56,523 bases of DNA from a virus. The translations under genes and the position numbers were made by a program. Shown here piece after piece: positions 1-56,523 of this stretch (its first letter is position 1; each line of letters starts with the position of its first letter). Location: IMG/VR virus record IMGVR_UViG_3300027749_000129, positions 1 through 56,523 of that record; one strand, given 5' to 3'. The notes under the pieces are model-generated. The model saw only the letters and a list, made by a program, of their open reading frames with translations, was not told the DNA's origin and searched no databases.

Positions 1-40
1 AAAAAAAAAAAAAAAAAAAAAAATATTTATTTTCAGCCAG
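1..40. repeat. Left-end poly-A run with terminal repeat
   Basis: A run of 23 A is followed by a short sequence ending TTTATTTTCAGCCAG. The right end of the window has 20 A followed by TTTATTTTAAGCCAA, matching at 13 of 15 positions. This looks like an imperfect terminal redundancy, either from a circular molecule whose ends were assembled twice across a homopolymer or from real terminal repeats. The mismatches fit error-prone reads. Confidence 0.6.
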
Positions 41-50
41 AATCCCTATG

Positions 51-94
51 TAAACCGTGAAATTGAAAAGAGCTAAAAATGCCTCTAAACCGTG
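51..94. repeat. Two TAAACCGTG direct repeats before the first gene
   Basis: TAAACCGTG occurs at 51-59 and 86-94, 35 bases apart. It is followed by an AT-only stretch (ATTATATATATACTTAA, about 99-115) that could hold a -10 element for the first gene. This could be an operator or promoter region. No good -35 box is seen, so the regulatory reading is only a suggestion. Confidence 0.35.
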
Positions 95-130
95 TTAGGA
101 TTATATATATACTTAATGTTGGAGAAAAAC

Positions 131-388
131 ATGTTGCGAGATGACCCTTCAATAGCCGGAGATTTGGCTAAGAAATTCAAACTTTCGTTTGGAGAGAATC
201 AACGCGCGCGCTACCCGTTTAAATGGATGGAAGTGGGAGACTATTTTCTGGTGCCGCCAGAGGTACCCGCTAACGCCATCAGGAGCGCGATACAATCTTT
301 CCATAGGAAGGCCACTCATACGCAGCATTTCTCTGTCAGGCAGGCTGTAGGAGCGCCTCACAGGTGGGTGTGCAGGAGGATCGCGTAA
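131..388 (+). CDS. Small YPFK-motif protein, paralogue of the protein at 52308
   Basis: This is an 85-residue protein of unknown function. The start is the ATG at 131, six bases after GGAG; an upstream in-frame start at 92 lacks such a site. The central part reads YPFKWMEVGDYF, followed by a helix-like stretch and a C-terminal FSVR...RW. The same pattern (YPFKTMEIGDSF, then FTVR...RIWR) occurs in the 71-residue protein at 52308, so the two are paralogues at opposite ends of the window. The N-terminus (DPSIAGDLAKKF) is extra relative to that copy. Its stop overlaps the ATG of the small terminase gene, suggesting translational coupling. A small DNA-binding or regulatory role is possible but not shown. 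Confidence 0.75.
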   Translation: MLRDDPSIAGDLAKKFKLSFGENQRARYPFKWMEVGDYFLVPPEVPANAIRSAIQSFHRKATHTQHFSVRQAVGAPHRWVCRRIA

Positions 389-1224
389 TGACTGCCGAAA
401 TACCAAAGAAAACCAGAGCCATGCCCTCGCCTAAACGCAGGGATATATTTGGCACACCGCCCATCTTGGAGACCAAGCTGCAGGCGCGACTGAATACCCC
501 CGTAAAGCCCCTTCGCAAGCAGAAGAAGATTGTGACTGCCAAGGAATGGAAATTTGTCATGGAGCTGGTTAGTGGGGACGGGCGCATAACGCAGAAGGAA
601 GCAGCCCTACGGGCTGGCTGGACGGAAACAACGGCAGCCGGTGCTGCAGGCAGGATGACAAGCCCCGTGAAGTCTCCGCACATCGTGGCGGCGATACAGG
701 AGTACCGTGCGCAGCTATCCGCCAAGTACAATTCTAGCTACGACAGGCACATGCGGGATATGCAGGATATTAGAGACGCTGCACTTGCGGCCGGAGCATA
801 CGGTGCGGCCGTTTCAGCGGAATACCGCCGAGGGCAGGCGCTGGGCACGATCTACGTAGATAGGAAGGAAATACGCGTGGGCACCATTGATACCATGGGC
901 AAGGACGAGGTAATGCAGAAGCTGGAGCAGTTACGCCAGTTATTTGGCGCGCCTGTGCGGTCCATTATTGATATGACGCCCGAGGAGATTATTGATAATA
1001 AGATTCAGCCGGACCCAAAACCTAGTTTGTTGGAGCAAATGGCGAATGACGAAAAGCTCAGAAGGATCACTCAGCAAGCGACTCAAGGCAAATATCCCGG
1101 GCTGCAACGTTATCAGGCTAGAATCGCGGGTAGGACTAGGGATACCGGATTGCCTGATAGCAATTCAGGGGAAGGGCTGGGTGACGGTGGAATTGAAGGT
1201 GGTGGCCCGGGGGAAGAAAATTAA
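388..1224 (+). CDS. terS: Terminase small subunit
   Basis: A 278-residue protein that should recognise phage DNA and start packaging with the large subunit. Residues about 47-110 match the Terminase_2 pattern: TAKEWKFVMEL, then QKEAALRAGWTETTAAGAAGRM, then a conserved VKSPHIVAAIQEY segment, i.e. the DNA-binding helix-turn-helix region. A helical middle (KDEVMQKLEQLRQLFG) could oligomerise. The ATG at 388 has AGGAGGA seven bases upstream and overlaps the previous stop. The last 60 or so residues are Gly-rich and overlap, in another frame, a PD-(D/E)XK nuclease gene, so the C-terminal tail may be shaped by that overlap or by a frameshift. Unusually, it lies about 4.4 kb from the large subunit. 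Confidence 0.8.
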   Translation: MTAEIPKKTRAMPSPKRRDIFGTPPILETKLQARLNTPVKPLRKQKKIVTAKEWKFVMELVSGDGRITQKEAALRAGWTETTAAGAAGRMTSPVKSPHIVAAIQEYRAQLSAKYNSSYDRHMRDMQDIRDAALAAGAYGAAVSAEYRRGQALGTIYVDRKEIRVGTIDTMGKDEVMQKLEQLRQLFGAPVRSIIDMTPEEIIDNKIQPDPKPSLLEQMANDEKLRRITQQATQGKYPGLQRYQARIAGRTRDTGLPDSNSGEGLGDGGIEGGGPGEEN

Positions 1225-1453
1225 ACTTTCCCCCCATCAGATATCCTTCAATCTAAAAGCCGCCAGCATGGGAGTGCCGTGTTTCTTCCTTGTGGAATAC
1301 CATCCGCCCTTGCCTAAAAAACCCATTTTGTTGTTGTACCGTGGAGATCAGGCGCGTGAATTATATTTACATGGAGTGGAGACTGTACCAGTTGACAGTT
1401 GGCCGATAGTAGGTATTGAATGGGAGGCCGTAAGGCAGAGTTTAACAGAGTAA
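1046..1453 (+). CDS. PD-(D/E)XK nuclease, VRR-NUC-like, overlapping terS
   Basis: About 135 residues, starting within the terminase small-subunit gene in the +1 frame. The ATG at 1046 has GGAG ten bases upstream. The sequence reads SEGSLSKRLK, then RLESRVGLGIPDCLI, then WVTVELKV, then KIKLSPHQISF. GIPD and VELK give the D...ExK catalytic core of PD-(D/E)XK nucleases, and the following LSPHQ segment is typical of small phage and VRR-NUC-type enzymes. The SEGSL N-terminus belongs to the family, so the roughly 180-base overlap with terS is likely genuine unless an indel disturbs terS. Expected role: Holliday-junction or flap cleavage, or host DNA degradation. Confidence 0.7.
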   Translation: MTKSSEGSLSKRLKANIPGCNVIRLESRVGLGIPDCLIAIQGKGWVTVELKVVARGKKIKLSPHQISFNLKAASMGVPCFFLVEYHPPLPKKPILLLYRGDQARELYLHGVETVPVDSWPIVGIEWEAVRQSLTE

Positions 1454-1474
1454 ATACATACAGGAGAGAGCAAG

Positions 1475-1873
1475 GTGCTTGGATATTATTGTGACCACTG
1501 TAAGGTGGTGTTATCGCGTGGGCAATTGATTGAAAAAATGGAAACGGACGTATGCGAGTTTTGGGGCGCGCCAGTGGTGCAACAAAGTATTGAGTTGTGT
1601 TGTCCCGATTGCATGGGAGAAGTTGAAGACCAGCCCAGTTGCAATGAATGCGGAGAACAGCCTGCAGCCGTGGGAAAAAATACGTGCATAACATGCACGG
1701 AAATTATCGCGTACATAGAGGACTATCCGGTCCATGCGCGCATGTACCGGAAAACGGAGACTTTTGTATATAGGACAGAAAAAAGTGCAGAGGAAAAGAA
1801 AGTGGGAGTGTTGAGTACACTGTTAAAACTTTCGGGGATGTTCATGCTTTCGCACTTATTTGGTAAAAAATAA
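1475..1873 (+). CDS. Cys-rich zinc-ribbon-like protein
   Basis: A 132-residue protein with a GTG start preceded by AGGAGAG. It has four Cys pairs: YCDHC near the N-terminus, CCPDC, CNEC and CITC, which suggests two zinc ribbons in the first 90 residues. The C-terminus is charged (EKSAEEKKVG) followed by a hydrophobic stretch (LLKLSGMFMLSHLFG) that could be a membrane anchor or amphipathic helix. Function unknown; zinc-ribbon phage proteins often bind nucleic acid or RNA polymerase, but nothing here proves that. It starts the left module, just after the terminase small-subunit cluster. Confidence 0.7.
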   Translation: MLGYYCDHCKVVLSRGQLIEKMETDVCEFWGAPVVQQSIELCCPDCMGEVEDQPSCNECGEQPAAVGKNTCITCTEIIAYIEDYPVHARMYRKTETFVYRTEKSAEEKKVGVLSTLLKLSGMFMLSHLFGKK

Positions 1874-1875
1874 TA

Positions 1876-1904
1876 TTTACTTTTTTACTCATATACCTTA
1901 TAAA
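1876..1904 (+). promoter_or_regulatory. Sigma70-like promoter before the 1951 gene
   Basis: TTTACT (1876-1881) and TATAAA (1899-1904) are separated by 17 bases, close to the TTGACA/TATAAT consensus. They lie in a 77-base AT-rich gap directly upstream of the gene at 1951. It would drive the left module. Confidence 0.5.
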
Positions 1905-1950
1905 CGAGTTTGGCTGGAAATAGTTTCAGCTCATACAGGAGATTAAAAAA

Positions 1951-2739
1951 ATGAAAATTGAACAGATTATTGAAAGCAACACGCATGCGATTAAACGGCA
2001 GGCGGCTTACTGCGCAGAAAAAGAGGGCAAGGAAGTCTTGTATTTTCTCGCAACCGGCTGTGGAGTAATTTCCGAAGGTTATCGGAAAAGCCTCCGGCAA
2101 TATAAGTTTAAAACCGCTATAAAAAAACCGTCTTTTTTGACCGCTTTGACCGTCGTCAATTCCGGCGAAACGGTCAAATACAAGGGAAAGCACACGGGCT
2201 ATTCGCACACCTATAGCAGGTTTTTGTTGTACGTAAGCACTGCTAAAAAAACTGCGCTTGGCTGGGAATGGTCTACGCCGGCCCCACAAGGGGCCACGGG
2301 AAAAAATGCAGCGGCAACGCTTGCCACGCATGCCGCCGCTGCGGGGTGGACACTTGGCGAAAAACCAGTGCGCGGGGATGCCGAGCTTTTTTACCAGACT
2401 GCCAACCTTGATGGCAAAACCGCGCTGGTCGGCTATATCGCCCGGCGCGGGAAAGTTGATTTCCACGCCGCCACGGCGGCCGATGCATGCACCGGGCTGG
2501 AGATTAAAATTGAAAAGCTGGCCGCAGCACGCGCGGCCGCACCGGCAAAAAAACTGGCACCCGTGACGGCCGCCGGATTGCGCGATAAATTTGGATTCTG
2601 CCAGCAAGGGATTGAAACAACGGCCCGGGAACTCGGGCTTGATGTGCAGGGCACTTATACCAAGGGCGAGATTCTGGCAGCCGCGCGCGGCCGCACGTTA
2701 TCGCATGCCGCCGATTTTGCTTCCTTCAGGCGCTGGTAA
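1951..2739 (+). CDS. Hypothetical protein of the left module
   Basis: A 262-residue protein with the ATG nine bases after AGGAGA. I do not recognise the family. The N-terminal half (about residues 1-110) is Lys/Tyr-rich. The middle has an Ala-rich stretch (AATLATHAAAAGWTLGEKP), and residues about 200-250 contain helical segments (IETTARELGLDVQG, TKGEILAAARGRTLS) that resemble a small helical DNA-binding or SAP-like domain. It shares the same leader style (ATACAGGAGATTTAAAAA) with the next gene, so it is probably part of one regulatory unit. The DNA is noticeably richer in GGCC and GCGC than the head genes. Confidence 0.65.
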   Translation: MKIEQIIESNTHAIKRQAAYCAEKEGKEVLYFLATGCGVISEGYRKSLRQYKFKTAIKKPSFLTALTVVNSGETVKYKGKHTGYSHTYSRFLLYVSTAKKTALGWEWSTPAPQGATGKNAAATLATHAAAAGWTLGEKPVRGDAELFYQTANLDGKTALVGYIARRGKVDFHAATAADACTGLEIKIEKLAAARAAAPAKKLAPVTAAGLRDKFGFCQQGIETTARELGLDVQGTYTKGEILAAARGRTLSHAADFASFRRW

Positions 2740-2802
2740 AAAAGTATTAAATTAGTTTGCAGCTAAAAAGTATTGCGCTATCTATTAATATACTTTTATA
2801 CT
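2737..2802 (+). promoter_or_regulatory. Promoter-like intergenic element, copy 1
   Basis: Just after the stop codon there is TAAAAAAGTATT-AAATTAGTTTGCAGC-TAAAAAGTATT (2737-2774), two copies of a TAAAAAGTATT motif 27 bases apart. TTGCGC (2773-2778) and TATACT (2797-2802) lie 18 bases apart and would make a promoter for the gene at 2842. A near copy of the element lies at 3457-3505. Confidence 0.5.
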
Positions 2803-2841
2803 GGCCATAGGCCATCCCGGCCAATACAGGAGATTTAAAAA

Positions 2842-3459
2842 ATGTTAATCGCTACTGATCGCGCGGCCGCCGTACATATATCCACCATGACTGGAAAACT
2901 GGCCGGAATTTCCGCAATAAATTCCAATACGCTCACGAATACCTTTTGCAGCAAGATGCGTGGCACTACTGCAATATGTAAATTCTGCTATAGCGCGGCC
3001 ATGTTGCAGGGTTCGCGAAAAAACTGCGCGCCAAGTTTTGAGCGCAATAGCGTGTTGCTCTCGGCCGCTCTTATTCCAGTGGACCGCATGCCGTACATAA
3101 ACGCGGCCATTTTCCGTTTTCATGGCCATGGTGAACTGATCAATTCGGTTCATCTTGAGAATATCTACCGGATCGCAGAAAAGAATCCAGCCACTACCTT
3201 TACGCTGTGGACCAAGCGCCGGGATTTAATCCGTACCGGGCGCGCCCGGCCGGATAATTTTATCCTGATATATTCTAATCCTTCACTGGATAAGGTTATG
3301 GCCACGCCCCCCGCCCGGTTTGATAAAGTATTTAATAACGTGCCGGCGGATTATGCCGGCCCGGCGAACTGCACGGGGCAAAAATGTATAGACTGCAGAA
3401 TCTGTTACACGCCGGGCGGCCAGTCTGTAGTCATTGAGCACGTAAAGAGGCGCAGTTAA
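2842..3459 (+). CDS. GP88-like protein
   Basis: A 205-residue protein that resembles the GP88 (gene product 88) family of phages and plasmids. It has an early CKFCYS cysteine motif after TFCSKMRGTTAI, an ERNSVLL segment, a central FRFHGHGELINSVHLENI stretch, then TLWTKRR, and a C-terminal Cys cluster (NCTGQKCIDCRICY). The Cys sets suggest a metal or iron-sulfur site; the GHGEL and LWTKR arrangement resembles a TIM-barrel of radical-SAM type, but this is inference. The ATG follows AGGAGATTTAAAAA. It sits beside a DUF932-like gene, a pair often seen together in phages and plasmids. Biochemical role unknown. Confidence 0.65.
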   Translation: MLIATDRAAAVHISTMTGKLAGISAINSNTLTNTFCSKMRGTTAICKFCYSAAMLQGSRKNCAPSFERNSVLLSAALIPVDRMPYINAAIFRFHGHGELINSVHLENIYRIAEKNPATTFTLWTKRRDLIRTGRARPDNFILIYSNPSLDKVMATPPARFDKVFNNVPADYAGPANCTGQKCIDCRICYTPGGQSVVIEHVKRRS

Positions 3460-3505
3460 AAAGTTGTAAATTAGGTTGCACTGTAAAAAAGTATTAGAGT
3501 AGACT
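3457..3505 (+). promoter_or_regulatory. Promoter-like intergenic element, copy 2
   Basis: TAAAAAGTTGTAAATTAGG, then TTGCAC, then TGTAAAAAAGTATTAGAG repeats the element at 2737 with about 80% identity. TTGCAC (3476-3481) and TAGACT (3500-3505) are 18 bases apart. It lies upstream of the DUF932-like gene and probably drives it. Confidence 0.5.
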
Positions 3506-3571
3506 GCGAATCGCCGGGATAACTTGCCCGCCCCGGCCGGGCAACCGATCCACTGATACAGGAATACTGAT

Positions 3572-4672
3572 ATGAATATGCCAGCCAATGTTCTGACACA
3601 AGCCAATAAAGAATGGGCCAGCCGTCCGGCCGAAGAACGTTTTTTAAATCTGAACGCAATGCAGGAACATTTTGATTATGTACGCGATCACAGCCGCTCG
3701 GCTGTGGTATCAAGCCGCGCTGTTTATGCCAGACCCTCACCTGATAATCAGGGGTTGCTTATTGCAGGGCCATCCGGTGCCGAGTACAGCCCAACGCATC
3801 ATGCCTTCGGGCAGCTCGCCACTCTGGCCGGCGCGCCCGCCGGCTACCTGCGGCAGCTCCCCGCCCCGATGGCCGCAGACTGTATCAACTACGGCCTGCA
3901 AGTCGATAGGGATATCGAAGACGTTGGCCTACTGTTAACTCGCAATGGTGGCGCGCCGGTAATCCGGGCGGCCACTGGTCCACGTTATGGAAGGGTGTGG
4001 AATTCGGATGTTATCCGCGCCCTGCGCGACCGGTTCGGCGATGGCGTAACGGGTGCTTTCCGCGTGCCCGGCGAATTCGGCCAGCGCGTTGAAGTTACCG
4101 GGGCGAATACCACCCTTTATGCATCGGACCAAGACTGTTTCGTTTTCCTCGCCGATGAGCAAAACAGGATTGTGGTGCCCGGCCGCCGCGACGGCCAGTC
4201 TGGCACACTGGCAAGGGGCTTTTTTGTCAGCAACTCCGAAGTCGGTGCCGGCAGTCTGAAAATCAGAACTTTCCTTTTTGACTATGTATGCAGCAACCGG
4301 ATTGTTTGGGGGGCCGACAATGTTCAGGAGTTGAGCATAAGGCATACAGCCAGTGCGCCAGATCGTTTTCTGGAACAGGTGCAGCCCGCCCTGCTGGAAT
4401 ATGCGCAGTCCAGCGCCGCCGGGATTGAGCTGACCCTCAAAAATGCGCAAGCGCTGAAACTGGACAAGGTCCAAGAATTTTTAGCTAAACGTTTTGGACC
4501 GCGCGTAGCGGCGAAGATTGAAGCGGCGCACGTGCTGGATGAAGGCCGCCCGATTGAGACAGTGTGGGATGCGGTGACAGGAGCCACGGCGTATGCGCGC
4601 ACGATTGCATACACTGCCGCCCGCGTGGAGTTTGAGGCCGCAGCCGGCGATATGCTGAAGCTGGCCGCGTAA
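3572..4672 (+). CDS. DUF932 family protein
   Basis: A 366-residue protein that matches the DUF932 phage/plasmid family. Typical features are the substrate-like N-terminal segment with HHAFGQLATLAGAPAGYLRQLP, a middle part with GRVWNSDVIRALRDRF, and the diagnostic GFFVSNSEVGAGSLKIRTFLFDYVCSNRIVWG split over residues about 214-248. The C-terminal third is helical (KNAQALKLDKVQEFLAKRFG). Members are widespread on mobile elements; their function is unknown. The ATG follows a CAGGAATACTGAT leader. It is the last gene of the left module and is followed directly by a rho-independent terminator. Confidence 0.8.
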   Translation: MNMPANVLTQANKEWASRPAEERFLNLNAMQEHFDYVRDHSRSAVVSSRAVYARPSPDNQGLLIAGPSGAEYSPTHHAFGQLATLAGAPAGYLRQLPAPMAADCINYGLQVDRDIEDVGLLLTRNGGAPVIRAATGPRYGRVWNSDVIRALRDRFGDGVTGAFRVPGEFGQRVEVTGANTTLYASDQDCFVFLADEQNRIVVPGRRDGQSGTLARGFFVSNSEVGAGSLKIRTFLFDYVCSNRIVWGADNVQELSIRHTASAPDRFLEQVQPALLEYAQSSAAGIELTLKNAQALKLDKVQEFLAKRFGPRVAAKIEAAHVLDEGRPIETVWDAVTGATAYARTIAYTAARVEFEAAAGDMLKLAA

Positions 4673-4690
4673 ACTACCTGCAGTAATCAA

Positions 4691-4718
4691 AGCCCGGCCG
4701 GTCGCCGGGCTTTTTTTT
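4691..4718 (+). terminator. Rho-independent terminator of the left module
   Basis: AGCCCGGC (4691-4698), loop CGGTC, GCCGGGCT (4704-4711), then eight T. This is a perfect 8-base-pair GC-rich stem with a T tract, 19 bases after the DUF932-like stop codon. Confidence 0.92.
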
Positions 4719-4764
4719 GTCCAGGGTAATAGGACAACCATATTGACCTATCATGACGTATCAG

Positions 4765-5056
4765 GATGCGCACGGCGTGCACGGCGTGAGCACGGCGGCC
4801 CGGCTTAATATGCGCCCGGCCGCTACTTTCCGTACTTGGCCACGTTCCGTGGCCAATGCTCCCCCCTACGCAATGCATAGCGCTGTGGACCCGGTACGCG
4901 GCCCATGGCGCACGATCGCGCCATGGCCAATGCACTAGTCGCGGGTACCCGGTACGCGGCCCATGGCGCGCGTCCAGTGAACCGTGGACCGTGGCCGCCG
5001 GTCCCGGGTCCCTAGCCCGGCTATTGCACCGTGGACCGTGGCCAACGGACCCCGGA
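4765..5056. repeat. Gene-free region packed with direct and inverted repeats
   Basis: No credible gene lies between 4720 and 5291. CACGGCG occurs three times at 4771-4797. TTGGCCACG/CGTGGCCAA form a perfect 9-base inverted repeat (4836-4844, 4848-4856). CCATGGCGC/GCGCCATGG is another (4903-4911, 4918-4926). A 22-base direct repeat starting CCCGGTACGCGGCCCATGG is at 4890-4911 and 4948-4969. A 16-base direct repeat ACCGTGGACCGTGGCC is at 4981-4996 and 5028-5043. The region lies between the left-module terminator and the large terminase operon. A packaging site, replication origin or protein-binding array is possible; none is proven. Confidence 0.75.
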
Positions 5057-5164
5057 CCCCTAAAAATTGGCCCCGGGGGGGGAGACGCGGAGGCAAAAGC
5101 CCGATTTTGCACAATCAAAACGGTCTGAAACGGAATTGATATTTCATGGGGGGGATTTCCCTGC

Positions 5165-5190
5165 AGGAATGTTTCACGTGTTACATTCCT
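5165..5190. promoter_or_regulatory. 8-base-pair hairpin in the terL leader
   Basis: AGGAATGT (5165-5172) and ACATTCCT (5183-5190) pair perfectly around a 10-base loop that contains CACGTG. There is no T tract, so it is not a standard terminator. It could be an operator or an mRNA structure upstream of the HNH/terminase genes. From here to 5291 I see only a possible TATAAA box (5228-5233). Confidence 0.4.
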
Positions 5191-5291
5191 TGAAAATAGG
5201 CCCCCTATGTTTAGAAAGCAAAACCGGTATAAATTTTTGCGCAATTTTTTGTCACTTGCGTTCCACGGTAACGGAAGGTAGACTGTTTGCC

Positions 5292-5666
5292 ATGACCCTT
5301 GATCCGCGATGCTGCCCCTGTGGTAATCCTCTCCGCCCCTTGCAGCGCAACTGCCTGTCGTGCCATGCCTTGTCCATGCGGAAATACCGTGCGTCCACCC
5401 CCTTGTCAGACGTCCAGCGGGCCAAGGACAATTGTCGGAGTTACGCGCATGTGTACCTTCGTCGTGGCAAGCTAACCCGTGAGCCATGTTCCGTCTGTTC
5501 AAACCCCGTGGCCCAGATGCATCATGCTGACTACGCGAAGCCTTTGCAGATAACGTGGTTGTGCAGACTTTGTCATTTGGCATTGCACAAGACTAAGGCA
5601 GTTGTGCCCAAGCGGCGGCTAGATGTTGCCCAGCGGGATCCTTTTGCACTAGAGACGTCTGTATGA
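5292..5666 (+). CDS. Small HNH-type zinc endonuclease-like protein upstream of terL
   Basis: A 124-residue protein starting at the ATG at 5292, although GGAAGG lies a long 13 bases upstream. Two Cys pairs open the protein (CCPCG and CLSCH); the C-terminal half has EPCSVCSNPVAQMHHADY followed by KPLQITWLCRLCHLALHK. The CxxC...HH...CxxCH layout is that of compact phage HNH nucleases with a treble-clef zinc site. Such proteins often sit next to terminase genes and may assist cos cleavage or act as homing endonucleases. Its stop overlaps the ATG of the large terminase (ATGA). A longer reading frame upstream runs through the repeat region and is not believed. Confidence 0.65.
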   Translation: MTLDPRCCPCGNPLRPLQRNCLSCHALSMRKYRASTPLSDVQRAKDNCRSYAHVYLRRGKLTREPCSVCSNPVAQMHHADYAKPLQITWLCRLCHLALHKTKAVVPKRRLDVAQRDPFALETSV

Positions 5667-8023
5667 CAAACCCTGCAATGTCTGTTGAGTCGGAGTCGGA
5701 GGTATTACGACTTGAGTTACGTCTGGCCCAGATAGAGGCCCAGAGCCGTGCGAAGCGGAACTTTATCGACTTTGCCAAATATGTGTGGCCTGAAGCGATA
5801 TTGGGTAACCACCACCAGAAGATGGCGTCGGCGTTTGACAGGATTGCCAATGGCACGTTGAAGCGTTTGATTGTCAACATGGCACCTCGGCACACGAAGA
5901 GTGAGTTCTCATCCTATCTGTTGCCTGCGTTTATCATGGGCCGTGGCCCGCGAACCAAGATCATTCAAGCGACGCACACGGGGGAGTTGGCGGTACGGTT
6001 TGGTCGTAAGGTGAGGAACCTTATGGATTCTGACTCGTACAAGCAGTTGTTTCCGGGATCGGAGTTGAAGGCTGACAGCAAGGCGGCGGGTCGGTGGGAC
6101 ACGAGTGAGGGTGGGGAGTACTTTGCTGTGGGTGTGGGGGGTGCGATGACGGGCCGTGGTGCGGACTTGTTGATTATTGACGACCCGCATTCGGAGCAGG
6201 ATGCGATGTCGGCATTGGCATTGGACAATGCGTGGGAGTGGTACAGCTCTGGTCCTCGGCAGCGATTGCAGCCGGGCGGGGCAATTGTGATTGTGATGTG
6301 CATGACGGGGGATACTCTGGTTTTGATGTCAGATGGGACACAGACGCCCTTATCTGAAATACGGCCCGGGGATAAGGTAGCTACTTTTGAAAAAGGGAGG
6401 CTAGCCACGGCTAGGGTTAATAACTGGAAGTCAAATGGTTATGACTCCATAGCCAAGATACAAACACAATCTGGTAGAATACTTCGTGCGAATGCAAGAC
6501 ATCCTTTTCTTGTAATGAATGCGGGAGTGTTGGAATGGAAACGAGTAAGCCAGTTGAGAGTGGGGGACGAACTTGTAGTATTGAAGGGTGCAATAGGCCT
6601 CCCAGATCAAAAACAAAACTTGGCAAGTGTGGACCCTGCCAAGCAAGTGCTAGTTACCACCGAAAAAACCCAGACGCTCCATACCACCCCCTTGGCCACC
6701 ACGGCAAATGGAAAGGAAAGACCTGCGGATGCGGTGAACCCGTGCTCTGCAAGGGGTTCTGTGTTAAATGCTACCGAGACCACTATCCCCGTTCAAAGAG
6801 AGCACCCGAGCAAAGCCGCGCCTTGCGTATCAAGTACCGGTATGGAATCACTGTTGGACAATATGAGTGGATGGTTCAAGAGCGTCAAAACCGTTGTGAT
6901 GTCTGCGGTGAAGCGCCTTCAGATAGAAACACTCGGGCGCATTGGAACGGCAAGCTTTGTATTGACCACGACCACGACACGGGAGCAGTGCGAGGACTCC
7001 TGTGCAATGACTGCAACCTCGCCATCGGATATGGCAAGACGCCAGAGGTACTCGAACGAGCTGCAGAGTATCTCCGACTTCACAATCGATCCAATAGCCT
7101 CGATCCTACCTGATGGTAAGGAAGAGGTTTTTGATGTTGAGATTGATAGGACAGGTAATTTCATTGCCAATGGGGTAGTTAGTCACAATACTCGATGGGG
7201 CACGAAGGACCTGACAGCGAGGCTGATCAAATCGCAGTCCAGCCATAATGCTGACCGCTGGGAAGTTATTGAATTCCCTGCCATTTTACCATCAGACAAG
7301 CCCCTTTGGCCAGAGTTTTGGAAGTATGAGGAGTTGATGGGGGTAAAGGCTTCGTTGTCCCCGCAGAAGTGGCAGGCGCAGTGGCAGCAGCAGCCGAGCA
7401 ATGACGAGGGGGCCATTCTGAAGCGGGAGTGGTGGAAGCGTTGGGAGAAGGATTACACGCCTAACCTTGAGTATGTGATTCAGTCGTATGACACGGCGTA
7501 CTCGAAGAAGGAGACGGCTGACTTTTCGGCGATCACGACGTGGGGGGTGTTTTACCCGGATCAGGACAGTGGGGCGCACATCTTGTTGTTGAACGTGAAG
7601 AAGGGCCGGTGGGACTTCCCGGAGTTGAAGCGTGTGGCGAAGGAAGAGTATATCTATTGGCAGCCGGACAATGTGTTGATCGAGGCCAAAGCAACGGGGA
7701 CCACGCTCCAGCAGGAGTTGAGGAAGATGGGGATTCCTGTGACGATGTACTCGCCGGGCGGCAGGCGCGCGGGTCAGGACAAGGTATCGAGGGCCAATGC
7801 GATTGCGACGATATTGGAGTCGGGGATGGTATGGGCACCGGACACTGACTGGGCGGACGAGTTGATTGAGGAGTGTGCGGCGTTCCCGAACGGGGACAAC
7901 GACGACTTGGTGGATTCGATGGTGATGGCGCTGATGCGTTTCAGGGCGGGTAACTTCATTAGTTTGTTGGTGGACGAGGACGATGTGCCGCGTAACGAAG
8001 GTATTGTACCGGAGTATTATTAA
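5663..8023 (+). CDS. terL: Terminase large subunit, interrupted by an intein
   Basis: A 786-residue precursor; removal of the intein (residues 213-509) leaves about 489 residues, a normal size. This is the ATP-driven packaging motor. The ATPase half has a Walker A-like MAPRHTKS (about 73-80) and Walker B LLIIDD (169-174). The intein splits the coupling motif IVIVM|TRWG just after residue 212. The nuclease half has SYDTAYSKKETADFSA, then NVLIEAKATGTTLQQEL, then NDDLVDSMVMAL, supplying the acidic residues of the RNase H-like fold. The ATG overlaps the upstream HNH stop. Residues 291-484 of the precursor are also read in another frame as an endonuclease gene. Confidence 0.93.
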   Translation: MTNPAMSVESESEVLRLELRLAQIEAQSRAKRNFIDFAKYVWPEAILGNHHQKMASAFDRIANGTLKRLIVNMAPRHTKSEFSSYLLPAFIMGRGPRTKIIQATHTGELAVRFGRKVRNLMDSDSYKQLFPGSELKADSKAAGRWDTSEGGEYFAVGVGGAMTGRGADLLIIDDPHSEQDAMSALALDNAWEWYSSGPRQRLQPGGAIVIVMCMTGDTLVLMSDGTQTPLSEIRPGDKVATFEKGRLATARVNNWKSNGYDSIAKIQTQSGRILRANARHPFLVMNAGVLEWKRVSQLRVGDELVVLKGAIGLPDQKQNLASVDPAKQVLVTTEKTQTLHTTPLATTANGKERPADAVNPCSARGSVLNATETTIPVQREHPSKAAPCVSSTGMESLLDNMSGWFKSVKTVVMSAVKRLQIETLGRIGTASFVLTTTTTREQCEDSCAMTATSPSDMARRQRYSNELQSISDFTIDPIASILPDGKEEVFDVEIDRTGNFIANGVVSHNTRWGTKDLTARLIKSQSSHNADRWEVIEFPAILPSDKPLWPEFWKYEELMGVKASLSPQKWQAQWQQQPSNDEGAILKREWWKRWEKDYTPNLEYVIQSYDTAYSKKETADFSAITTWGVFYPDQDSGAHILLLNVKKGRWDFPELKRVAKEEYIYWQPDNVLIEAKATGTTLQQELRKMGIPVTMYSPGGRRAGQDKVSRANAIATILESGMVWAPDTDWADELIEECAAFPNGDNDDLVDSMVMALMRFRAGNFISLLVDEDDVPRNEGIVPEYY
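6523..6537 (+). promoter_or_regulatory. Ribosome binding site of the nested endonuclease gene
   Basis: GGGAG (6523-6527) lies seven bases before the ATG at 6535, well placed for independent initiation inside the terminase intein. It falls within codons for the Hint domain (NAGVLEWK). Confidence 0.7.
6535..7113 (+). CDS. Endonuclease VII-like homing endonuclease nested out of frame in the terL intein
   Basis: A 192-residue protein read in the -1 frame relative to the terminase gene and lying wholly inside the intein. The N-terminal part has zinc-finger Cys pairs (CSIEGC, CGPC, CGCGEPVLC, CVKC). The C-terminal part is a complete Endonuclease_7 domain: YGITVGQYEWMVQ, CDVCG, then CIDHDHDTGAVRGLLCNDCN. 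This keeps both zinc pairs, the DHxH catalytic residues and the CN of T4 endonuclease VII. It has its own Shine-Dalgarno. The first 12 or so codons overprint genuine Hint sequence (WKRVSQLRVGDEL), and the stop lies just before block F. Inferred role: cutting intein-less terL genes to spread the intein. Confidence 0.85.
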   Translation: METSKPVESGGRTCSIEGCNRPPRSKTKLGKCGPCQASASYHRKNPDAPYHPLGHHGKWKGKTCGCGEPVLCKGFCVKCYRDHYPRSKRAPEQSRALRIKYRYGITVGQYEWMVQERQNRCDVCGEAPSDRNTRAHWNGKLCIDHDHDTGAVRGLLCNDCNLAIGYGKTPEVLERAAEYLRLHNRSNSLDPT

Positions 8024-8067
8024 CCCGTAGAATGGGGCGAAGTCTTCATTCTTTGAAAGGCAAGCCT

Positions 8068-10014
8068 ATGAACACTCCTTCTGCAAAAGACCTTCTGCAA
8101 GCGATGCCTGTCAAAATGGCAGAGGGTGGTGAAATATCCTCGGGCCTTGCTAATGCAACCAAGCCGGACGGGATTGGGGCGGATCAGTACTACAAGAACA
8201 TTGCTGCGTACGTTGCTACGCAGTCAGACCCCTTAATAGGATTGCAAGAAGCGTCTAAGAACGGGGTCAGCATGGCGGATGCGGCGAAAGCAATAGGTCA
8301 GGATAAGCTCAACGCGTATTTGAACATTGACTTGAATACGGAGAAGACGCCTACCCCTACGGCTTCGGGCTATACTTCTGCACGCGAGAACATGTACGTG
8401 GGTCCTAATGCGATATACGCCACGGGACCGGACAGCGGGCAAGCTGGGCTTAACGCTAAGATCCAAGCGGCCGCAAAGCAGTATGTAGGGAACCCAACAG
8501 CGCTACAAAACCTGTTCATAGCAAACGGCCTTAACATTGACGATATAGTGCGTGCGGGCGTGGACCCCACGGTCATGTTGTCGATTACGCCAAAGAAAGT
8601 AGACAAACCGCCTACGACCGGCGTATTCCCTCCTGTTACACTCCCTCCTGTCTACCAGCCCCTACCCACACCGCCACCACTTTATCCCACGGGCCAGCCT
8701 GCGCTGGACGTAAACTTCCGCAACAGTGCGCCGCGTAGTGCATGGGACCCGGTCTACGGGTATTCGTACACGCCTGCTGCCAAACTGCTCTCGGCCACCG
8801 GATCAGGATTTGGTTGGATGCCGCCGTCTGTGACTAGCCGTCCGCGAGACTTGTTGCGTACACCGATGGCCAATACCTCTGCCTCACAGCAGTACGCACA
8901 AAACAGCGCGGCTCAGGACAGGGCATTGGCGAATGCGTATAGGACAAGCGGCCTTGGTGCGAACCCCTCTGCCTTCTACGACTGGCGTAGCCGGTTGCGT
9001 GGGGGTGAGTTCGGTGGGGATCAGACTACCCCACTTAATACGGACGCGTTTAATGCGAGCTTTACGGACTGGGCAAAAACAGAGGCGGACAAGCAGGCGA
9101 TAGCCAAGGCCAACAAGGGTACGCTTGCAAACACCTCATCTTCTGATTTTGTCCCCCAGTACGCTACCGGGGGATACATCACAAAAAAAGCTGAGGGGGG
9201 TAGCATTGATACTGCCCCCGTTAAACCTGCGCCAGATGCCGTTACACTTGCGCCAAACTCCAACGTTGAGCCGGAATCCAAACCGGTAGACTCGACAAAG
9301 CAGTATAAGGATGTGTTCCAAGATGAACCCTTGGTGGACCGTGTAGGGGAATACCTTGGGGGGTTTAAGGACTTGGTGAAGTACCGTTTATCTGATGGTA
9401 AGGGTTTAGATCAGCACATAACCTACAATAACCAATTGAAGTCCCAGTTCCGTGAAGCATATCCCGAGCTTAAGGATGACAAGCAACGTAGTGGTTTGCT
9501 GGATGCAGCGGTTAAGTATGCGGGAGCCTACGACTGGGCGGCACGTCCTAATGTAAGTCCTGAAGATGCGCGGTCCATGGCCCGTGCTTACCAACTCTAT
9601 GACTACAACACCAGCGACCGTACTCCGTCGAATGAGCTGTCTGACTACTACCGCAATCTGGCAGGTGTAGAGCAGGGCATTAAGCACAGAGCGGAAGGCC
9701 GTCGGTTAAGCGAGTCGGAGTTGATGAAAGAAGCGCTTAACTACGCGATATCGCAGACTGGTGGCAATATGCCATTGACCCGACCAGAGCTATGGAATCG
9801 GGAATACGAAAAAGGTATGAAGACGAAAAAAGCTGACGGCGGCCTGATCAGAAAGTACGACGAAGGTGGTGATGTCTCGCCAATGAGCTACGACGAGTTA
9901 GCGGCGCAGATGCAGAGGGTTGGTGAAGCGCCGAGAGAGGCCCAGACCCCTGAATCGCGGACCACGGTCCGGGAACAGACTGAAAGCGCGAAGATGCTGG
10001 AGCGTGTACAATAA
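8068..10014 (+). CDS. Large Gly-Gly-motif virion-associated protein
   Basis: A 648-residue protein starting at the ATG seven bases after GAAAGG; an upstream ATG at 8032 lacks a site. I do not recognise the family. Short AEGGEI, ATGGYITKKAEGGS, KADGGLIRKYDEGGD motifs occur through the protein; these GG motifs are common in large virion proteins of freshwater phages. A Pro-rich segment (PPVTLPPVYQPLPTPPPLYP) sits around residue 190. The C-terminal third is helical and charged. Its place between the large terminase and the portal suggests a head-associated or internal protein. Confidence in the gene is high, in the role low. Confidence 0.75.
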   Translation: MNTPSAKDLLQAMPVKMAEGGEISSGLANATKPDGIGADQYYKNIAAYVATQSDPLIGLQEASKNGVSMADAAKAIGQDKLNAYLNIDLNTEKTPTPTASGYTSARENMYVGPNAIYATGPDSGQAGLNAKIQAAAKQYVGNPTALQNLFIANGLNIDDIVRAGVDPTVMLSITPKKVDKPPTTGVFPPVTLPPVYQPLPTPPPLYPTGQPALDVNFRNSAPRSAWDPVYGYSYTPAAKLLSATGSGFGWMPPSVTSRPRDLLRTPMANTSASQQYAQNSAAQDRALANAYRTSGLGANPSAFYDWRSRLRGGEFGGDQTTPLNTDAFNASFTDWAKTEADKQAIAKANKGTLANTSSSDFVPQYATGGYITKKAEGGSIDTAPVKPAPDAVTLAPNSNVEPESKPVDSTKQYKDVFQDEPLVDRVGEYLGGFKDLVKYRLSDGKGLDQHITYNNQLKSQFREAYPELKDDKQRSGLLDAAVKYAGAYDWAARPNVSPEDARSMARAYQLYDYNTSDRTPSNELSDYYRNLAGVEQGIKHRAEGRRLSESELMKEALNYAISQTGGNMPLTRPELWNREYEKGMKTKKADGGLIRKYDEGGDVSPMSYDELAAQMQRVGEAPREAQTPESRTTVREQTESAKMLERVQ

Positions 10015-10041
10015 CCGCAAATATATTTAAAGGATACGAAG

Positions 10042-12399
10042 ATGCCGATAGATAGGGCTGTCAACTTAGCACCTAATTCTGACTTGCTTGAAGGCACCAG
10101 TGAGTCGCCAGATATCGAGATCGTTCTTGAGGACGATGGCAGCGCTACTATTGAGCTAGGGGAAGACGACGAAGATGATGTTGGCTTTTACGGCAACATC
10201 GCAGAAGTTATAGATGACGGGGACCTTGGTCGGATATCCATGGACCTGATGGCATTGTTTGAGGCCGACAAGTCTAGCCGTTCCGATTGGGAACAGATGT
10301 ACTCCAAGGGCCTTGAGCTATTGGGCTTGAAGATTGAAGAGCGTACCAAACCCTTCCGTGGCGCGGCGGGCGCGGTCCATCCGATGCTGACTGAGGCAAT
10401 TGTTCAGTTCCAAGCACAGGCATTTAAGGAGTTGATGCCTGCCAGTGGTCCGGTACGTACTCAGATCGTGGGCAAAGAGACTTTAGATAAGGTCCAACAA
10501 GCTTCACGCGTACAAGATTTCATGAATTATCAGATTACTTCGGTAATGAAGGAATACACCCCGGAGTTTGACCAGCTTCTTTTCTACACGGGCTACGGCG
10601 GATCGACTTTCAAAAAGGTTTATTACGACGAACAGATAGGCCGTATGGTCAGTCGGTTAGTTCTGCCCGACGATATGTATATCCCGTATAACGGTTCAAG
10701 TGTTATTTCGGAATGTCCGCGTCTGACTCACCGCATTTCCATGGATACCAACGAGCTTCGCAAGCGTATTGTCGCGGGTGAATACCTTGATGTGATGATA
10801 GACGCCAAGGCAACACCGTCTTACGCCAACCAGATACGTTATTCCATTGATAAAGCTACGGGTGTTGTGCAAACAGGCTCCCCGGAAGAAGCTTTTCTAT
10901 TGGAATTCCAAGTGTCGTTGGATATTCCGGGCTTTGAGGACATGGATGATGACGATGAGCCGACTGGAATTAAGCTCCCTTACGTAGTTACCATTGACGA
11001 AGCCAGTGCAAGGGTAATTGGTGTACGTCGTAACTGGGTAGAAGGGGATGAAAAGAAACGTCGTCGTGAATATTTTGTTCATTACGTATTGGTTGAGGGC
11101 CTTGGTGCGTATGGCTTGGGCTTTGTTCACCTGATCGGTGGTCTTTCTAAGACTGCAACCAGTGCATTACGTCAATTGTTAGACGCGGGTACGCTGTCTA
11201 ACCTTCCTGCGGGCTTTAAAGCCAAGGGTGCGCGCATCGCGGACGACGATACGCCGATCCAACCGGGCGAATGGCGTGATATTGATGCCGGTGGGGCAGA
11301 ACTTTCGTCTTCCTTGCTGCCTTTGCCCTACAAAGAGCCATCACAAACGCTATTTCAGCTACTGGGCTTTACGGTTGACGCGGGTAAACGTCTGGCTAGT
11401 ACGGCGGACATGCAGGTAGGGGACGGAAATCAGCAGGCAGCGGTAGGTACTACGATTGCATTGCTTGAAAGGGGTTCGATGGTGATGTCTGCCATCCATA
11501 AGCGCCTATATTACGCCCAGACCCAAGAGTTTGAGATGCTAGCCAAGGGTTTTGGTGAGTATTTGCCTGACGAATACCCTTATGACGTACCGGGCGCTAG
11601 TCGCAGGATCAAGAAATGTGACTTTGACCACATGGTTGCGATATTGCCAGTGGCTGATCCGAACATTTTCTCTGCTGCCCAACGCATAACGTTGGCACAG
11701 ACGCAGTTGCAGTTAGCGCAGTCTGCTCCTCAGATGCATAACATGTACGAAGCGTATTACCGCGTCTACGCGGCAATGAACATCCGTGACATTGATGGCC
11801 TCCTGCGCGCGCAGAGCAATAACCTGCCTAAAGATCCTGCTACTGAGAACGCTGACGTGCTGGAAAACATGGAGCTTAAGGCTTTTGCGGGCCAGCAGCA
11901 TGATGCGCACATTGCGGCACATATTATGATGGGCTTATCGGCATTAATGCAGGCTAACCCCATAGGCGGCGTGATATTGTACAAGCACATCATGCAGCAT
12001 ATCCGTTTGAAAGCCGAAGAAGATACCGAAGCGGAATTGTATGTTGAATACGGGTCGGATCCAGACCACATGGTCTCTGACTTGCAGCGCGAAGGCATGA
12101 TATCGTTGAAGATTGCGCAGTTCATGCAGGAGATGCGGGCGCTTCAGGATAAGTTAGCCAATCCCGGTGGTGGTGGCCAAGATCCGATTGTTGCGTTGAA
12201 AGCACAGGAGCTTCAGCAGCGTGCAGCGAAGGATCAGGCAGATATCAAGTTGAAGGAAGAAGGCTTGCAGCTTGATCAGTCTAAGATTGCGCAGAACGAA
12301 AAAGCTAATCAAGAACGGATTGCATCACAGCAGAAGGTTGCTCAGATGCGAACAGGTGTTGCACTGCAGCGGATAAACCAACCGCGTAAAGGAGGCTAA
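10042..12399 (+). CDS. Portal protein
   Basis: A 785-residue protein, the size expected of a podoviral portal. It forms the dodecameric vertex through which DNA enters. An acidic N-terminus (IEIVLEDDGS, GEDDEDDVGF) precedes SDWEQMYSKGLELLGLKIEERTKPFRGAAGAVHPMLTEA, split over residues about 90-130, a typical opening of this portal family. The core has FDQLLFYTGYGGSTFKKVYYD, LVLPDDMYIPYN and HYVLVEGLG. A long C-terminal coiled coil rich in Gln/Lys (QELQQRAAKDQADIKLKEEG) resembles portal barrels. The ATG follows AAAGGA. Confidence 0.85.
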   Translation: MPIDRAVNLAPNSDLLEGTSESPDIEIVLEDDGSATIELGEDDEDDVGFYGNIAEVIDDGDLGRISMDLMALFEADKSSRSDWEQMYSKGLELLGLKIEERTKPFRGAAGAVHPMLTEAIVQFQAQAFKELMPASGPVRTQIVGKETLDKVQQASRVQDFMNYQITSVMKEYTPEFDQLLFYTGYGGSTFKKVYYDEQIGRMVSRLVLPDDMYIPYNGSSVISECPRLTHRISMDTNELRKRIVAGEYLDVMIDAKATPSYANQIRYSIDKATGVVQTGSPEEAFLLEFQVSLDIPGFEDMDDDDEPTGIKLPYVVTIDEASARVIGVRRNWVEGDEKKRRREYFVHYVLVEGLGAYGLGFVHLIGGLSKTATSALRQLLDAGTLSNLPAGFKAKGARIADDDTPIQPGEWRDIDAGGAELSSSLLPLPYKEPSQTLFQLLGFTVDAGKRLASTADMQVGDGNQQAAVGTTIALLERGSMVMSAIHKRLYYAQTQEFEMLAKGFGEYLPDEYPYDVPGASRRIKKCDFDHMVAILPVADPNIFSAAQRITLAQTQLQLAQSAPQMHNMYEAYYRVYAAMNIRDIDGLLRAQSNNLPKDPATENADVLENMELKAFAGQQHDAHIAAHIMMGLSALMQANPIGGVILYKHIMQHIRLKAEEDTEAELYVEYGSDPDHMVSDLQREGMISLKIAQFMQEMRALQDKLANPGGGGQDPIVALKAQELQQRAAKDQADIKLKEEGLQLDQSKIAQNEKANQERIASQQKVAQMRTGVALQRINQPRKGG

Positions 12400-12400
12400 G

Positions 12401-12673
12401 ATGCCACTTAAGAAAGGGTCCAGTCCCAAGACTATTAGCAAAAACATCAGCGAAGTTATGGGTGCTTACAAAGAAAAGGGCAAGATCGGTACTAGTACGC
12501 CAAATAGCAAAGCCAAAGCGCAGAAACAGGCTATTGCGATTGCCCTTTCTACTGCGGGTAAGTCGAACAAGATGAAAGAGGGGGGCAAAGTTATAAGCCG
12601 TCCTAAGGGCCGTCAGGGTCCAAGTATGATTGTTAAAAAACGTGACGGAAACAATCCAGTAAAGATATACTGA
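12401..12673 (+). CDS. Small basic protein, DUF6496-like
   Basis: A 90-residue very basic protein starting after AAGGAGG, one base past the portal stop. MPLKKGSSPKTISKNISEVM at the N-terminus and the central QKQAIAIALSTAGK motif match small phage proteins of the DUF6496 type. It is commonly found beside portal and capsid genes. The repeated KQAIAIAL helix and Lys content suggest nucleic-acid binding or a capsid-internal role, which is inference. Confidence 0.65.
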   Translation: MPLKKGSSPKTISKNISEVMGAYKEKGKIGTSTPNSKAKAQKQAIAIALSTAGKSNKMKEGGKVISRPKGRQGPSMIVKKRDGNNPVKIY

Positions 12674-12731
12674 CAGTTGCTCCAGCCTCCAGACAGTGGC
12701 TTATAACCGTCTGCTTTTCATGGGAAACACC

Positions 12732-12923
12732 ATGCTCGAATTTGCAGAAAAGATATTGCGAGAGATTCGCAAGCTACAGCAGGACTCCGAAGCAATCGTG
12801 CTCAATGGCACCATTGCTGATATGGAACGCTACCGTTTCATGATGGGTCGTCTGGAAGGCATAAAATTAACAGAAGCCCTTATCAAACATGAATTAGATA
12901 AGAGGTCTAAAGATGATTTTTAA
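12732..12923 (+). CDS. Short helical hypothetical protein
   Basis: About 63 residues, almost all helical: EFAEKILREIRKLQQDSE, then ADMERYRFMMGRLEGIKLTEAL. The start at 12732 (seven bases after GGGA) is preferred over ATG 12720 and GTG 12696, which lack good sites, but the choice is uncertain. The C-terminal codons overlap the co-chaperonin-like gene by 11 bases. Similar small proteins occur next to capsid genes in other phages; function unknown. Confidence 0.6.
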   Translation: MLEFAEKILREIRKLQQDSEAIVLNGTIADMERYRFMMGRLEGIKLTEALIKHELDKRSKDDF

Positions 12924-13404
12924 CCCACCAGAGGACGTGCAGATGGAAGAACCAAAGTTAACGGCATTGGAACAGCAATGGAAGGAGGCAGCAGAGAATG
13001 CACCGCCAACCCTTGATGATGCTTACGATGAGGATGGCAAGGTCGATATCGACAAGATTGCCGATTCCGTTTTAAACATGATCCCCCACCCAACCGGATG
13101 GCGTATTGCCATTCTTCCCTTCAGGGGAAGCAAAAGCTCCAAGGGTGGCATTCTGCTATCTGATGAAACTCAAAAACGTACACAGCTTGCGACTAATTGT
13201 GGCTATGTGCTGCGTATGGGGAATCTTGCGTACTCTGACCAAGAGAAGTTTCCAGACGGTCCGTGGTGCAAGGTTGGCGATTGGATCATCTTTGGGAAGT
13301 ATGCGGGTTCGCGTATTCAGATCGACGGTGGTGAAATCCGGCTGTTAAACGATGATGAAATCTTGGGGCTGATTAACGACCCTAAAGACATCTTGCACAT
13401 GTGA
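12913..13404 (+). CDS. GroES-like (Cpn10) co-chaperonin
   Basis: A 163-residue protein. Residues about 55-155 match the Cpn10 fold: HPTGWRIAILPFRGSKSSKGGILLSDE resembles the GroES beta-barrel start and mobile loop region, then GYVLRMGNLAY, then CKVGDWIIFGKYAGSRI and DDEILGLI, which match the conserved GD.V.F.KYAG..I and D..IL.I of GroES. The N-terminal 50 residues are acidic and extra. It lies between portal-associated genes and the scaffold-like gene, so it likely helps host GroEL fold the capsid protein, as T4 gp31 does. Confidence 0.75.
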   Translation: MIFNPPEDVQMEEPKLTALEQQWKEAAENAPPTLDDAYDEDGKVDIDKIADSVLNMIPHPTGWRIAILPFRGSKSSKGGILLSDETQKRTQLATNCGYVLRMGNLAYSDQEKFPDGPWCKVGDWIIFGKYAGSRIQIDGGEIRLLNDDEILGLINDPKDILHM

Positions 13405-13414
13405 GGAGCAGATT

Positions 13415-14332
13415 ATGAACGAGCAACAAGAATTTAAGATAGGCGATGACGAGGAACCGGCTACCGTTGAGATGAACGATGATGGTTCTAACGCTGTTAT
13501 TACGACAATGGAAGAGACCCCCCTTGTTGAGGTGGAGCAGCAACAGGCTAAACCTAAAAAAGACGAGCTAGATCAATACAGTGACAAGGTTCAGCGCCGT
13601 ATTGACAAGCTGACATCCCGTTTGCGGGAGACCCAGCGTCGTGAAGAGGCGGCTGTTGAGTATGCCAGAAACGCGCATAATAAGGCTGAAGAGCTTGAGC
13701 GTCGGTTCCAGCAAACGGATGCTGATCGTTTGACTGAAGCTAAAAGCCGGGTAGAGACTCAGGTTGTAGCACTCAAGCAGATCATCAAGAAGGCTCGTGA
13801 AGAGTACGACATTGATACTGAGACTGAGGCCCAGCAGCGTCTGACTAGTATGGTGATGGACCAGCAGCGGATATCCGAAGCTACGGCCTATCGTCAACAG
13901 ACCATGGCCCGTCAGGCTGCCCCACAACCACAGTATCAACAGCCCCAGCAACAACAACGTTCCCAAGTAGACCCACAGGCAGAAGAGTGGGCCGAACGTA
14001 ATACATGGTTTGGCACCAACCCAACCATGACGGGGGCTGTAAGAGGGATTCATCTTGACTTGGTCCAAAAAGAAGGGTTTGACCCACAGTCAGAGGAGTA
14101 CTATGATGAAATAGATCGTAGGATGCGCGACATCTTCCCAAGGGAACTTAAAGCGACCTCGCAACAAAACAACAGGAATAGCCGTCCCGTGCAGACGGTA
14201 GCCCCTGCAACCCGATCTTCGGGCGTCAATAGTTCCGCACGCCGCACTGTCCGGTTAAACCCGAGTCAGGTTGCAATAGCTAAAAAACTTGGTGTTCCGC
14301 TTGAGGAATACGCCAAATACGTTAAGGAGTAA
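13415..14332 (+). CDS. Scaffold-like head assembly protein
   Basis: A 305-residue protein with GAGGAGC before its ATG. The N-terminus is acidic. Residues about 55-165 form a long charged coiled coil (RRIDKLTSRLRETQRREEAA, RFQQTDADRLTEAKS). A Gln-rich linker (QPQYQQPQQQQRSQ) follows, then a basic C-terminus (ARRTVRLNPSQVAIAKKLGV). The charge layout, coiled coil and position before the capsid protein are typical of phage scaffolds, whose basic C-terminus binds the coat protein. No specific family is recognised. Confidence 0.7.
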   Translation: MNEQQEFKIGDDEEPATVEMNDDGSNAVITTMEETPLVEVEQQQAKPKKDELDQYSDKVQRRIDKLTSRLRETQRREEAAVEYARNAHNKAEELERRFQQTDADRLTEAKSRVETQVVALKQIIKKAREEYDIDTETEAQQRLTSMVMDQQRISEATAYRQQTMARQAAPQPQYQQPQQQQRSQVDPQAEEWAERNTWFGTNPTMTGAVRGIHLDLVQKEGFDPQSEEYYDEIDRRMRDIFPRELKATSQQNNRNSRPVQTVAPATRSSGVNSSARRTVRLNPSQVAIAKKLGVPLEEYAKYVKE

Positions 14333-14335
14333 GAT

Positions 14336-14821
14336 ATGACTGACACTATTTCTGTACCAAAACTTAATCGCAGCCCACGTACTAGTGAAACTAGAGAAAC
14401 AACTGCGCGTCGGAAATCTTGGGCACCTCCTTCACGTTTGGATGCACCCCCTGCACCCGAAGGGTTTAAACATCGATGGATTAGATCCGAAGCCGGTGGA
14501 ATGGATGATCGTATAAACGTACAGGCTAAAATCCGTGAGGGGTATGAGCTGGTCCGTGGTGACGAGTATCCAGACTTTGCTGGTCAATCGGTTGACGCAG
14601 GTAAAAATACCGGCGTTATCGGTGTTGGTGCTCTTTTATTGGCAAGGATTCCGAATGAAACAGCGGAAGAACGACGGTCCTACTACAGCGCCCGTACCCA
14701 AGATCAACTTAAAGCTGTCGATAATGACCTGTTAAAGTCGAATGCACATTCGTCTATGAAAATTAACCGGCCCGAACGACAGTCCCGCGTAAGCATCGGC
14801 GGCCCCAAAGCCACCGAATAA
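14336..14821 (+). CDS. Conserved head-module hypothetical protein
   Basis: A 161-residue protein starting after AAGGAG, four bases past the scaffold-like stop. The middle reads EGFKHRWIRSEAGGMDDRIN, then REGYELVRGDEYPDF, then GVIGVGALLLARIPNETAEER, a pattern I remember from other freshwater and marine phages next to capsid genes. The N-terminus is basic and Pro-rich. It is probably a minor head or assembly protein. Function unknown. Confidence 0.65.
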   Translation: MTDTISVPKLNRSPRTSETRETTARRKSWAPPSRLDAPPAPEGFKHRWIRSEAGGMDDRINVQAKIREGYELVRGDEYPDFAGQSVDAGKNTGVIGVGALLLARIPNETAEERRSYYSARTQDQLKAVDNDLLKSNAHSSMKINRPERQSRVSIGGPKATE

Positions 14822-14843
14822 CTCACTTTAAAGGACAAATCAA

Positions 14844-15419
14844 ATGGCAAATGTAAACAATCCCTTTGGGCTTCGGCCCCTTGGTAACTTGTCTGCTACT
14901 GGTGGCCAGAAGCAGTATGGTTATGTAATTGACGACAACCAATCGGGTGCAATTTACCAAGGTGACTTGGTAACACTGATTGGCGGTTATCTTGTTAAAT
15001 TCGCACCCGGTTCATATAACACTTCTGTTGGGGTGTTTAACGGTTGCTTCTATAACGACCCAACCACACAGAAACCTACTTGGAAAAACTACTATCCGGG
15101 CAGCATCAATATCACTACCGGCACAATTGTTGCCGAAGTGTTGGATGATCCGAACCAGTTGTATATTATCCAAGCAAGCGCTTCACTAGCACAGACCGAT
15201 ATGGGTAACAACGCAGACATTTCCGGTTCTACCGGTAGCACTGTGAACGGCATTTCCTATATGGTACTGGACACCACAACTAAGGCTACTACCGCAGCAC
15301 TTAATCTTAAAATGGTCGGCATATACGATGTTCCAAGCAATACGTTTGGAAGTTACGTACAAGTCGTCGTTAAGATTAACGAACACCGCTATGGCAGTCC
15401 CGGCGTTGCAAGTACCTAA
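14844..15419 (+). CDS. Virion protein, possible capsid decoration protein
   Basis: A 191-residue protein with an AAAGGA site. It starts MANVNNPFGLRPLGN, a common opening of minor capsid or decoration proteins preceding a capsid gene. It is rich in Gly, Ser, Thr and Asn with beta-strand-like alternation, and ends with YVQVVVKINEHRYG. No transmembrane or enzyme motif is seen. The position just before the major capsid gene supports a decoration or cement role, which is inference. Confidence 0.65.
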   Translation: MANVNNPFGLRPLGNLSATGGQKQYGYVIDDNQSGAIYQGDLVTLIGGYLVKFAPGSYNTSVGVFNGCFYNDPTTQKPTWKNYYPGSINITTGTIVAEVLDDPNQLYIIQASASLAQTDMGNNADISGSTGSTVNGISYMVLDTTTKATTAALNLKMVGIYDVPSNTFGSYVQVVVKINEHRYGSPGVAST

Positions 15420-15443
15420 TATTAATTCTAAAGGAGCCTACCC

Positions 15444-16349
15444 ATGGCAATTTCACGCGCACAACTAGTAAAAGAACTTGAACCGGGCCTTAATGCTTTG
15501 TTTGGTCTTGAATACAAGACCTATCAAAATGAACACGCTGAGATTTACGAAATTGAATCTTCTGAGCGTGCATTTGAAGAAGAAGTAATGCTGTCTGGTT
15601 TTGGTGAAGCCCCTGTTAAAAACGAAGGCGCAGGCGTCGCTTACGATAATGCACAGGAAACCTACACCTCCCGTTACACCCACGAGACTATCGCACTGGC
15701 CTTCTCCCTGACTGAAGAAGCCGTGGAAGATAACCTGTACGACCGTCTTGCTGCTCGTTACACCAAAGCCTTGGCTCGTTCCATGGCTACTACCAAACAG
15801 GTAAAAGGTGCTGCCGTTCTTAACGGCGCATTTACTACCTCAGTTGGTGGTGACGGTGTTGTACTGTGCTCACTGAGCCATCCTACGCTGTCTGTTAACG
15901 TGGCTAACACGTTGGCTACTGCTGCGGATCTTAGCGAAACCTCGCTGGAACAAGCCCTGATCGACATTGCTGCGTTCACTGATGAACGTGGCCTGAAGGT
16001 CGCTGTTCAAGGTCTGAAACTGGTAGTTCCAAAAGAACTGCAGTTCACTTCTGATCGCATCTTGAAGTCTACTCTGCGTACTTCTACTGCAGATAACGAC
16101 ATCAATGCCATCAAGAACATGGGTCTGGTACCAGAAGGTTACACTGTTAACCATTACCTGACTGACCCAGATGCTTGGTTCGTTCTGACCGATGCGCCTA
16201 ACGGCATGAAAATGTTTGAACGCGTAGCTATCAAAACTGGCTTTGAAGGTGACTTCGATACCGGCAACGTTAGGTACAAAGCGAGAGAGCGATATTCGTT
16301 TGGCTATAGTGATTTCCGTGGCATTTTCGGTTCGCCCGGTACTCCGTAA
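15444..16349 (+). CDS. Major capsid protein, Mu gpT-like
   Basis: A 301-residue protein with a strong AAAGGAG site. It resembles the Mu gpT-like (HK97-fold) capsid family: LVKELEPGLNALFGLEYKTY at the N-terminus, ERAFEEEVMLSGFGEAPVKNEG, then TYTSRYTHETIALAFSLTEEAVEDNLYD, a central GLKLVVPKELQF and DPDAWFVLTDAPNGMKMFER, with RERYSFGYSDFRGIFG near the end. These are the strings expected of the spine helix, P-domain and A-domain. It is followed by a terminator, as often seen for highly expressed capsid genes. Confidence 0.88.
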   Translation: MAISRAQLVKELEPGLNALFGLEYKTYQNEHAEIYEIESSERAFEEEVMLSGFGEAPVKNEGAGVAYDNAQETYTSRYTHETIALAFSLTEEAVEDNLYDRLAARYTKALARSMATTKQVKGAAVLNGAFTTSVGGDGVVLCSLSHPTLSVNVANTLATAADLSETSLEQALIDIAAFTDERGLKVAVQGLKLVVPKELQFTSDRILKSTLRTSTADNDINAIKNMGLVPEGYTVNHYLTDPDAWFVLTDAPNGMKMFERVAIKTGFEGDFDTGNVRYKARERYSFGYSDFRGIFGSPGTP

Positions 16350-16373
16350 GTCATTGTGTTATAAGTACTATTT

Positions 16374-16400
16374 GAAAGGGGCTTCGGCCCCTTTCTTTTG
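16374..16400 (+). terminator. Terminator after the major capsid gene
   Basis: GAAAGGGGC, a TTCG tetraloop (16383-16386), GCCCCTTTC, then TTTTGTTT. The stem is nine base pairs closed by the stable UUCG loop. It sits 25 bases after the capsid stop codon and before the GIY-YIG gene. Confidence 0.9.
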
Positions 16401-16439
16401 TTTAAAATATGGCATATGCTAGTTCCAAAGGACTAGTTC

Positions 16440-17030
16440 ATGCCATACGCCGTTGACCATATTGGTATCTATAAGCTTCGTAACACGGTTACGGGCACTT
16501 GTTATGTGGGCCAATCTCAGCGGGTTAAGAAGCGTATTCGTGAGCATTTCCGACTACTAAACCTTGAAAAACACCCGAACCCTAAACTGCAGAATTCCTA
16601 TCTAAAGTATGGCCCAACGGCCTTTGACTGGAGTCTGGAAGTAGAATGTGCGGATACAGATGATCTAGACCTTATTGAAAATGCTTTCATCTCAAAAGAC
16701 GCATGGTTTGATGAGCCTGTATTCTTCAATATTGCGGATTTTGCTAAGGCACCAATGCGGGGCAGGACGCATGGCCCCGAGTCTCGAAAAAGGATTTCGG
16801 AAGGCCGTCGAAAAACGACCTTTAATTATCAGAGTGAAGAGTACTGCAGTAAGCTAAAAGTTATTAGCACTGGCCGTCACTTCGCTAACCCAGAATTCAT
16901 TGCAAAAGTTAAGTTTATAGTAGAAAATTCTGACATGTCGTATGCCGAACGCGGACGTGTCATAGGTACGAACACAAGTAACGTTCGGAAGCTAGCACTC
17001 AAATATAATCATTTACGAGGAGAACTCTAA
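16440..17030 (+). CDS. GIY-YIG homing endonuclease
   Basis: A 196-residue free-standing nuclease with AAAGGA seven bases before its ATG. The N-terminal catalytic domain has HIGIYKLRNTVTGTCYVGQS (GIY and YVG motifs), then RVKKRIREHF with the catalytic Arg and DLIENAF with the metal-binding Glu. The C-terminal half has NUMOD3-like GRTHGPESRKRISEGRR and a helix-turn-helix (AERGRVIGTNTSNVRKLALK) for DNA binding. It sits directly after the capsid terminator and its stop overlaps the next virion gene. This is the classic placement of a free-standing homing endonuclease beside a conserved gene. Confidence 0.9.
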   Translation: MPYAVDHIGIYKLRNTVTGTCYVGQSQRVKKRIREHFRLLNLEKHPNPKLQNSYLKYGPTAFDWSLEVECADTDDLDLIENAFISKDAWFDEPVFFNIADFAKAPMRGRTHGPESRKRISEGRRKTTFNYQSEEYCSKLKVISTGRHFANPEFIAKVKFIVENSDMSYAERGRVIGTNTSNVRKLALKYNHLRGEL

Positions 17031-17632
17031 TGGCAGCTACACACTTTTCTGGTCCCGTAGTATCCGACAATGGCTTCAGCTCAGGTACTTCTTCCGATCC
17101 AGTTGTAATAACAACCGCAGGTAACGAAACTAGTTACTACGGTACAACCTCCGCCACTACAGGCGACACGCGTTTAATTTATGCCAAACTGACCTTTACC
17201 TCCACCGGTTCGGGTGAAACGATTCGTTCGTTCTCGGTTGTAACTGCAGCCAACGCGGCTACCGGTGGCACAATCAACGGTTCGCATATCTCCTTGGAAG
17301 TTAACGGCTCGGGCAGCATTTCGGGTGCGGGCAACGCGTTGCGCGCTACTTTGGGCGGCACTCAAACTACTCAGACCGGCACCTTAGGTGTTATCCAGTT
17401 GGATACTAACTACACCGGCAGCGTAACTACTCCCTCAAACTCGGCTTTTATTCGCGTAACTGACAGCGGCTCGGCTACCGGCAAGATCAACAACCTGATG
17501 AGTATCGGTGCTGGCCCAACGGCTACTCTGGTTTCTACAGGTGCAGCAACCCCCGGCGGCACGATCAAGAAGATCAAGATCGACATCAGCGGCGTAACTT
17601 ACTACGTATTGGCCGCTACAACTTGGTCCTAA
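17030..17632 (+). CDS. Ser/Thr/Gly-rich virion protein
   Basis: A 200-residue beta-rich protein whose ATG overlaps the GIY-YIG stop (TAATG). It is full of Gly, Ser and Thr with segments such as GDTRLIYAKLTFTSTGSGE and ISLEVNGSGSISGAG, ending KKIKIDISGVTYYVLA. There is no signal peptide. It is likely a head or neck structural protein. No family is recognised. Confidence 0.65.
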   Translation: MAATHFSGPVVSDNGFSSGTSSDPVVITTAGNETSYYGTTSATTGDTRLIYAKLTFTSTGSGETIRSFSVVTAANAATGGTINGSHISLEVNGSGSISGAGNALRATLGGTQTTQTGTLGVIQLDTNYTGSVTTPSNSAFIRVTDSGSATGKINNLMSIGAGPTATLVSTGAATPGGTIKKIKIDISGVTYYVLAATTWS

Positions 17633-17633
17633 T

Positions 17634-17807
17634 ATGCAAATAACTAAAGAGTTTCTGGAAGCAGAGATTCGTGACCTTGAGCAAGAAGTACAGAAAGCCA
17701 ATGCTTTTGTACTTCAGGCTCAGTCTGCAATTACCGTTTACAAGATGTTAATTGGTAAACTGGACACACCGGAACCGGAGAAAGACAATGTCAACACTGA
17801 TGCTTAA
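17634..17807 (+). CDS. 57-residue coiled-coil protein
   Basis: A short gene read directly from the DNA. It begins MQITKEFLEAEIRDLEQEV, continues AFVLQAQSAITVYKMLIGKL, and ends with an acidic tail. The heptad spacing of Leu/Ile/Val gives a clear coiled coil. It starts one base after the previous stop and its end overlaps the next gene by 20 bases. Similar small coiled-coil proteins sit in this place in other phages; function unknown. Confidence 0.7.
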   Translation: MQITKEFLEAEIRDLEQEVQKANAFVLQAQSAITVYKMLIGKLDTPEPEKDNVNTDA

Positions 17808-18105
17808 TGCGGCAACCGCCACTGGCCCGGGTCCTGCATTTGAAATTCGCGGTACAAACCAACTTTATGCCAATAGAAGTTTTCAGGCTGTTGGCATCAT
17901 GTCTTCCTCGACAGGTACTGCTAGCGTGGCTATTGAAGTCAGCAACGATGGGATCAATTACATAACCCTTGGGACAATTACCCTATCGCTCACTACTTCG
18001 GCTAGCTCAGATGCTTTTTACGTCCAAACGGTATATGAGTACTATCGTGCGAATGTAACGCAGATTACGACCAATGGCACTGTTTCCGTTTATATGAAGG
18101 CATAA
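17788..18105 (+). CDS. Small beta-rich virion protein
   Basis: About 105 residues. The ATG at 17788 has GGAG seven bases upstream. It contains FEIRGTNQLYANRSFQAVG, TASVAIEVSNDGINYITLGT and YYRANVTQITTNGTVSVYMKA. The SNDGINY...T segment resembles beta-sandwich discoidin or carbohydrate-binding style proteins seen as small phage head decorations. Function not established. Confidence 0.65.
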   Translation: MSTLMLNAATATGPGPAFEIRGTNQLYANRSFQAVGIMSSSTGTASVAIEVSNDGINYITLGTITLSLTTSASSDAFYVQTVYEYYRANVTQITTNGTVSVYMKA

Positions 18106-18108
18106 CCT

Positions 18109-18585
18109 ATGACAGTCATAATCAATGAAGCTGCAGCAGGATTAACGACTAGCGACCATGTCATAAAAACAGGCGCTAAAGTGATGGTAACGGGTGATAC
18201 CCTATTTACCGTTGTTGGTAGCGTGCAGTTCCTTAGCCTTGTCTCGGAATGCGTAACGTTAAATGATGGGACAGCATCTACATTGCTTTGGAAATTCACT
18301 ACTTCGGCGGCAAGTCCACTCACCACAAATTTGTCGGCGGCCTCTTCTACGCTAGCTAACGCTGTTCCCGGTTATGCACTGGCAATGACGAATAGTTCTG
18401 CACTAGGTGAGGCCCCAACACAAGGTGCATCGGGTGTTCTACTTAACACAGCGTCGCGTGGCGTACGAGTTCCTACAGGAGCTGTTAAGATAACCATTGC
18501 GGTGGGATCTACCACAGGTACATGGCGTCATTACATACGTTACGAACCACTGGAACCCGGCGCGTACGTGGTTGCTAACCAATAG
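18109..18585 (+). CDS. Small virion protein
   Basis: A 158-residue beta-rich protein without recognised family. It has many Thr, Ser and Ala residues and a C-terminal WRHYIRYEPLEPGAYV. It lies three bases after the previous gene and its stop overlaps the next GTG start. Probably a head or neck structural component, by position only. Confidence 0.6.
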   Translation: MTVIINEAAAGLTTSDHVIKTGAKVMVTGDTLFTVVGSVQFLSLVSECVTLNDGTASTLLWKFTTSAASPLTTNLSAASSTLANAVPGYALAMTNSSALGEAPTQGASGVLLNTASRGVRVPTGAVKITIAVGSTTGTWRHYIRYEPLEPGAYVVANQ

Positions 18586-18872
18586 TGGCCGCATCAAAAG
18601 GAATGGGCATTAAGACTTCTGTCAAGTCGGGAAATTTCCGGCCTACAAAGTCAGGTGCTGGTATGACGGAGAAAGGGGTAAAGGCTTTCCGTAAAGCCAA
18701 TCCCGGTAGTAAGTTGAAAACTGCCGTTACTGAGGATAAACCATCCCCAGAAAGGGCGAAAAGAAGGAAATCGTTTTGTGCGCGGTCGGCTGGGCAGATG
18801 AAGCAGTTCCCAGAGGCAGCGAAAGACCCCAATAGTCGTTTACGGCAAGCACGTAAACGGTGGAAATGCTAA
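18585..18872 (+). CDS. Small basic DUF6321-like protein
   Basis: A 95-residue, strongly basic protein with a GTG start overlapping the previous TAG. GMTEKGVKAFRKANPGSKLKT, RAKRRKSFCARSAGQMKQFP and DPNSRLRQARKRWKC match small phage proteins of DUF6321 type, where almost every such motif is conserved. The family is common in freshwater phages; its role is unknown but the basic charge suggests DNA binding or packaging. Confidence 0.7.
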   Translation: MAASKGMGIKTSVKSGNFRPTKSGAGMTEKGVKAFRKANPGSKLKTAVTEDKPSPERAKRRKSFCARSAGQMKQFPEAAKDPNSRLRQARKRWKC

Positions 18873-18891
18873 CAACTGAGAGGTGATTGAC

Positions 18892-19104
18892 ATGGCCGGA
18901 CGTGGAATGGGTGCTGCTACTAGAGGTGGCGGAGCAGTAATGCAGGGTACTCCAAATAAAGTATTGAGTAGCCCTTTGAAAAAATCAAAAGCACCGACGA
19001 TGGATAAAGGTAGCGATGCCATTAACCAGCATAAGCGCATGGCTATGGGCGAAAAAGTCATGGCTAAAGGCGGCGCAGTTAAGAAAATGACTAAAGGCCG
19101 CTAA
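18892..19104 (+). CDS. Small Gly/Lys-rich protein
   Basis: A 70-residue basic protein. The ATG at 18892 follows GAGAGG by eight bases; GTG at 18883 is an alternative. MAGRGMGAATRGGGAV at the start and MAKGGAVKKMTKGR at the end are low-complexity, with the MAKGG motif seen in other proteins of this phage. Its stop overlaps the next ATG. Function unknown. Confidence 0.6.
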   Translation: MAGRGMGAATRGGGAVMQGTPNKVLSSPLKKSKAPTMDKGSDAINQHKRMAMGEKVMAKGGAVKKMTKGR

Positions 19105-19769
19105 TGGCAACTTCTGGGACGACTGACTTCAATCTCTCCATCGACGACCTTGTCGAAGAAGCGTTTGAACGTTGCGGAATGAGGATGACCAATGGTTATC
19201 AGCTTTCTAGCGCTCGTCGGTCGCTCAATTTGCTATTTTTGGACTGGGCTAACCGTGGTTTGAACCTATGGACGATTGAGGAAGCAACATATCCTATCGT
19301 TCAGGGGTCGAGAGAGCTTGTATTAGCCAGCGATACGGTCAATGTGCTGTCTGCCGTTATCCGATTGAACACACAGGGTAAGCAGCAAGACATATCTATG
19401 GACCGTATTAGTCGGGAAGAGTACTTAAATCTTCCTAATAAACTGACACAGGCTCGTCCAGCACAGATTTATGTGCAGCGGTCTAACCCCACCACTATCT
19501 ATTTATACCCCGCGTCTAATCTATCGTATACGTTGGTCTACTATAGAATTCGCAGGATTCAAGATGCAGGAAGCTACACTAATACTTCTGATGTTAATTA
19601 TCGTTTTCTTCCTTGCCTAGCGTCTGGATTAGCTTATATGTTGGCTATTAAATATTCTCCAGACCGTACTTCTGCATTAAAACAGATTTACGAAGAAGAT
19701 TTCCACCGTGCGGCTATGGAAGATCGGGATACAGCAAGCGCTCATTTTATTCCTGACTTTGGGAGATGA
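19104..19769 (+). CDS. Head-tail adaptor protein 1
   Basis: A 221-residue protein starting on the previous stop (TAATG). FNLSIDDLVEEAFERCGMRM, then LSSARRSLNLLFLDWANRGLNLWTIE, are typical of a phage adaptor family found next to portals and connectors. It continues with a beta-rich part (SRELVLASDTVNVLSAVIRL) and ends with LASGLAYMLAIKYSPDR and helical residues, as in gp4- and gp6-type connectors. Likely binds the portal ring. Confidence 0.7.
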   Translation: MATSGTTDFNLSIDDLVEEAFERCGMRMTNGYQLSSARRSLNLLFLDWANRGLNLWTIEEATYPIVQGSRELVLASDTVNVLSAVIRLNTQGKQQDISMDRISREEYLNLPNKLTQARPAQIYVQRSNPTTIYLYPASNLSYTLVYYRIRRIQDAGSYTNTSDVNYRFLPCLASGLAYMLAIKYSPDRTSALKQIYEEDFHRAAMEDRDTASAHFIPDFGR

Positions 19770-19770
19770 G

Positions 19771-20121
19771 ATGGCACATGCTTCAGGAAAGTTTTCGTTT
19801 GGGCTGTGCGATTATTGTGGCCAGCGCTATCGATATACTGTCCTGCGCAAGAACTGGCGTGGGTTCATGGTTTGCCCTGACGATTATGAGCCGAAAGAAC
19901 CACAGCTTTTTCCCCTTAAGTTTCGGGGGGACGCCATTGCACTCCAGAACCCACGTCCAGACCGCATTGAACCAGTGGTTGTGTATGTGGGTTTACCGGG
20001 TTTTTCGTCGTTTCAAAGTATAGGAAGTGCCGCCGACATAAATAATATGCAACCATTTCCCACACAAGTACCCATACAAGGGGTAGGATATGTTGGAACA
20101 GTTACTATAGTGATTACATAG
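19771..20121 (+). CDS. Small CxxC virion protein
   Basis: About 116 residues. GGGAG precedes the ATG at 19771. It opens with MAHASGKFSFGLCDYCGQRY, so a CDYC zinc-type pair is followed later by FMVCPDDYEPKEPQLFPL. The C-terminus is hydrophobic and beta-like (IQGVGYVGTVTIVIT). It lies between two adaptor genes and is likely part of the connector or neck. No enzyme motif is visible. Confidence 0.65.
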   Translation: MAHASGKFSFGLCDYCGQRYRYTVLRKNWRGFMVCPDDYEPKEPQLFPLKFRGDAIALQNPRPDRIEPVVVYVGLPGFSSFQSIGSAADINNMQPFPTQVPIQGVGYVGTVTIVIT

Positions 20122-20123
20122 CC

Positions 20124-20780
20124 ATGACATACGACGAACTGGTTACCAATATAAGGAATTACACTGAGGTTGGCAGCAATGTCTTCAGCGATTCAGTGAT
20201 AAATACCTTTATTACCATGGCCGAGAACAAAATTCTGCGAGATATCGATCTGGATATCTTCAAGGTCGAGTCTGCGGGCACTCTTACTACAGGCAATAAG
20301 TTTCTTACTGCTCCTTCCACTATTTTGACCCATCGCTATATGATGGTGACATCGGCTGGAGTGCAGATATTCCTTGATTTTAGGGATACTTCTTTTATGA
20401 AGGAGTATTGGCCCGATTCCACTGTGACAGGCGTTCCAAAATACTACTCGGTATGGGACCAAAACACTTTTTATATGGCCCCAACGCCTAATGCCGATTT
20501 TGTAGTTGAATTAGGCTACATTTATCGTCCTACACAACTATCTTCGACTAATCCCACAACATGGGTGAGCCTAAATGCTCCCGAAGCACTGCTTTATGCG
20601 TGTTTGGTACAGGCGTACAGTTATACAAAAGGCCCTGCAGAGATGTTAAAATATTTCACGGATAGTTATCAACAAGCCATCCAAGGTTTGGGCATTGAAC
20701 AACAGGGTCGTCGTCGTCGTGATGAGTACAGAGACGGTATGATTAGAATTCCAGTTAAATCGGAGTCACCGGGTCCATGA
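20124..20780 (+). CDS. Head-tail adaptor protein 2
   Basis: A 218-residue protein. MTYDELVTNIRNYTEVGSNVF at the N-terminus, FITMAENKILRDIDLDIFKVE and then FLDFRDTSFMKEYWPDSTVTGVPKYYSVWD are typical of the phage adaptor family that docks on the portal. The end has LLYACLVQAYSYTKGPAEML and a basic stretch (QQGRRRRDEYRDG). It overlaps the next gene by four bases. Confidence 0.72.
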   Translation: MTYDELVTNIRNYTEVGSNVFSDSVINTFITMAENKILRDIDLDIFKVESAGTLTTGNKFLTAPSTILTHRYMMVTSAGVQIFLDFRDTSFMKEYWPDSTVTGVPKYYSVWDQNTFYMAPTPNADFVVELGYIYRPTQLSSTNPTTWVSLNAPEALLYACLVQAYSYTKGPAEMLKYFTDSYQQAIQGLGIEQQGRRRRDEYRDGMIRIPVKSESPGP

Positions 20781-21064
20781 TAAGCAGTGTAGGTGGGGGA
20801 TTCTTAGGCGAAGTTAAGGCGATGATGGTATCTGGGCGAGGCTTTACCCCAGAAGAAGTTGCTGAGATGGCGCTGGACAAGATTATTTACATTGGGGCTA
20901 ATGCTAACCCGATCATACGGGAGCAGGCAGAGGCATACAGAACACAGCTTCGTGAGGTGTTGGTGAGGTACATGAAGCAGGCAGTCGCATCACACAACAC
21001 CACGCTGATGAACCGCTTCCGCAACGCGGGGCACCCGGAACTCGTTAAACTTTTGGAGAATTAA
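20777..21064 (+). CDS. Small helical neck-region protein
   Basis: A 95-residue helical protein overlapping the adaptor gene by ATGA. FTPEEVAEMALDKIIYIGAN and REQAEAYRTQLREVLVRYMK are the main segments. The EEVAEMALDKI pattern is known from small phage proteins next to adaptor genes. No specific function can be assigned. Confidence 0.6.
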   Translation: MISSVGGGFLGEVKAMMVSGRGFTPEEVAEMALDKIIYIGANANPIIREQAEAYRTQLREVLVRYMKQAVASHNTTLMNRFRNAGHPELVKLLEN

Positions 21065-21065
21065 G

Positions 21066-21524
21066 ATGACTGGATTTACTACTGCAATGCCGACTAGCTT
21101 TAAGGTTGAAATCCTGACTGCTACTCACAACTTCACCGCTAGCACCGGTAACACGTTCAAATTGGCACTGGGCAAGGCTGCAGCGTCGTTGGCAGGTACT
21201 TATGGTGCCGCTACGACTAACTACACTAACTTGACCGGTAACTCGGATGAGCTGGCTAACGGCAGCGGTTACACTACTGCGGGTAACACCTTGGTCTCCA
21301 TTACGCCTGTGGCCTCTAGCACTACGGCTATCTGTGACTTTGACGATACTACTTGGTCGTCCGCTAGCTTCACTACTTCAGGCGGCATCATCTACAACAG
21401 TTCCGCTTCGGGTAAAGCTTGTGCGGTGTTGAGCTTCGGTGGTGACCAGACAGTAAGTTCCGGAGATTTCCAGATTCAGTTCCCGGCCGCTGCCGCTGCA
21501 ACCGCCATTATCCGTATTGCTTAA
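21066..21524 (+). CDS. Thr/Ala-rich virion protein
   Basis: A 152-residue beta-rich protein beginning one base after the previous stop. TSFKVEILTATHNFTASTGN and FKLALGKAAASL are at the N-terminus, then many Thr and Ser. A DFDDTTWSSASF segment precedes a hydrophobic strand-like end (FQIQFPAAAAATAIIRIA). It is probably a tail or head fibre-associated structural protein. Confidence 0.6.
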   Translation: MTGFTTAMPTSFKVEILTATHNFTASTGNTFKLALGKAAASLAGTYGAATTNYTNLTGNSDELANGSGYTTAGNTLVSITPVASSTTAICDFDDTTWSSASFTTSGGIIYNSSASGKACAVLSFGGDQTVSSGDFQIQFPAAAAATAIIRIA

Positions 21525-21537
21525 GTAAGGATTAGCC

Positions 21538-22536
21538 GTGACCACCTATACCAAAGGCTGGGGGCAAGGTGGCTGGGGCATTAACGGCTTTGGTGGGATA
21601 GCTCCTGCCTATGCGGTAACTGGAGTATCCGGGACTGGCGCGGTTGGTACGGTAAAACTTGTAATAGCTAAAGCAGTTACTGGAGTATCTGGAACTGGCG
21701 CGGTTGGTACTGTAACGACCAAAGTTGTAAAGGTAGTAGTAGTTACTGGAGTATCTGGAACTGGCGCAGTTGGTACAGTAAAACTCGTAGCGATTAAGGC
21801 TGTTACCGGGGTTGCTGGCACGGGTGCCATAGGTACAGTAAAACTTGTAGCGATTAAAGCTGTTACAGGGGTTGCTGGTACGGGTGCCATAGGTACAGTA
21901 AAACTCGTAGCGATTAAAGCTATTACGGGAGTCGCAGGTACAGGTGCGATAGGTACCATAGCCGTAAAAGTAAGTGATGGGTTGGTCGTTACGGGAGTCG
22001 CAGGTACAGGTGCGATAGGTACGGTAAAACTTGTAGCAATTAAAGCTGTTACAGGGGTTGCAGGAACCGGCGCGGTTGGTACAGTAAGACCCACGGTAAT
22101 TAGAGCTGTTACGGGGGTCGCAGGTACAGGTGCGATAGGTACCATAGCCGTAAAAGTAAGTGATGGGTTGGTTGTTACTGGAGTTACGGGAACCGGCGCG
22201 GTTGGTACAATAAAACCCGTAGTAACCAAGGCAGTCACTGGGGTTGTAGGGACTGGCGCGATAGGTACCGTAACTGCCAAAGTTGTAAAATTGGTGATAG
22301 TCACTGGGGTATCAGGTACCGGAACAGTTGGTACAGTCTCCTTACGATTTAATAAGACCATTGTTGCCGTTGGAGTATCCGGGACAGGCGCAGTAGGAAC
22401 GGTTAGAATCATTGGGTGGACTACAATTAACGACGGCCAGACCCCGAATTGGACAAATATAAACGACGCTCAGACTCCGGGTTGGGCGGATATAACCGAT
22501 GCTCAGACCCCGAACTGGGTTGACATAGCAGCTTGA
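21538..22536 (+). CDS. Tandem-repeat virion protein (13 GVxGTGAxGTV repeats)
   Basis: A 332-residue protein with GTG start. The N-terminus is Gly/Trp-rich (KGWGQGGWGINGFGG). Residues about 26-290 hold 13 repeats of roughly 20 residues, each with a GV(S/A/T)GTGA(V/I)GT core followed by a Lys/Val strand (KLVAIKA, TTKVVKVV or AVKVSDGLV). The C-terminus has four Trp-containing units (INDGQTPNW, INDAQTPGW, ITDAQTPNW, VDIA). The pattern suggests a beta-solenoid or fibrous shaft, presumably part of a tail fibre or head decoration. The repeats also repeat at DNA level, so copy number can change by slippage. Confidence 0.75.
   Translation: MTTYTKGWGQGGWGINGFGGIAPAYAVTGVSGTGAVGTVKLVIAKAVTGVSGTGAVGTVTTKVVKVVVVTGVSGTGAVGTVKLVAIKAVTGVAGTGAIGTVKLVAIKAVTGVAGTGAIGTVKLVAIKAITGVAGTGAIGTIAVKVSDGLVVTGVAGTGAIGTVKLVAIKAVTGVAGTGAVGTVRPTVIRAVTGVAGTGAIGTIAVKVSDGLVVTGVTGTGAVGTIKPVVTKAVTGVVGTGAIGTVTAKVVKLVIVTGVSGTGTVGTVSLRFNKTIVAVGVSGTGAVGTVRIIGWTTINDGQTPNWTNINDAQTPGWADITDAQTPNWVDIAA
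21613..22412 (+). repeat. 13 tandem about 60-base coding repeats
   Basis: Units of roughly 60-66 bases encode GV.GTGA.GT plus a short variable strand. Sub-families of identical linkers (KLVAIKA in several units and AVKVSDGLV in two) show local duplication of blocks. Confidence 0.85.
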
Positions 22537-22547
22537 GGATTTAGGAC

Positions 22548-23837
22548 ATGGCAACTTACGCGAATAACCTACGTCTTACCGAGATTACTACCGGTGACGA
22601 AAGTGGGACATGGGGCACGACGACCAACAATAACTGGGAGTTTTCCACCGCTGCCCTTGGTTACGGCCTCAAGAGCATGGCGACCGATGCGGATGTGACC
22701 TATACGATGGCCGATGGCAGTGTGGATACCTTGCGCTCCATGTACCTCAAGGTTACTTCTGGGGTATCGCTGACTGCCACTCGCACCATTACCATTGCGC
22801 CCAACACAGTGTCTAAGGTTTGGATCATCGAGAACGCTACTACGGGTAGCCAGAGCATCATAATCAAACAGGGTTCCGGTGCTACCATTACGATTGCCAC
22901 GGGCACTAAAGCCATGGTGTACACCGACGGCGCGGGGTCAACGGCTGCTGTGTTTAACGCAGCTCCTACGGCGTCTACGAGCGGTACAGTCACTAGCGTA
23001 GCGGCAACGGTCCCAAGCCTTCTGAGTGTCTCCGGCAGCCCGATCACTTCCTCGGGTACACTGGCGTTCACCTACTCTGGCACTGCACTGCCCATCGCTA
23101 ACGGGGGCACCGGGGCTTCAACAGCCGCAGGCGCTAACGCTGCATTGCAAGCTTTCACTACTACAGCTACTGCTGGGGCCACTACGACCCTCACTAACAC
23201 AAGCACGTACTACCAGTATTTCACGGGGATAACTACCCAGACGGTGGTAATGCCTGTTACTTCTACGCTGTCTACGGGCTGGTCATTCCATATCTGCAAC
23301 AACAGCACGGGGAACATTACAGTTAACTCGTCTGGCGCAAACCTGATTGGAACGATTATCCCCGGCACTACGATACACATCACTTGTATTGACACTACGG
23401 TAACGACTGCTGCTGGTTGGGACTTCGGGTTCACAGACTTCGGTACGATTACCGGCACCGGCTCGGCTGTTCTTGCTACTAGCCCAACCCTGACTACTCC
23501 CACCGTCACAGGCTACACCGAAACCGTCACAGCGGGCGGCACGGTAACGTCCACCAAAACAATTGTAATCAGCACAGGCACGGTCTACACCGCCACGTTG
23601 ACATCTGCCACTGCATGTACGTTCACCATGCCCACGGCTACTGCGGGCACCTCGTTCCTGATGTTGCTCAAACAGCCTGCGTCCGGCACGGCAACTACTG
23701 CGACGTTCACCTCGGTTAAGTGGGGCACTGCGGGTGCGCCAACGATTACGGCTACTGTGGGTAAGATGGACATTTTGACTTTCGTTGCCGATGGCACTAA
23801 CTGGTACGGCTCTGCTGCTCAAGGGTATACATACTAA
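22548..23837 (+). CDS. Tail fibre-like protein
   Basis: A 429-residue protein. LPIANGGTGASTAAGANAAL (about residue 183) is a hallmark of phage tail fibre and receptor-binding proteins. The N-terminus (MATYANNLRLTEITTGDESGTWG) is likely the virion attachment domain. The rest is Thr/Ser/Ala-rich beta structure, and the C-terminus has TFVADGTNWYGSAAQGYTY, typical of fibre tips. The stop overlaps the next ATG. Confidence 0.75.
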   Translation: MATYANNLRLTEITTGDESGTWGTTTNNNWEFSTAALGYGLKSMATDADVTYTMADGSVDTLRSMYLKVTSGVSLTATRTITIAPNTVSKVWIIENATTGSQSIIIKQGSGATITIATGTKAMVYTDGAGSTAAVFNAAPTASTSGTVTSVAATVPSLLSVSGSPITSSGTLAFTYSGTALPIANGGTGASTAAGANAALQAFTTTATAGATTTLTNTSTYYQYFTGITTQTVVMPVTSTLSTGWSFHICNNSTGNITVNSSGANLIGTIIPGTTIHITCIDTTVTTAAGWDFGFTDFGTITGTGSAVLATSPTLTTPTVTGYTETVTAGGTVTSTKTIVISTGTVYTATLTSATACTFTMPTATAGTSFLMLLKQPASGTATTATFTSVKWGTAGAPTITATVGKMDILTFVADGTNWYGSAAQGYTY

Positions 23838-25699
23838 TGTTTGCGTCGAAGAACTTTTTTCAGGCTGGTGACACTGCTGTTGCAGTCGCGGGGTTTACTG
23901 ACTTTTATCCTGTTGCTGTGATGAACAATTCTACGGCTACGGGCGTTATGTTAGGGGTTGCGGTTAACTCTGCCGGTAAGTTTGTAGCCGTGGGGTATAC
24001 CAATTCTGCCTACCCCGTTGCCGCCTACTCCACCGATGGTACTACGTGGACTACTCCGGCTACAATGAATGGCTCTAGTGTTCTTGCCCGTATGTGGTCA
24101 GTAGCAGTTAACTCCGCTGGTAAATTTGTAGCCGTGGGGTATAACGGCTCCTTCTACCCCGTAGCCGCCTATTCGACTGATGGCACTACGTGGACTACCC
24201 CCGCGTTGATGAACGGCGTTAGTCTTGAGGCCCAAATGTACTCGGTAGCTGTTAACTCCGCTGGTAAATTTGTAGCAGTGGGGCTTAACAGTTCTGTCTA
24301 CCCCGTTGCCGCCTACTCCACCGATGGTACTACGTGGACTACCCCAGCTACGATGAACGGCTCTACTACGGCTGCCCAAATGTACTCGGTAGCTGTTAAC
24401 TCCGCTGGTAAGTTTGTAGCCGTGGGGTATAACAATTCTGGCTACCCCGTTGCCGCCTATTCAACTGATGGCACTACGTGGACTACCCCCGCTACGATGA
24501 ATGGCTCTACTACGGTTGCCTATATGTTCTCGGTAGCTGTTAACTCCGCCGGTAAATTTGTAGCGGTAGGTCGGAACAGTTCTGGCTATCCTGTTGCCGC
24601 CTACTCCACCGATGGTACTACGTGGACTACCCCAGCTACGATGAACGGCTCTACTACGGCTGCCAGTATGTCCTCGGTAGCTGTTAACTCCGCTGGTAAA
24701 TTTGTAGCCGTTGGGGCTGGCTCACCTAGTTTTGCCGTATCCGCATCCTCAACAGACGGCACTACGTGGACTACTCCAGTCCTAATGAACGGCACTAACT
24801 CACGATCCGCCGTTATGCGGTCGGTCGCTGTTAGCTCCGCCGGTAAGTTCATGGCGGTTGGCTATGACACCCAAAGCACTGTTGTACCTGCATCCGCTAA
24901 CGCTGTCCCTTCGTACGCCTATTCTTGGGACAGTGCTACCACTACTCGACCCCCCGGAAGTTTTACACAGCGCACCTTTGGGCTTTCCTCGTGGATAGCG
25001 CCCTCCTGTGTTGTGAGCGTTTCTGTCGTGGCTGTGGGTTCCGCCGGGTGTACCACTAACGGGGGTGGCGGTGGGGGGTTGGGGTACAAAAATAATTATT
25101 CCGTAACTGCTGGGAGTAGCTATACCGTTAGAGCAGGGTGCACCACTAGCCGCTGTTCATATTTTGTCAGCACGGCGGTTGTGAAGGGTGGGGGTGGAAC
25201 GGGCAGCACAGGTGGTACCCATACGGGTGACGGCGGGGGTAATGGGGGTACTGGCACTACTTGTAGCCCCGGCGGGGCAGGTGGGTATTCGGGGAATGGG
25301 GGTAATGGCGCTGTGGCCCCGGCTTCTGCGGGTTCTGCGGGGGCTGGCGGTGGGGGCGGAGGTGGAGGCACTCAAACTGTGGGTGTTGGTGCTGGTGGGG
25401 TGGCTCTGTTGGGGCAAGGGTCAAATGGCGCTGGCGCTGGGGCTTATGGGGCTACCCCGGGGGGTGGTGGTTCATGCGGGCAAGGTGGGACTTCCTGCTC
25501 TTCTGCGTCCTGCCACACCGGGAGCACTACAACGTTTAATCTTAGGTACTATGGGGGTAACGGGGGCAGCTATGGTGGGGGCGCAGGTGGCAGGGGAACC
25601 ACCAGCAACACCGCCGGTACTCCCGCACCGGGTGCAGTCCGTATGGTCTGGCCCGGCGCTACACGTACATTCCCAACAACCTGTGTGAGCTACCCATAA
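23837..25699 (+). CDS. Beta-propeller and glycine-rich tail fibre/adhesin
   Basis: A 620-residue protein. Residues about 20-355 contain seven repeats of about 46 residues. Each has SVAVNSAGKFVAVG, then YPVAAYSTDGTTWTTP, then MNG; the STDGTTW part resembles Asp-box or sialidase-type blades. Seven units fit a seven-bladed beta-propeller, with the N-terminal strand (FYPVAVMNNSTATG) able to close the ring. Residues about 400-610 are very Gly-rich (GGGGGLGY, GGAGGYSGNGGNG) with scattered Cys, like the polyglycine adhesins of fibre tips. It is probably the receptor-binding protein. Confidence 0.78.
   Translation: MFASKNFFQAGDTAVAVAGFTDFYPVAVMNNSTATGVMLGVAVNSAGKFVAVGYTNSAYPVAAYSTDGTTWTTPATMNGSSVLARMWSVAVNSAGKFVAVGYNGSFYPVAAYSTDGTTWTTPALMNGVSLEAQMYSVAVNSAGKFVAVGLNSSVYPVAAYSTDGTTWTTPATMNGSTTAAQMYSVAVNSAGKFVAVGYNNSGYPVAAYSTDGTTWTTPATMNGSTTVAYMFSVAVNSAGKFVAVGRNSSGYPVAAYSTDGTTWTTPATMNGSTTAASMSSVAVNSAGKFVAVGAGSPSFAVSASSTDGTTWTTPVLMNGTNSRSAVMRSVAVSSAGKFMAVGYDTQSTVVPASANAVPSYAYSWDSATTTRPPGSFTQRTFGLSSWIAPSCVVSVSVVAVGSAGCTTNGGGGGGLGYKNNYSVTAGSSYTVRAGCTTSRCSYFVSTAVVKGGGGTGSTGGTHTGDGGGNGGTGTTCSPGGAGGYSGNGGNGAVAPASAGSAGAGGGGGGGGTQTVGVGAGGVALLGQGSNGAGAGAYGATPGGGGSCGQGGTSCSSASCHTGSTTTFNLRYYGGNGGSYGGGAGGRGTTSNTAGTPAPGAVRMVWPGATRTFPTTCVSYP
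23953..24880 (+). repeat. Seven about 140-base propeller repeats
   Basis: Seven in-frame DNA repeats encode SVAVNSAGKFVAVG...STDGTTWTTP. The codons of neighbouring units are close, implying recent duplication or gene conversion. Coordinates are approximate. Confidence 0.8.
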
Positions 25700-26133
25700 T
25701 GACTCTCTATATACAAGTGCAAGACGGGCAACCCGTTAACCACCCCGCGTTGGTGGATCATCTGTATGGGGCGTTTGGGGGTATACCTGATAACTGGAAA
25801 CCATTTACTCGCGTTGACCGCCCCTCACGCACGGTTATGCCAGTGGGGGTGTACCAAGTCGCTGAAGTTATTTATTTGCCCGAGGGCGAGGGGTTTAAAG
25901 ACCAGTGGTTTGTCCGGGATATGTCTGAAGAAGAACGTATTGAAAAAATAAATGCTTACCGGGCACTGCAGCCCTATCCGTCTTGGTCGTTCGACGAACT
26001 TATTTGTGCTTGGGTGCCCCCTACACCAATACCAGACATAGAGAAATGGTGGGCGTGGGACGAGGAAACACTGGGCTGGAAAGATATTACACCGCCCGAA
26101 CTACGGCTTTCAGCAGTGAGTTTTGCGTTATGA
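25699..26133 (+). CDS. Fibre-associated hypothetical protein
   Basis: A 144-residue protein beginning on the previous stop (TAATG). QVQDGQPVNHPALVDHLYGAF is at the start, and the C-terminal half has YPSWSFDELICAWVPPTPIPD and WWAWDEETLGWKDIT, a Trp-rich pattern found in small proteins downstream of phage fibres, sometimes as tail fibre assembly factors. It may be a chaperone or a subunit of the fibre. Its stop overlaps the ATG of the sulfotransferase gene. Confidence 0.6.
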   Translation: MTLYIQVQDGQPVNHPALVDHLYGAFGGIPDNWKPFTRVDRPSRTVMPVGVYQVAEVIYLPEGEGFKDQWFVRDMSEEERIEKINAYRALQPYPSWSFDELICAWVPPTPIPDIEKWWAWDEETLGWKDITPPELRLSAVSFAL

Positions 26134-26933
26134 GCTACTTATTTTTAGCTGTTCCGCCCTATTCCGGCAGCACTGCCCTGCACAATTATATTGCTAAGTG
26201 CGCCAATGTAACGCCGCTAACCGATGAAATAAGAAAGGCAAATTCCACAGATGAAGTTGGAATAATTGAAGGGAACGCGGCAACTAAAGCTAGGACACTG
26301 TACGGAGACAAGGGTATTGCTGGGATACGTATAGCCCCCGGTGCACATATACCAATAATCCAAGACCCGACAAATTACGACTGGGGGGGTATTAAAACTT
26401 TTCTCGATACCAACTGGGAGCAAAATAACTCTACCGCTCCCGTCCGGCTACAAAAGACCCCCAACGATACCTACCGTATACAAATGATGCAGCCGTACTT
26501 CGATGCGAACTGGATCATCATGGTACGTGAGCCGTATGCGTGGGTGCAGTCAACCATTGAGATGTACTTAAAGCGCCGGATTAACCCTAGTAACAGCGCG
26601 CAAGAAATAGTTGACCACATGGTTAACACCTATGTTATACAGAAGGAGAATCAGGCGTTTCTCGGTGACAAAGCGTACACAATGACCTTTGAAGACTTTG
26701 TCACCAACGAAGACAAACACACTCAAGCACTTAAAGATTGGATGCCTGAACTGTCTGACCTTACCTTTAAAGGCGAATGTCTTGTTAAGCAAAAGGTGGT
26801 GCAGGGGCTAAATAACAATAATGCGGAGCGTGTAGCACTACTGCGCACAATTCCCGGTGCGGTGGGTAAGTTTACTGAGCTATTTAAGCCTCATGAAGCG
26901 GTGTTGAACTCTTGGGGTTATGAAACGCTATGA
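26130..26933 (+). CDS. Sulfotransferase-like protein
   Basis: A 267-residue protein whose ATG overlaps the previous stop. FLAVPPYSGSTALHNYIAKC at residues 4-23 resembles the 5' phosphosulfate (PAPS) loop of sulfotransferases. RLQKTPNDTYRIQMM precedes WIIMVREPYAWVQST, which fits the conserved R-x-P 3' phosphate region. TFEDFVTNEDK and a helical C-terminus follow. The enzyme would transfer sulfate from PAPS to a sugar or protein. Being in the tail-to-lysis stretch and next to a 2OG oxygenase, it may modify a virion or host surface component. Confidence 0.65.
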   Translation: MSYLFLAVPPYSGSTALHNYIAKCANVTPLTDEIRKANSTDEVGIIEGNAATKARTLYGDKGIAGIRIAPGAHIPIIQDPTNYDWGGIKTFLDTNWEQNNSTAPVRLQKTPNDTYRIQMMQPYFDANWIIMVREPYAWVQSTIEMYLKRRINPSNSAQEIVDHMVNTYVIQKENQAFLGDKAYTMTFEDFVTNEDKHTQALKDWMPELSDLTFKGECLVKQKVVQGLNNNNAERVALLRTIPGAVGKFTELFKPHEAVLNSWGYETL

Positions 26934-27589
26934 TAATAGAGCAACCCGAAACTAAGCCCGAGTTTGAAGCCTTTTATTACTTTCCGTCACCAATATATGT
27001 AAGCAAAAAACCAGAGTTCCTTGACGTAGTAAGTGAGGTTTCCGAAGAAGCCTTGAAAAGGATAACGCACGACGTGCATGAGTTATTTCCGATGCACAAC
27101 ACGGATGACTACGCGGGTGATCCTCGTCTAGTTGACTTTGTCACGTACCTTTGGCAAAACGGTTGGAACATCCTGCAGGGTCAAGGTTACGATATGAATG
27201 TCTTTGATGTCGTTGTTGACGCGGCTTGGACGCAGGAGCACTACAAGCACTCGTTGATGGAGCAGCACGTACATGGTGCCGGGACACAGCTAGTAGGTTT
27301 TTACTTTTTGGAGACACCGGAGAATTGTTCCCGCGCCATGTTCCATGATCCACGAGGCGGCAAGGTGCAGATCAACCTGCCCGAAACTGACATGAGTAAC
27401 GCGACACCGGCAAGTAACACGATCAATTTTGCACCAGAACCGGGGATGTTGATTATCAGTAATGCTTGGCTGCCTCACTCGTTTGGGCGACATGGTTCCG
27501 AAAAGCCGATTAAGTTCGTGCATTTTAATTTGAGCGTGCGATATAACCCGCCTCATACATGTGCAGCTCCAGCGGCTGAAGTGATTTGA
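26930..27589 (+). CDS. 2OG-Fe(II) oxygenase-like protein
   Basis: A 219-residue protein overlapping the sulfotransferase gene by four bases. MEQHVHGAGTQLVGFYFLE (about 109-127) gives the first His of the iron site with an unusual HVHG in place of HxD, then AMFHDPRGGK, and NFAPEPGMLIISNAWLPHSF with the second His. KFVHFNLSV closes the fold. This is the pattern of the small putative 2OG-Fe(II) oxygenase family of phages. Such enzymes hydroxylate proteins or nucleic acids; the substrate is unknown. Confidence 0.7.
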   Translation: MIIEQPETKPEFEAFYYFPSPIYVSKKPEFLDVVSEVSEEALKRITHDVHELFPMHNTDDYAGDPRLVDFVTYLWQNGWNILQGQGYDMNVFDVVVDAAWTQEHYKHSLMEQHVHGAGTQLVGFYFLETPENCSRAMFHDPRGGKVQINLPETDMSNATPASNTINFAPEPGMLIISNAWLPHSFGRHGSEKPIKFVHFNLSVRYNPPHTCAAPAAEVI

Positions 27590-27819
27590 AGTACTCGATC
27601 AGGTTCAACAAAAATAGGGGGCAGCCGGGACGGGGCACAATGGACCACGTCTGGCGGGTGTTTGAGGGGGACAAAAGTGAGAAGGAATACCTTGTGAAAC
27701 ACTTCCGACTCGAAGTACCCTCTGCGAGCGAACAGGATGGGCAAGACTGGAATGTAACCTGTTATGGACAACTCACGCTAGATCGAGAAACATCAACGGC
27801 GACCATTAACCCGCAGTAA
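27586..27819 (+). CDS. Small conserved hypothetical protein
   Basis: A 77-residue protein with a TTG start overlapping the oxygenase stop. It reads KYSIRFNKNRGQPGRGTMDHVWRVFEGD, broken at residue 20, then EYLVKHFRLEVPSASE, and ends TLDRETSTATI. The opening is typical of the family, so the TTG start is kept over the internal ATG at 27640. It may be a tail or lysis-region accessory; function unknown. Confidence 0.65.
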   Translation: MKYSIRFNKNRGQPGRGTMDHVWRVFEGDKSEKEYLVKHFRLEVPSASEQDGQDWNVTCYGQLTLDRETSTATINPQ

Positions 27820-27830
27820 GGAAGTAAGAC

Positions 27831-28055
27831 ATGGACTACCAAGTGCTATTCAATATCGCAGTCGCAGTTGCAGCATTTTTTGGCGGATGGACGCTGAACC
27901 GCATTTACACTGCTATTGACCGCCTTGATGGGGACGTTAGGAACATGCCAATAACCTACGTCACAAAGGATGATTACCGGGACGATATTAAGGACATGAA
28001 TCGCAAGCTGGACAAGATTTTTGATCTGCTGCAAACCAAGGTAGACAAGGCATAA
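27831..28055 (+). CDS. Membrane-anchored coiled-coil protein
   Basis: A 74-residue protein after AAGGAAG. A hydrophobic segment (VLFNIAVAVAAFFGGWTL) is followed by RIYTAIDRLDGDVRN and a charged coiled coil (YRDDIKDMNRKLDKIFDLLQT). One membrane span with a C-terminal coiled coil resembles small phage membrane proteins of lysis cassettes. It probably acts with the following holin-like gene. Confidence 0.65.
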   Translation: MDYQVLFNIAVAVAAFFGGWTLNRIYTAIDRLDGDVRNMPITYVTKDDYRDDIKDMNRKLDKIFDLLQTKVDKA

Positions 28056-28057
28056 AC

Positions 28058-28297
28058 ATGGCTACACCGAGTGAAGTCAAGGGAAAGCTGACGTTTGCCG
28101 TAACGCTGATGGTGTCTGCCACGCTGTGCATATCGGTGCTGCTGATGGTCGTCGCGCTCGTGACCGGCTTGTGGTTTCAAGAAATAGACAACGGCGAGAT
28201 ATTTAAGCTCATCAGTCCTGCATTTCAGACTATCGTTGGCGGCTTTATCGGGCTGCTTGCTGGGGTAAAACTCAGCCACGATGATAATTCAAAATAA
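28058..28297 (+). CDS. Small two-span membrane protein, holin-like
   Basis: A 79-residue protein with two predicted membrane segments: LTFAVTLMVSATLCISVLL and IVGGFIGLLAGVKLS. A short charged tail (SHDDNSK) faces one side. The size and layout are those of small holins or holin accessories. It starts three bases after the previous stop. Confidence 0.6.
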   Translation: MATPSEVKGKLTFAVTLMVSATLCISVLLMVVALVTGLWFQEIDNGEIFKLISPAFQTIVGGFIGLLAGVKLSHDDNSK

Positions 28298-28306
28298 GGC
28301 GGCAGC

Positions 28307-28705
28307 ATGATCATCGAACATCGCCGTACATATCAGACTGACAAAACCATTGGCGTAATACAAATTGGTGATGAAGTTTTGGGCGTTACGCTCGAAGACA
28401 TTGGCCGCCCTGCCGGCATCAAGATTTCCAAAGAGACCTGCATCCCGGAAGGCGAGTACAAAGTAGCAGTCACGATGTCTACCCGGTTTGGGCGGGAAAT
28501 GTTGTTGCTCTACTCCAACGAAAAAGACCGGAGCTGCGACTTGTCGGGCTGTTTATTCACCGGAATTCGCGTGCATAAAGGTACGAGAACAGAACATACC
28601 GAAGGCTGTGTCCTCTATCAGGGCGACTTACCTGCTTTAGAGCAGTTAGTCTCCGAGACGATTGCCAAGGGCGAAAAAGTCACTTGGATTATCGGGAGAG
28701 CCTAA
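28307..28705 (+). CDS. DUF5675 family protein, candidate lysis enzyme
   Basis: A 132-residue protein. GVIQIGDEVLGVTLEDIGRP, then TCIPEGEYKVAVTMSTRFGRE, and FTGIRVHKGTRTEHTEGCVL match DUF5675, a family often found in phage lysis cassettes and suspected of acting on peptidoglycan. The HKG...EGC stretch could be an active site, by analogy to YkuD-like enzymes, which is inference. Its stop overlaps the holin ATG (TAATG). No classical lysozyme is found, so this is the best endolysin candidate. Confidence 0.65.
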   Translation: MIIEHRRTYQTDKTIGVIQIGDEVLGVTLEDIGRPAGIKISKETCIPEGEYKVAVTMSTRFGREMLLLYSNEKDRSCDLSGCLFTGIRVHKGTRTEHTEGCVLYQGDLPALEQLVSETIAKGEKVTWIIGRA

Positions 28706-29118
28706 TGGCGATGGATCCTATTACTGCTGGAATTGGCTTGCTTGATACGTTCATCAACAAATTTGTTGCTGATAAAGATTTAGCCGCCAAGTTGGCGATT
28801 CAGGCCCGATCCGAAGAGTTCCAAGGCAATATAACCTTGCTGACCGGACAGATGGCCGTTAATCAAGAGGAAGCCAAAAGCACGAACTGGTTTGTGGCCG
28901 GTTGGCGACCTTGGATCGGCTGGATCTGCGGTGCTGGTCTTGCCTATGCAGTTTTGATTGAGCCGCTTGCCCGATTCATAGCACAAGTAGGTTTCCACTA
29001 CGCTGGCCCATTTCCTGTAATCGACACCACGCTGACGATGCAAGTGTTAATCGGCATGCTCGGGTTAGGCACCATGAGAACATGGGAAAAGACCAAAGAC
29101 GCTGAAGGCAAACGGTAA
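28705..29118 (+). CDS. Three-span holin, GTA_holin_3TM-like
   Basis: A 137-residue protein after GGGAGAG. N-terminal helix ITAGIGLLDTFINKFVADK is followed by LTGQMAVNQEEAKSTNWFVAGWRPWIGWICGAGLAYAV in two pieces and by LIGMLGLGTMRTWEKTKDA. The FVAGWRPWIGW and GLGTMRTWEK motifs are hallmarks of this holin family. It should form membrane holes that release or activate the lysis enzyme. Confidence 0.8.
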   Translation: MAMDPITAGIGLLDTFINKFVADKDLAAKLAIQARSEEFQGNITLLTGQMAVNQEEAKSTNWFVAGWRPWIGWICGAGLAYAVLIEPLARFIAQVGFHYAGPFPVIDTTLTMQVLIGMLGLGTMRTWEKTKDAEGKR

Positions 29119-29142
29119 ACTTTAATCAACTAGGACACGACC

Positions 29143-29694
29143 ATGAAAAGAATAATCGCTGTGTTTGTTACCCTGTTCAGCATGGCTGTCCATGCAGATC
29201 CAAACCTTGCCATCTGCCACGGCGAGTATGCTTTGTGCGCATCAAGCGCCACTGAACCGACGGGCAAGACGATGGTCGTAGGCAGCAAAACTTTTGAGGA
29301 AGGTCACGCGGTTTGCCCAGTGATCAAAGGCGAAAGCGTTGCCGACTTTAACCTCACCAACGGATCTTGCGCCCCGCCTAAAGGCGACCATACCGTGTGG
29401 AGTCTGTTTGGCACCCCCAGCACTTACCCACAATCCCCGACATGGGAGCCGGCCCCAATGACCGTCCGTACATTCACCACGGCTGTGGGAGCTGGTAACG
29501 GCATGAGCAATATGTGGTCTTTCCCGTGCGTCAAACGACCTAAGAAAGTAAATGGTGCGACGCTGTCAGATTGCTTTGGCCCCATCAACGAAAGCCCTTG
29601 GACTGGTGACCATGTACCGCCCGGTACAAACTCCGGGACTGGCGCTGCGGTCGGGGCAAGTGACCCTGTTGGCGGCAACTTTCCAAGCCAATAG
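29143..29694 (+). CDS. Secreted Cys-containing protein
   Basis: A 183-residue protein with a clear N-terminal signal peptide: MKRIIAVFVTLFSMAVHADP, cleavage likely after AVHA. The mature part has six or more Cys (ICHGEYALC, AVCPVIKGE, GSCAPP, FPCVKRP, DCFGP), suggesting disulfide bonds in the periplasm. It is beta-like with Pro- and Gly-rich stretches. It follows the holin genes, so a role in late cell-envelope processes is possible. No known spanin or lysozyme motif is present. Confidence 0.7.
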   Translation: MKRIIAVFVTLFSMAVHADPNLAICHGEYALCASSATEPTGKTMVVGSKTFEEGHAVCPVIKGESVADFNLTNGSCAPPKGDHTVWSLFGTPSTYPQSPTWEPAPMTVRTFTTAVGAGNGMSNMWSFPCVKRPKKVNGATLSDCFGPINESPWTGDHVPPGTNSGTGAAVGASDPVGGNFPSQ

Positions 29695-29734
29695 TGTGCA
29701 ATAATATGGCCAGATAAAATGGAGTTGCTTCCCC

Positions 29735-30223
29735 ATGAAAGTTCAAAAAGACGCCATTGGCAAAGAAATTAAAAAAATATACGCAAAGGCAGACTTGATC
29801 AAGGTTTGTCCAGTTGAACTGCGGGACAATGGCCTTAACCGCACCAACAGCAACATGGCGATACGGGAATACAACTACGGTCCGCTGAACCCGGACCAGC
29901 CATCTACTGATTTCTGGAAAGCCAAAGCCCGCGTGTGGGATTCCTCGGTTGAAGAAGCCAAGAGTTCGCGTTGCTGCAACTGCGCGGCGTTTGTGCAAAC
30001 CCCCGCCATGATAGCGTGCCTCGTTGAGGGTCTCGAAACAATGGATGAGGATGAATTGACAGAGAAACCGGGGGAGGAAGCAGCAGAAGAAGGTACTGCC
30101 GAATTTGATGCCAGAACCAAAATTGTTCAAAATGCTGATCTGGGCTATTGTCAGTTGTTCCACTTCCGGGCCATGGGCGAACGTACGTGTAACGCATGGC
30201 TGGTTGGAGGCCCTATTACGTAA
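29735..30223 (+). CDS. Cys-rich protein with HiPIP-like motifs
   Basis: A 162-residue protein after GGAG. The C-terminal half has RCCNCAAFVQTPAMIACLVEG and LGYCQLFHFRAMGERTCNAW. The C..C...C spacing followed by YCxxFxF...TCNAW recalls high-potential iron-sulfur proteins, though one Cys set is unusual and no signal peptide is present. A Glu-rich loop (DELTEKPGEEAAEEG) separates the parts. Family not certain; its stop overlaps the next ATG. Confidence 0.6.
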   Translation: MKVQKDAIGKEIKKIYAKADLIKVCPVELRDNGLNRTNSNMAIREYNYGPLNPDQPSTDFWKAKARVWDSSVEEAKSSRCCNCAAFVQTPAMIACLVEGLETMDEDELTEKPGEEAAEEGTAEFDARTKIVQNADLGYCQLFHFRAMGERTCNAWLVGGPIT

Positions 30224-32088
30224 TGGCCTACTTCAAACTCACCCTTACCCCCGGCATCGATAAGCAGAACACTGAATACGGTGCTGAAGGTGGCTGGATT
30301 GACGGGGATAACATCCGTTTTCGTTATTCCCTGCCTGAGAAAATCGGAGGATGGGAAGATTTCACTGCCCCTATTCAGTATTTAGTGGGGGTAACGTCTG
30401 ATATTTTTACATGGAATAGCCTTGTGGGTATTCCTTACGCTATTGCAGGCACTAATCGCAAACTGTATGTGCTAACGGGTGGGGTTTGGTACGATATTAC
30501 TCCCATTCGAGCTACAACGGGCGTAGGCGACGTCACTTTTGCTGCCTCCACGGGTTCCGCTACTATTACAGTCACTGATAGCTCGCATGGCGCTATTAAA
30601 GGCGATTTTGTCACGTACAGCGGTGCAGCATCCCTTGGCGGCAACATTACTGCCGCTGTTTTAAACAGCGAATATGAAATAACGGCCATCCTTACTGCCA
30701 ATACCTACACGATTACCGCTCCTGTAAATGCTACTGCAGGGGATAGTGGTAATGGTGGGGGATCCGTGGTTGGTGCTTATCAAATCACGATTGGGCTTCC
30801 TGTCAGCTATTTTGATTTTGGCTGGGGTACCGGACCATGGGGCAGTGGTACGTGGGGTTCCCCACGTACATCTGGCAGTGGTATTGCGCTGTATTCACGC
30901 GTCTGGCAGTTCGATACCTACGGTGAAAATGTCGTATGCCAGTTGGCTAATGGTGCTATCTATTATTGGCAGATCGTCTCTGGTACAGGCACGCGTGCTG
31001 CGGTCCTCAGTGGTGCTCCTACCAAAAATACCTATGCCCTTGTCTCGACACCCGACCGCCACTTGGTTTGTTTGGGTACTGAGGACACCATTGGGGACCC
31101 TACAACACAGGATCCCATGTTTGTACGGTTTTCAAACCAAGAAGATATCACAAACTTTGTTGAATCAGCCACCAACACGGCGGGTGGACAACGGCTCACG
31201 GACGGTAACCACATCGTTACGGCCATACGCTCACGCGGCCAGATCCTGATATTTACCGATACCTCATTACACGGTATGCAATATATCGGCCCGCCCTATA
31301 CGTTTGGGTTCCAGCAGTTAGGTGCCAACTGCGGGTGTATCGGGCCTCACGCAGCAGTGGACGTAAACGGCGTCGCCTTCTGGATGGGCACCGACGCGTT
31401 CTACGTATTTGACGGTACGGTTAAAAAGCTGGCGTGTACTGTGCAGGATTTTGTATTTAAGAATTTGAATCAGGTGCAGAGTACGAAGTGTTTTGTGGGC
31501 CTTAATAGCCAATTCAACGAAGTAACGTTCTGGTACTGCTCATTGAATTCCGATTATATTGACCTGTGCGTAACGTTTAACTACCTTGAAAATGTATGGT
31601 CTACAGGCACAATGGACCGTACCGCATGGGTAAACTCGAACACGTACCCACGCCCCGTTGCTACTAAATACCTGCAGACCAGCACTGCTGCGACGATTAG
31701 TACGATTTACGGCCTAACGGCAGGCCGAACCATTGTTTACAGTCAGGAAACAGGGGCAGATGCTGCGGGTGAGCCGATAATTGCATACGTCAAGTCAGGG
31801 TATTTCGACATCGGCGATGGCGATAATATGCTCTATATGAAGCGTTTTATCCCTGATTTTAGGAATCAAGTCGGAGATCTACTGGTGCATTTATTCTTGC
31901 GCCAATACCCACAGGCCACTGCCAGTTATAGCTCCCTCGACCCCTACATAATCACGCCTACCACTGAAAAAGTGGACACTCGTGCACGCGGTAGACAGAT
32001 ATCAATCCGCATCGAGAGTGATGACCTGTACGCAACGTGGCGCTTTGGTACGATGCGTGTGGACATTCAACCTGATGGCTTGAGGTGA
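30223..32088 (+). CDS. Virion protein, possible tail nozzle/stabilisation protein
   Basis: A 621-residue beta-rich protein beginning on the previous stop (TAATG). FKLTLTPGIDKQNTEYGAEG, then IRFRYSLPEKIGGWEDF, and FTWNSLVGIPYAIAGTNRKLYVLTGG are found in large podoviral tail-knob proteins of the P22 gp10 type. The rest suggests propeller-like repeats (VRFSNQEDITNFVESA, VAFWMGTDAFYVFDGT). It probably closes the portal channel after packaging and forms part of the short tail. It is followed by a homing endonuclease gene. Confidence 0.6.
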   Translation: MAYFKLTLTPGIDKQNTEYGAEGGWIDGDNIRFRYSLPEKIGGWEDFTAPIQYLVGVTSDIFTWNSLVGIPYAIAGTNRKLYVLTGGVWYDITPIRATTGVGDVTFAASTGSATITVTDSSHGAIKGDFVTYSGAASLGGNITAAVLNSEYEITAILTANTYTITAPVNATAGDSGNGGGSVVGAYQITIGLPVSYFDFGWGTGPWGSGTWGSPRTSGSGIALYSRVWQFDTYGENVVCQLANGAIYYWQIVSGTGTRAAVLSGAPTKNTYALVSTPDRHLVCLGTEDTIGDPTTQDPMFVRFSNQEDITNFVESATNTAGGQRLTDGNHIVTAIRSRGQILIFTDTSLHGMQYIGPPYTFGFQQLGANCGCIGPHAAVDVNGVAFWMGTDAFYVFDGTVKKLACTVQDFVFKNLNQVQSTKCFVGLNSQFNEVTFWYCSLNSDYIDLCVTFNYLENVWSTGTMDRTAWVNSNTYPRPVATKYLQTSTAATISTIYGLTAGRTIVYSQETGADAAGEPIIAYVKSGYFDIGDGDNMLYMKRFIPDFRNQVGDLLVHLFLRQYPQATASYSSLDPYIITPTTEKVDTRARGRQISIRIESDDLYATWRFGTMRVDIQPDGLR

Positions 32089-32113
32089 CATGTATACCGA
32101 TCCTAAAATAAGG

Positions 32114-32121
32114 TGTATACT
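32114..32121 (+). promoter_or_regulatory. Possible -10 box of the HNH-AP2 gene
   Basis: TGTATACT, an extended -10-like sequence, is preceded by the same TGTATAC at 32091-32097. It sits 29 bases before the HNH-AP2 start. No good -35 box is found, so it is only suggestive. Confidence 0.3.
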
Positions 32122-32149
32122 AAAGGCTCTTCTACTTAAGGGGCTTAGT

Positions 32150-32788
32150 ATGGGTAAATTTATAGATCGCGTAGGGCAGCGGTTTGGGAAACTAGTAGTA
32201 ATTGCGCGCAGCGGCACTAACGTACACAAGCAAGTTATGTGGCTATGTACTTGTGATTGTGGAGAAAAAACCACTGTAGTTTCTGGGAGTTTGGTGACAG
32301 GTAATACTACTTCCTGTGGATGCATCCCCCCAAACTTTAAACACGGAGGGTGGAATAAGTCTTCCTACAACACATGGCGGGCAATGATGCGGCGTTGTTA
32401 TAACCCCATAGATAAGGACTACGCGCGATACGGGAGTAAAGGGGTTACTGTATATGCTCTTTGGCATGATTATGCCGCTTTCGCAATAGCTGTTGGTGAG
32501 CCGTCAGGCACTGAAACCCTTGACCGGATTGACACAACGGGTAACTACGAGCCTAACAATGTGCGCTGGGCAAGCCCTACCGCGCAAGCTAGAAACCAGT
32601 GCATGTCAAAGCTAAATAAGACAGGTTTCGCTGGTGTTTTATTCCACGGTGGACGCTATTACGCAGCGATAACAGTGCAAAAGAAAAAGTTTTATTCCAA
32701 AGTATTTGGGACAGCAGAAGAAGCTGCTGCCGCTAGAAAAGGATTAGAGATGCTGCATTGGGGAGTCTTAAATGAGCAAAATCACTAA
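32150..32788 (+). CDS. HNH homing endonuclease with AP2 DNA-binding domain
   Basis: A 212-residue protein. The ATG at 32150 has AAGGGG six bases upstream. RVGQRFGKLVVIARSGTN, then WLCTCDCGEKTTV, SYNTWRAMMRRCYNPIDKDY, GVTVYALWHDYAAF, ETLDRIDTTGNYEPNNVRWA and NQC form the HNH part of the phage family with a zinc CxCxCG. The C-terminus, TGFAGVLFHGGRYYAAITVQ and EEAAAARKGLEM, is an AP2-type beta-sheet DNA-binding domain. Its last 17 bases overlap the next small virion gene. It resembles free-standing homing endonucleases inserted next to conserved genes. Confidence 0.85.
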   Translation: MGKFIDRVGQRFGKLVVIARSGTNVHKQVMWLCTCDCGEKTTVVSGSLVTGNTTSCGCIPPNFKHGGWNKSSYNTWRAMMRRCYNPIDKDYARYGSKGVTVYALWHDYAAFAIAVGEPSGTETLDRIDTTGNYEPNNVRWASPTAQARNQCMSKLNKTGFAGVLFHGGRYYAAITVQKKKFYSKVFGTAEEAAAARKGLEMLHWGVLNEQNH

Positions 32789-32948
32789 CGTGCGACTACC
32801 TAACGCCAATCCAACCGACTATAGCGCAGAACAATTTAACCAGTTGGTTCGCTCACTGGAACAGATTGTTTTGCAGCTAAACAGCACGTATACGCCCGTG
32901 GTGTCGGAAGATAAGGACCAAGCACAAACTTGGTTCATGGGGAATTAA
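32772..32948 (+). CDS. 58-residue virion-region protein
   Basis: A short gene read from the DNA: MSKITNVRLPNANPTDYSAE, then FNQLVRSLEQIVLQLNSTY, then a tail with QTWFMGN. It is helical in the middle and resembles small proteins beside podoviral tail genes. It overlaps the HNH-AP2 gene by 17 bases, and its TAA overlaps the next ATG. Function unknown. Confidence 0.7.
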   Translation: MSKITNVRLPNANPTDYSAEQFNQLVRSLEQIVLQLNSTYTPVVSEDKDQAQTWFMGN

Positions 32949-33292
32949 TGGCAAACCTCTATAAGCGGTATCTAGTTCCTTTGGTTAATGCCACGTCTAC
33001 GACTGTTTTCACGGTCCCTGCGGCAACTAGCGCTGTTGTGAAATCAATATGGGTTTCAAATAGCAATGCCGCCGCAACAACGGTTGAAGTGGTGATATCC
33101 CCAGCCGGATCAGGAACCCATACAATAATCCCTGCAGAAAGCATTGTGGGGAAGGGTTATGCTGATTTTGCAGCCGGATGGGACCGTAATCCCAATGTCC
33201 TCGTGCTGGAAGCGGGGGACTTGTTAAAAATTAAGGTGACAACGACTGATGTTGTTGCCACAGTAAGCGTGCTTTTGATAGACAGAAACTGA
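32948..33292 (+). CDS. Small beta-rich virion protein
   Basis: A 114-residue protein starting on the previous stop. ANLYKRYLVPLVNATSTTVF, then AVVKSIWVSNSNAAATTVEV, and LVLEAGDLLKIKVTTTDVVA give alternating beta strands. Similar small proteins are found in podoviral tail regions, perhaps as a fibre or neck decoration. No motif gives a function. Confidence 0.6.
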   Translation: MANLYKRYLVPLVNATSTTVFTVPAATSAVVKSIWVSNSNAAATTVEVVISPAGSGTHTIIPAESIVGKGYADFAAGWDRNPNVLVLEAGDLLKIKVTTTDVVATVSVLLIDRN

Positions 33293-33319
33293 TAGAATCA
33301 TTGATAATCGCTCCATCTT

Positions 33320-33356
33320 CGTGCCGTTCAGGCACGCGGCCCTATGTGGCCTTTTT
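33320..33356 (+). terminator. Possible terminator before the internal virion genes
   Basis: GTGCC/GGCAC form a 5-base-pair stem with a GTTCA loop (33321-33335), followed by GGCC...GGCC and TTTTT. Both stems are short, so this is a weak terminator candidate. The 90-base gap holds nothing else clear. Confidence 0.4.
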
Positions 33357-33382
33357 CCTTTTAATCCGGGACAGGTAACAAC

Positions 33383-35341
33383 ATGGCTGACGCAATGCAG
33401 GGCATTATGGCCCTACCCCAAGGTGCAACATCCCAAGCGGCAAATGACCCGCGTGTAATGGCTGCTGTCGAACAGATGCGCAAGCAGGTATCGCCGCAGG
33501 ACGTGCACTCCCAGTTGCTGGATTCAGCCGCTGAGGTAGACCCCGCGTCCGTTGCCAAGTTCAAGTCTGAGCTGCAGGGGCTAGAACTTCCAGCCGAAGT
33601 GCTAGACATGCTCAATACGCTGGTTGAGTCTGTTTTAGACTCCCCAAATGACTACCCGGCTATCCGAGCCAAATATCTGGCACAGGGCATCCCAGAAGAC
33701 TTACTTCCGCCTACCTTTGATGCACTGTTTTTCGGTGCGCTCAATATGGCAATCGACCAGCTTAGGGCAAATACTACTTCTGCACCAGCCGCGAACACCG
33801 GACCACGGACCGCTGCTGAGATCCTTACCCACAGACCCGATCAACAGGCCCCTGAAATGCCCGCCCCGGGCATGGCAAGAGGTGGGATTGCAACCCTCAA
33901 ACCAATGGTTGCTGCGATGGCTCATTTTGGTCGTAATGGCGATACGATGTTGGCGCATATCAATCCCGCTGAAGCACGGATGTTACGTAAACACGGGGGC
34001 AGCGGTACGATCAACCCTAGAACGGGTCTTCCTGAATTCTCGTGGCTTGGTGACATTTTCAAAAAAGTTGGCCACGCGGTTAAATCCTTTGCCTCTAGCA
34101 CAATTGGCAAACTTGTCATAGGCACTGCACTGTTTATGTTTGCAGGCCCTGCTGCGGCGAGTTTTTTAAACGCAGCAGAAGGCGGCATCGCTGCTGCAGG
34201 CATCAGTGGTTTTGTCAGCGGAGCGGGAACCGCGCTGCTGGGTGGTAGTAACCTGAAGACTGCGTTGAAAGCCGGTGCCATTGGCGGCATAACAGCAGGT
34301 GCTGTTAAAGGCGTAACTGGCGCTGTAGGTGCAGCCAAAACCCCTACTACAGGCACTACTGCGGCTACAGGTGCTGGAGAAGCCACGTCAGATACGATTA
34401 GATCCGCGCTTCCTGACGTGGGTGTAACTGCAAGTGATGCGGCTAAAGCTGCCGTGGATTTTGGACCAGATGTTCAAAGGGGCATTGAAAGTTTAACTTC
34501 ACCCACAAATGTAGGGTTTATGGCTAGCCCTGAAGCAATGGCCGCTGCTCAGAGACAAACGGCAGTACTCGCATCACAAGCTGCGCCTATGGCACAGGCA
34601 GCTACCACTCCTGCGTTTATGACTAGCCCACAAGGTATGGCTGCAGGCCAACAACAGGCTGCTAAAGTTGCCGCGCTTACTCCCGCTCCGGGATTTATAG
34701 ACAACTTAAAAGCAACCTTTACTCCAGACAGTAGTGTGGGTTTAGACGCCCGCATTGGGAGCCTTAATAAGGCATTTAATCCAAACGAAATACAAGCCGC
34801 AGGTGAACGGGCGGCTAAAAAGGCATATACCGATATGTTGGCAGACACTGGGTCTAAAGAATTAGCCATGCAAGCCTTTAAAGATGCAACTCCGGGAATG
34901 TTAGCCAAATATGGCCCTGCACTGGGCGCGGGACTCGGTATTGCGGCATTGGCAGGGGGCTTCGACCAGATACCTTCCGAAATGCCCCCCGGCTTTACGG
35001 GTCCTACAGGCAAAGAGTACCTTGCGCAACACCCTGAACTACAGCTAAATTTCGGTGGCACACGCGTTACCTCCGCCTACAATCCCTATATGTCAATGTA
35101 CCGTGCTCCAGTTCAAGAACCGGTTCGCTCGGCAACAGGGGGAGCAATACACTATCCTCGCAAAAACGGTCCAATCAGTGGCCCCGGTACGGGAACCTCG
35201 GACCAAGTACCGGCGATGTTGTCCGATGGGGAGTTTGTCTTTACGGCGAAAGCGGTCCGTGCTGCTGGGAAAGGTTCCCGGCGCGCTGGTGCAAAACGCA
35301 TGTTGGCCCTCATGAAACATCTGGAGAAACAACATGGCTGA
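33383..35341 (+). CDS. Internal virion protein 1
   Basis: A 652-residue protein, Ala/Gly-rich and mostly helical. A hydrophobic block (IGKLVIGTALFMFAGPAAAS) and Gly-rich amphipathic segments (GAIGGITAGAVKGVTG) could insert in membranes. The C-terminus (ATGGAIHYPRKNGPISGPG, then SDQVPAMLSDGEFVFTAKAV and KRMLALMKHLEKQ) is shared by large virion proteins of many phages. It heads a group of four proteins that probably are ejected with the DNA. Overlaps the next gene by eight bases. Confidence 0.7.
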   Translation: MADAMQGIMALPQGATSQAANDPRVMAAVEQMRKQVSPQDVHSQLLDSAAEVDPASVAKFKSELQGLELPAEVLDMLNTLVESVLDSPNDYPAIRAKYLAQGIPEDLLPPTFDALFFGALNMAIDQLRANTTSAPAANTGPRTAAEILTHRPDQQAPEMPAPGMARGGIATLKPMVAAMAHFGRNGDTMLAHINPAEARMLRKHGGSGTINPRTGLPEFSWLGDIFKKVGHAVKSFASSTIGKLVIGTALFMFAGPAAASFLNAAEGGIAAAGISGFVSGAGTALLGGSNLKTALKAGAIGGITAGAVKGVTGAVGAAKTPTTGTTAATGAGEATSDTIRSALPDVGVTASDAAKAAVDFGPDVQRGIESLTSPTNVGFMASPEAMAAAQRQTAVLASQAAPMAQAATTPAFMTSPQGMAAGQQQAAKVAALTPAPGFIDNLKATFTPDSSVGLDARIGSLNKAFNPNEIQAAGERAAKKAYTDMLADTGSKELAMQAFKDATPGMLAKYGPALGAGLGIAALAGGFDQIPSEMPPGFTGPTGKEYLAQHPELQLNFGGTRVTSAYNPYMSMYRAPVQEPVRSATGGAIHYPRKNGPISGPGTGTSDQVPAMLSDGEFVFTAKAVRAAGKGSRRAGAKRMLALMKHLEKQHG

Positions 35342-36425
35342 TAGTACTACTTATACCTCACAGGTTGTCCGCGAAGCGCCAGAGATTGAGGCGCAAAAGC
35401 TTGCACTTATGGACGAAGCGCGTCGTTTGTACGGCCAGCCCCTTACTACGCCAGCCGTTGAAGCTGCGGGCCTTTCGCAGACCCAGCAACAGGGTATTGA
35501 CTTTGCTAAACAGGGCGTAGGGGCGTGGGAGCCGTATATACAGGCCGCGTCCCAAGGCGTTACGCAGGGCATGGATCTCACCCAAGCGGGCGCTCGTTCT
35601 GCGGGGGCTATTGAAACCGCACCCAGTTTCCAAGCTGCACAAAACGTGGCGGCGCAGGGGATTGGTGGATTGCTGGGATCAGCTCAGGCATACGACCCAT
35701 CAATGGCGGCCTCGTACATGAACCCGTACCAGCAAAAGGTTACCCAGAATGCTTTGGGTGAAATGCGTCGTCAGGCAGATATTGCTCGTCAGGGAGCTGC
35801 CGCACAGGCTGTTCGTGCGGGTGCGTTTGGTGGCACACGCGAAGGCGTACAGCGTGCAGAAACTGAACGCGGCGTACAGGACCTGATGCAGCAACGCATC
35901 ATGCAGGATTACGCCCAGAATTACGGCCAAGCACAACAGGCTGCAATGCAGGGTTTTGAGTCTCAACAGGGACGCCAATTAGCCTCCTCGCAGGCCCTTG
36001 GTACAGCAGGACAGGGCATCGGCGGGCTAACCGCGCAACAGGCTGGTGTTGATCTGTCTAAAGCCAGTACTCTGGGCCAATTGGGTCAGGGCATCGGCGG
36101 ATTAGGCGTACAATTCGGTGCGTTGGGTCAGTCAAACCAGCAGTTAGGTGCAGCCGATACACAGTTGTTGATGGGTCTTGGCGGCATAGAACAGCAGAAT
36201 GCACAGGCCCAGCTTGATGCAATGCGCGCTACTCAGACACAGGAAGCTATGGCCCCTTATCAGCAGTTGGGTTTCGTGTCTGACATATTCCGTGGTGCAC
36301 CTACTACGCAGATGGCGTTAACATCACAAAGTGCTCCAAGTGCGAGTCCCTTACAGACATTTGCTGGTCTGGGTGTTGGTGCTCTCACTGCAGGTGCTGG
36401 TGCTGCCAAAGCAGGTCTAATCTAA
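35334..36425 (+). CDS. Internal virion protein 2
   Basis: A 363-residue Gln/Ala/Gly-rich helical protein. It has many QGIGGL repeats (about residues 108, 222 and 240) and GAFGGTREGVQRAETER. The C-terminus is Ala/Gly-rich (TFAGLGVGALTAGAGAAKAG), hydrophobic enough to contact membranes. Such low-complexity helical proteins are typical of podoviral ejection proteins. GGAG precedes the ATG, which overlaps the previous gene. Confidence 0.65.
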   Translation: MADSTTYTSQVVREAPEIEAQKLALMDEARRLYGQPLTTPAVEAAGLSQTQQQGIDFAKQGVGAWEPYIQAASQGVTQGMDLTQAGARSAGAIETAPSFQAAQNVAAQGIGGLLGSAQAYDPSMAASYMNPYQQKVTQNALGEMRRQADIARQGAAAQAVRAGAFGGTREGVQRAETERGVQDLMQQRIMQDYAQNYGQAQQAAMQGFESQQGRQLASSQALGTAGQGIGGLTAQQAGVDLSKASTLGQLGQGIGGLGVQFGALGQSNQQLGAADTQLLMGLGGIEQQNAQAQLDAMRATQTQEAMAPYQQLGFVSDIFRGAPTTQMALTSQSAPSASPLQTFAGLGVGALTAGAGAAKAGLI

Positions 36426-36434
36426 GGAATCCTT

Positions 36435-38582
36435 ATGAAATCAAAAGTACTTCAGCGGAAGATGTTCCGTGATCCAAGCGACGATGAAAACGTTGGTATC
36501 ATGCAGGGCTTTAAGGATGATGGTCTCGACGAGATGCTTGGAGCCATGGGCAGCGATGGGTCGTCCGAGCACGAAAGTGGCGAAGAGGAGGATAGCGCGG
36601 CTAAAGCCATGGACCGTAAGCCCAATTCGCCTGAAATACTGATGAATAATCTACGCGGAGACATGCGCTCCGTGGATGCGCGCGTTGAAGAACTGGCCGA
36701 TATGGTTGGTTACAACGCGGCCGCCAATACTCCCCCTGAGGTATTAGCGCTGCTACAGCCTGTACTGAAGCAACAAGGCATAGCTGCCTTGCCTGCCGGT
36801 GGAATGGACCAAGGTTCTGCAATGCCCCCTCCGGGCGCACCGTCCGCGAACATGCCCCCACCCGGCATGGCCCCGCCATCAGATGGCGCGCCCCCGATGC
36901 CTCCTCCGGCTGGAGGGGGCATTGCATCCCTACCCCAAGGCGCACCGCCCATGGACCAAGGACCACAGGGCATGGCCCGTGGTGGATATGTGCAACATTT
37001 TCAAGACGGGTCCGATGAAGAAGGCGTGACCCCATCCCCTGATACTTCTTCCAACGACTGGAGTAACCTTACGCCTGAGCAAATTACGGCTGCGCGAACC
37101 TATACCCGTAACTATCTCGCGCAACCTCCTACGCCTACTCCCACGCTACAAGAAAAAATGGCGGAATACGTCCCCATCTATAAGACGTTATTAGGGCAAG
37201 ATAAGGGTGCTACGCAGTCACAGATGCTGTTTGACATCAGTCAACGTGCCTTAAATTACGCAGGCAACGTCAATGACAGGGGCGAAGCAATGCGTGGATC
37301 GCAGGCTGCTCGTCTTGCAGGCGCATTCGCATCGCTTCCTGCAGCTATTGGCGCGCGTGTCAGTGCGATGGCTAAAGACGATCAGGCTATTAATTTGGCC
37401 GCATTGCAGGCAGGCGAGAAAGACATCAATAGCATTCGTGCGGCTAACACCAAGCTTCTTGATGAAAAAATGAAAATACAATTGGGAATAGCCAAAGGGA
37501 AACCCGGATCCGATAACCCTTTTGGCAGTTCACTTAATGGACGAATACTTAATATTTTCAGGAATGGAGCAGCAGCTTATTCTTCTGGATCCACTAGTCA
37601 GGATCAGGATCGTATTTTTGAAAGTGCCGTATCGCAATATATGATTCCAACTACGGAGTCCTACTTGGACCCTACAGGAAGGCAGATAACGCGCACTATT
37701 GACAAGCAACTTCCTGATTTTGTAGTGGAAGCCATGGCTAAACGCAAGTCATTGGGAACTATATCGCCTAAACACGGTAGCCCCGGATTAAATGTTTTGA
37801 CTGCAGGAAGTGATACTACTGATCAGAATGAAGAAGATAATATGCCTTCTGGACCAACTGCCAATGCAACTACTGGTGCAACTACTGGTGCAACTACTGG
37901 TGCAGCTCCTATTGCAACTACTGGTGCAGCTCCTATTGCACCTACTGGTGCAGCTCCTATTGCACCTCCCAATGCCATGGCTCCTAACTTTAATCCGTCA
38001 ATGCACAATTACAATGTTAATCAAAATGCTTCAAATATATTTAACGCTGCAGGGGGTACTGGTCCTATGGGAGCCATATCTAGCGCAGTTGGAAGTTTGC
38101 CGCTTGTAGGGCCGTGGGCTATGCAGGGGCTTGATCAAAAAAGTGCTAACAATCGTACTTATATCCGTAACCAAGCTAATGCTATTACAGCCGTTTTACA
38201 GAATAGTCCTACTTATGCCCAACAGGAACGGAAGCAGATAGAGGAGTTTGTAGATATATTGCCTAATATTATAGATAACAAACAAGCATTTGAACAAAGG
38301 GCACTTCAGTTGGATACCGCCTTAGAACAAAAAATGCTTGCGGCACAAGCCGAGCTGAATACTATTAATAGAAAACCGCGAAATGAAATTACGCGAGCCG
38401 ATGCAGAGAGGCTTAGTGATGCGCAAGCCACTTTATCCATGTTAAATAATGTTAGGGTAATACTAGGCGCACCTGTTCGAATTTATAACAAAGATGACTC
38501 CCGTTTAAAAACTGCGTCCCCCGGAACTCTGTTCAGCTTTAATGGGGAAGTAAAAGCAATACCCTTTCCAAAAACCCCTTGA
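36435..38582 (+). CDS. Internal virion protein 3
   Basis: A 715-residue protein after AAGGA. The acidic N-terminus (DPSDDENVG, EEEDSAAK) leads to a Pro/Gly/Met-rich part (PPGMAPPSDGAPPMPPPAGG) with ARGGYVQHFQDGSDEE. A helical centre (SQAARLAGAFASLPAAIGARV) precedes a short ATTGA/APIA repeat. The C-terminal third is helical and charged (RKQIEEFVDILPNIIDNKQA). Probably an ejected internal protein; no enzyme motif is seen. Confidence 0.6.
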   Translation: MKSKVLQRKMFRDPSDDENVGIMQGFKDDGLDEMLGAMGSDGSSEHESGEEEDSAAKAMDRKPNSPEILMNNLRGDMRSVDARVEELADMVGYNAAANTPPEVLALLQPVLKQQGIAALPAGGMDQGSAMPPPGAPSANMPPPGMAPPSDGAPPMPPPAGGGIASLPQGAPPMDQGPQGMARGGYVQHFQDGSDEEGVTPSPDTSSNDWSNLTPEQITAARTYTRNYLAQPPTPTPTLQEKMAEYVPIYKTLLGQDKGATQSQMLFDISQRALNYAGNVNDRGEAMRGSQAARLAGAFASLPAAIGARVSAMAKDDQAINLAALQAGEKDINSIRAANTKLLDEKMKIQLGIAKGKPGSDNPFGSSLNGRILNIFRNGAAAYSSGSTSQDQDRIFESAVSQYMIPTTESYLDPTGRQITRTIDKQLPDFVVEAMAKRKSLGTISPKHGSPGLNVLTAGSDTTDQNEEDNMPSGPTANATTGATTGATTGAAPIATTGAAPIAPTGAAPIAPPNAMAPNFNPSMHNYNVNQNASNIFNAAGGTGPMGAISSAVGSLPLVGPWAMQGLDQKSANNRTYIRNQANAITAVLQNSPTYAQQERKQIEEFVDILPNIIDNKQAFEQRALQLDTALEQKMLAAQAELNTINRKPRNEITRADAERLSDAQATLSMLNNVRVILGAPVRIYNKDDSRLKTASPGTLFSFNGEVKAIPFPKTP
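37866..37968 (+). repeat. Short tandem coding repeats ATTGA and APIA
   Basis: GCAACTACTGGT repeats three times, followed by GCAGCTCCTATTGC units alternating with ACTACTGGT or CCTACTGGT. The result is ATTGATTGATTGAAPI and more in internal virion protein 3. These slippage-prone repeats sit in a linker. Confidence 0.7.
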
Positions 38583-38599
38583 TCGAATAGGCACTTATT

Positions 38600-41500
38600 A
38601 TGGCGCAAGATAACAAAGATGAAGGGGCCATTCCTTTAACGACTGTTCTTACAAAACAATCCACAGTAGGTGTTCCTGATACTAAGCCCGCTGAAACCGA
38701 ATGGGACAGACTAGTTCCACCGGATTCTTCCATGGCTATAGCACCGCGCGCCCCGGATACTGCGCCAACCGCATGGGATGCACTAAGCGCTCAAGATCCT
38801 TCTGCAGATACACAAATGAAGGTGTTCGCAGCTAATGTTGCAAAATCAGCAGTAGAAGGACTGCCTACCACCGCAGGAATGATGACTGGCGCAGCCGTAG
38901 GTAGCGCATTTCTTCCTCCAGTTGGCACTATTGTCGGTGCTATAGGTGGAGGAATACTAGGCTATTTGGGTGGAGAGAAATTTGTCACTCCCTATGTAGA
39001 GAAAAAAGCTGCAGAAATTACTCCGTATGCGGAAGAGCCATTGCTGTCTGGACTCGTGCCATATGCTGAAGCAGGGAAAACAACTGGAAGTATTGTTTCA
39101 ACGATTCCATTTAGTTTTGGGCTTCCTAATCTAGTAAAACAAGCAGGCGAAAAAGCAGTTGCAGAGGCAATGGGTACGGGCGTTGTAGATACTGCTCAAT
39201 TAGATAGAGTACGACGGCTTGCGGAAGCGGATGTTGGTAAGGTTTCCAGCTTTATATCAAAGCAGGGCACTTTTGCTCGCAGTGCTCCTTTGCTTAATAT
39301 AACAAGTGAGACATTAGCCGGACTAAGCTCTGGTGCACTAGGTGGCTCACAGGTTTACTACAACCCTGAATCCCCGGGTGCACGGCTAGGTGCCGAAATA
39401 GTAGGTGGGTTTTTATTCCCCCCTAAGCTGTTGGTGACAGGGCTTGCTTCCACTAAAGGTCTATTTACCAAAGCTAAAAATATTAAAGGAATAATATTAA
39501 ATAGCCAGCAACAGAAAGCGCAAACTTTGCTCTATGACATTCTAGATAGAGCTGGGGAAGACCCTGATGCGCTGGTTAAACTGCTGGATGATCCCCGTCT
39601 TATTACGGAAACCCCAACCGTTGCACAGATAACAGGTTCTCCTGTCATTAGTGCTTTGGAAAATACCCTATTGAAACGCAATGCTGACTATGGACAAGCA
39701 ATTAATGCACAAGGAAAACGGGCATTAGCTGCATATCAATCTCTTATTCAAAAGTTAAGCGATATCGGGACTCCTGATGCATTACGTCAGGCGGCACAGA
39801 TGCGTTCGGGACAGTTTAATGATCTGTTGACCAATAGGCTTACAGCCGCAGAGTTAGATGCTACTACTACATCAAGACGCATTAACGTAAATGATCCTGA
39901 TGCAGAAATGAAAGCAGCCAATATCATGCAAGTACATGTTGCAGACGCTCTTTCCGACGCTCGGTCCTATGAGCGACAACTATGGGATCAAGCAGAGCGA
40001 GATTCTGTTGTTGTGACAAATCTTTCTGGAAAACGCACTAAGGTAGCACCCCGTCAAGTGCAACCCCTAAATGCAGGTACGACTTTCCTTGAGATGGCAA
40101 GTCGCTTTACTCCTGCACGATTTAAAGAGGGCCTGCCTCCTGCAGTACGCAGCATCATGGCAGAATTCGGCGTTACCCCCGAAACAATTGAACGTTATTC
40201 AACGGGTAAGTTGACCAAAGAATATCTAGATACCAAACAGGTTCCCAAGACCTATTTGAAAATAGATGGGGAGGATATTGTTCCTACTGTCCCTGTCTCC
40301 TATTTAATAAAAGCGCGTAGTGACTTACTGGATTTTGCAAGAAGTGCTGCTGCTAAAGGAGATGTCGCAGAGGCCTCTATCTATGGGCAAATGGGAGAAT
40401 CATTGCTAACCGATATGGATTCATTGGGGATGCCTGCATATGATAATGCACGGGCATATTCGCGTTCGCTCAATGATACGTTTACACGTACATTTGCCAA
40501 TAAACTGACTTCTACTACTACCACCGGGGCACAACGATACACTCCCGAGATGCTGGTAAATGAAGTATTTAGGGGTGGTGGCGACATGACGGCCCGCCGT
40601 ATGCTAAATATGGAAGAGGCGGTAAACTTTTCTGCAACTAAATACTCAGAAGCAGTTGACCAGTTTGGTGTTAATAGCCCACAGGCACTGGCTTTGAAAC
40701 CCCTTGCAGATAACACGGCGACGCGTGTTAATTCTATACGGGATGCACAATCACGACTTTTGATGTCTGCTGCATCGGGTAGTATCAATCCACTTACTGG
40801 ACGAGTAGATCCACTCCGGCTCACTAAGTTCGTAAATGAAAATGAAAACCTTCTTAAGCGGCTAAACTTATTTAATGATCTCAGCGATGCAACTACTGCT
40901 GAATTAACATTGCGAAATGTCACTGATCGCAATTCAGAACTGATGAAAACTGTTGGCAAACAATCAGCCTTTGCTAAAGTGCTGGCTGTGGAGAACCCTA
41001 CGCAAGCCGTAGCCAATATGTTGGACCCTACTAAAAACCCTATCCGCAATATGCAGAAGCTAGTCAATCTAGCTAAGAAGGGAGGTCCTGACGCTGTCGA
41101 TGGGCTTAAATCATCCGTCTTTGAATATGCTTATAACAAAGCCGTCTCATCGGATGGAACAATATTTGATGCTAATAAGTTTCAACAAGCGCTTTTCCAG
41201 CCGTTATCCAAGGGCCAACCTTCTGTCATGCAGTTAATGTCCCGTAATGGGATTGCTAATGCTCCTGAAATTGGTCGTACTCGCGATATTGTCAATGCTA
41301 TGCAACGTGTTACCAATGCAATGCAAGATCCCACTGCTTTAGGAAAATTGATGCAAGATGCAGATGGAATGACAGAGCTAGCTTTCTCCATCGTTGGTTC
41401 TCATTTAGGTACTGCTCTTGCACCAAAAGGGGTAAGCAGCCTGATTGCCTCATCTGCTGCGGGGAAATTCCTGCGGGGTAGTTTTCTAGATAGCCCACAG

Positions 41501-41887
41501 TTCTTGTTACAGGACGTGTTGGAGAAATCTACTCAAGATCCTGAGCTGTTTAAGGCACTTTTGAGTAGACCTAAAGATGCAAAACAAGCATTAAGTCTGC
41601 AAATCATTCTCCATAAATACGGCATAACTGCAGCCAAGAACTACGCCGAGTTTGATCCTGAAAATCCGCCAATGTATGAAGAAGAACCTTCCAGTGGTTT
41701 TGGCCCGCGTGTAAATAGGATGCCTCCTCGCAAAACGCCACCGGCTGCTGCTCCTAGTACAAGGGGGATAAACACTCCCCCTGAGTCACCGGCTGCTGCT
41801 CCTACGGGTGGCCCACCACCACAGGCGTCTGCTGGGCCGAGTAGCAAGGACCTTTATCGTCAGCTCTTCCCACTCGACATGGCATGA
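38600..41887 (+). CDS. Internal virion protein 4
   Basis: A 1095-residue protein, the longest in the window. A Gly/Ala-rich hydrophobic hairpin (MMTGAAVGSAFLPPVGTIVG, AIGGGILGYLGG) lies near residues 93-130. The rest is largely helical (SARSYERQLWDQAERDS style segments) with LARFT-like repeats. The C-terminus is Pro-rich (RKTPPAAAPSTRGINTPPES) and ends LYRQLFPLDMA. No lysozyme or transglycosylase motif could be seen. Likely an ejected pore or tail-associated protein. Its end overlaps the convergent nuclease gene by 28 bases. Confidence 0.65.
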   Translation: MAQDNKDEGAIPLTTVLTKQSTVGVPDTKPAETEWDRLVPPDSSMAIAPRAPDTAPTAWDALSAQDPSADTQMKVFAANVAKSAVEGLPTTAGMMTGAAVGSAFLPPVGTIVGAIGGGILGYLGGEKFVTPYVEKKAAEITPYAEEPLLSGLVPYAEAGKTTGSIVSTIPFSFGLPNLVKQAGEKAVAEAMGTGVVDTAQLDRVRRLAEADVGKVSSFISKQGTFARSAPLLNITSETLAGLSSGALGGSQVYYNPESPGARLGAEIVGGFLFPPKLLVTGLASTKGLFTKAKNIKGIILNSQQQKAQTLLYDILDRAGEDPDALVKLLDDPRLITETPTVAQITGSPVISALENTLLKRNADYGQAINAQGKRALAAYQSLIQKLSDIGTPDALRQAAQMRSGQFNDLLTNRLTAAELDATTTSRRINVNDPDAEMKAANIMQVHVADALSDARSYERQLWDQAERDSVVVTNLSGKRTKVAPRQVQPLNAGTTFLEMASRFTPARFKEGLPPAVRSIMAEFGVTPETIERYSTGKLTKEYLDTKQVPKTYLKIDGEDIVPTVPVSYLIKARSDLLDFARSAAAKGDVAEASIYGQMGESLLTDMDSLGMPAYDNARAYSRSLNDTFTRTFANKLTSTTTTGAQRYTPEMLVNEVFRGGGDMTARRMLNMEEAVNFSATKYSEAVDQFGVNSPQALALKPLADNTATRVNSIRDAQSRLLMSAASGSINPLTGRVDPLRLTKFVNENENLLKRLNLFNDLSDATTAELTLRNVTDRNSELMKTVGKQSAFAKVLAVENPTQAVANMLDPTKNPIRNMQKLVNLAKKGGPDAVDGLKSSVFEYAYNKAVSSDGTIFDANKFQQALFQPLSKGQPSVMQLMSRNGIANAPEIGRTRDIVNAMQRVTNAMQDPTALGKLMQDADGMTELAFSIVGSHLGTALAPKGVSSLIASSAAGKFLRGSFLDSPQFLLQDVLEKSTQDPELFKALLSRPKDAKQALSLQIILHKYGITAAKNYAEFDPENPPMYEEEPSSGFGPRVNRMPPRKTPPAAAPSTRGINTPPESPAAAPTGGPPPQASAGPSSKDLYRQLFPLDMA

Positions 41888-42552
41888 TAGGTTTCTACGC
41901 GTTGCAACCATTCTCTCTTGTAGCGCGCGAATTCCTGACTAACACTTGAATACTCCATGGTCGTCCCGTCTTGGACGGCCATGAGTACTACGCCATATTC
42001 AATACATGTACCGTGAACAATGTCGTGTGCTAAGGCATACGCGGCCAACTGATGGAAGTAGTCATTAATCCACTCCTTCTTCTTAGGCTTATTGCTCTGC
42101 TTAAAGTCGATGATGGCAGGCTTACCTCGGTACACGCCCACTAAGTCAGTGGTTCCTGCGTACTTCTCTGGGTAGTACAACGCCACTTCTGATCCCCAGA
42201 TCTCGTCAATGTTCTGAAAGAACGTGTTGATGAGCCTGTAGCCCATCTCATAGCCCTTCGTCATCTCCCAGTTTGTAGGACGTGGCAAATCCCGGTACGC
42301 GATCATTCGTTCAATAACCGAGTGCATGTGGGTGCCAATGTTGGCAGCGGTATTCTTTATCTTCTCCGCGTTCTCTGCGCCCACCTTCGCGGCCCACGCT
42401 TCAAGGCCCGACTTGTCCTTAGTAGCAGACAGGATGGTAGTAACGCTGGGCAGGCGCTGGTCCCCATACACGTATTTCCTTCCATCAGGGTGATCTATAC
42501 GTTGTAAGCTTTCATATTTGTACAACTTGCGTATAGGAATTAAATCAACCAT
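41860..42552 (-). CDS. PD-(D/E)XK exonuclease, RecB/Cas4-like
   Basis: A 230-residue protein on the minus strand. RLPSVTTILSATKD and NIGTHMHSVIERMI (a His-type region) precede WGSEVALYYPEKYAGTTDLVGVYRGKPAIIDFKQ, seen in parts. The D in AGTTDLVG, the D.K in IIDFK and the HQLAAYALAH (Q...Y) give the RecB-type catalytic core. It likely acts as an exonuclease in recombination or end processing, working with the adjacent helicase. The start overlaps the helicase stop by 13 bases. Confidence 0.8.
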   Translation of the reverse strand: MVDLIPIRKLYKYESLQRIDHPDGRKYVYGDQRLPSVTTILSATKDKSGLEAWAAKVGAENAEKIKNTAANIGTHMHSVIERMIAYRDLPRPTNWEMTKGYEMGYRLINTFFQNIDEIWGSEVALYYPEKYAGTTDLVGVYRGKPAIIDFKQSNKPKKKEWINDYFHQLAAYALAHDIVHGTCIEYGVVLMAVQDGTTMEYSSVSQEFARYKREWLQRVETYHAMSSGKS

Positions 42553-43997
42553 GCGCGTAAATCCTCCTCACCCATTACCTGATCCGCTATATTGATCTTG
42601 CCGCGTAACGCTTTAACGATCTTCTCATCTACTGTTTTAGGCGACATCAGGTCAATATACGTTACGCTTTTCGTTTGTCCGATGCGGTGGGCACGATCTT
42701 CTGACTGCAACCTCACCTCCAAATCAAAACTATTGCTGTAGTAAACGACAATATTAGCAGCGGTCAGCGTTAAGCCGTAGCCCCCAGTACGTGGATTGCC
42801 CACAAAGAACCGTAGGTCATTATCCATGTCTTGGAAGTCAGTGACGATCTGTTGTCGCACGCCTGCTTCAGTGTCTCCGTAATACGTAGCAACAGAGTTC
42901 ATGCCGTACTCCTTTTGGAGCGCGAGCTTTATTGCTTCAATGTCATGCCTATAGTTGGCCCAGATGATGATTTTGCCTGATGACTCTTCGATCACGGACA
43001 GCAGCTCCGTTATACGATTGTTAGGTATCTCAAGGACAGTGCCATCATCCAATTTAGTGTGGCCACAAACAATCTGGTGTAGGCGTAGTAGTTGTGTCAA
43101 CGCGTTAATGGTAGTGGTCATGCCCTCTTTGAATGAGGCCAGTGCCATTACTTTCATTTCGTTGTAAACGCGTATTTGTTCAGGTGTCAGCTCCACTTCC
43201 CGCTTGATGTAGGTCTTTGGTGGCAAATCTAAACATTCCTCTTTAGTCACACGATAAGCAAAGGTACTGAGCTTTTCCTGTAGCTCATCCAGACGTTGAT
43301 AGCCGATTACTTTCTGAAACGAGTGTGCGCCCATCGTGCGTTGGACCGTAATAGCGTAGCGTGCACGGAAAGAATAGAAGCTGGATGTTTGTAAACAATC
43401 CGGTGACAAGAAATCGCATTGCTGAAATAAATCCAACGGACTTTTCGTGACGGGAGAACCTGTCATGATGCGACGGTATTTTGCTAATTTGCCTATTTTT
43501 ACAGCGTTTTTCGCTCTACGCGCGCTGGGTGTTTTTATCGTGGTGCTTTCATCAATCACCATAAAGGCTTTGTGGTACATCAGGAACCTTTGCGCGTATT
43601 TCATCCCTTTCTCAGTGGATAACGCTTCAATATTCATGATGAGGATTTTCAAGTCCTCCGTAACCTCAAACAATGAATCCATTGACTGGAGTTCAACTTT
43701 ACGCGGGGTAGGACTCCACAAGGCCATTCTGTGGACAACATGTTCAGGCATGTGTTTAGGTATTTCAGACTCTATCCAATTTCGATAGACGCCTTTGGGG
43801 GCAATGATGAGTGCAGCGTTAACATGACCATTGTCGTATAACATGGCTATGTTGTTGATAACCATAAAACTTTTGCCTGTCCCCATGTCGGCAAACAGTG
43901 CTACGTTTTGCTTCTTCCAGTAGTCAGTTAAATACTTTTGTTGATGCACAAAAGGCTTATTCTTGTACGGATAGTTTTTTATGAACATGTCTACCAT
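42540..43997 (-). CDS. SNF2-family helicase
   Basis: A 485-residue protein on the minus strand, ATG preceded by AGGAGA. Motifs: FVHQQKYLTDYW (Q-like), ALFADMGTGKSFMVIN (Walker A), AFMVIDESTTIK (DExx), MTGSPVTKSP (motif III), GKIIIWANYR, GGYGLTLTAANIVVYYSNSF and EDRAHRIGQTK (motif VI). This is the SNF2-like ATPase core of phage helicases acting on double-stranded DNA. Paired with the RecB-like nuclease, it probably remodels or resects DNA during replication or recombination. The two genes form a minus-strand cassette. Confidence 0.85.
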   Translation of the reverse strand: MVDMFIKNYPYKNKPFVHQQKYLTDYWKKQNVALFADMGTGKSFMVINNIAMLYDNGHVNAALIIAPKGVYRNWIESEIPKHMPEHVVHRMALWSPTPRKVELQSMDSLFEVTEDLKILIMNIEALSTEKGMKYAQRFLMYHKAFMVIDESTTIKTPSARRAKNAVKIGKLAKYRRIMTGSPVTKSPLDLFQQCDFLSPDCLQTSSFYSFRARYAITVQRTMGAHSFQKVIGYQRLDELQEKLSTFAYRVTKEECLDLPPKTYIKREVELTPEQIRVYNEMKVMALASFKEGMTTTINALTQLLRLHQIVCGHTKLDDGTVLEIPNNRITELLSVIEESSGKIIIWANYRHDIEAIKLALQKEYGMNSVATYYGDTEAGVRQQIVTDFQDMDNDLRFFVGNPRTGGYGLTLTAANIVVYYSNSFDLEVRLQSEDRAHRIGQTKSVTYIDLMSPKTVDEKIVKALRGKINIADQVMGEEDLRAWLI

Positions 43998-44080
43998 GTG
44001 TATCTCCTGTATGAATTTAGACTTGCAACAAGTCCTGAGCTAATATACTCTTCAATTTCATACAGAGAAAGGAGAAAGTA
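43998..44080. promoter_or_regulatory. Divergent promoter region
   Basis: This 83-base gap separates the minus-strand helicase from the plus-strand replication module. TATACT (44044-44049) with an ACTTGC-like box 17 bases upstream could serve the plus strand. The other strand has AGGAGATACAC before the helicase start. AGAAAGGAG precedes the ATG at 44081. Confidence 0.45.
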
Positions 44081-44419
44081 ATGCCAGTAGTTTACGTTGT
44101 GTCCGAGACCGGACAACACAACATTACATCTGCGTTAGACTTCGGAACAATTGAAACAATCTTGCCACCCAATGCGCAGGTTGCTTTTTCAGTTGCGCCC
44201 ACAGTTAGGCGTATAAAAAGAAAGTTAGAACTTTTTGATGATAATGATTATCTACTCTTCATTGGTGATCCAACTGCCATAGGTATAGTCAGTTGTATTG
44301 CAGCAGCTAAAAACAATGGACGGTATAAATGCCTGAAGTGGGATAGGCATGAAAAGCGTTATATCCCCATACAAGTTGATCTAAACCCCCAGAAAGGAGA
44401 CAGTTATGACGATGAATAG
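44081..44419 (+). CDS. Conserved small replication-module protein
   Basis: A 112-residue protein with GGAGAAAGT upstream. VSETGQHNITSALDFGTIET, then ILPPNAQVAFSVAPTVRRIK, and DNDYLLFIGDPTAIGIVSCI, then CLKWDRHEKRYIPIQVDL form a pattern I remember from many freshwater phages near the replication genes. Its role is unknown. Its C-terminal codons overlap the next gene. Confidence 0.6.
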   Translation: MPVVYVVSETGQHNITSALDFGTIETILPPNAQVAFSVAPTVRRIKRKLELFDDNDYLLFIGDPTAIGIVSCIAAAKNNGRYKCLKWDRHEKRYIPIQVDLNPQKGDSYDDE

Positions 44420-44960
44420 CATGTTTGAACAGGATGCTGATGCACTCAAGGTAGCCGATGACGATATCGTAAGTATCGCGGGCCTTGCTAAACGTGCCAA
44501 GCTACTTGAGAAAGAAGTGGAAGAAATGGAGTCCGTAGTCAAAGAGCGTAAAGACCAGCTACGTAAACTGGTTGAAGAAGTTATCCCTGAAGCACTTGCA
44601 GGTATGGGGATGAAGTCATTTAAGATGGAAGACGGTTCTTCTATTGATGTGAAACCGTTCTACAGTGCCAGTATTTCTGAAGCGCGTCGTGCTGAAGCCT
44701 ATCAATGGCTCAGGGACCACGGCTTTGATGACATCATCAAGAATACAGTCAGCGTCCGTTTTGGACGCGGCGAAGACGAGCTTTGCAGCCGTTTCATAGG
44801 GCTTCTCGACGAGAAGGGCTTTCCAGCCAGTCAAACCGAGAAAATAGAACCCATGACTCTTAAGGCATGGGTAAAGGAACAGACGGAGCGAGGCAACGAG
44901 TTTCCATCTGAACTTTTTGGTGCCTACATAGGCCAAAAAGCGGTAATTAAATCAGCATAA
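44406..44960 (+). CDS. Conserved coiled-coil replication-module protein
   Basis: A 184-residue protein with AGGAG before its ATG. A coiled coil (RAKLLEKEVEEMESVVKERK) leads into LVEEVIPEALAGMGMKSFK, then FYSASISEARRAEAYQWLRD, NTVSVRFGRGEDE and MTLKAWVKEQ. The pattern is widespread in phages near the replication genes. Function is not established; it may be a recombination or single-strand binding partner. Confidence 0.65.
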   Translation: MTMNSMFEQDADALKVADDDIVSIAGLAKRAKLLEKEVEEMESVVKERKDQLRKLVEEVIPEALAGMGMKSFKMEDGSSIDVKPFYSASISEARRAEAYQWLRDHGFDDIIKNTVSVRFGRGEDELCSRFIGLLDEKGFPASQTEKIEPMTLKAWVKEQTERGNEFPSELFGAYIGQKAVIKSA

Positions 44961-44980
44961 CTAACCAAGAGACAAGAAAC

Positions 44981-45748
44981 ATGAGCAAGCAATCTATAGC
45001 AGTAAAGGAAAATTCCGTATTGGTTTTATCCCCCAACTTTGAATCTGATGCGAACGGTGGCTTTAAGGACATGGGGCAAGAAGACTTCGCGCTTCCATTC
45101 CTGCGTCTGCTGACCAACGTCAGTCCTGAAGTGGGTGAGGTAGATGGGGCCTTGCCGGGCATGCTCTACAATAGTGTTACTGGCCAATTGTATGATGGCA
45201 AGAAAGGTGTGCTTGTCATACCCACCAGCTACGTACGTCAGTACATTGAATGGGCACCACGTGGATCTGGGAGCGGTGCACCGTTGATGGTCTACCCATC
45301 GACTAGTGATATCATCTCTAAGACACACCGTGAAGTGGGAGATAACAAAGATTATCTGGATAACGGCAACTACATTGAAAACACAGCCAATCACTATGTG
45401 ATGGTGCTAGACAATGGCGTTCCCAATCCTGCATTGATCGTAATGAAATCCACACAGCTTAAGAAGTCGCGCAAGTGGAATAGCATGATGTTGTCAGTCA
45501 AGCTTCCTAGCAGTACTGGTACTTTGTTTACGCCACCAATGTACAGTCAGGTATACCGCTTGACTACAGTAAGCGAGTCCAATGACAAGGGCAAATGGTT
45601 CGGCTGGGAAATCGAACGTGTTGGTTCGGTTGAAGACTCCAATGTTTATAGTGCAGCAAAGTCCTTTGCTGAAACTATTAACAGTGGATCAGTAAAAGTA
45701 AAACACCAAGATGATTCAGAAGCAGCATCCTCTGATCGTATATTCTAA
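44981..45748 (+). CDS. Possible single-strand DNA binding protein
   Basis: A 255-residue protein. FKDMGQEDFALPFLRLLTNV, then PGMLYNSVTGQLYDGKKGVL, VIPTSYVRQYIEWAPRGSGS, NPALIVMKSTQLKKSRKWNS and WFGWEIERVG make a beta-rich pattern seen in phage proteins of the replication module that take the place of a single-strand binding protein. The assignment rests on position and memory of similar proteins. A terminator follows. Confidence 0.55.
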   Translation: MSKQSIAVKENSVLVLSPNFESDANGGFKDMGQEDFALPFLRLLTNVSPEVGEVDGALPGMLYNSVTGQLYDGKKGVLVIPTSYVRQYIEWAPRGSGSGAPLMVYPSTSDIISKTHREVGDNKDYLDNGNYIENTANHYVMVLDNGVPNPALIVMKSTQLKKSRKWNSMMLSVKLPSSTGTLFTPPMYSQVYRLTTVSESNDKGKWFGWEIERVGSVEDSNVYSAAKSFAETINSGSVKVKHQDDSEAASSDRIF

Positions 45749-45753
45749 GTGTG

Positions 45754-45778
45754 AGGCCGGGTAACTCCCGGCCTTTTT
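45754..45778 (+). terminator. Terminator in the replication module
   Basis: AGGCCGGG (45754-45761), loop TAACT, CCCGGCCT (45767-45774), then TTTTT. A perfect 8-base-pair stem. It lies between the single-strand-binding-like gene and the primase gene and should reduce read-through. Confidence 0.9.
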
Positions 45779-45795
45779 ATACCGAGAAAGAAGAA

Positions 45796-47325
45796 ATGGT
45801 AGACATATCTCGCTTCAAGGCTATTTTTACAGGGTTAGACATAGCCTATGGAACCTATAAGATTGAAAGAGCAAAAGAGAATGGCAAGCAGGCCGGAAAG
45901 GCTGTTGTTATTCGCAAACCCCCTACCGATGATCTGTGGCAGAAGCATCTTGATGGTGTAGAACCCAGTCTAGGCATAATTCCAATACGCGCAAACAACA
46001 GTTGTATCTGGGGTTGCGTGGACATTGACCAGTATCCGCTTGATCACAAGGGGCTGGTTGAGAAGGTGCGCCGTTTAAAACTACCCATGGTTGTTTGCCG
46101 TAGCAAATCCGGCGGTGCGCATGTATTCCTATTCACTTCTGAACCAGTCCCTGCGGCGGACATGCAGCGCTTCCTCACGGCGGCGGCAGGACTACTTGGC
46201 GAGGCTGGACGCGAGATATTTCCTAAGCAGGCAGAAATATTAGTAGAGCGCGGCGATACCGGTAATTTCCTAAACCTACCCTATTTTGCAGGGGACGAAG
46301 GCCTACGTTACGCCATCAATGACGATGGCAGTGCCGCGACACTGGAAGAGTTCTACGCGCTATACGCAACTTACGTACAGACACCGCCACTGGCATTTCC
46401 AGAAGCTGCAAAGCAAGCAGAGATCATCGTAAAGGATGGTCCACCGTGCCTACAGGCACTGTGCACGCAAGGATTTCCTGAAGGCACACGTAATAACGGC
46501 ATGTTCAGCGTTGGCATTTATTTGAAGAAGGCTTACCCAGTGGGTTGGGAAGACAAAATGATGGAGTACAACCTCAAGTACTTCGCACCCCCCTTGAGCA
46601 TGTCGGAGCTGCAGATCATTAGTAAGCAGCTCGGCAAGAGGGACTATAAGTACAAGTGCAAAGATGCGCCCATCAATTCCTTCTGTAACGCAGGCCTATG
46701 CCGTACACGTAAACACGGTATTGGCGGTGATGGCCCAGACTCGCCACAGATGTCTGCACTGTCCAAATACAATTCCGAACCGCCATTATGGTTCTTAGAC
46801 GTTAACCTAAAGCGTATCGAACTGGAGACAGAACATCTCTTCAACCAGATAGCCTTCCAAAAGGCATGTGTGGAAAAGCTTAACTGCTTCCCACCCACAG
46901 TGCGTAAGCAGGACTGGGAGACAATGATCAATGGGCTGTTGAAAGAGATGGTGGAACTGGAAGCGATACAGGAAGCCTCTGATGATACGACCATCACTGG
47001 ACGCTTCGCGGATCTTGTCGAAGAATTCTGCACCCATCTCCAGCAAGCAATGGTCCGTGATGAGATATTGATGGGCCGCCCTTGGGTGGATGAAACAGAA
47101 GGCAAAGTATATTTTCGTATCAAAGACCTTGAAGCACACATGAAGCGTAATAACTTCACGGGCCTTTCAGCCCCTAAGATGGCCCAGCGACTGCGCGACA
47201 CTGGCGGTGAACCCATCAGCCTATTCTTGAAGAATCGCACCACCCGCGTGTGGCGCTTGCCACGCTTCACGACACAGGACGCACCCTTTGAAATGCCGAG
47301 GATGCAGAACAAGGCTCCCTTCTAG
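45796..47325 (+). CDS. Archaeo-eukaryotic-type primase
   Basis: A 509-residue protein. The start is the ATG at 45796; a GTG further upstream lies inside the terminator. SCIWGCVDIDQYPL carries the first acidic pair of an AEP catalytic site, and VVCRSKSGGAHVFLF the SxSGGxH loop; EIFPKQAEILVERGDTGNFLNLPYF continues the fold in parts. Residues about 290-315 have a Cys set (CKDAPINSFCNAGLC) as in TOTE-like primases. The C-terminus is helical and could bind helicase or template. It makes RNA or DNA primers for the polymerase. Confidence 0.7.
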   Translation: MVDISRFKAIFTGLDIAYGTYKIERAKENGKQAGKAVVIRKPPTDDLWQKHLDGVEPSLGIIPIRANNSCIWGCVDIDQYPLDHKGLVEKVRRLKLPMVVCRSKSGGAHVFLFTSEPVPAADMQRFLTAAAGLLGEAGREIFPKQAEILVERGDTGNFLNLPYFAGDEGLRYAINDDGSAATLEEFYALYATYVQTPPLAFPEAAKQAEIIVKDGPPCLQALCTQGFPEGTRNNGMFSVGIYLKKAYPVGWEDKMMEYNLKYFAPPLSMSELQIISKQLGKRDYKYKCKDAPINSFCNAGLCRTRKHGIGGDGPDSPQMSALSKYNSEPPLWFLDVNLKRIELETEHLFNQIAFQKACVEKLNCFPPTVRKQDWETMINGLLKEMVELEAIQEASDDTTITGRFADLVEEFCTHLQQAMVRDEILMGRPWVDETEGKVYFRIKDLEAHMKRNNFTGLSAPKMAQRLRDTGGEPISLFLKNRTTRVWRLPRFTTQDAPFEMPRMQNKAPF

Positions 47326-48824
47326 TGGCCATCCATAAAATATTCGGTCCCCCCGGATCCGGCAAGACTACATACCTGCTCGACATTGTTGAGCAGGAAC
47401 TTGCTGTTGTGCACCCAATGTCCATTGGATACTTTGCTTTCACACGCAAGGCATCCCTCGAGGCAAAGGAACGTGCCACTGCAAAGTTTCCGCACCTAAA
47501 TCCTGATACCGACTTCCCGTGGTTTCGCACGCTCCACAGTCTGGCGTACCAGTGCCTTGGCGTCAGCAACAAAGACATCATGAAGCCTGAGAATTACCGT
47601 GAGTTTGCCGCACAGGCCGGTATTACCATGGGGCCACTTGTCAGTGATGAAGACGATTGTGTCGTCCACGCCGATAATCCAATACTGAACGAGATCAACA
47701 TCGCGCGCATCAAGGGCCTTGATCTGCACACACACTACAACCAAAGCCAGATGGGCATCGAGTGGCACCACTTTGAATACGTCGAGCGCGCGTATCGCCA
47801 CTTCAAAGAGAACGCAGGACTGCTGGACTTTACCGATCTGCTGGAATTGATCAACGCGCAACCTGAGCGACTGCCCAAGCTAACCGTGGTCATCCTTGAC
47901 GAGGCACAGGACTTGTCCGCACTGCAGTGGACCCTTGTACAGAACCTTATGAAGAGGGCTACTCGCTCATTCATTGCAGGCGATGACGATCAGGCTGTTT
48001 ACATGTGGGCAGGTGCAGACGTAGACAGCTTTCTGAATTGCGAGGGCGATATCCGCGTCCTGCAGCAATCGTATCGTGTACCTGCACGCGTCCATGCGCT
48101 AGCCACTCAAGTCGTACAACGCATTCGTAAGCGTCAACCTAAATTCTGGAACTCCCGTGAGGTAGAGGGCAATATCACCTATTATCGCGACTACATGCAT
48201 GTGGATATCTCTACCGGAGAGTGGCTGATACTGGCGTCAGCCAATTACATGCTTAATGATCTGTATGGCTGGATAAAGTCACAGGGAATACTCTTCGAGC
48301 GTCACGGACAACGGAGCATTGCTGAAGCCACACTCGCCGCCGTAATCGGCTGGGAGTCCCTGCGCAAGGGACGATCCATAAACTACCCCACGCTCAAACA
48401 CATTTATAAATACCTTAATTCAGATTTCATCGCACGCGGGCATAAGACACTACGCGAGGCGGATCCAGAAGCACTCTTTACGCTTGATGATTTAAAAGCA
48501 CGCCATGGACTATTAACTGATAGCATCTGGCACGAAGCACTGACTAAGATCGGTGCAGAAAAGATAGACTACATCATTGCCATATTACGCCGGGGCACGA
48601 AACTCACTGGCAAGGTGCAAGTAAAACTGTCCACGATCCACGGAGCAAAAGGGGGAGAGGCGGATAACGTCTTGCTCTTCACGGACCTGAGCCCAAAGTT
48701 TGCTAAGGACTATGACCATAACGCGGATGATATAAATCGACTGCTGTACGTGGGAATTACCCGTACACGGGAGACACTGCACATCATCCATCCCAAGGAC
48801 ATACGAAAGGCCTTTAGATTTTGA
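47325..48824 (+). CDS. UvrD/Rep-type superfamily 1 helicase
   Basis: A 499-residue helicase with a GTG start overlapping the primase stop. Motifs: GPPGSGKTTYLL (Walker A), FAFTRKASLEAKERA (Ia), FRTLHSLAYQCLG, VVILDEAQDLSALQW (motif II), FIAGDDDQAVYMWAGA (motif III), VKLSTIHGAKGGEADNVLLF (motif V) and RLLYVGITRTRETLHI (motif VI). It should translocate 3' to 5' on single-stranded DNA for replication or repair. Its stop overlaps the polymerase start. Confidence 0.9.
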   Translation: MAIHKIFGPPGSGKTTYLLDIVEQELAVVHPMSIGYFAFTRKASLEAKERATAKFPHLNPDTDFPWFRTLHSLAYQCLGVSNKDIMKPENYREFAAQAGITMGPLVSDEDDCVVHADNPILNEINIARIKGLDLHTHYNQSQMGIEWHHFEYVERAYRHFKENAGLLDFTDLLELINAQPERLPKLTVVILDEAQDLSALQWTLVQNLMKRATRSFIAGDDDQAVYMWAGADVDSFLNCEGDIRVLQQSYRVPARVHALATQVVQRIRKRQPKFWNSREVEGNITYYRDYMHVDISTGEWLILASANYMLNDLYGWIKSQGILFERHGQRSIAEATLAAVIGWESLRKGRSINYPTLKHIYKYLNSDFIARGHKTLREADPEALFTLDDLKARHGLLTDSIWHEALTKIGAEKIDYIIAILRRGTKLTGKVQVKLSTIHGAKGGEADNVLLFTDLSPKFAKDYDHNADDINRLLYVGITRTRETLHIIHPKDIRKAFRF

Positions 48825-51490
48825 AAACTAACATACCGCTGTTCCCGATCCAGTCCGAATGGCTCCCGCCACTGGATTTTCCTGACTTGTCCGAAGCAAA
48901 AGAAATCGCTATCGACTTGGAGACCTGTGATCCCAACATGGAGAAGTACGGACCCGGTTGGCCACGCAAGGATGGTTTTGTCGTGGGCTACGCTGTTGCA
49001 GTGGATGGATGGAAGGGTTATTACCCTATCGCGCACGCAGGCGGCGGTAATTTAGACAAACGAATCGTCGAGCGTTGGATCACCAAGATCCTACTACTGC
49101 CCTGCGACAAGGTCATGCACAACGCTGCCTACGATGTTGGCTGGCTTCGCGCATCAGGCTTCACGGTCAACGGACGTATTATCGACACCATGATCGCTGC
49201 CGCATTGATAGACGAGAACCGGTTCAGTTATGCGCTCAACAGTCTGGGCTACGATTACCTTAAAGAGACCAAGTCAGAGCAGGGGCTACGAGACGCTGCA
49301 GCCGATTTCGGATTGCACCCTAAGAAGGAGCTGTGGAAACTCCCCGCGATGTATGTGGGTGCTTACGCGGAACAGGATGCTGCTCTTACGCTAAAGCTCT
49401 GGCATCACTTCCAAATCCTAATGCGCGACGAAGAAGTCGAATCCATTTTCAATCTGGAAACAGAGCTATTGCCTATCCTGATCGATATTACCTTTCGCGG
49501 TATCCGGTTTGACCGTGACAGAGCCATAGCTTTGATTACCGAAATGAAACACAAAGAGAAAAAGTTATTAACGTACATCAAGGATGTTTCAGGGGTACCC
49601 GTGGACATGTGGGCCGCTGCAACAATCGCTAAAGCCTTCGACAAACTAAACATCCCCTACCCACAGACTACGACCGGACTGCCCAGCTTTACCAAGTCAT
49701 TCCTTGATACGTGCGAGCATCCTATTGCCAAGGCCATCATGGAAGCACGCGAGCTGAACAAGACCTACGGCACGTTCCTGCAGCCCTACATCGATTTCTC
49801 TGCCCACGATGGGCGCATCCACGCGCATATCAACCAACTGCGCTCTGATGACGGCGGCACGGTGACAGGCAGGCTATCCATGGCATCGCCGAACCTCCAA
49901 CAAGTGCCAGCCCGGCACGAAATCATCGGACCCATGGTGCGCTCACTCTTTCTGCCAGAAGAAGGACAGCACTGGGCAGCCTGTGACTTTTCATCACAAG
50001 AGCCACGCTTGTTGGTGCATTACGCTAACCTGCTCCAGCTTGACGGAGCACGCGACATGGCCCAAGCCTACATCACAGATATCGATACCGACTTCCATCA
50101 GATGATCGCCGACATGGCAGGCATCAAACGCAAGGTAGCTAAAACGATTGGCTTGGGTCTTTGCATTGCGCAGGGCGAAATGGTCCTTACCGATAGTGGC
50201 CTTGTTCCAATCCAACAGGTAACGGAATTGCATAAAGTATGGGATGGGGTAGAATGGGTATCACATGAGGGAGTGTTTTTCATGGGAACCAAAGAGGTTA
50301 TTACCTATGGCAATCTCACAGCAACACCGGACCATGACGTCTGGACAAACGAATCAGGGAAAATTTCTCTCCGGCTCGCAGCATCAAGATTGGATGCACT
50401 TGTTTCCACCGGAAATGCGGAACAGGCAATTCGGTATGTGGACCGTGATCAGCAGGGTGGTTCAGCGAACAGGAAAACATCAGTACGCGAAAGTGCGATG
50501 CGTTTGTGGGGCCGAGGATTGGAAGCTCTTGGACAACCTCAAAAGTGGAAAGTCAACTATGTGCCGACCATGCACTATGCGCAAGCAGCATGCGGGACGA
50601 GGGCACTTGATTGTAAAATCCATCGAGATGAAGTCACTGCAAAGAAGGGCTACGGCGGCTATGCAGAGATGCCAAAACCCCAAGGACAGAGGCTGGAAAC
50701 ACTATGGTGGCCGTGGAATTCAATGCGAGTTTTCCTCCGTAAAGGCCTTTGTGGAATATCTGCTGTCCTTGCACCCTGCTTCGGACTGGTTGGGAATGAC
50801 CATAGACCGGACCAACAACGAGGGAAACTACGCAGTGGGAAACCTCCGAATAGCTTCTTACCGAGAAAACAACCTGAACAGAAGAAATACGCGAAAGTCT
50901 ATGACATCATAAACGCTGGCCCCCGCCATCGGTTTACCGTGTCTAATGTCTTGGTGTCTAACTGCTACGGCATGGGCAAGGGCAAACTCGCCGTACAGCT
51001 CGGCCTACCCGTAGAGGATGCCTCCGAACTGATCACCACCTTTCACCGTAAGGTACCGTTCCTAAAGGGCACCATAGACGCCGTGATGAAGGCCATCGAA
51101 CGCCCCGCCAGTGGGGGCAGCATACGCACGCTACTCGGACGCAAATGCCGCTTCCCACTCTGGGAACCCACCGAATGGGGCGTACACAAGGCACTGCCGT
51201 ACGAAGAAGCCACCGCGAAATACGGCCCACGGATCAAGCGTGCAATGACCTACAAGGGGCTTAACAAACTCCTGCAAGGCAGTGCTGCTGACCAGACTAA
51301 AGCTGCAATGGTCGCGCTCCACAAAGCGGGTTTCACTCTATTATTACAGGTACATGACGAGATTGCGGTCAGTGTGTCCACGCCTGAAGAAGCACGCACC
51401 GCTGCTGACATAATGGTCGCCGCAGTCAAGCTCACCGTGCCCTCCAAGGCCGATATGGAAATAGGTCCCTCATGGGGCAGCGCAAAATAA
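48821..51490 (+). CDS. polA: Family A DNA polymerase, interrupted by an intein
   Basis: An 889-residue precursor; splicing out residues 448-714 leaves about 622 residues. A TTG start overlaps the helicase stop. The exonuclease half has AIDLETCDP (D32, E34) and VMHNAAYDVGWLRA. The polymerase half has ACDFSSQEPRLL (motif A, D389), RKVAKTIGLGL|CYGMGKGKLA (motif B, the O-helix, split by the intein just before Cys) and LLLQVHDEIAVS (motif C, H845, D846). All catalytic residues are present. Residues about 496-697 of the precursor are also read in another frame as an HNH endonuclease gene. Confidence 0.93.
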   Translation: MKTNIPLFPIQSEWLPPLDFPDLSEAKEIAIDLETCDPNMEKYGPGWPRKDGFVVGYAVAVDGWKGYYPIAHAGGGNLDKRIVERWITKILLLPCDKVMHNAAYDVGWLRASGFTVNGRIIDTMIAAALIDENRFSYALNSLGYDYLKETKSEQGLRDAAADFGLHPKKELWKLPAMYVGAYAEQDAALTLKLWHHFQILMRDEEVESIFNLETELLPILIDITFRGIRFDRDRAIALITEMKHKEKKLLTYIKDVSGVPVDMWAAATIAKAFDKLNIPYPQTTTGLPSFTKSFLDTCEHPIAKAIMEARELNKTYGTFLQPYIDFSAHDGRIHAHINQLRSDDGGTVTGRLSMASPNLQQVPARHEIIGPMVRSLFLPEEGQHWAACDFSSQEPRLLVHYANLLQLDGARDMAQAYITDIDTDFHQMIADMAGIKRKVAKTIGLGLCIAQGEMVLTDSGLVPIQQVTELHKVWDGVEWVSHEGVFFMGTKEVITYGNLTATPDHDVWTNESGKISLRLAASRLDALVSTGNAEQAIRYVDRDQQGGSANRKTSVRESAMRLWGRGLEALGQPQKWKVNYVPTMHYAQAACGTRALDCKIHRDEVTAKKGYGGYAEMPKPQGQRLETLWWPWNSMRVFLRKGLCGISAVLAPCFGLVGNDHRPDQQRGKLRSGKPPNSFLPRKQPEQKKYAKVYDIINAGPRHRFTVSNVLVSNCYGMGKGKLAVQLGLPVEDASELITTFHRKVPFLKGTIDAVMKAIERPASGGSIRTLLGRKCRFPLWEPTEWGVHKALPYEEATAKYGPRIKRAMTYKGLNKLLQGSAADQTKAAMVALHKAGFTLLLQVHDEIAVSVSTPEEARTAADIMVAAVKLTVPSKADMEIGPSWGSAK
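50162..50962 (+). other. Intein (Hint domain) in the DNA polymerase
   Basis: A 267-residue intein. Cys1 begins CIAQGEMVLTDSGLVPIQQV (block A). Block B is GNLTATPDHDVWT with the TxxH motif. The C-terminus is KVYDIINAGPRHRFTV (block F) and NVLVSN (block G), with Asn267 and Cys as the +1 residue. The penultimate residue is Ser instead of the usual His, which some inteins tolerate. Between the blocks, the host frame gives about 170 residues without any homing endonuclease motif (for example TSVRESAMRLWGRGLEALGQ). The other frame there encodes an HNH protein. Confidence 0.87.
50307..50912 (+). CDS. HNH homing endonuclease nested out of frame in the polymerase intein
   Basis: About 201 residues in the +1 frame relative to the polymerase. 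The ATG at 50307 has AAAGAGG nine bases upstream; an in-frame ATG at 50265 is an alternative with a weaker site. Motifs follow the free-standing HNH family: NRQFGMWTVISRVVQRTG, KVRCVCGAEDWKLLDNLKSG, RATAAMQRCQNPKDRGWKHYGGRGIQC in parts, then MTIDRTNNEGNYAVGNLRIA and ENNLNRRNT. This matches the HNH-AP2 protein at 32150 in its nuclease part but lacks the AP2 domain. The first 35 or so codons overprint Hint block B. Inferred role: homing of the intein. Confidence 0.8.
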   Translation: MAISQQHRTMTSGQTNQGKFLSGSQHQDWMHLFPPEMRNRQFGMWTVISRVVQRTGKHQYAKVRCVCGAEDWKLLDNLKSGKSTMCRPCTMRKQHAGRGHLIVKSIEMKSLQRRATAAMQRCQNPKDRGWKHYGGRGIQCEFSSVKAFVEYLLSLHPASDWLGMTIDRTNNEGNYAVGNLRIASYRENNLNRRNTRKSMTS

Positions 51491-51504
51491 TTCCTTCAAA
51501 CCTA

Positions 51505-51534
51505 TTGCGTATCATAAAAAGTATGTATTAGAAT
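51505..51534 (+). promoter_or_regulatory. Promoter before the small-gene cluster
   Basis: TTGCGT (51505-51510) and TAGAAT (51529-51534) are 18 bases apart. The spacer includes ATAAAAAGTAT, the same TAAAAAGTAT motif found in the left-module elements. AGAAAGGAG follows before the ATG at 51563. Confidence 0.55.
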
Positions 51535-51562
51535 CCTTTCGCTCGACCAGAAAGGAGAACCT

Positions 51563-51886
51563 ATGACCGCTTTACATACTATTACTTCCCCCAAGATCGT
51601 CAAACGCCGTCGCGATAAGCCATGGCGTAAACGACGGCCCAAGGGCTATGTCGCACCCCTATCTCCCTCCAAACGAAGTAGCGCATGGGTGACGGTAGTC
51701 ATTCGCGTGGAACATCACGCCATGCTGCGCCAGTTAAGCGATCTATATGTAGCCAGCTATGGCAATACCGTCATGCAGCTCATACAGGCCGAATACCTGC
51801 GCACACTGGCACTGAGTGATCCAGAAACCGCCCGCCAACTGGAGGAGGAATACAATGAACGTTTTTCATTCAACCCTATCGATTGA
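51563..51886 (+). CDS. Basic protein, possible DNA-binding
   Basis: A 107-residue protein with AAAGGAG upstream. The N-terminus is extremely basic (KIVKRRRDKPWRKRRPKGYV), then WVTVVIRVEHHAMLRQLSDL and YGNTVMQLIQAEYLRT, helical like a ribbon-helix-helix dimer. Likely DNA- or RNA-binding, perhaps a regulator of this cluster. It is the first gene after the promoter at 51505. Confidence 0.6.
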   Translation: MTALHTITSPKIVKRRRDKPWRKRRPKGYVAPLSPSKRSSAWVTVVIRVEHHAMLRQLSDLYVASYGNTVMQLIQAEYLRTLALSDPETARQLEEEYNERFSFNPID

Positions 51887-52082
51887 CGTAGAAGTACTCT
51901 ACGAGGTGCTGCCGCCAGAAGACGGCTTCCCGCGACAGCTTGATGTTAAACGGATCACGGTACTAACGAACAACCCGGTAACGGGAGAACCACGAAGAGT
52001 CAATATAGTTGACGCCTTAACCGAAAGCCAAGTCATGTTAATTGAAGACGAGATACTAGAGAAAGAAAATGAAGCTAACTAA
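51855..52082 (+). CDS. Small hypothetical protein
   Basis: A 75-residue protein with GGAGGAGG six bases before the ATG. It alternates charged and hydrophobic residues: HSTLSIDVEVLYEVLPPEDG, then DVKRITVLTNNPVTGEPRRV, ending acidic. It overlaps the previous gene by 32 bases. No family recognised. Confidence 0.6.
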   Translation: MNVFHSTLSIDVEVLYEVLPPEDGFPRQLDVKRITVLTNNPVTGEPRRVNIVDALTESQVMLIEDEILEKENEAN

Positions 52083-52305
52083 GAAATCCGCTACAGAGCT
52101 AGGCAGAGTTATCGCGAAAGGACTTCATGGCATTTCCATGGAGGGCGGTTACAGAGAAAAGACCCACGCTGCACGCGGTGGTGTGCTTAATATTTTTGGG
52201 GATATCGCTGACAACATCGAAGATCCAGAAGTACGTATCCATTACTGCCGTTCCTTCCGACAGGAACTGGATGTCCTCGAACCACTGTCATCTCCGAGGG
52301 GCTGA
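52069..52305 (+). CDS. Small hypothetical protein
   Basis: A 78-residue protein overlapping the previous gene by 14 bases. KKSATELGRVIAKGLHGISM is helical, followed by GGVLNIFGDIADNIEDPEVR and FRQELDVLEPL. No family recognised. Confidence 0.55.
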   Translation: MKLTKKSATELGRVIAKGLHGISMEGGYREKTHAARGGVLNIFGDIADNIEDPEVRIHYCRSFRQELDVLEPLSSPRG

Positions 52306-52307
52306 TC

Positions 52308-52523
52308 ATGAAATACCAAATTGAATCAGGTGTCCCGATGCCCATTAATTTGCGCAATGTTAAATACCCCTTCAAGACAATGGAGATCGGCGACAGTTTT
52401 ATTATAGATAACGTAAACGCCAAAATTATACACAACGCCGCGTATGCGTTTGGCAAACGTAATAACAAAAAGTTTACTGTGCGCACCAATGATGGCACCG
52501 CCCGTATCTGGAGAATCCAATGA
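52308..52523 (+). CDS. Small YPFK-motif protein, paralogue of 131-388
   Basis: A 71-residue protein. It has NVKYPFKTMEIGDSFII, a helix (AKIIHNAAYAFGKRNNKK) and FTVRTNDGTARIWR. The order and key residues match the protein at 131, so both derive from one ancestor. Overlaps the next gene by ATGA. Function unknown. Confidence 0.7.
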   Translation: MKYQIESGVPMPINLRNVKYPFKTMEIGDSFIIDNVNAKIIHNAAYAFGKRNNKKFTVRTNDGTARIWRIQ

Positions 52524-52708
52524 ATTTAATTAAACGCCTTATTTCGACAATCTTAAAACAAAAACCACTGTCCGAGGAGGACATCTATGCCGTCTACATG
52601 GAAGCGGCACGGCACATGAAGCCCGCTGGGCTTTTCGCAGTGGACTTCGCACGCGCTCTTGAAGCACGCCACGGCATCGTCAAGAAGGGAGTGGCCAATG
52701 AGCAATGA
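52520..52708 (+). CDS. Small helical hypothetical protein
   Basis: A 62-residue protein starting on the previous stop codon (ATGA). Helical segments are NLIKRLISTILKQKPLSE, EDIYAVYMEAARHMKP and FAVDFARALEARHG. No family recognised. Confidence 0.55.
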   Translation: MNLIKRLISTILKQKPLSEEDIYAVYMEAARHMKPAGLFAVDFARALEARHGIVKKGVANEQ

Positions 52709-52886
52709 ACTCGTAGACGATATGCTGGGCTTGGGCTTTGAATTGATTCAGGTCAAGCTGGCTCTCGAAGATGGCCACTGGCTGGAGATGGCACAAATCT
52801 CCCAAGCCGAGGCCGAGGAGGCCCACGCAGTAGTGGTGGAGTTAATCAAAGAAAAAGAAATCAAACTCCGCAAGTTGATGCACTGA
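52698..52886 (+). CDS. Small helical hypothetical protein
   Basis: A 62-residue protein; GGGAG six bases before the ATG. DDMLGLGFELIQVKLALEDG and EAEEAHAVVVELIKEKEIKL are acidic helices. It overlaps the previous gene by 11 bases. Acidic mimic-like composition, but nothing proves a function. Confidence 0.55.
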   Translation: MSNELVDDMLGLGFELIQVKLALEDGHWLEMAQISQAEAEEAHAVVVELIKEKEIKLRKLMH

Positions 52887-52895
52887 GGATTAAAC

Positions 52896-53057
52896 ATGAT
52901 CATCACCGAAATACGGCCACAGTGGTGGCGATTAGTGAGCGAGGCAGATGACCAACTCCCGCTTACTTTCTTCGACTACTCAAGAGAAGCAGTAGTGGGA
53001 AAATTTAAAAAGTGGGTGAGGGAGTACGACATGATAAAACTGAGGGCTATGCGATGA
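52896..53057 (+). CDS. 53-residue hypothetical protein
   Basis: A gene too short for most tools. It reads MIITEIRPQWWRLVSEADDQ, then LTFFDYSREAVVGKFKKWVR and ends LRAMR. GAGGATTAAAC precedes the ATG, and its stop overlaps the next ATG (ATGA). Function unknown. Confidence 0.5.
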   Translation: MIITEIRPQWWRLVSEADDQLPLTFFDYSREAVVGKFKKWVREYDMIKLRAMR

Positions 53058-53374
53058 GTGATAAAGAAGAGATGGAAGCGATAATGGCCGGGATGGCAAG
53101 CGTTACGGTAACGGCCATTGAAACCGCGTTTGCACGCGGCTACGCCAAGGCGCATGAGGAATACCTCATGAGGCAAAAGAAACAAAAACTCGACACGTTG
53201 TACGAACGTGTCGATGCAACGCCCCCCGACAAGCTGGTGTCCCTGTCCGAAACGTTATACCACGAGCAGTGCGAGGCCCGCCGGGAGTACGATGAGGATT
53301 TAACGGACGTATATTCTGAGGTGCTGCAATACGTTGACGATTTAATTAAATTTTGTAAGGAAATGACAAAATGA
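53054..53374 (+). CDS. Small helical hypothetical protein
   Basis: A 106-residue protein starting on the previous stop. EEMEAIMAGMASVTVTAIET, then AFARGYAKAHEEYLMRQKK and a second half with LYHEQCEARREYDEDLT. Mostly helical and charged. No family recognised. Confidence 0.55.
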   Translation: MSDKEEMEAIMAGMASVTVTAIETAFARGYAKAHEEYLMRQKKQKLDTLYERVDATPPDKLVSLSETLYHEQCEARREYDEDLTDVYSEVLQYVDDLIKFCKEMTK

Positions 53375-53487
53375 AATTCAACGACGAGAATAAGTTTTTA
53401 GCCGCAGTAGAATTTATTTTTGCAGTATGTTTTGTATTGCTCGTGGTCTACGCCGCCGCTATTTTCTTTTTGACGATGGGGCCATGA
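53371..53487 (+). CDS. 38-residue single-span membrane peptide
   Basis: MKFNDENKFLAAVEFIFAVC then FVLLVVYAAAIFFLTMGP. One hydrophobic segment spans most of the peptide. It overlaps the gene before it by ATGA. A real small gene by overlap and coding style; function unknown. Confidence 0.5.
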   Translation: MKFNDENKFLAAVEFIFAVCFVLLVVYAAAIFFLTMGP

Positions 53488-53488
53488 A

Positions 53489-53602
53489 ATGAAAGACTTT
53501 ATTGGTGGCCCTGCAAGGCGCGGGTTTTATGTAGTTTATTGTGTAGTCATTTGGGTTTTCTGCGTTTACGAAGTGGCGCGAGCTAGGGGGTGGGTGCTAT
53601 GA
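53489..53602 (+). CDS. 37-residue membrane peptide
   Basis: MKDFIGGPARRGFYVVYCVV then IWVFCVYEVARARGWVL. One hydrophobic segment, with charged ends. It starts one base after the previous stop and overlaps the next gene by ATGA. Its last bases (GGGGGTGGGTGCTATGA) are also found at 54528-54544. Confidence 0.5.
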   Translation: MKDFIGGPARRGFYVVYCVVIWVFCVYEVARARGWVL

Positions 53603-53874
53603 AAGAATACGACGAGTACGGCCAGAAGCTTGATGGCATGACGCTACGGGATTATTTTGCGGCAAAATATGCTGAACTCCCAAAACTTGAACAATTCGCC
53701 GACCTTGTTCGGAATGCTGCGCTTGATGAGGCTGCGGCCACAGCAAAAAATCAGCATGTTGGTGCCTCTGTTGACGACAAATGCCACAAGGTTGAAGACC
53801 GCTATTACAACATGGCACTTCGTCATGCGGCGGGCGCAATCCGCAACCTCAAAACAGAACAGGAGACAAAGTAA
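53599..53874 (+). CDS. Small hypothetical protein
   Basis: A 91-residue protein beginning on the previous stop. KLDGMTLRDYFAAKYAELPK, LRNAALDEAA-type helices and DRYYNMALRHAAGAIRNL are visible. LRDYFA and helical pattern are common in small phage proteins of early regions. Function unknown; its TAA overlaps the next ATG. Confidence 0.55.
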   Translation: MKEYDEYGQKLDGMTLRDYFAAKYAELPKLEQFADLVRNAALDEAAATAKNQHVGASVDDKCHKVEDRYYNMALRHAAGAIRNLKTEQETK

Positions 53875-54344
53875 TGAAAACTGAACTTCGCTGGCTAAAT
53901 GGCAGATTGCAAATGCGGCAGCAAAATTTTCATGGGTCAGCCGGGGCATACGGCGGCGGTGGTGGTACTTATCCGGTATGGTCAGACTGGCAAGACGTGC
54001 CAGAAGAATACGTTTACGTTTCCTGTAATAACGACGGGGCGCGGGGCGCGGGAGGTGCTCCAATGTCCTTGGGAAGATTACAGGAAGAATTAGACTTTTT
54101 TTGTAGCCCAGCTGGTACTTTTGAAAAATTAGCATCTACACCAGAAGGTGCGGCGCTCATCAGGCAATGCTTTACGTTTATAGGAGGCTATGCCGACCAT
54201 ACCATTGCTAGCGACGAGGGCTGCTGGGCAATGTTGAAATATGCCTGCGCGCATGAGCCGGGAAATGATGCCGAACGCATTGAGAATATGTGCTATGGCG
54301 CTCTTTTTGCACTCCGCTACTCAATGATTGGACGGGTGAAATGA
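53874..54344 (+). CDS. Hypothetical protein with duplicated N-terminal domain
   Basis: A 156-residue protein starting on the previous TAA. Residues 1-57 (ELRWLNGRLQMRQQ, GSAGAYGGGGGTYPVWSDWQ, VPEEYVYVS) are almost identical to the N-terminus of the protein at 54541. The C-terminal part (LGRLQEELDFFCSPAGTFEK, IGGYADHTIASDEGCWAML) is different and resembles a helical domain. The two arose by duplication followed by fusion to different ends. Function unknown. Confidence 0.6.
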   Translation: MKTELRWLNGRLQMRQQNFHGSAGAYGGGGGTYPVWSDWQDVPEEYVYVSCNNDGARGAGGAPMSLGRLQEELDFFCSPAGTFEKLASTPEGAALIRQCFTFIGGYADHTIASDEGCWAMLKYACAHEPGNDAERIENMCYGALFALRYSMIGRVK

Positions 54345-54544
54345 ACATCATAGAAAAGTTTGCAGTAACGTGGTTTTTAATTTTTGTGTTGGGCGGCATT
54401 GTAGATTGGTTTTTTGAAAACGCTGGTGCGGAGTTTGCTCCGCTTAAAAAGATCAACGTATTTATCGGCACGGTGTCTATAGTAACTTTTGTTACGGCGA
54501 CGTTTGTCGCTGTGATGCTACGGGTGTGGGGGTGGGTGCTATGA
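54341..54544 (+). CDS. Small two-span membrane protein
   Basis: A 67-residue protein whose ATG overlaps the previous stop. IEKFAVTWFLIFVLGGIVDW and VSIVTFVTATFVAVMLRVWG are two membrane segments. Its stop overlaps the next ATG. It could be a small superinfection-exclusion or membrane-acting protein; no evidence beyond the membrane segments. Confidence 0.55.
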   Translation: MNIIEKFAVTWFLIFVLGGIVDWFFENAGAEFAPLKKINVFIGTVSIVTFVTATFVAVMLRVWGWVL

Positions 54545-54933
54545 CAATTGAACTTCGCTGGCTAAATGGCAAACTGCAAATGCGGCAGCAAGTGACAGTA
54601 AGTAATTCTTATGGGTCAGCCGGGGCATACGGCGGTGGTGGTACTTATCCGGTATGGTCAGACTGGCAAGACGTGCCAGAAGAATACGTTTACGTTTCCT
54701 ATAATAGCGACAGCGCTCGGGGCGCGGGGAGCATGGGCAAGCCGGTCAGGAAGTGTGTGTGTTCGCTGAAAAACCTCCAATCATCATGCCAAATTTGTGA
54801 CAAGCCGTTCACCCCGACCTATAAAAATGGGCGCGCACTCAATACTTGCTGGAACCAAGTAGCTGACGGCGGCATGTGTCAGCATGACCGCGAATGCCAT
54901 CAAACACTAAAGGGACAGGAGCAAGCGAAATGA
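54541..54933 (+). CDS. Second copy of the duplicated N-domain with Cys-rich end
   Basis: A 130-residue protein starting on the previous stop. The first 57 residues match the protein at 53874. The C-terminus has a different zinc-like part: KCVCSLKNLQSSCQICDKPF and NTCWNQVADGGMCQHDRECH. This suggests a zinc-binding domain fused to the shared WRW-type N-domain. Function unknown. Confidence 0.6.
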   Translation: MTIELRWLNGKLQMRQQVTVSNSYGSAGAYGGGGTYPVWSDWQDVPEEYVYVSYNSDSARGAGSMGKPVRKCVCSLKNLQSSCQICDKPFTPTYKNGRALNTCWNQVADGGMCQHDRECHQTLKGQEQAK

Positions 54934-55442
54934 GCGATAACTTACTACCAAGAATACCTGCCGCAATAGAGAGTAATCACCTCGACCTAACGCCCGAACA
55001 AATGAAATACCTACGCGACCCACGGTTTCTTAGCGAAGTCGTCAAGCCGACGACCACGGACAGAACACATGACGTGCCGTATGTCGGGGGTGTCTCTACA
55101 CAGGGCGGAACCGTTTACGTGGACAAACACTTACGGCCCACGTACCAAGGCCACTCTATAATCCCCTACCTGATGGTGCACGAACGGGTGGAGTGGGTGC
55201 TGATGCACGTACTCGGACTTAAGTATCAGTCCGCACATAAAATCGCAACAGAAGTAGAAAAACTCATGCTTGACCTCGGCGGCGTCATGACGTGGAGTAC
55301 CTATCAGACGCACTACAGGAAATACATCAAAGGCGCAAACAAAGAAAAACTCCTAAACCCACCCCGAGATCTGGATCTCGTGCCCTATAAAGACGAACAC
55401 GACTATAAACACATCAAACAACTGCGGAGACCACGCACATGA
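54930..55442 (+). CDS. HExxE-motif protein, zincin-like
   Basis: A 170-residue protein starting on the previous stop. YLMVHERVEWVLMHVLGLKY contains HExxE, followed by SAHKIATEVEKLM with a further His and Glu. The HE..E....Y..AH..A...E pattern recalls small phage zincin-like proteins. Upstream is DVPYVGGVSTQGGTVYVDKH. Whether it cleaves protein is unknown; metal binding is plausible. Confidence 0.55.
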   Translation: MSDNLLPRIPAAIESNHLDLTPEQMKYLRDPRFLSEVVKPTTTDRTHDVPYVGGVSTQGGTVYVDKHLRPTYQGHSIIPYLMVHERVEWVLMHVLGLKYQSAHKIATEVEKLMLDLGGVMTWSTYQTHYRKYIKGANKEKLLNPPRDLDLVPYKDEHDYKHIKQLRRPRT

Positions 55443-55624
55443 CCGAGAAATTTGAAGATATGACCCCGCGCCAACTGGCGTACATGATGGCCCTGCAGGG
55501 CATGCTCGCCAGCAACGCCCAATTGGCACACTCGCAATACGCCACCGCCGACGCTGTCATCCAAGTCGTAGACGCCCTGTTCTTCAAGATCGCCCAGAAG
55601 GAGAAAGCCGATGGCAAAGCCTGA
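55439..55624 (+). CDS. Small helical hypothetical protein
   Basis: A 61-residue protein overlapping the previous stop (ATGA). EDMTPRQLAYMMALQGMLAS and ATADAVIQVVDALFFKIAQK are helices. GAGAAAGCCGATGG at its end holds the start site of the next gene, overlapping by 14 bases. Function unknown. Confidence 0.55.
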   Translation: MTEKFEDMTPRQLAYMMALQGMLASNAQLAHSQYATADAVIQVVDALFFKIAQKEKADGKA

Positions 55625-55880
55625 CACCCGAAGCAGCGAGATGCGATACATCCTCACCGACACACACAGACGTACCGCCTCCGCCGCTATCCGCGAGGAA
55701 CTGGCAGATCATGTCGCCGCCTTCCTCGCCAAAGGCGGCCAGATCCAACAAGTGGAAATAGGCATAGGACCCGAAAAGGACCTGCCCTTCCGCATCACCA
55801 ACCAAGACCTCATCAAGAAAGACAAAGACAAACAGGCATGGAAAGACCACTCCGTACTCCACCGCAAGCAACAAGGATAA
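55611..55880 (+). CDS. Small hypothetical protein, possible regulator
   Basis: An 89-residue basic/helical protein. REELADHVAAFLAKGGQIQQ is like short segments of phage regulatory proteins (AAFLAAGGQI...). A helix-turn-helix cannot be confirmed. It overlaps the previous gene by 14 bases and precedes the last gene. Confidence 0.5.
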   Translation: MAKPDTRSSEMRYILTDTHRRTASAAIREELADHVAAFLAKGGQIQQVEIGIGPEKDLPFRITNQDLIKKDKDKQAWKDHSVLHRKQQG

Positions 55881-55886
55881 CGGACC

Positions 55887-56102
55887 ATGAGCCTCGTCAC
55901 ACGATGCCAGTGCAATACCCCCATGGACGAGATCATCGCCAACGACACTCACGACCACTGCTACCGCCGAGGATGGTACTGCTTCAAGTGCTTCGGCTGG
56001 GAAGACGCCATCAACCGCGAACGCCTATACGATATCGACAAGAAAATCGAAGAAAAAATGAAGGAAAAAGCGGAGAGAAGTATATTGATCACAAGGGATT
56101 AA
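55887..56102 (+). CDS. Small Cys-rich zinc-finger-like protein
   Basis: A 71-residue protein. CQCNTPMDEIIANDTHDHCY and RRGWYCFKCFGWEDAI give C-x-C and C-x-x-C pairs with His residues, likely a zinc-binding fold. A charged coiled coil (IEEKMKEKAERS) ends it. The last gene of the window; only non-coding DNA follows. Confidence 0.6.
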   Translation: MSLVTRCQCNTPMDEIIANDTHDHCYRRGWYCFKCFGWEDAINRERLYDIDKKIEEKMKEKAERSILITRD

Positions 56103-56488
56103 GTATGAGGGTAAACGTGTCCCATATAAGCTACAGTGGGGCACGGACAAGGGGGAAAATCAGAGGGAAAGTAGAGGGGGGAAGTATGCGGATAAATGGG
56201 GCGCGGAACACGGATCACGGACCACGGTGCTAATAAAATACTTTTTTAGTCAGGGTGAGGGAGAGGGTGGGGTGAGGGAAGTTATTACGTCAAACGCACT
56301 TATATAGTGGTTTTTTTCCCAGAAAAATGATTTATTTTTTTTATGTGTGAAAACAGCCTTTTTGACGTAATTGACGTAAGAAGTGATTCTAATCATGAGG
56401 TTACAGCTACACGTCTAGACGTAATGGTTTTTTTTTCAACGTGAGGCGTAATGTACGACAGGAAGTTAACGGGGTGCGCGCGCAGACC
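56103..56488. other. Right-end non-coding region
   Basis: No credible gene is found here. It contains G-rich runs (GGGTGAGGGAGAGGGTGGGG), ATCACGGACCACGG-type sequence related to the repeats at 4981-5043, a TAAAAAAGTATT motif in reverse (56238-56251), several TGACGTAA repeats and T-rich tracts. The mixture is typical of an origin or regulatory end. Confidence 0.6.
56285..56451. repeat. TGACGTAA repeats with a central palindrome
   Basis: TTACGTCA (56285-56292, inverted), TGACGTAA (56363-56370 and 56372-56379, 9 bases apart), GACGTAA (56418-56424) and GGCGTAA (56445-56451) occur in 167 bases. ACGTCTAGACGT (56411-56422) is a perfect 12-base palindrome. This resembles iterons or operator sites for a replication initiator or repressor. 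Confidence 0.6.
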
Positions 56489-56523
56489 AAAAAAAAAAAA
56501 AAAAAAAATTTATTTTAAGCCAA
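56489..56523. repeat. Right-end poly-A run with terminal repeat
   Basis: Twenty A followed by TTTATTTTAAGCCAA, matching the left end (TTTATTTTCAGCCAG) with two differences. Supports a circular or terminally repeated molecule. Confidence 0.6.

What the first reader, a model, noticed from the sequence alone, without database searches (positions are those of the whole stretch)
50162..50962. Polymerase intein carries an HNH gene in the +1 frame
The polymerase intein has its splicing blocks in the host frame (Cys1, TPDH, AGPRHRF, VLVSN|C), while about 50307-50912 in the +1 frame encodes an HNH protein with RCVCG, RCQNPKD, DRTNNEGNYAVGN and ENNLNRRN motifs. AAAGAGG lies nine bases upstream of the preferred ATG. 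The host-frame linker has no recognisable domain. So the same nested layout occurs a second time in this genome.
Basis: partly seen in the sequence, partly recalled or inferred. Interest (0 to 1): 0.95.

Follow-up and report, generated by a model that had tools for sequence, protein, structure and literature searches.

The report
Homing endonuclease hidden inside polymerase intein
Inside a self-removing protein segment (an intein) in this phage's DNA polymerase, the same DNA also encodes a separate DNA-cutting enzyme in a shifted reading frame, and I find the same arrangement in well over a hundred other phages and prophages, so it looks like a widespread and largely overlooked way for inteins to carry their mobility gene.

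Summary
Confirmed, and much wider than reported. The polA gene (48821-51490) holds a 267-aa intein (50162-50962) in polymerase motif B. A second gene, 50307-50912 in the +1 frame, encodes a zinc-ribbon HNH-type nuclease (PHROG HNH endonuclease, E=1e-28), with AAAGAGG nine bases before its ATG.

In relatives, the stretch between the splicing blocks is under purifying selection only in the nuclease frame (omega 0.17-0.40). The host frame drifts there (0.84-1.03; 0.53 in one small set) but stays open, which chance recoding would rarely allow. Selection on the nuclease frame starts at the ATG. Searches by splicing domain or by nuclease gave 158 distinct viral inteins: 85 with the nuclease in +1, 68 in +2, none in frame, 5 without. 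Bacterial genomes gave 53 more (+1) and 11 intact mini-inteins. AlphaFold gives a HINT fold for the splicing blocks and a disordered linker. Window and nearest relative share 87% of intein DNA but only 67-70% of flanking DNA, indicating horizontal transfer.

Best explanation: a splicing mini-intein whose homing endonuclease is made by internal initiation from the polymerase mRNA. Splicing of this intein and cleavage by this nuclease are untested. Nearest published case: the ShiLan element, which has no splicing domain. A 2025 preprint could not be read.

The parts
48821..51490 (+). DNA polymerase A gene (889 aa precursor, TTG start); exteins 48821-50161 and 50963-51490
   Evidence: Open ORF; Pfam DNA_pol_A 1.5e-49 and 3'-5' exonuclease; intein-free homologue DSL-LC04
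50162..50962 (+). Intein in the polymerase frame, 267 aa, inserted in polymerase motif B (KTIGLGL|C...N|CYGMG)
   Evidence: Comparison with the empty allele; conserved C1, T55, H58, D248, N267 in 52 relatives; profile hits to PDB inteins; HINT fold in AlphaFold and Foldseek
50162..50401 (+). N-terminal splicing blocks A and B (host frame)
   Evidence: pLDDT above 90 for about residues 1-80; host-frame omega 0.22-0.23
50402..50878 (+). Host-frame linker: no domain, mostly disordered, drifting in the host frame; carries the nuclease core in +1 (end of zone approximate)
50879..50962 (+). C-terminal splicing blocks F and G (host frame)
   Evidence: VYDIINAGPRHRFTV at 50897-50941, VLVSN at 50948-50962; pLDDT above 90
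50291..50297 (+). Shine-Dalgarno-like AAAGAGG, nine bases before the nested start
   Evidence: Shared by +1 relatives as AAAGAGG, AAGGAGG, AAAAAGG or AGAGAGG; anti-SD pairing strong in +1 and weak in +2 inteins at this place
50307..50912 (+). Nested gene in the +1 frame: 201-aa zinc-ribbon HNH-type endonuclease (ORF open from ATG 50265)
   Evidence: phrog_374 E=1.2e-28; omega 0.30 in the linker; conserved ATG; pLDDT 84
50499..50573 (+). Zinc-ribbon cysteines of the nested nuclease (CVCG 50499-50510, CRPC 50562-50573)
   Evidence: All four Cys invariant in 48 relatives
50703..50879 (+). Presumed catalytic part: YGGRGI 50703, DRTNNEGNYAVGN 50805-50843, ENNLN 50865-50879
   Evidence: Y133, R136, G137, R168, Y175, N179 invariant; weak profile match to PacI and I-HmuI at this motif
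6299..7189 (+). Second nested case: terminase intein in the host frame
   Evidence: Pfam Intein_splicing 7.4e-16; coordinates
6535..7113 (+). Endonuclease VII ORF in the +2 frame inside the terminase intein
   Evidence: Pfam Endonuclease_7 3.5e-19; same layout in Chandler, Phlyer, Vincenzo and Angelicage

Best explanation
This is a mobile intein made of two overlapping genes. The host frame encodes a small HINT splicing domain with a long passive linker, which removes itself from the polymerase after translation. The linker DNA, read one base further on, encodes a zinc-ribbon HNH-type homing endonuclease, made as a separate protein by ribosomes that start at ATG 50307 on the polymerase mRNA. 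The nuclease is taken to cut polymerase genes that lack the intein, so that repair from the intein-bearing copy spreads the whole element. Shown by sequence: both open frames, opposite selection on them, conserved start signals, recurrence in many phages, horizontal transfer. Inferred: protein splicing, translation of the nuclease, and its cleavage of the empty site.
For: Opposite selection on the two frames, switching on at the ATG; host frame open against chance; conserved SD and ATG, with Tyr codon choice selected for the ATG (59/66 TAT versus 283/698, P=4e-15); HINT fold and intein profile hits; HNH profile match; 153 of 158 viral inteins nested, none in frame; intein 87% identical in DNA against 67-70% for flanks, and the same contrast between Salmonella and E. 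coli phages, with an empty allele in Hrm2; natural nuclease-free deletion derivative; a terminase intein with the same kind of layout spliced in E. coli (Kelley et al. 2016, PMC5050341).
Against: No expression, splicing or cleavage data for this intein or nuclease. Pfam does not recognise either the intein or the window nuclease, and Foldseek finds no significant match for the nuclease. Horizontal transfer shows mobility, not that this nuclease drives it.
Confidence: 0.85

Rival explanations
1. A ShiLan-type insertion that is never spliced out and stays in the polymerase as a loop; only the nested HNH matters.
For: An out-of-frame HNH in a phage methylase without splicing domain is published (PMC11855218). 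Standard Pfam and NCBIfam models miss this intein.
Against: Splicing blocks A, B, F and G are present and under purifying selection in the host frame; HINT fold; insertion splits the catalytic O-helix motif of the polymerase; mini-inteins keep just the splicing part.
Confidence: 0.04
2. A group I intron carrying an HNH gene, spliced at the RNA level.
For: HNH nucleases are common in phage group I introns, including one in a phage DNA polymerase gene (PMC3428280, abstract).
Against: No Rfam match at E up to 1; host frame kept open without stops; splicing-block codons selected as protein.
Confidence: 0.01
3. The nuclease is reached by programmed frameshifting from the polymerase frame and made as a fusion to the N-terminal intein half, not by internal initiation.
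For: The two frames overlap from block B on; no direct test of initiation was possible.
Against: Conserved SD and ATG and selection on the start codon; stops lie just upstream of the ATG in the nuclease frame of several relatives; constraint on the +1 frame appears only after the ATG.
Confidence: 0.05
4. The nested HNH is real and mobile but has been taken over for another use (for example excluding competing phages or packaging) and no longer homes.
For: HNH proteins have other roles in phages; the cleavage site is unknown.
Against: The intein moves as a unit with sharp edges and is patchily distributed; the nuclease frame and its presumed catalytic residues are conserved. These do not exclude a double role.
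Confidence: 0.07

Closest known systems
[quoted passage not shown] Genes 2025, PMC11855218)
   Same: HNH-type nuclease encoded out of frame inside an insertion that is open in the host frame; signs of homing
   Different: ShiLan has no detectable splicing domain, sits in a methylase, uses GTG without detectable SD; here a real intein with SD and ATG
Bifunctional inteins with an in-frame homing endonuclease domain (PI-SceI type)
   Same: HINT splicing domain interrupted by a region that encodes a homing endonuclease; insertion in a conserved site of the host protein
   Different: There the endonuclease is part of the intein polypeptide in the same frame; here it is a separate protein in another frame and the in-frame linker has no domain
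Mycobacteriophage TerL6-f inteins (Chandler gp6; Kelley et al. 2016, PMC5050341)
   Same: Homologous to the window's terminase intein; an endonuclease VII ORF lies out of frame (+2) inside it; splicing shown in E. coli
   Different: Different host gene and nuclease family; I found no mention of the nested ORF in the parts of the paper searched or read
Jerseyvirus DNA polymerase intein (vB_SenS-Ent1, HE775250)
   Same: Same intein family with nested HNH in +2 (relatives L007, L061)
   Different: Record annotates only 'intein, encoding splicing domains'; the nested HNH is not annotated
Fractured genes with split inteins and free-standing endonuclease (Dassa et al. 2009; from memory, not checked here)
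   Same: Endonuclease is a separate protein associated with an intein
   Different: There the host gene is split in two; here it stays one open frame that overlaps the endonuclease gene
PacI and I-HmuI (HNH endonucleases with solved structures)
   Same: Best PDB profile matches of the nested family, at the DR...Y...N motif
   Different: Matches are weak (E 0.03 and 0.28) and the Foldseek match to PacI is not significant

Membership tests
Class 1 intein | Cys1, block B TxxH, block F/G with terminal Asn, and Cys/Ser/Thr +1 | tested here: met
   Present in the window and conserved in 52 relatives; boundary residues C1, N and +1 were also used to pick the relatives, so T55, H58, G253 and R257 are the unbiased ones
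Class 1 intein | HINT fold | tested here: met
   AlphaFold blocks with pLDDT above 90; leading Foldseek matches are inteins, probability 1.00, though E-values are 0.002 or worse
Class 1 intein | Match to curated intein models | tested here: not met
   Pfam and NCBIfam miss the window intein; a relative, L230, matches intein_Nterm weakly (9.6e-4, below cut-off). This is a sensitivity limit of the models, not a missing defining residue
Class 1 intein | Protein splicing | not testable with these tools
   Needs expression; a nested terminase intein of another phage spliced in E. coli (PMC5050341)
HNH endonuclease (PHROG family) | Profile match and conserved presumed catalytic and zinc residues | tested here: met
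   phrog_374 1.2e-28, phrog_3377 3.6e-17; invariant Cys4, R168, Y175, N179
HNH endonuclease (PHROG family) | Canonical His-Asn-His residues / Pfam HNH match | tested here: inconclusive
   DR replaces DH; Pfam HNH_3 matches only 1 of 48 relatives; the motif aligns with PacI DR
Homing endonuclease | Cleaves the intein-free allele and drives transfer | not testable with these tools
   Only horizontal transfer with sharp edges and empty alleles shown
Bifunctional intein (in-frame endonuclease) | Endonuclease in the same frame as the splicing domain | tested here: not met
   0 of 158 viral inteins in frame
ShiLan-type element | No splicing domain in the host frame | tested here: not met
   Splicing blocks present and selected
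Group I intron | Conserved ribozyme core | tested here: not met
   No Rfam hit with E up to 1 in 49900-51300

The most novel reading that the evidence does not exclude
A large class of phage inteins keeps its homing endonuclease as an overlapping, independently translated gene instead of an in-frame domain. It arose at least twice with unrelated nucleases (HNH in polymerase and helicase-like genes, endonuclease VII in terminase inteins), so splicing and cutting are separate proteins from one stretch of DNA, and many inteins filed as having only splicing domains are in fact mobile.
Probability: 0.75. Interest if true: 0.9.

Novelty: new variant of a known kind. Interest (0 to 1): 0.87.

Why it matters
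Homing endonucleases of inteins are described as domains fused in frame to the splicing domain. Here a whole lineage in phages of Gram-negative and Gram-positive hosts uses overlapping genes, with the two functions under opposite selection in two frames of the same DNA. It is a long gene overlap with a likely function for both frames. It explains phage inteins annotated as having splicing domains only, predicts hidden nucleases in them, and can be tested in cultured phages (Salmonella and E. coli phages with intein-bearing and empty polymerase alleles).

Tried and rejected
Considered and rejected: a sequencing frameshift (host ORF open here and in practically all relatives; the single '+0' locus L357 is a frameshifted gene); chance ORF (selection and recoding tests); group I intron; retained ShiLan-type insertion; upstream start ATG 50265 (relatives have stops there). 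Little or nothing came from: Pfam and NCBIfam on the isolated intein, Pfam on the nuclease, Foldseek on the nuclease, SD comparison for the +2 class. Literature searches found only the ShiLan work and a genome note on out-of-frame HNH genes; the preprint by Gosselin et al. 2025 on non-canonical actinobacteriophage inteins is not held.

Full report
Observation. The polymerase ORF 48821-51490 is open and matches family A polymerases. Compared with the intein-free polymerase of phage DSL-LC04 (KTIGLGL|MYGMG), the window has KTIGLGL|C...N|CYGMG, so the intein is 50162-50962, in polymerase motif B. In the +1 frame, 50307-50912 encodes 201 aa with two cysteine pairs, YGGRGI, DR...Y...GN and N..N motifs. 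It matches PHROG HNH endonucleases (E=1.2e-28) and, at 28% identity, the free-standing HNH gene at 32090-32788.

The layout is widespread. tblastn with the nested protein hits 341 phage records; the best hits lie inside DNA polymerase genes. Translation shows an out-of-frame HNH inside an open polymerase intein in Streptococcus and Gardnerella phages (+1) and in Vibrio, Pseudomonas, Salmonella, E. coli and EBPR phages (+2). Scans of viral contigs with the nuclease and, separately, with the host-frame N-terminal splicing block give 158 distinct inteins: 85 with HNH in +1, 68 in +2, none in frame, 5 without. Of the 160 loci found by splicing block alone, 154 carry an out-of-frame HNH (95 in +1, 59 in +2) and 6 show none, three of these with the intein cut off by the contig end or its C-terminal end not found. 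Bacterial genomes (Bacillota, Actinomycetota, Spirochaetota, Synergistota and others) add 53 in +1 and 16 without, 11 of them intact mini-inteins of 121-140 aa; the one '+0' case is a frameshifted gene. Most sit in PolA motif B at several neighbouring positions; others sit at other PolA sites or in helicase-like genes (host gene names there are my reading of flanking motifs). The scan queries were built from nested inteins, so the proportions apply to this family and not to inteins at large.

Selection. I wrote an OLGenie-style count of changes by their effect in each frame. In the linker, omega of the nuclease frame is 0.17-0.40 in five groups; omega of the host frame is 0.84-1.03 in four of them (0.53 in the small Jersey/Dhillon set); the third frame gives values above 1.2; in the N-extein the pattern is reversed. 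By zones in the window's group (host / nuclease): before the ATG 0.22 / 0.80; block B after the ATG 0.23 / 0.20; linker 0.88 / 0.30; last 30 aa 0.23 / 0.71. Constraint on the +1 frame therefore starts at about the ATG. In the +2 class the block B zone shows no significant constraint on the nuclease frame (0.82). Counts are not corrected for multiple hits or for shared ancestry of the pairs; the contrasts, not the absolute values, carry the argument. Synonymous recoding of the nuclease leaves the host frame open in fewer than 0.1% of trials for the window and most +1 relatives, and in at most 5% in any tested locus.

Start signals. The ATG at 50307 and an AAAGAGG-like SD are shared by +1 inteins from uncultivated, Streptococcus and Gardnerella phages. 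The ATG arises from a host Tyr codon TAT followed by G. That Tyr is TAT in 59/66 +1 inteins against 283/698 Tyr codons in exteins (P=4e-15), and ATG occurs there in 57/85 +1 and 0/68 +2 inteins (P=5e-21) (related sequences are not independent, so the P values are too small). The +2 class has ATG, GTG or, once, TTG at another conserved place, inside WDGVEWV.

Structures. The host-frame intein gives confident blocks (about residues 1-80 and 240-267) with a mostly disordered linker; the leading Foldseek matches are inteins or Hint domains, and a profile of 52 relatives hits PDB inteins. The nuclease folds with mean pLDDT 84 but has no significant structural match; PacI and I-HmuI are the nearest nucleases in profile searches.

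Mobility. Window and L017 share 87.3% of intein DNA but 67-69.5% of flanking DNA, with sharp edges. SP-101 (Salmonella) and AV129 (E. coli) share 83% versus 66-67%; E. coli phage Hrm2 has the empty allele, its polymerase 91% identical to the SP-101 exteins. The window and L017 carry the intein five codons away from that of close relatives. L204 is a natural nuclease-free version with a 555-nt in-frame deletion, the breakpoints lying in copies of ATCATCAGC. On the nuclease tree the frame needs only two changes; on the poorly resolved splicing-domain tree five.

Second case. The terminase gene 5663-8023 holds an intein (6299-7189; Pfam Intein_splicing 7e-16) with an endonuclease VII ORF, 6535-7113, in +2 (Pfam 3.5e-19). 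The same layout is in Chandler, Phlyer, Vincenzo and Angelicage terminases. Kelley et al. 2016 showed that the Chandler intein splices in E. coli, and linked endonuclease activity to identifiable HEN domains of two other TerL inteins (PMC5050341). No selection test was run on the terminase case.

What is known. The nearest published element is ShiLan, out of frame but without splicing domain (PMC11855218). The Jerseyvirus intein is annotated as splicing domains only. A preprint by Gosselin et al. on non-canonical actinobacteriophage inteins is cited there but not held, so priority is uncertain; I therefore rate this a new variant, not a categorically new kind.

Verdict. Splicing, nuclease translation and cleavage remain inferred.

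Noticed in passing
window 6299-7189 with ORF 6535-7113: Terminase intein with an endonuclease VII ORF in the +2 frame; the same layout in mycobacteriophage and Gordonia phage terminases, one of which (Chandler) was shown to splice.
   Followed up: partly
window 32090-32788: Free-standing HNH gene of the same PHROG family as the nested one (28% identity).
   Followed up: partly
window 50162 versus L014, L015, L016, L018: Closely related inteins sit five codons apart in the same polymerase motif, as if the element can shift between neighbouring sites.
   Followed up: partly
L187, L193, L205: Some polymerases carry two inteins of this family at different sites (L205: a mini-intein and a nested one).
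   Followed up: no
L219, L235, L245, L247, L251: Inteins at a YGGK|CVEN polymerase site have +2-class-like splicing blocks but the nuclease in +1, so the frame has probably switched more than once.
   Followed up: partly
L204, 2501-2872: Natural mini-intein formed by a 555-nt in-frame deletion of the nuclease core, with breakpoints in 9-bp repeats.
   Followed up: yes
L078, L148, L186, L279, L289, L293: Same intein family at unusual sites: other PolA motifs and helicase-like host genes (judged from flanking motifs).
   Followed up: no
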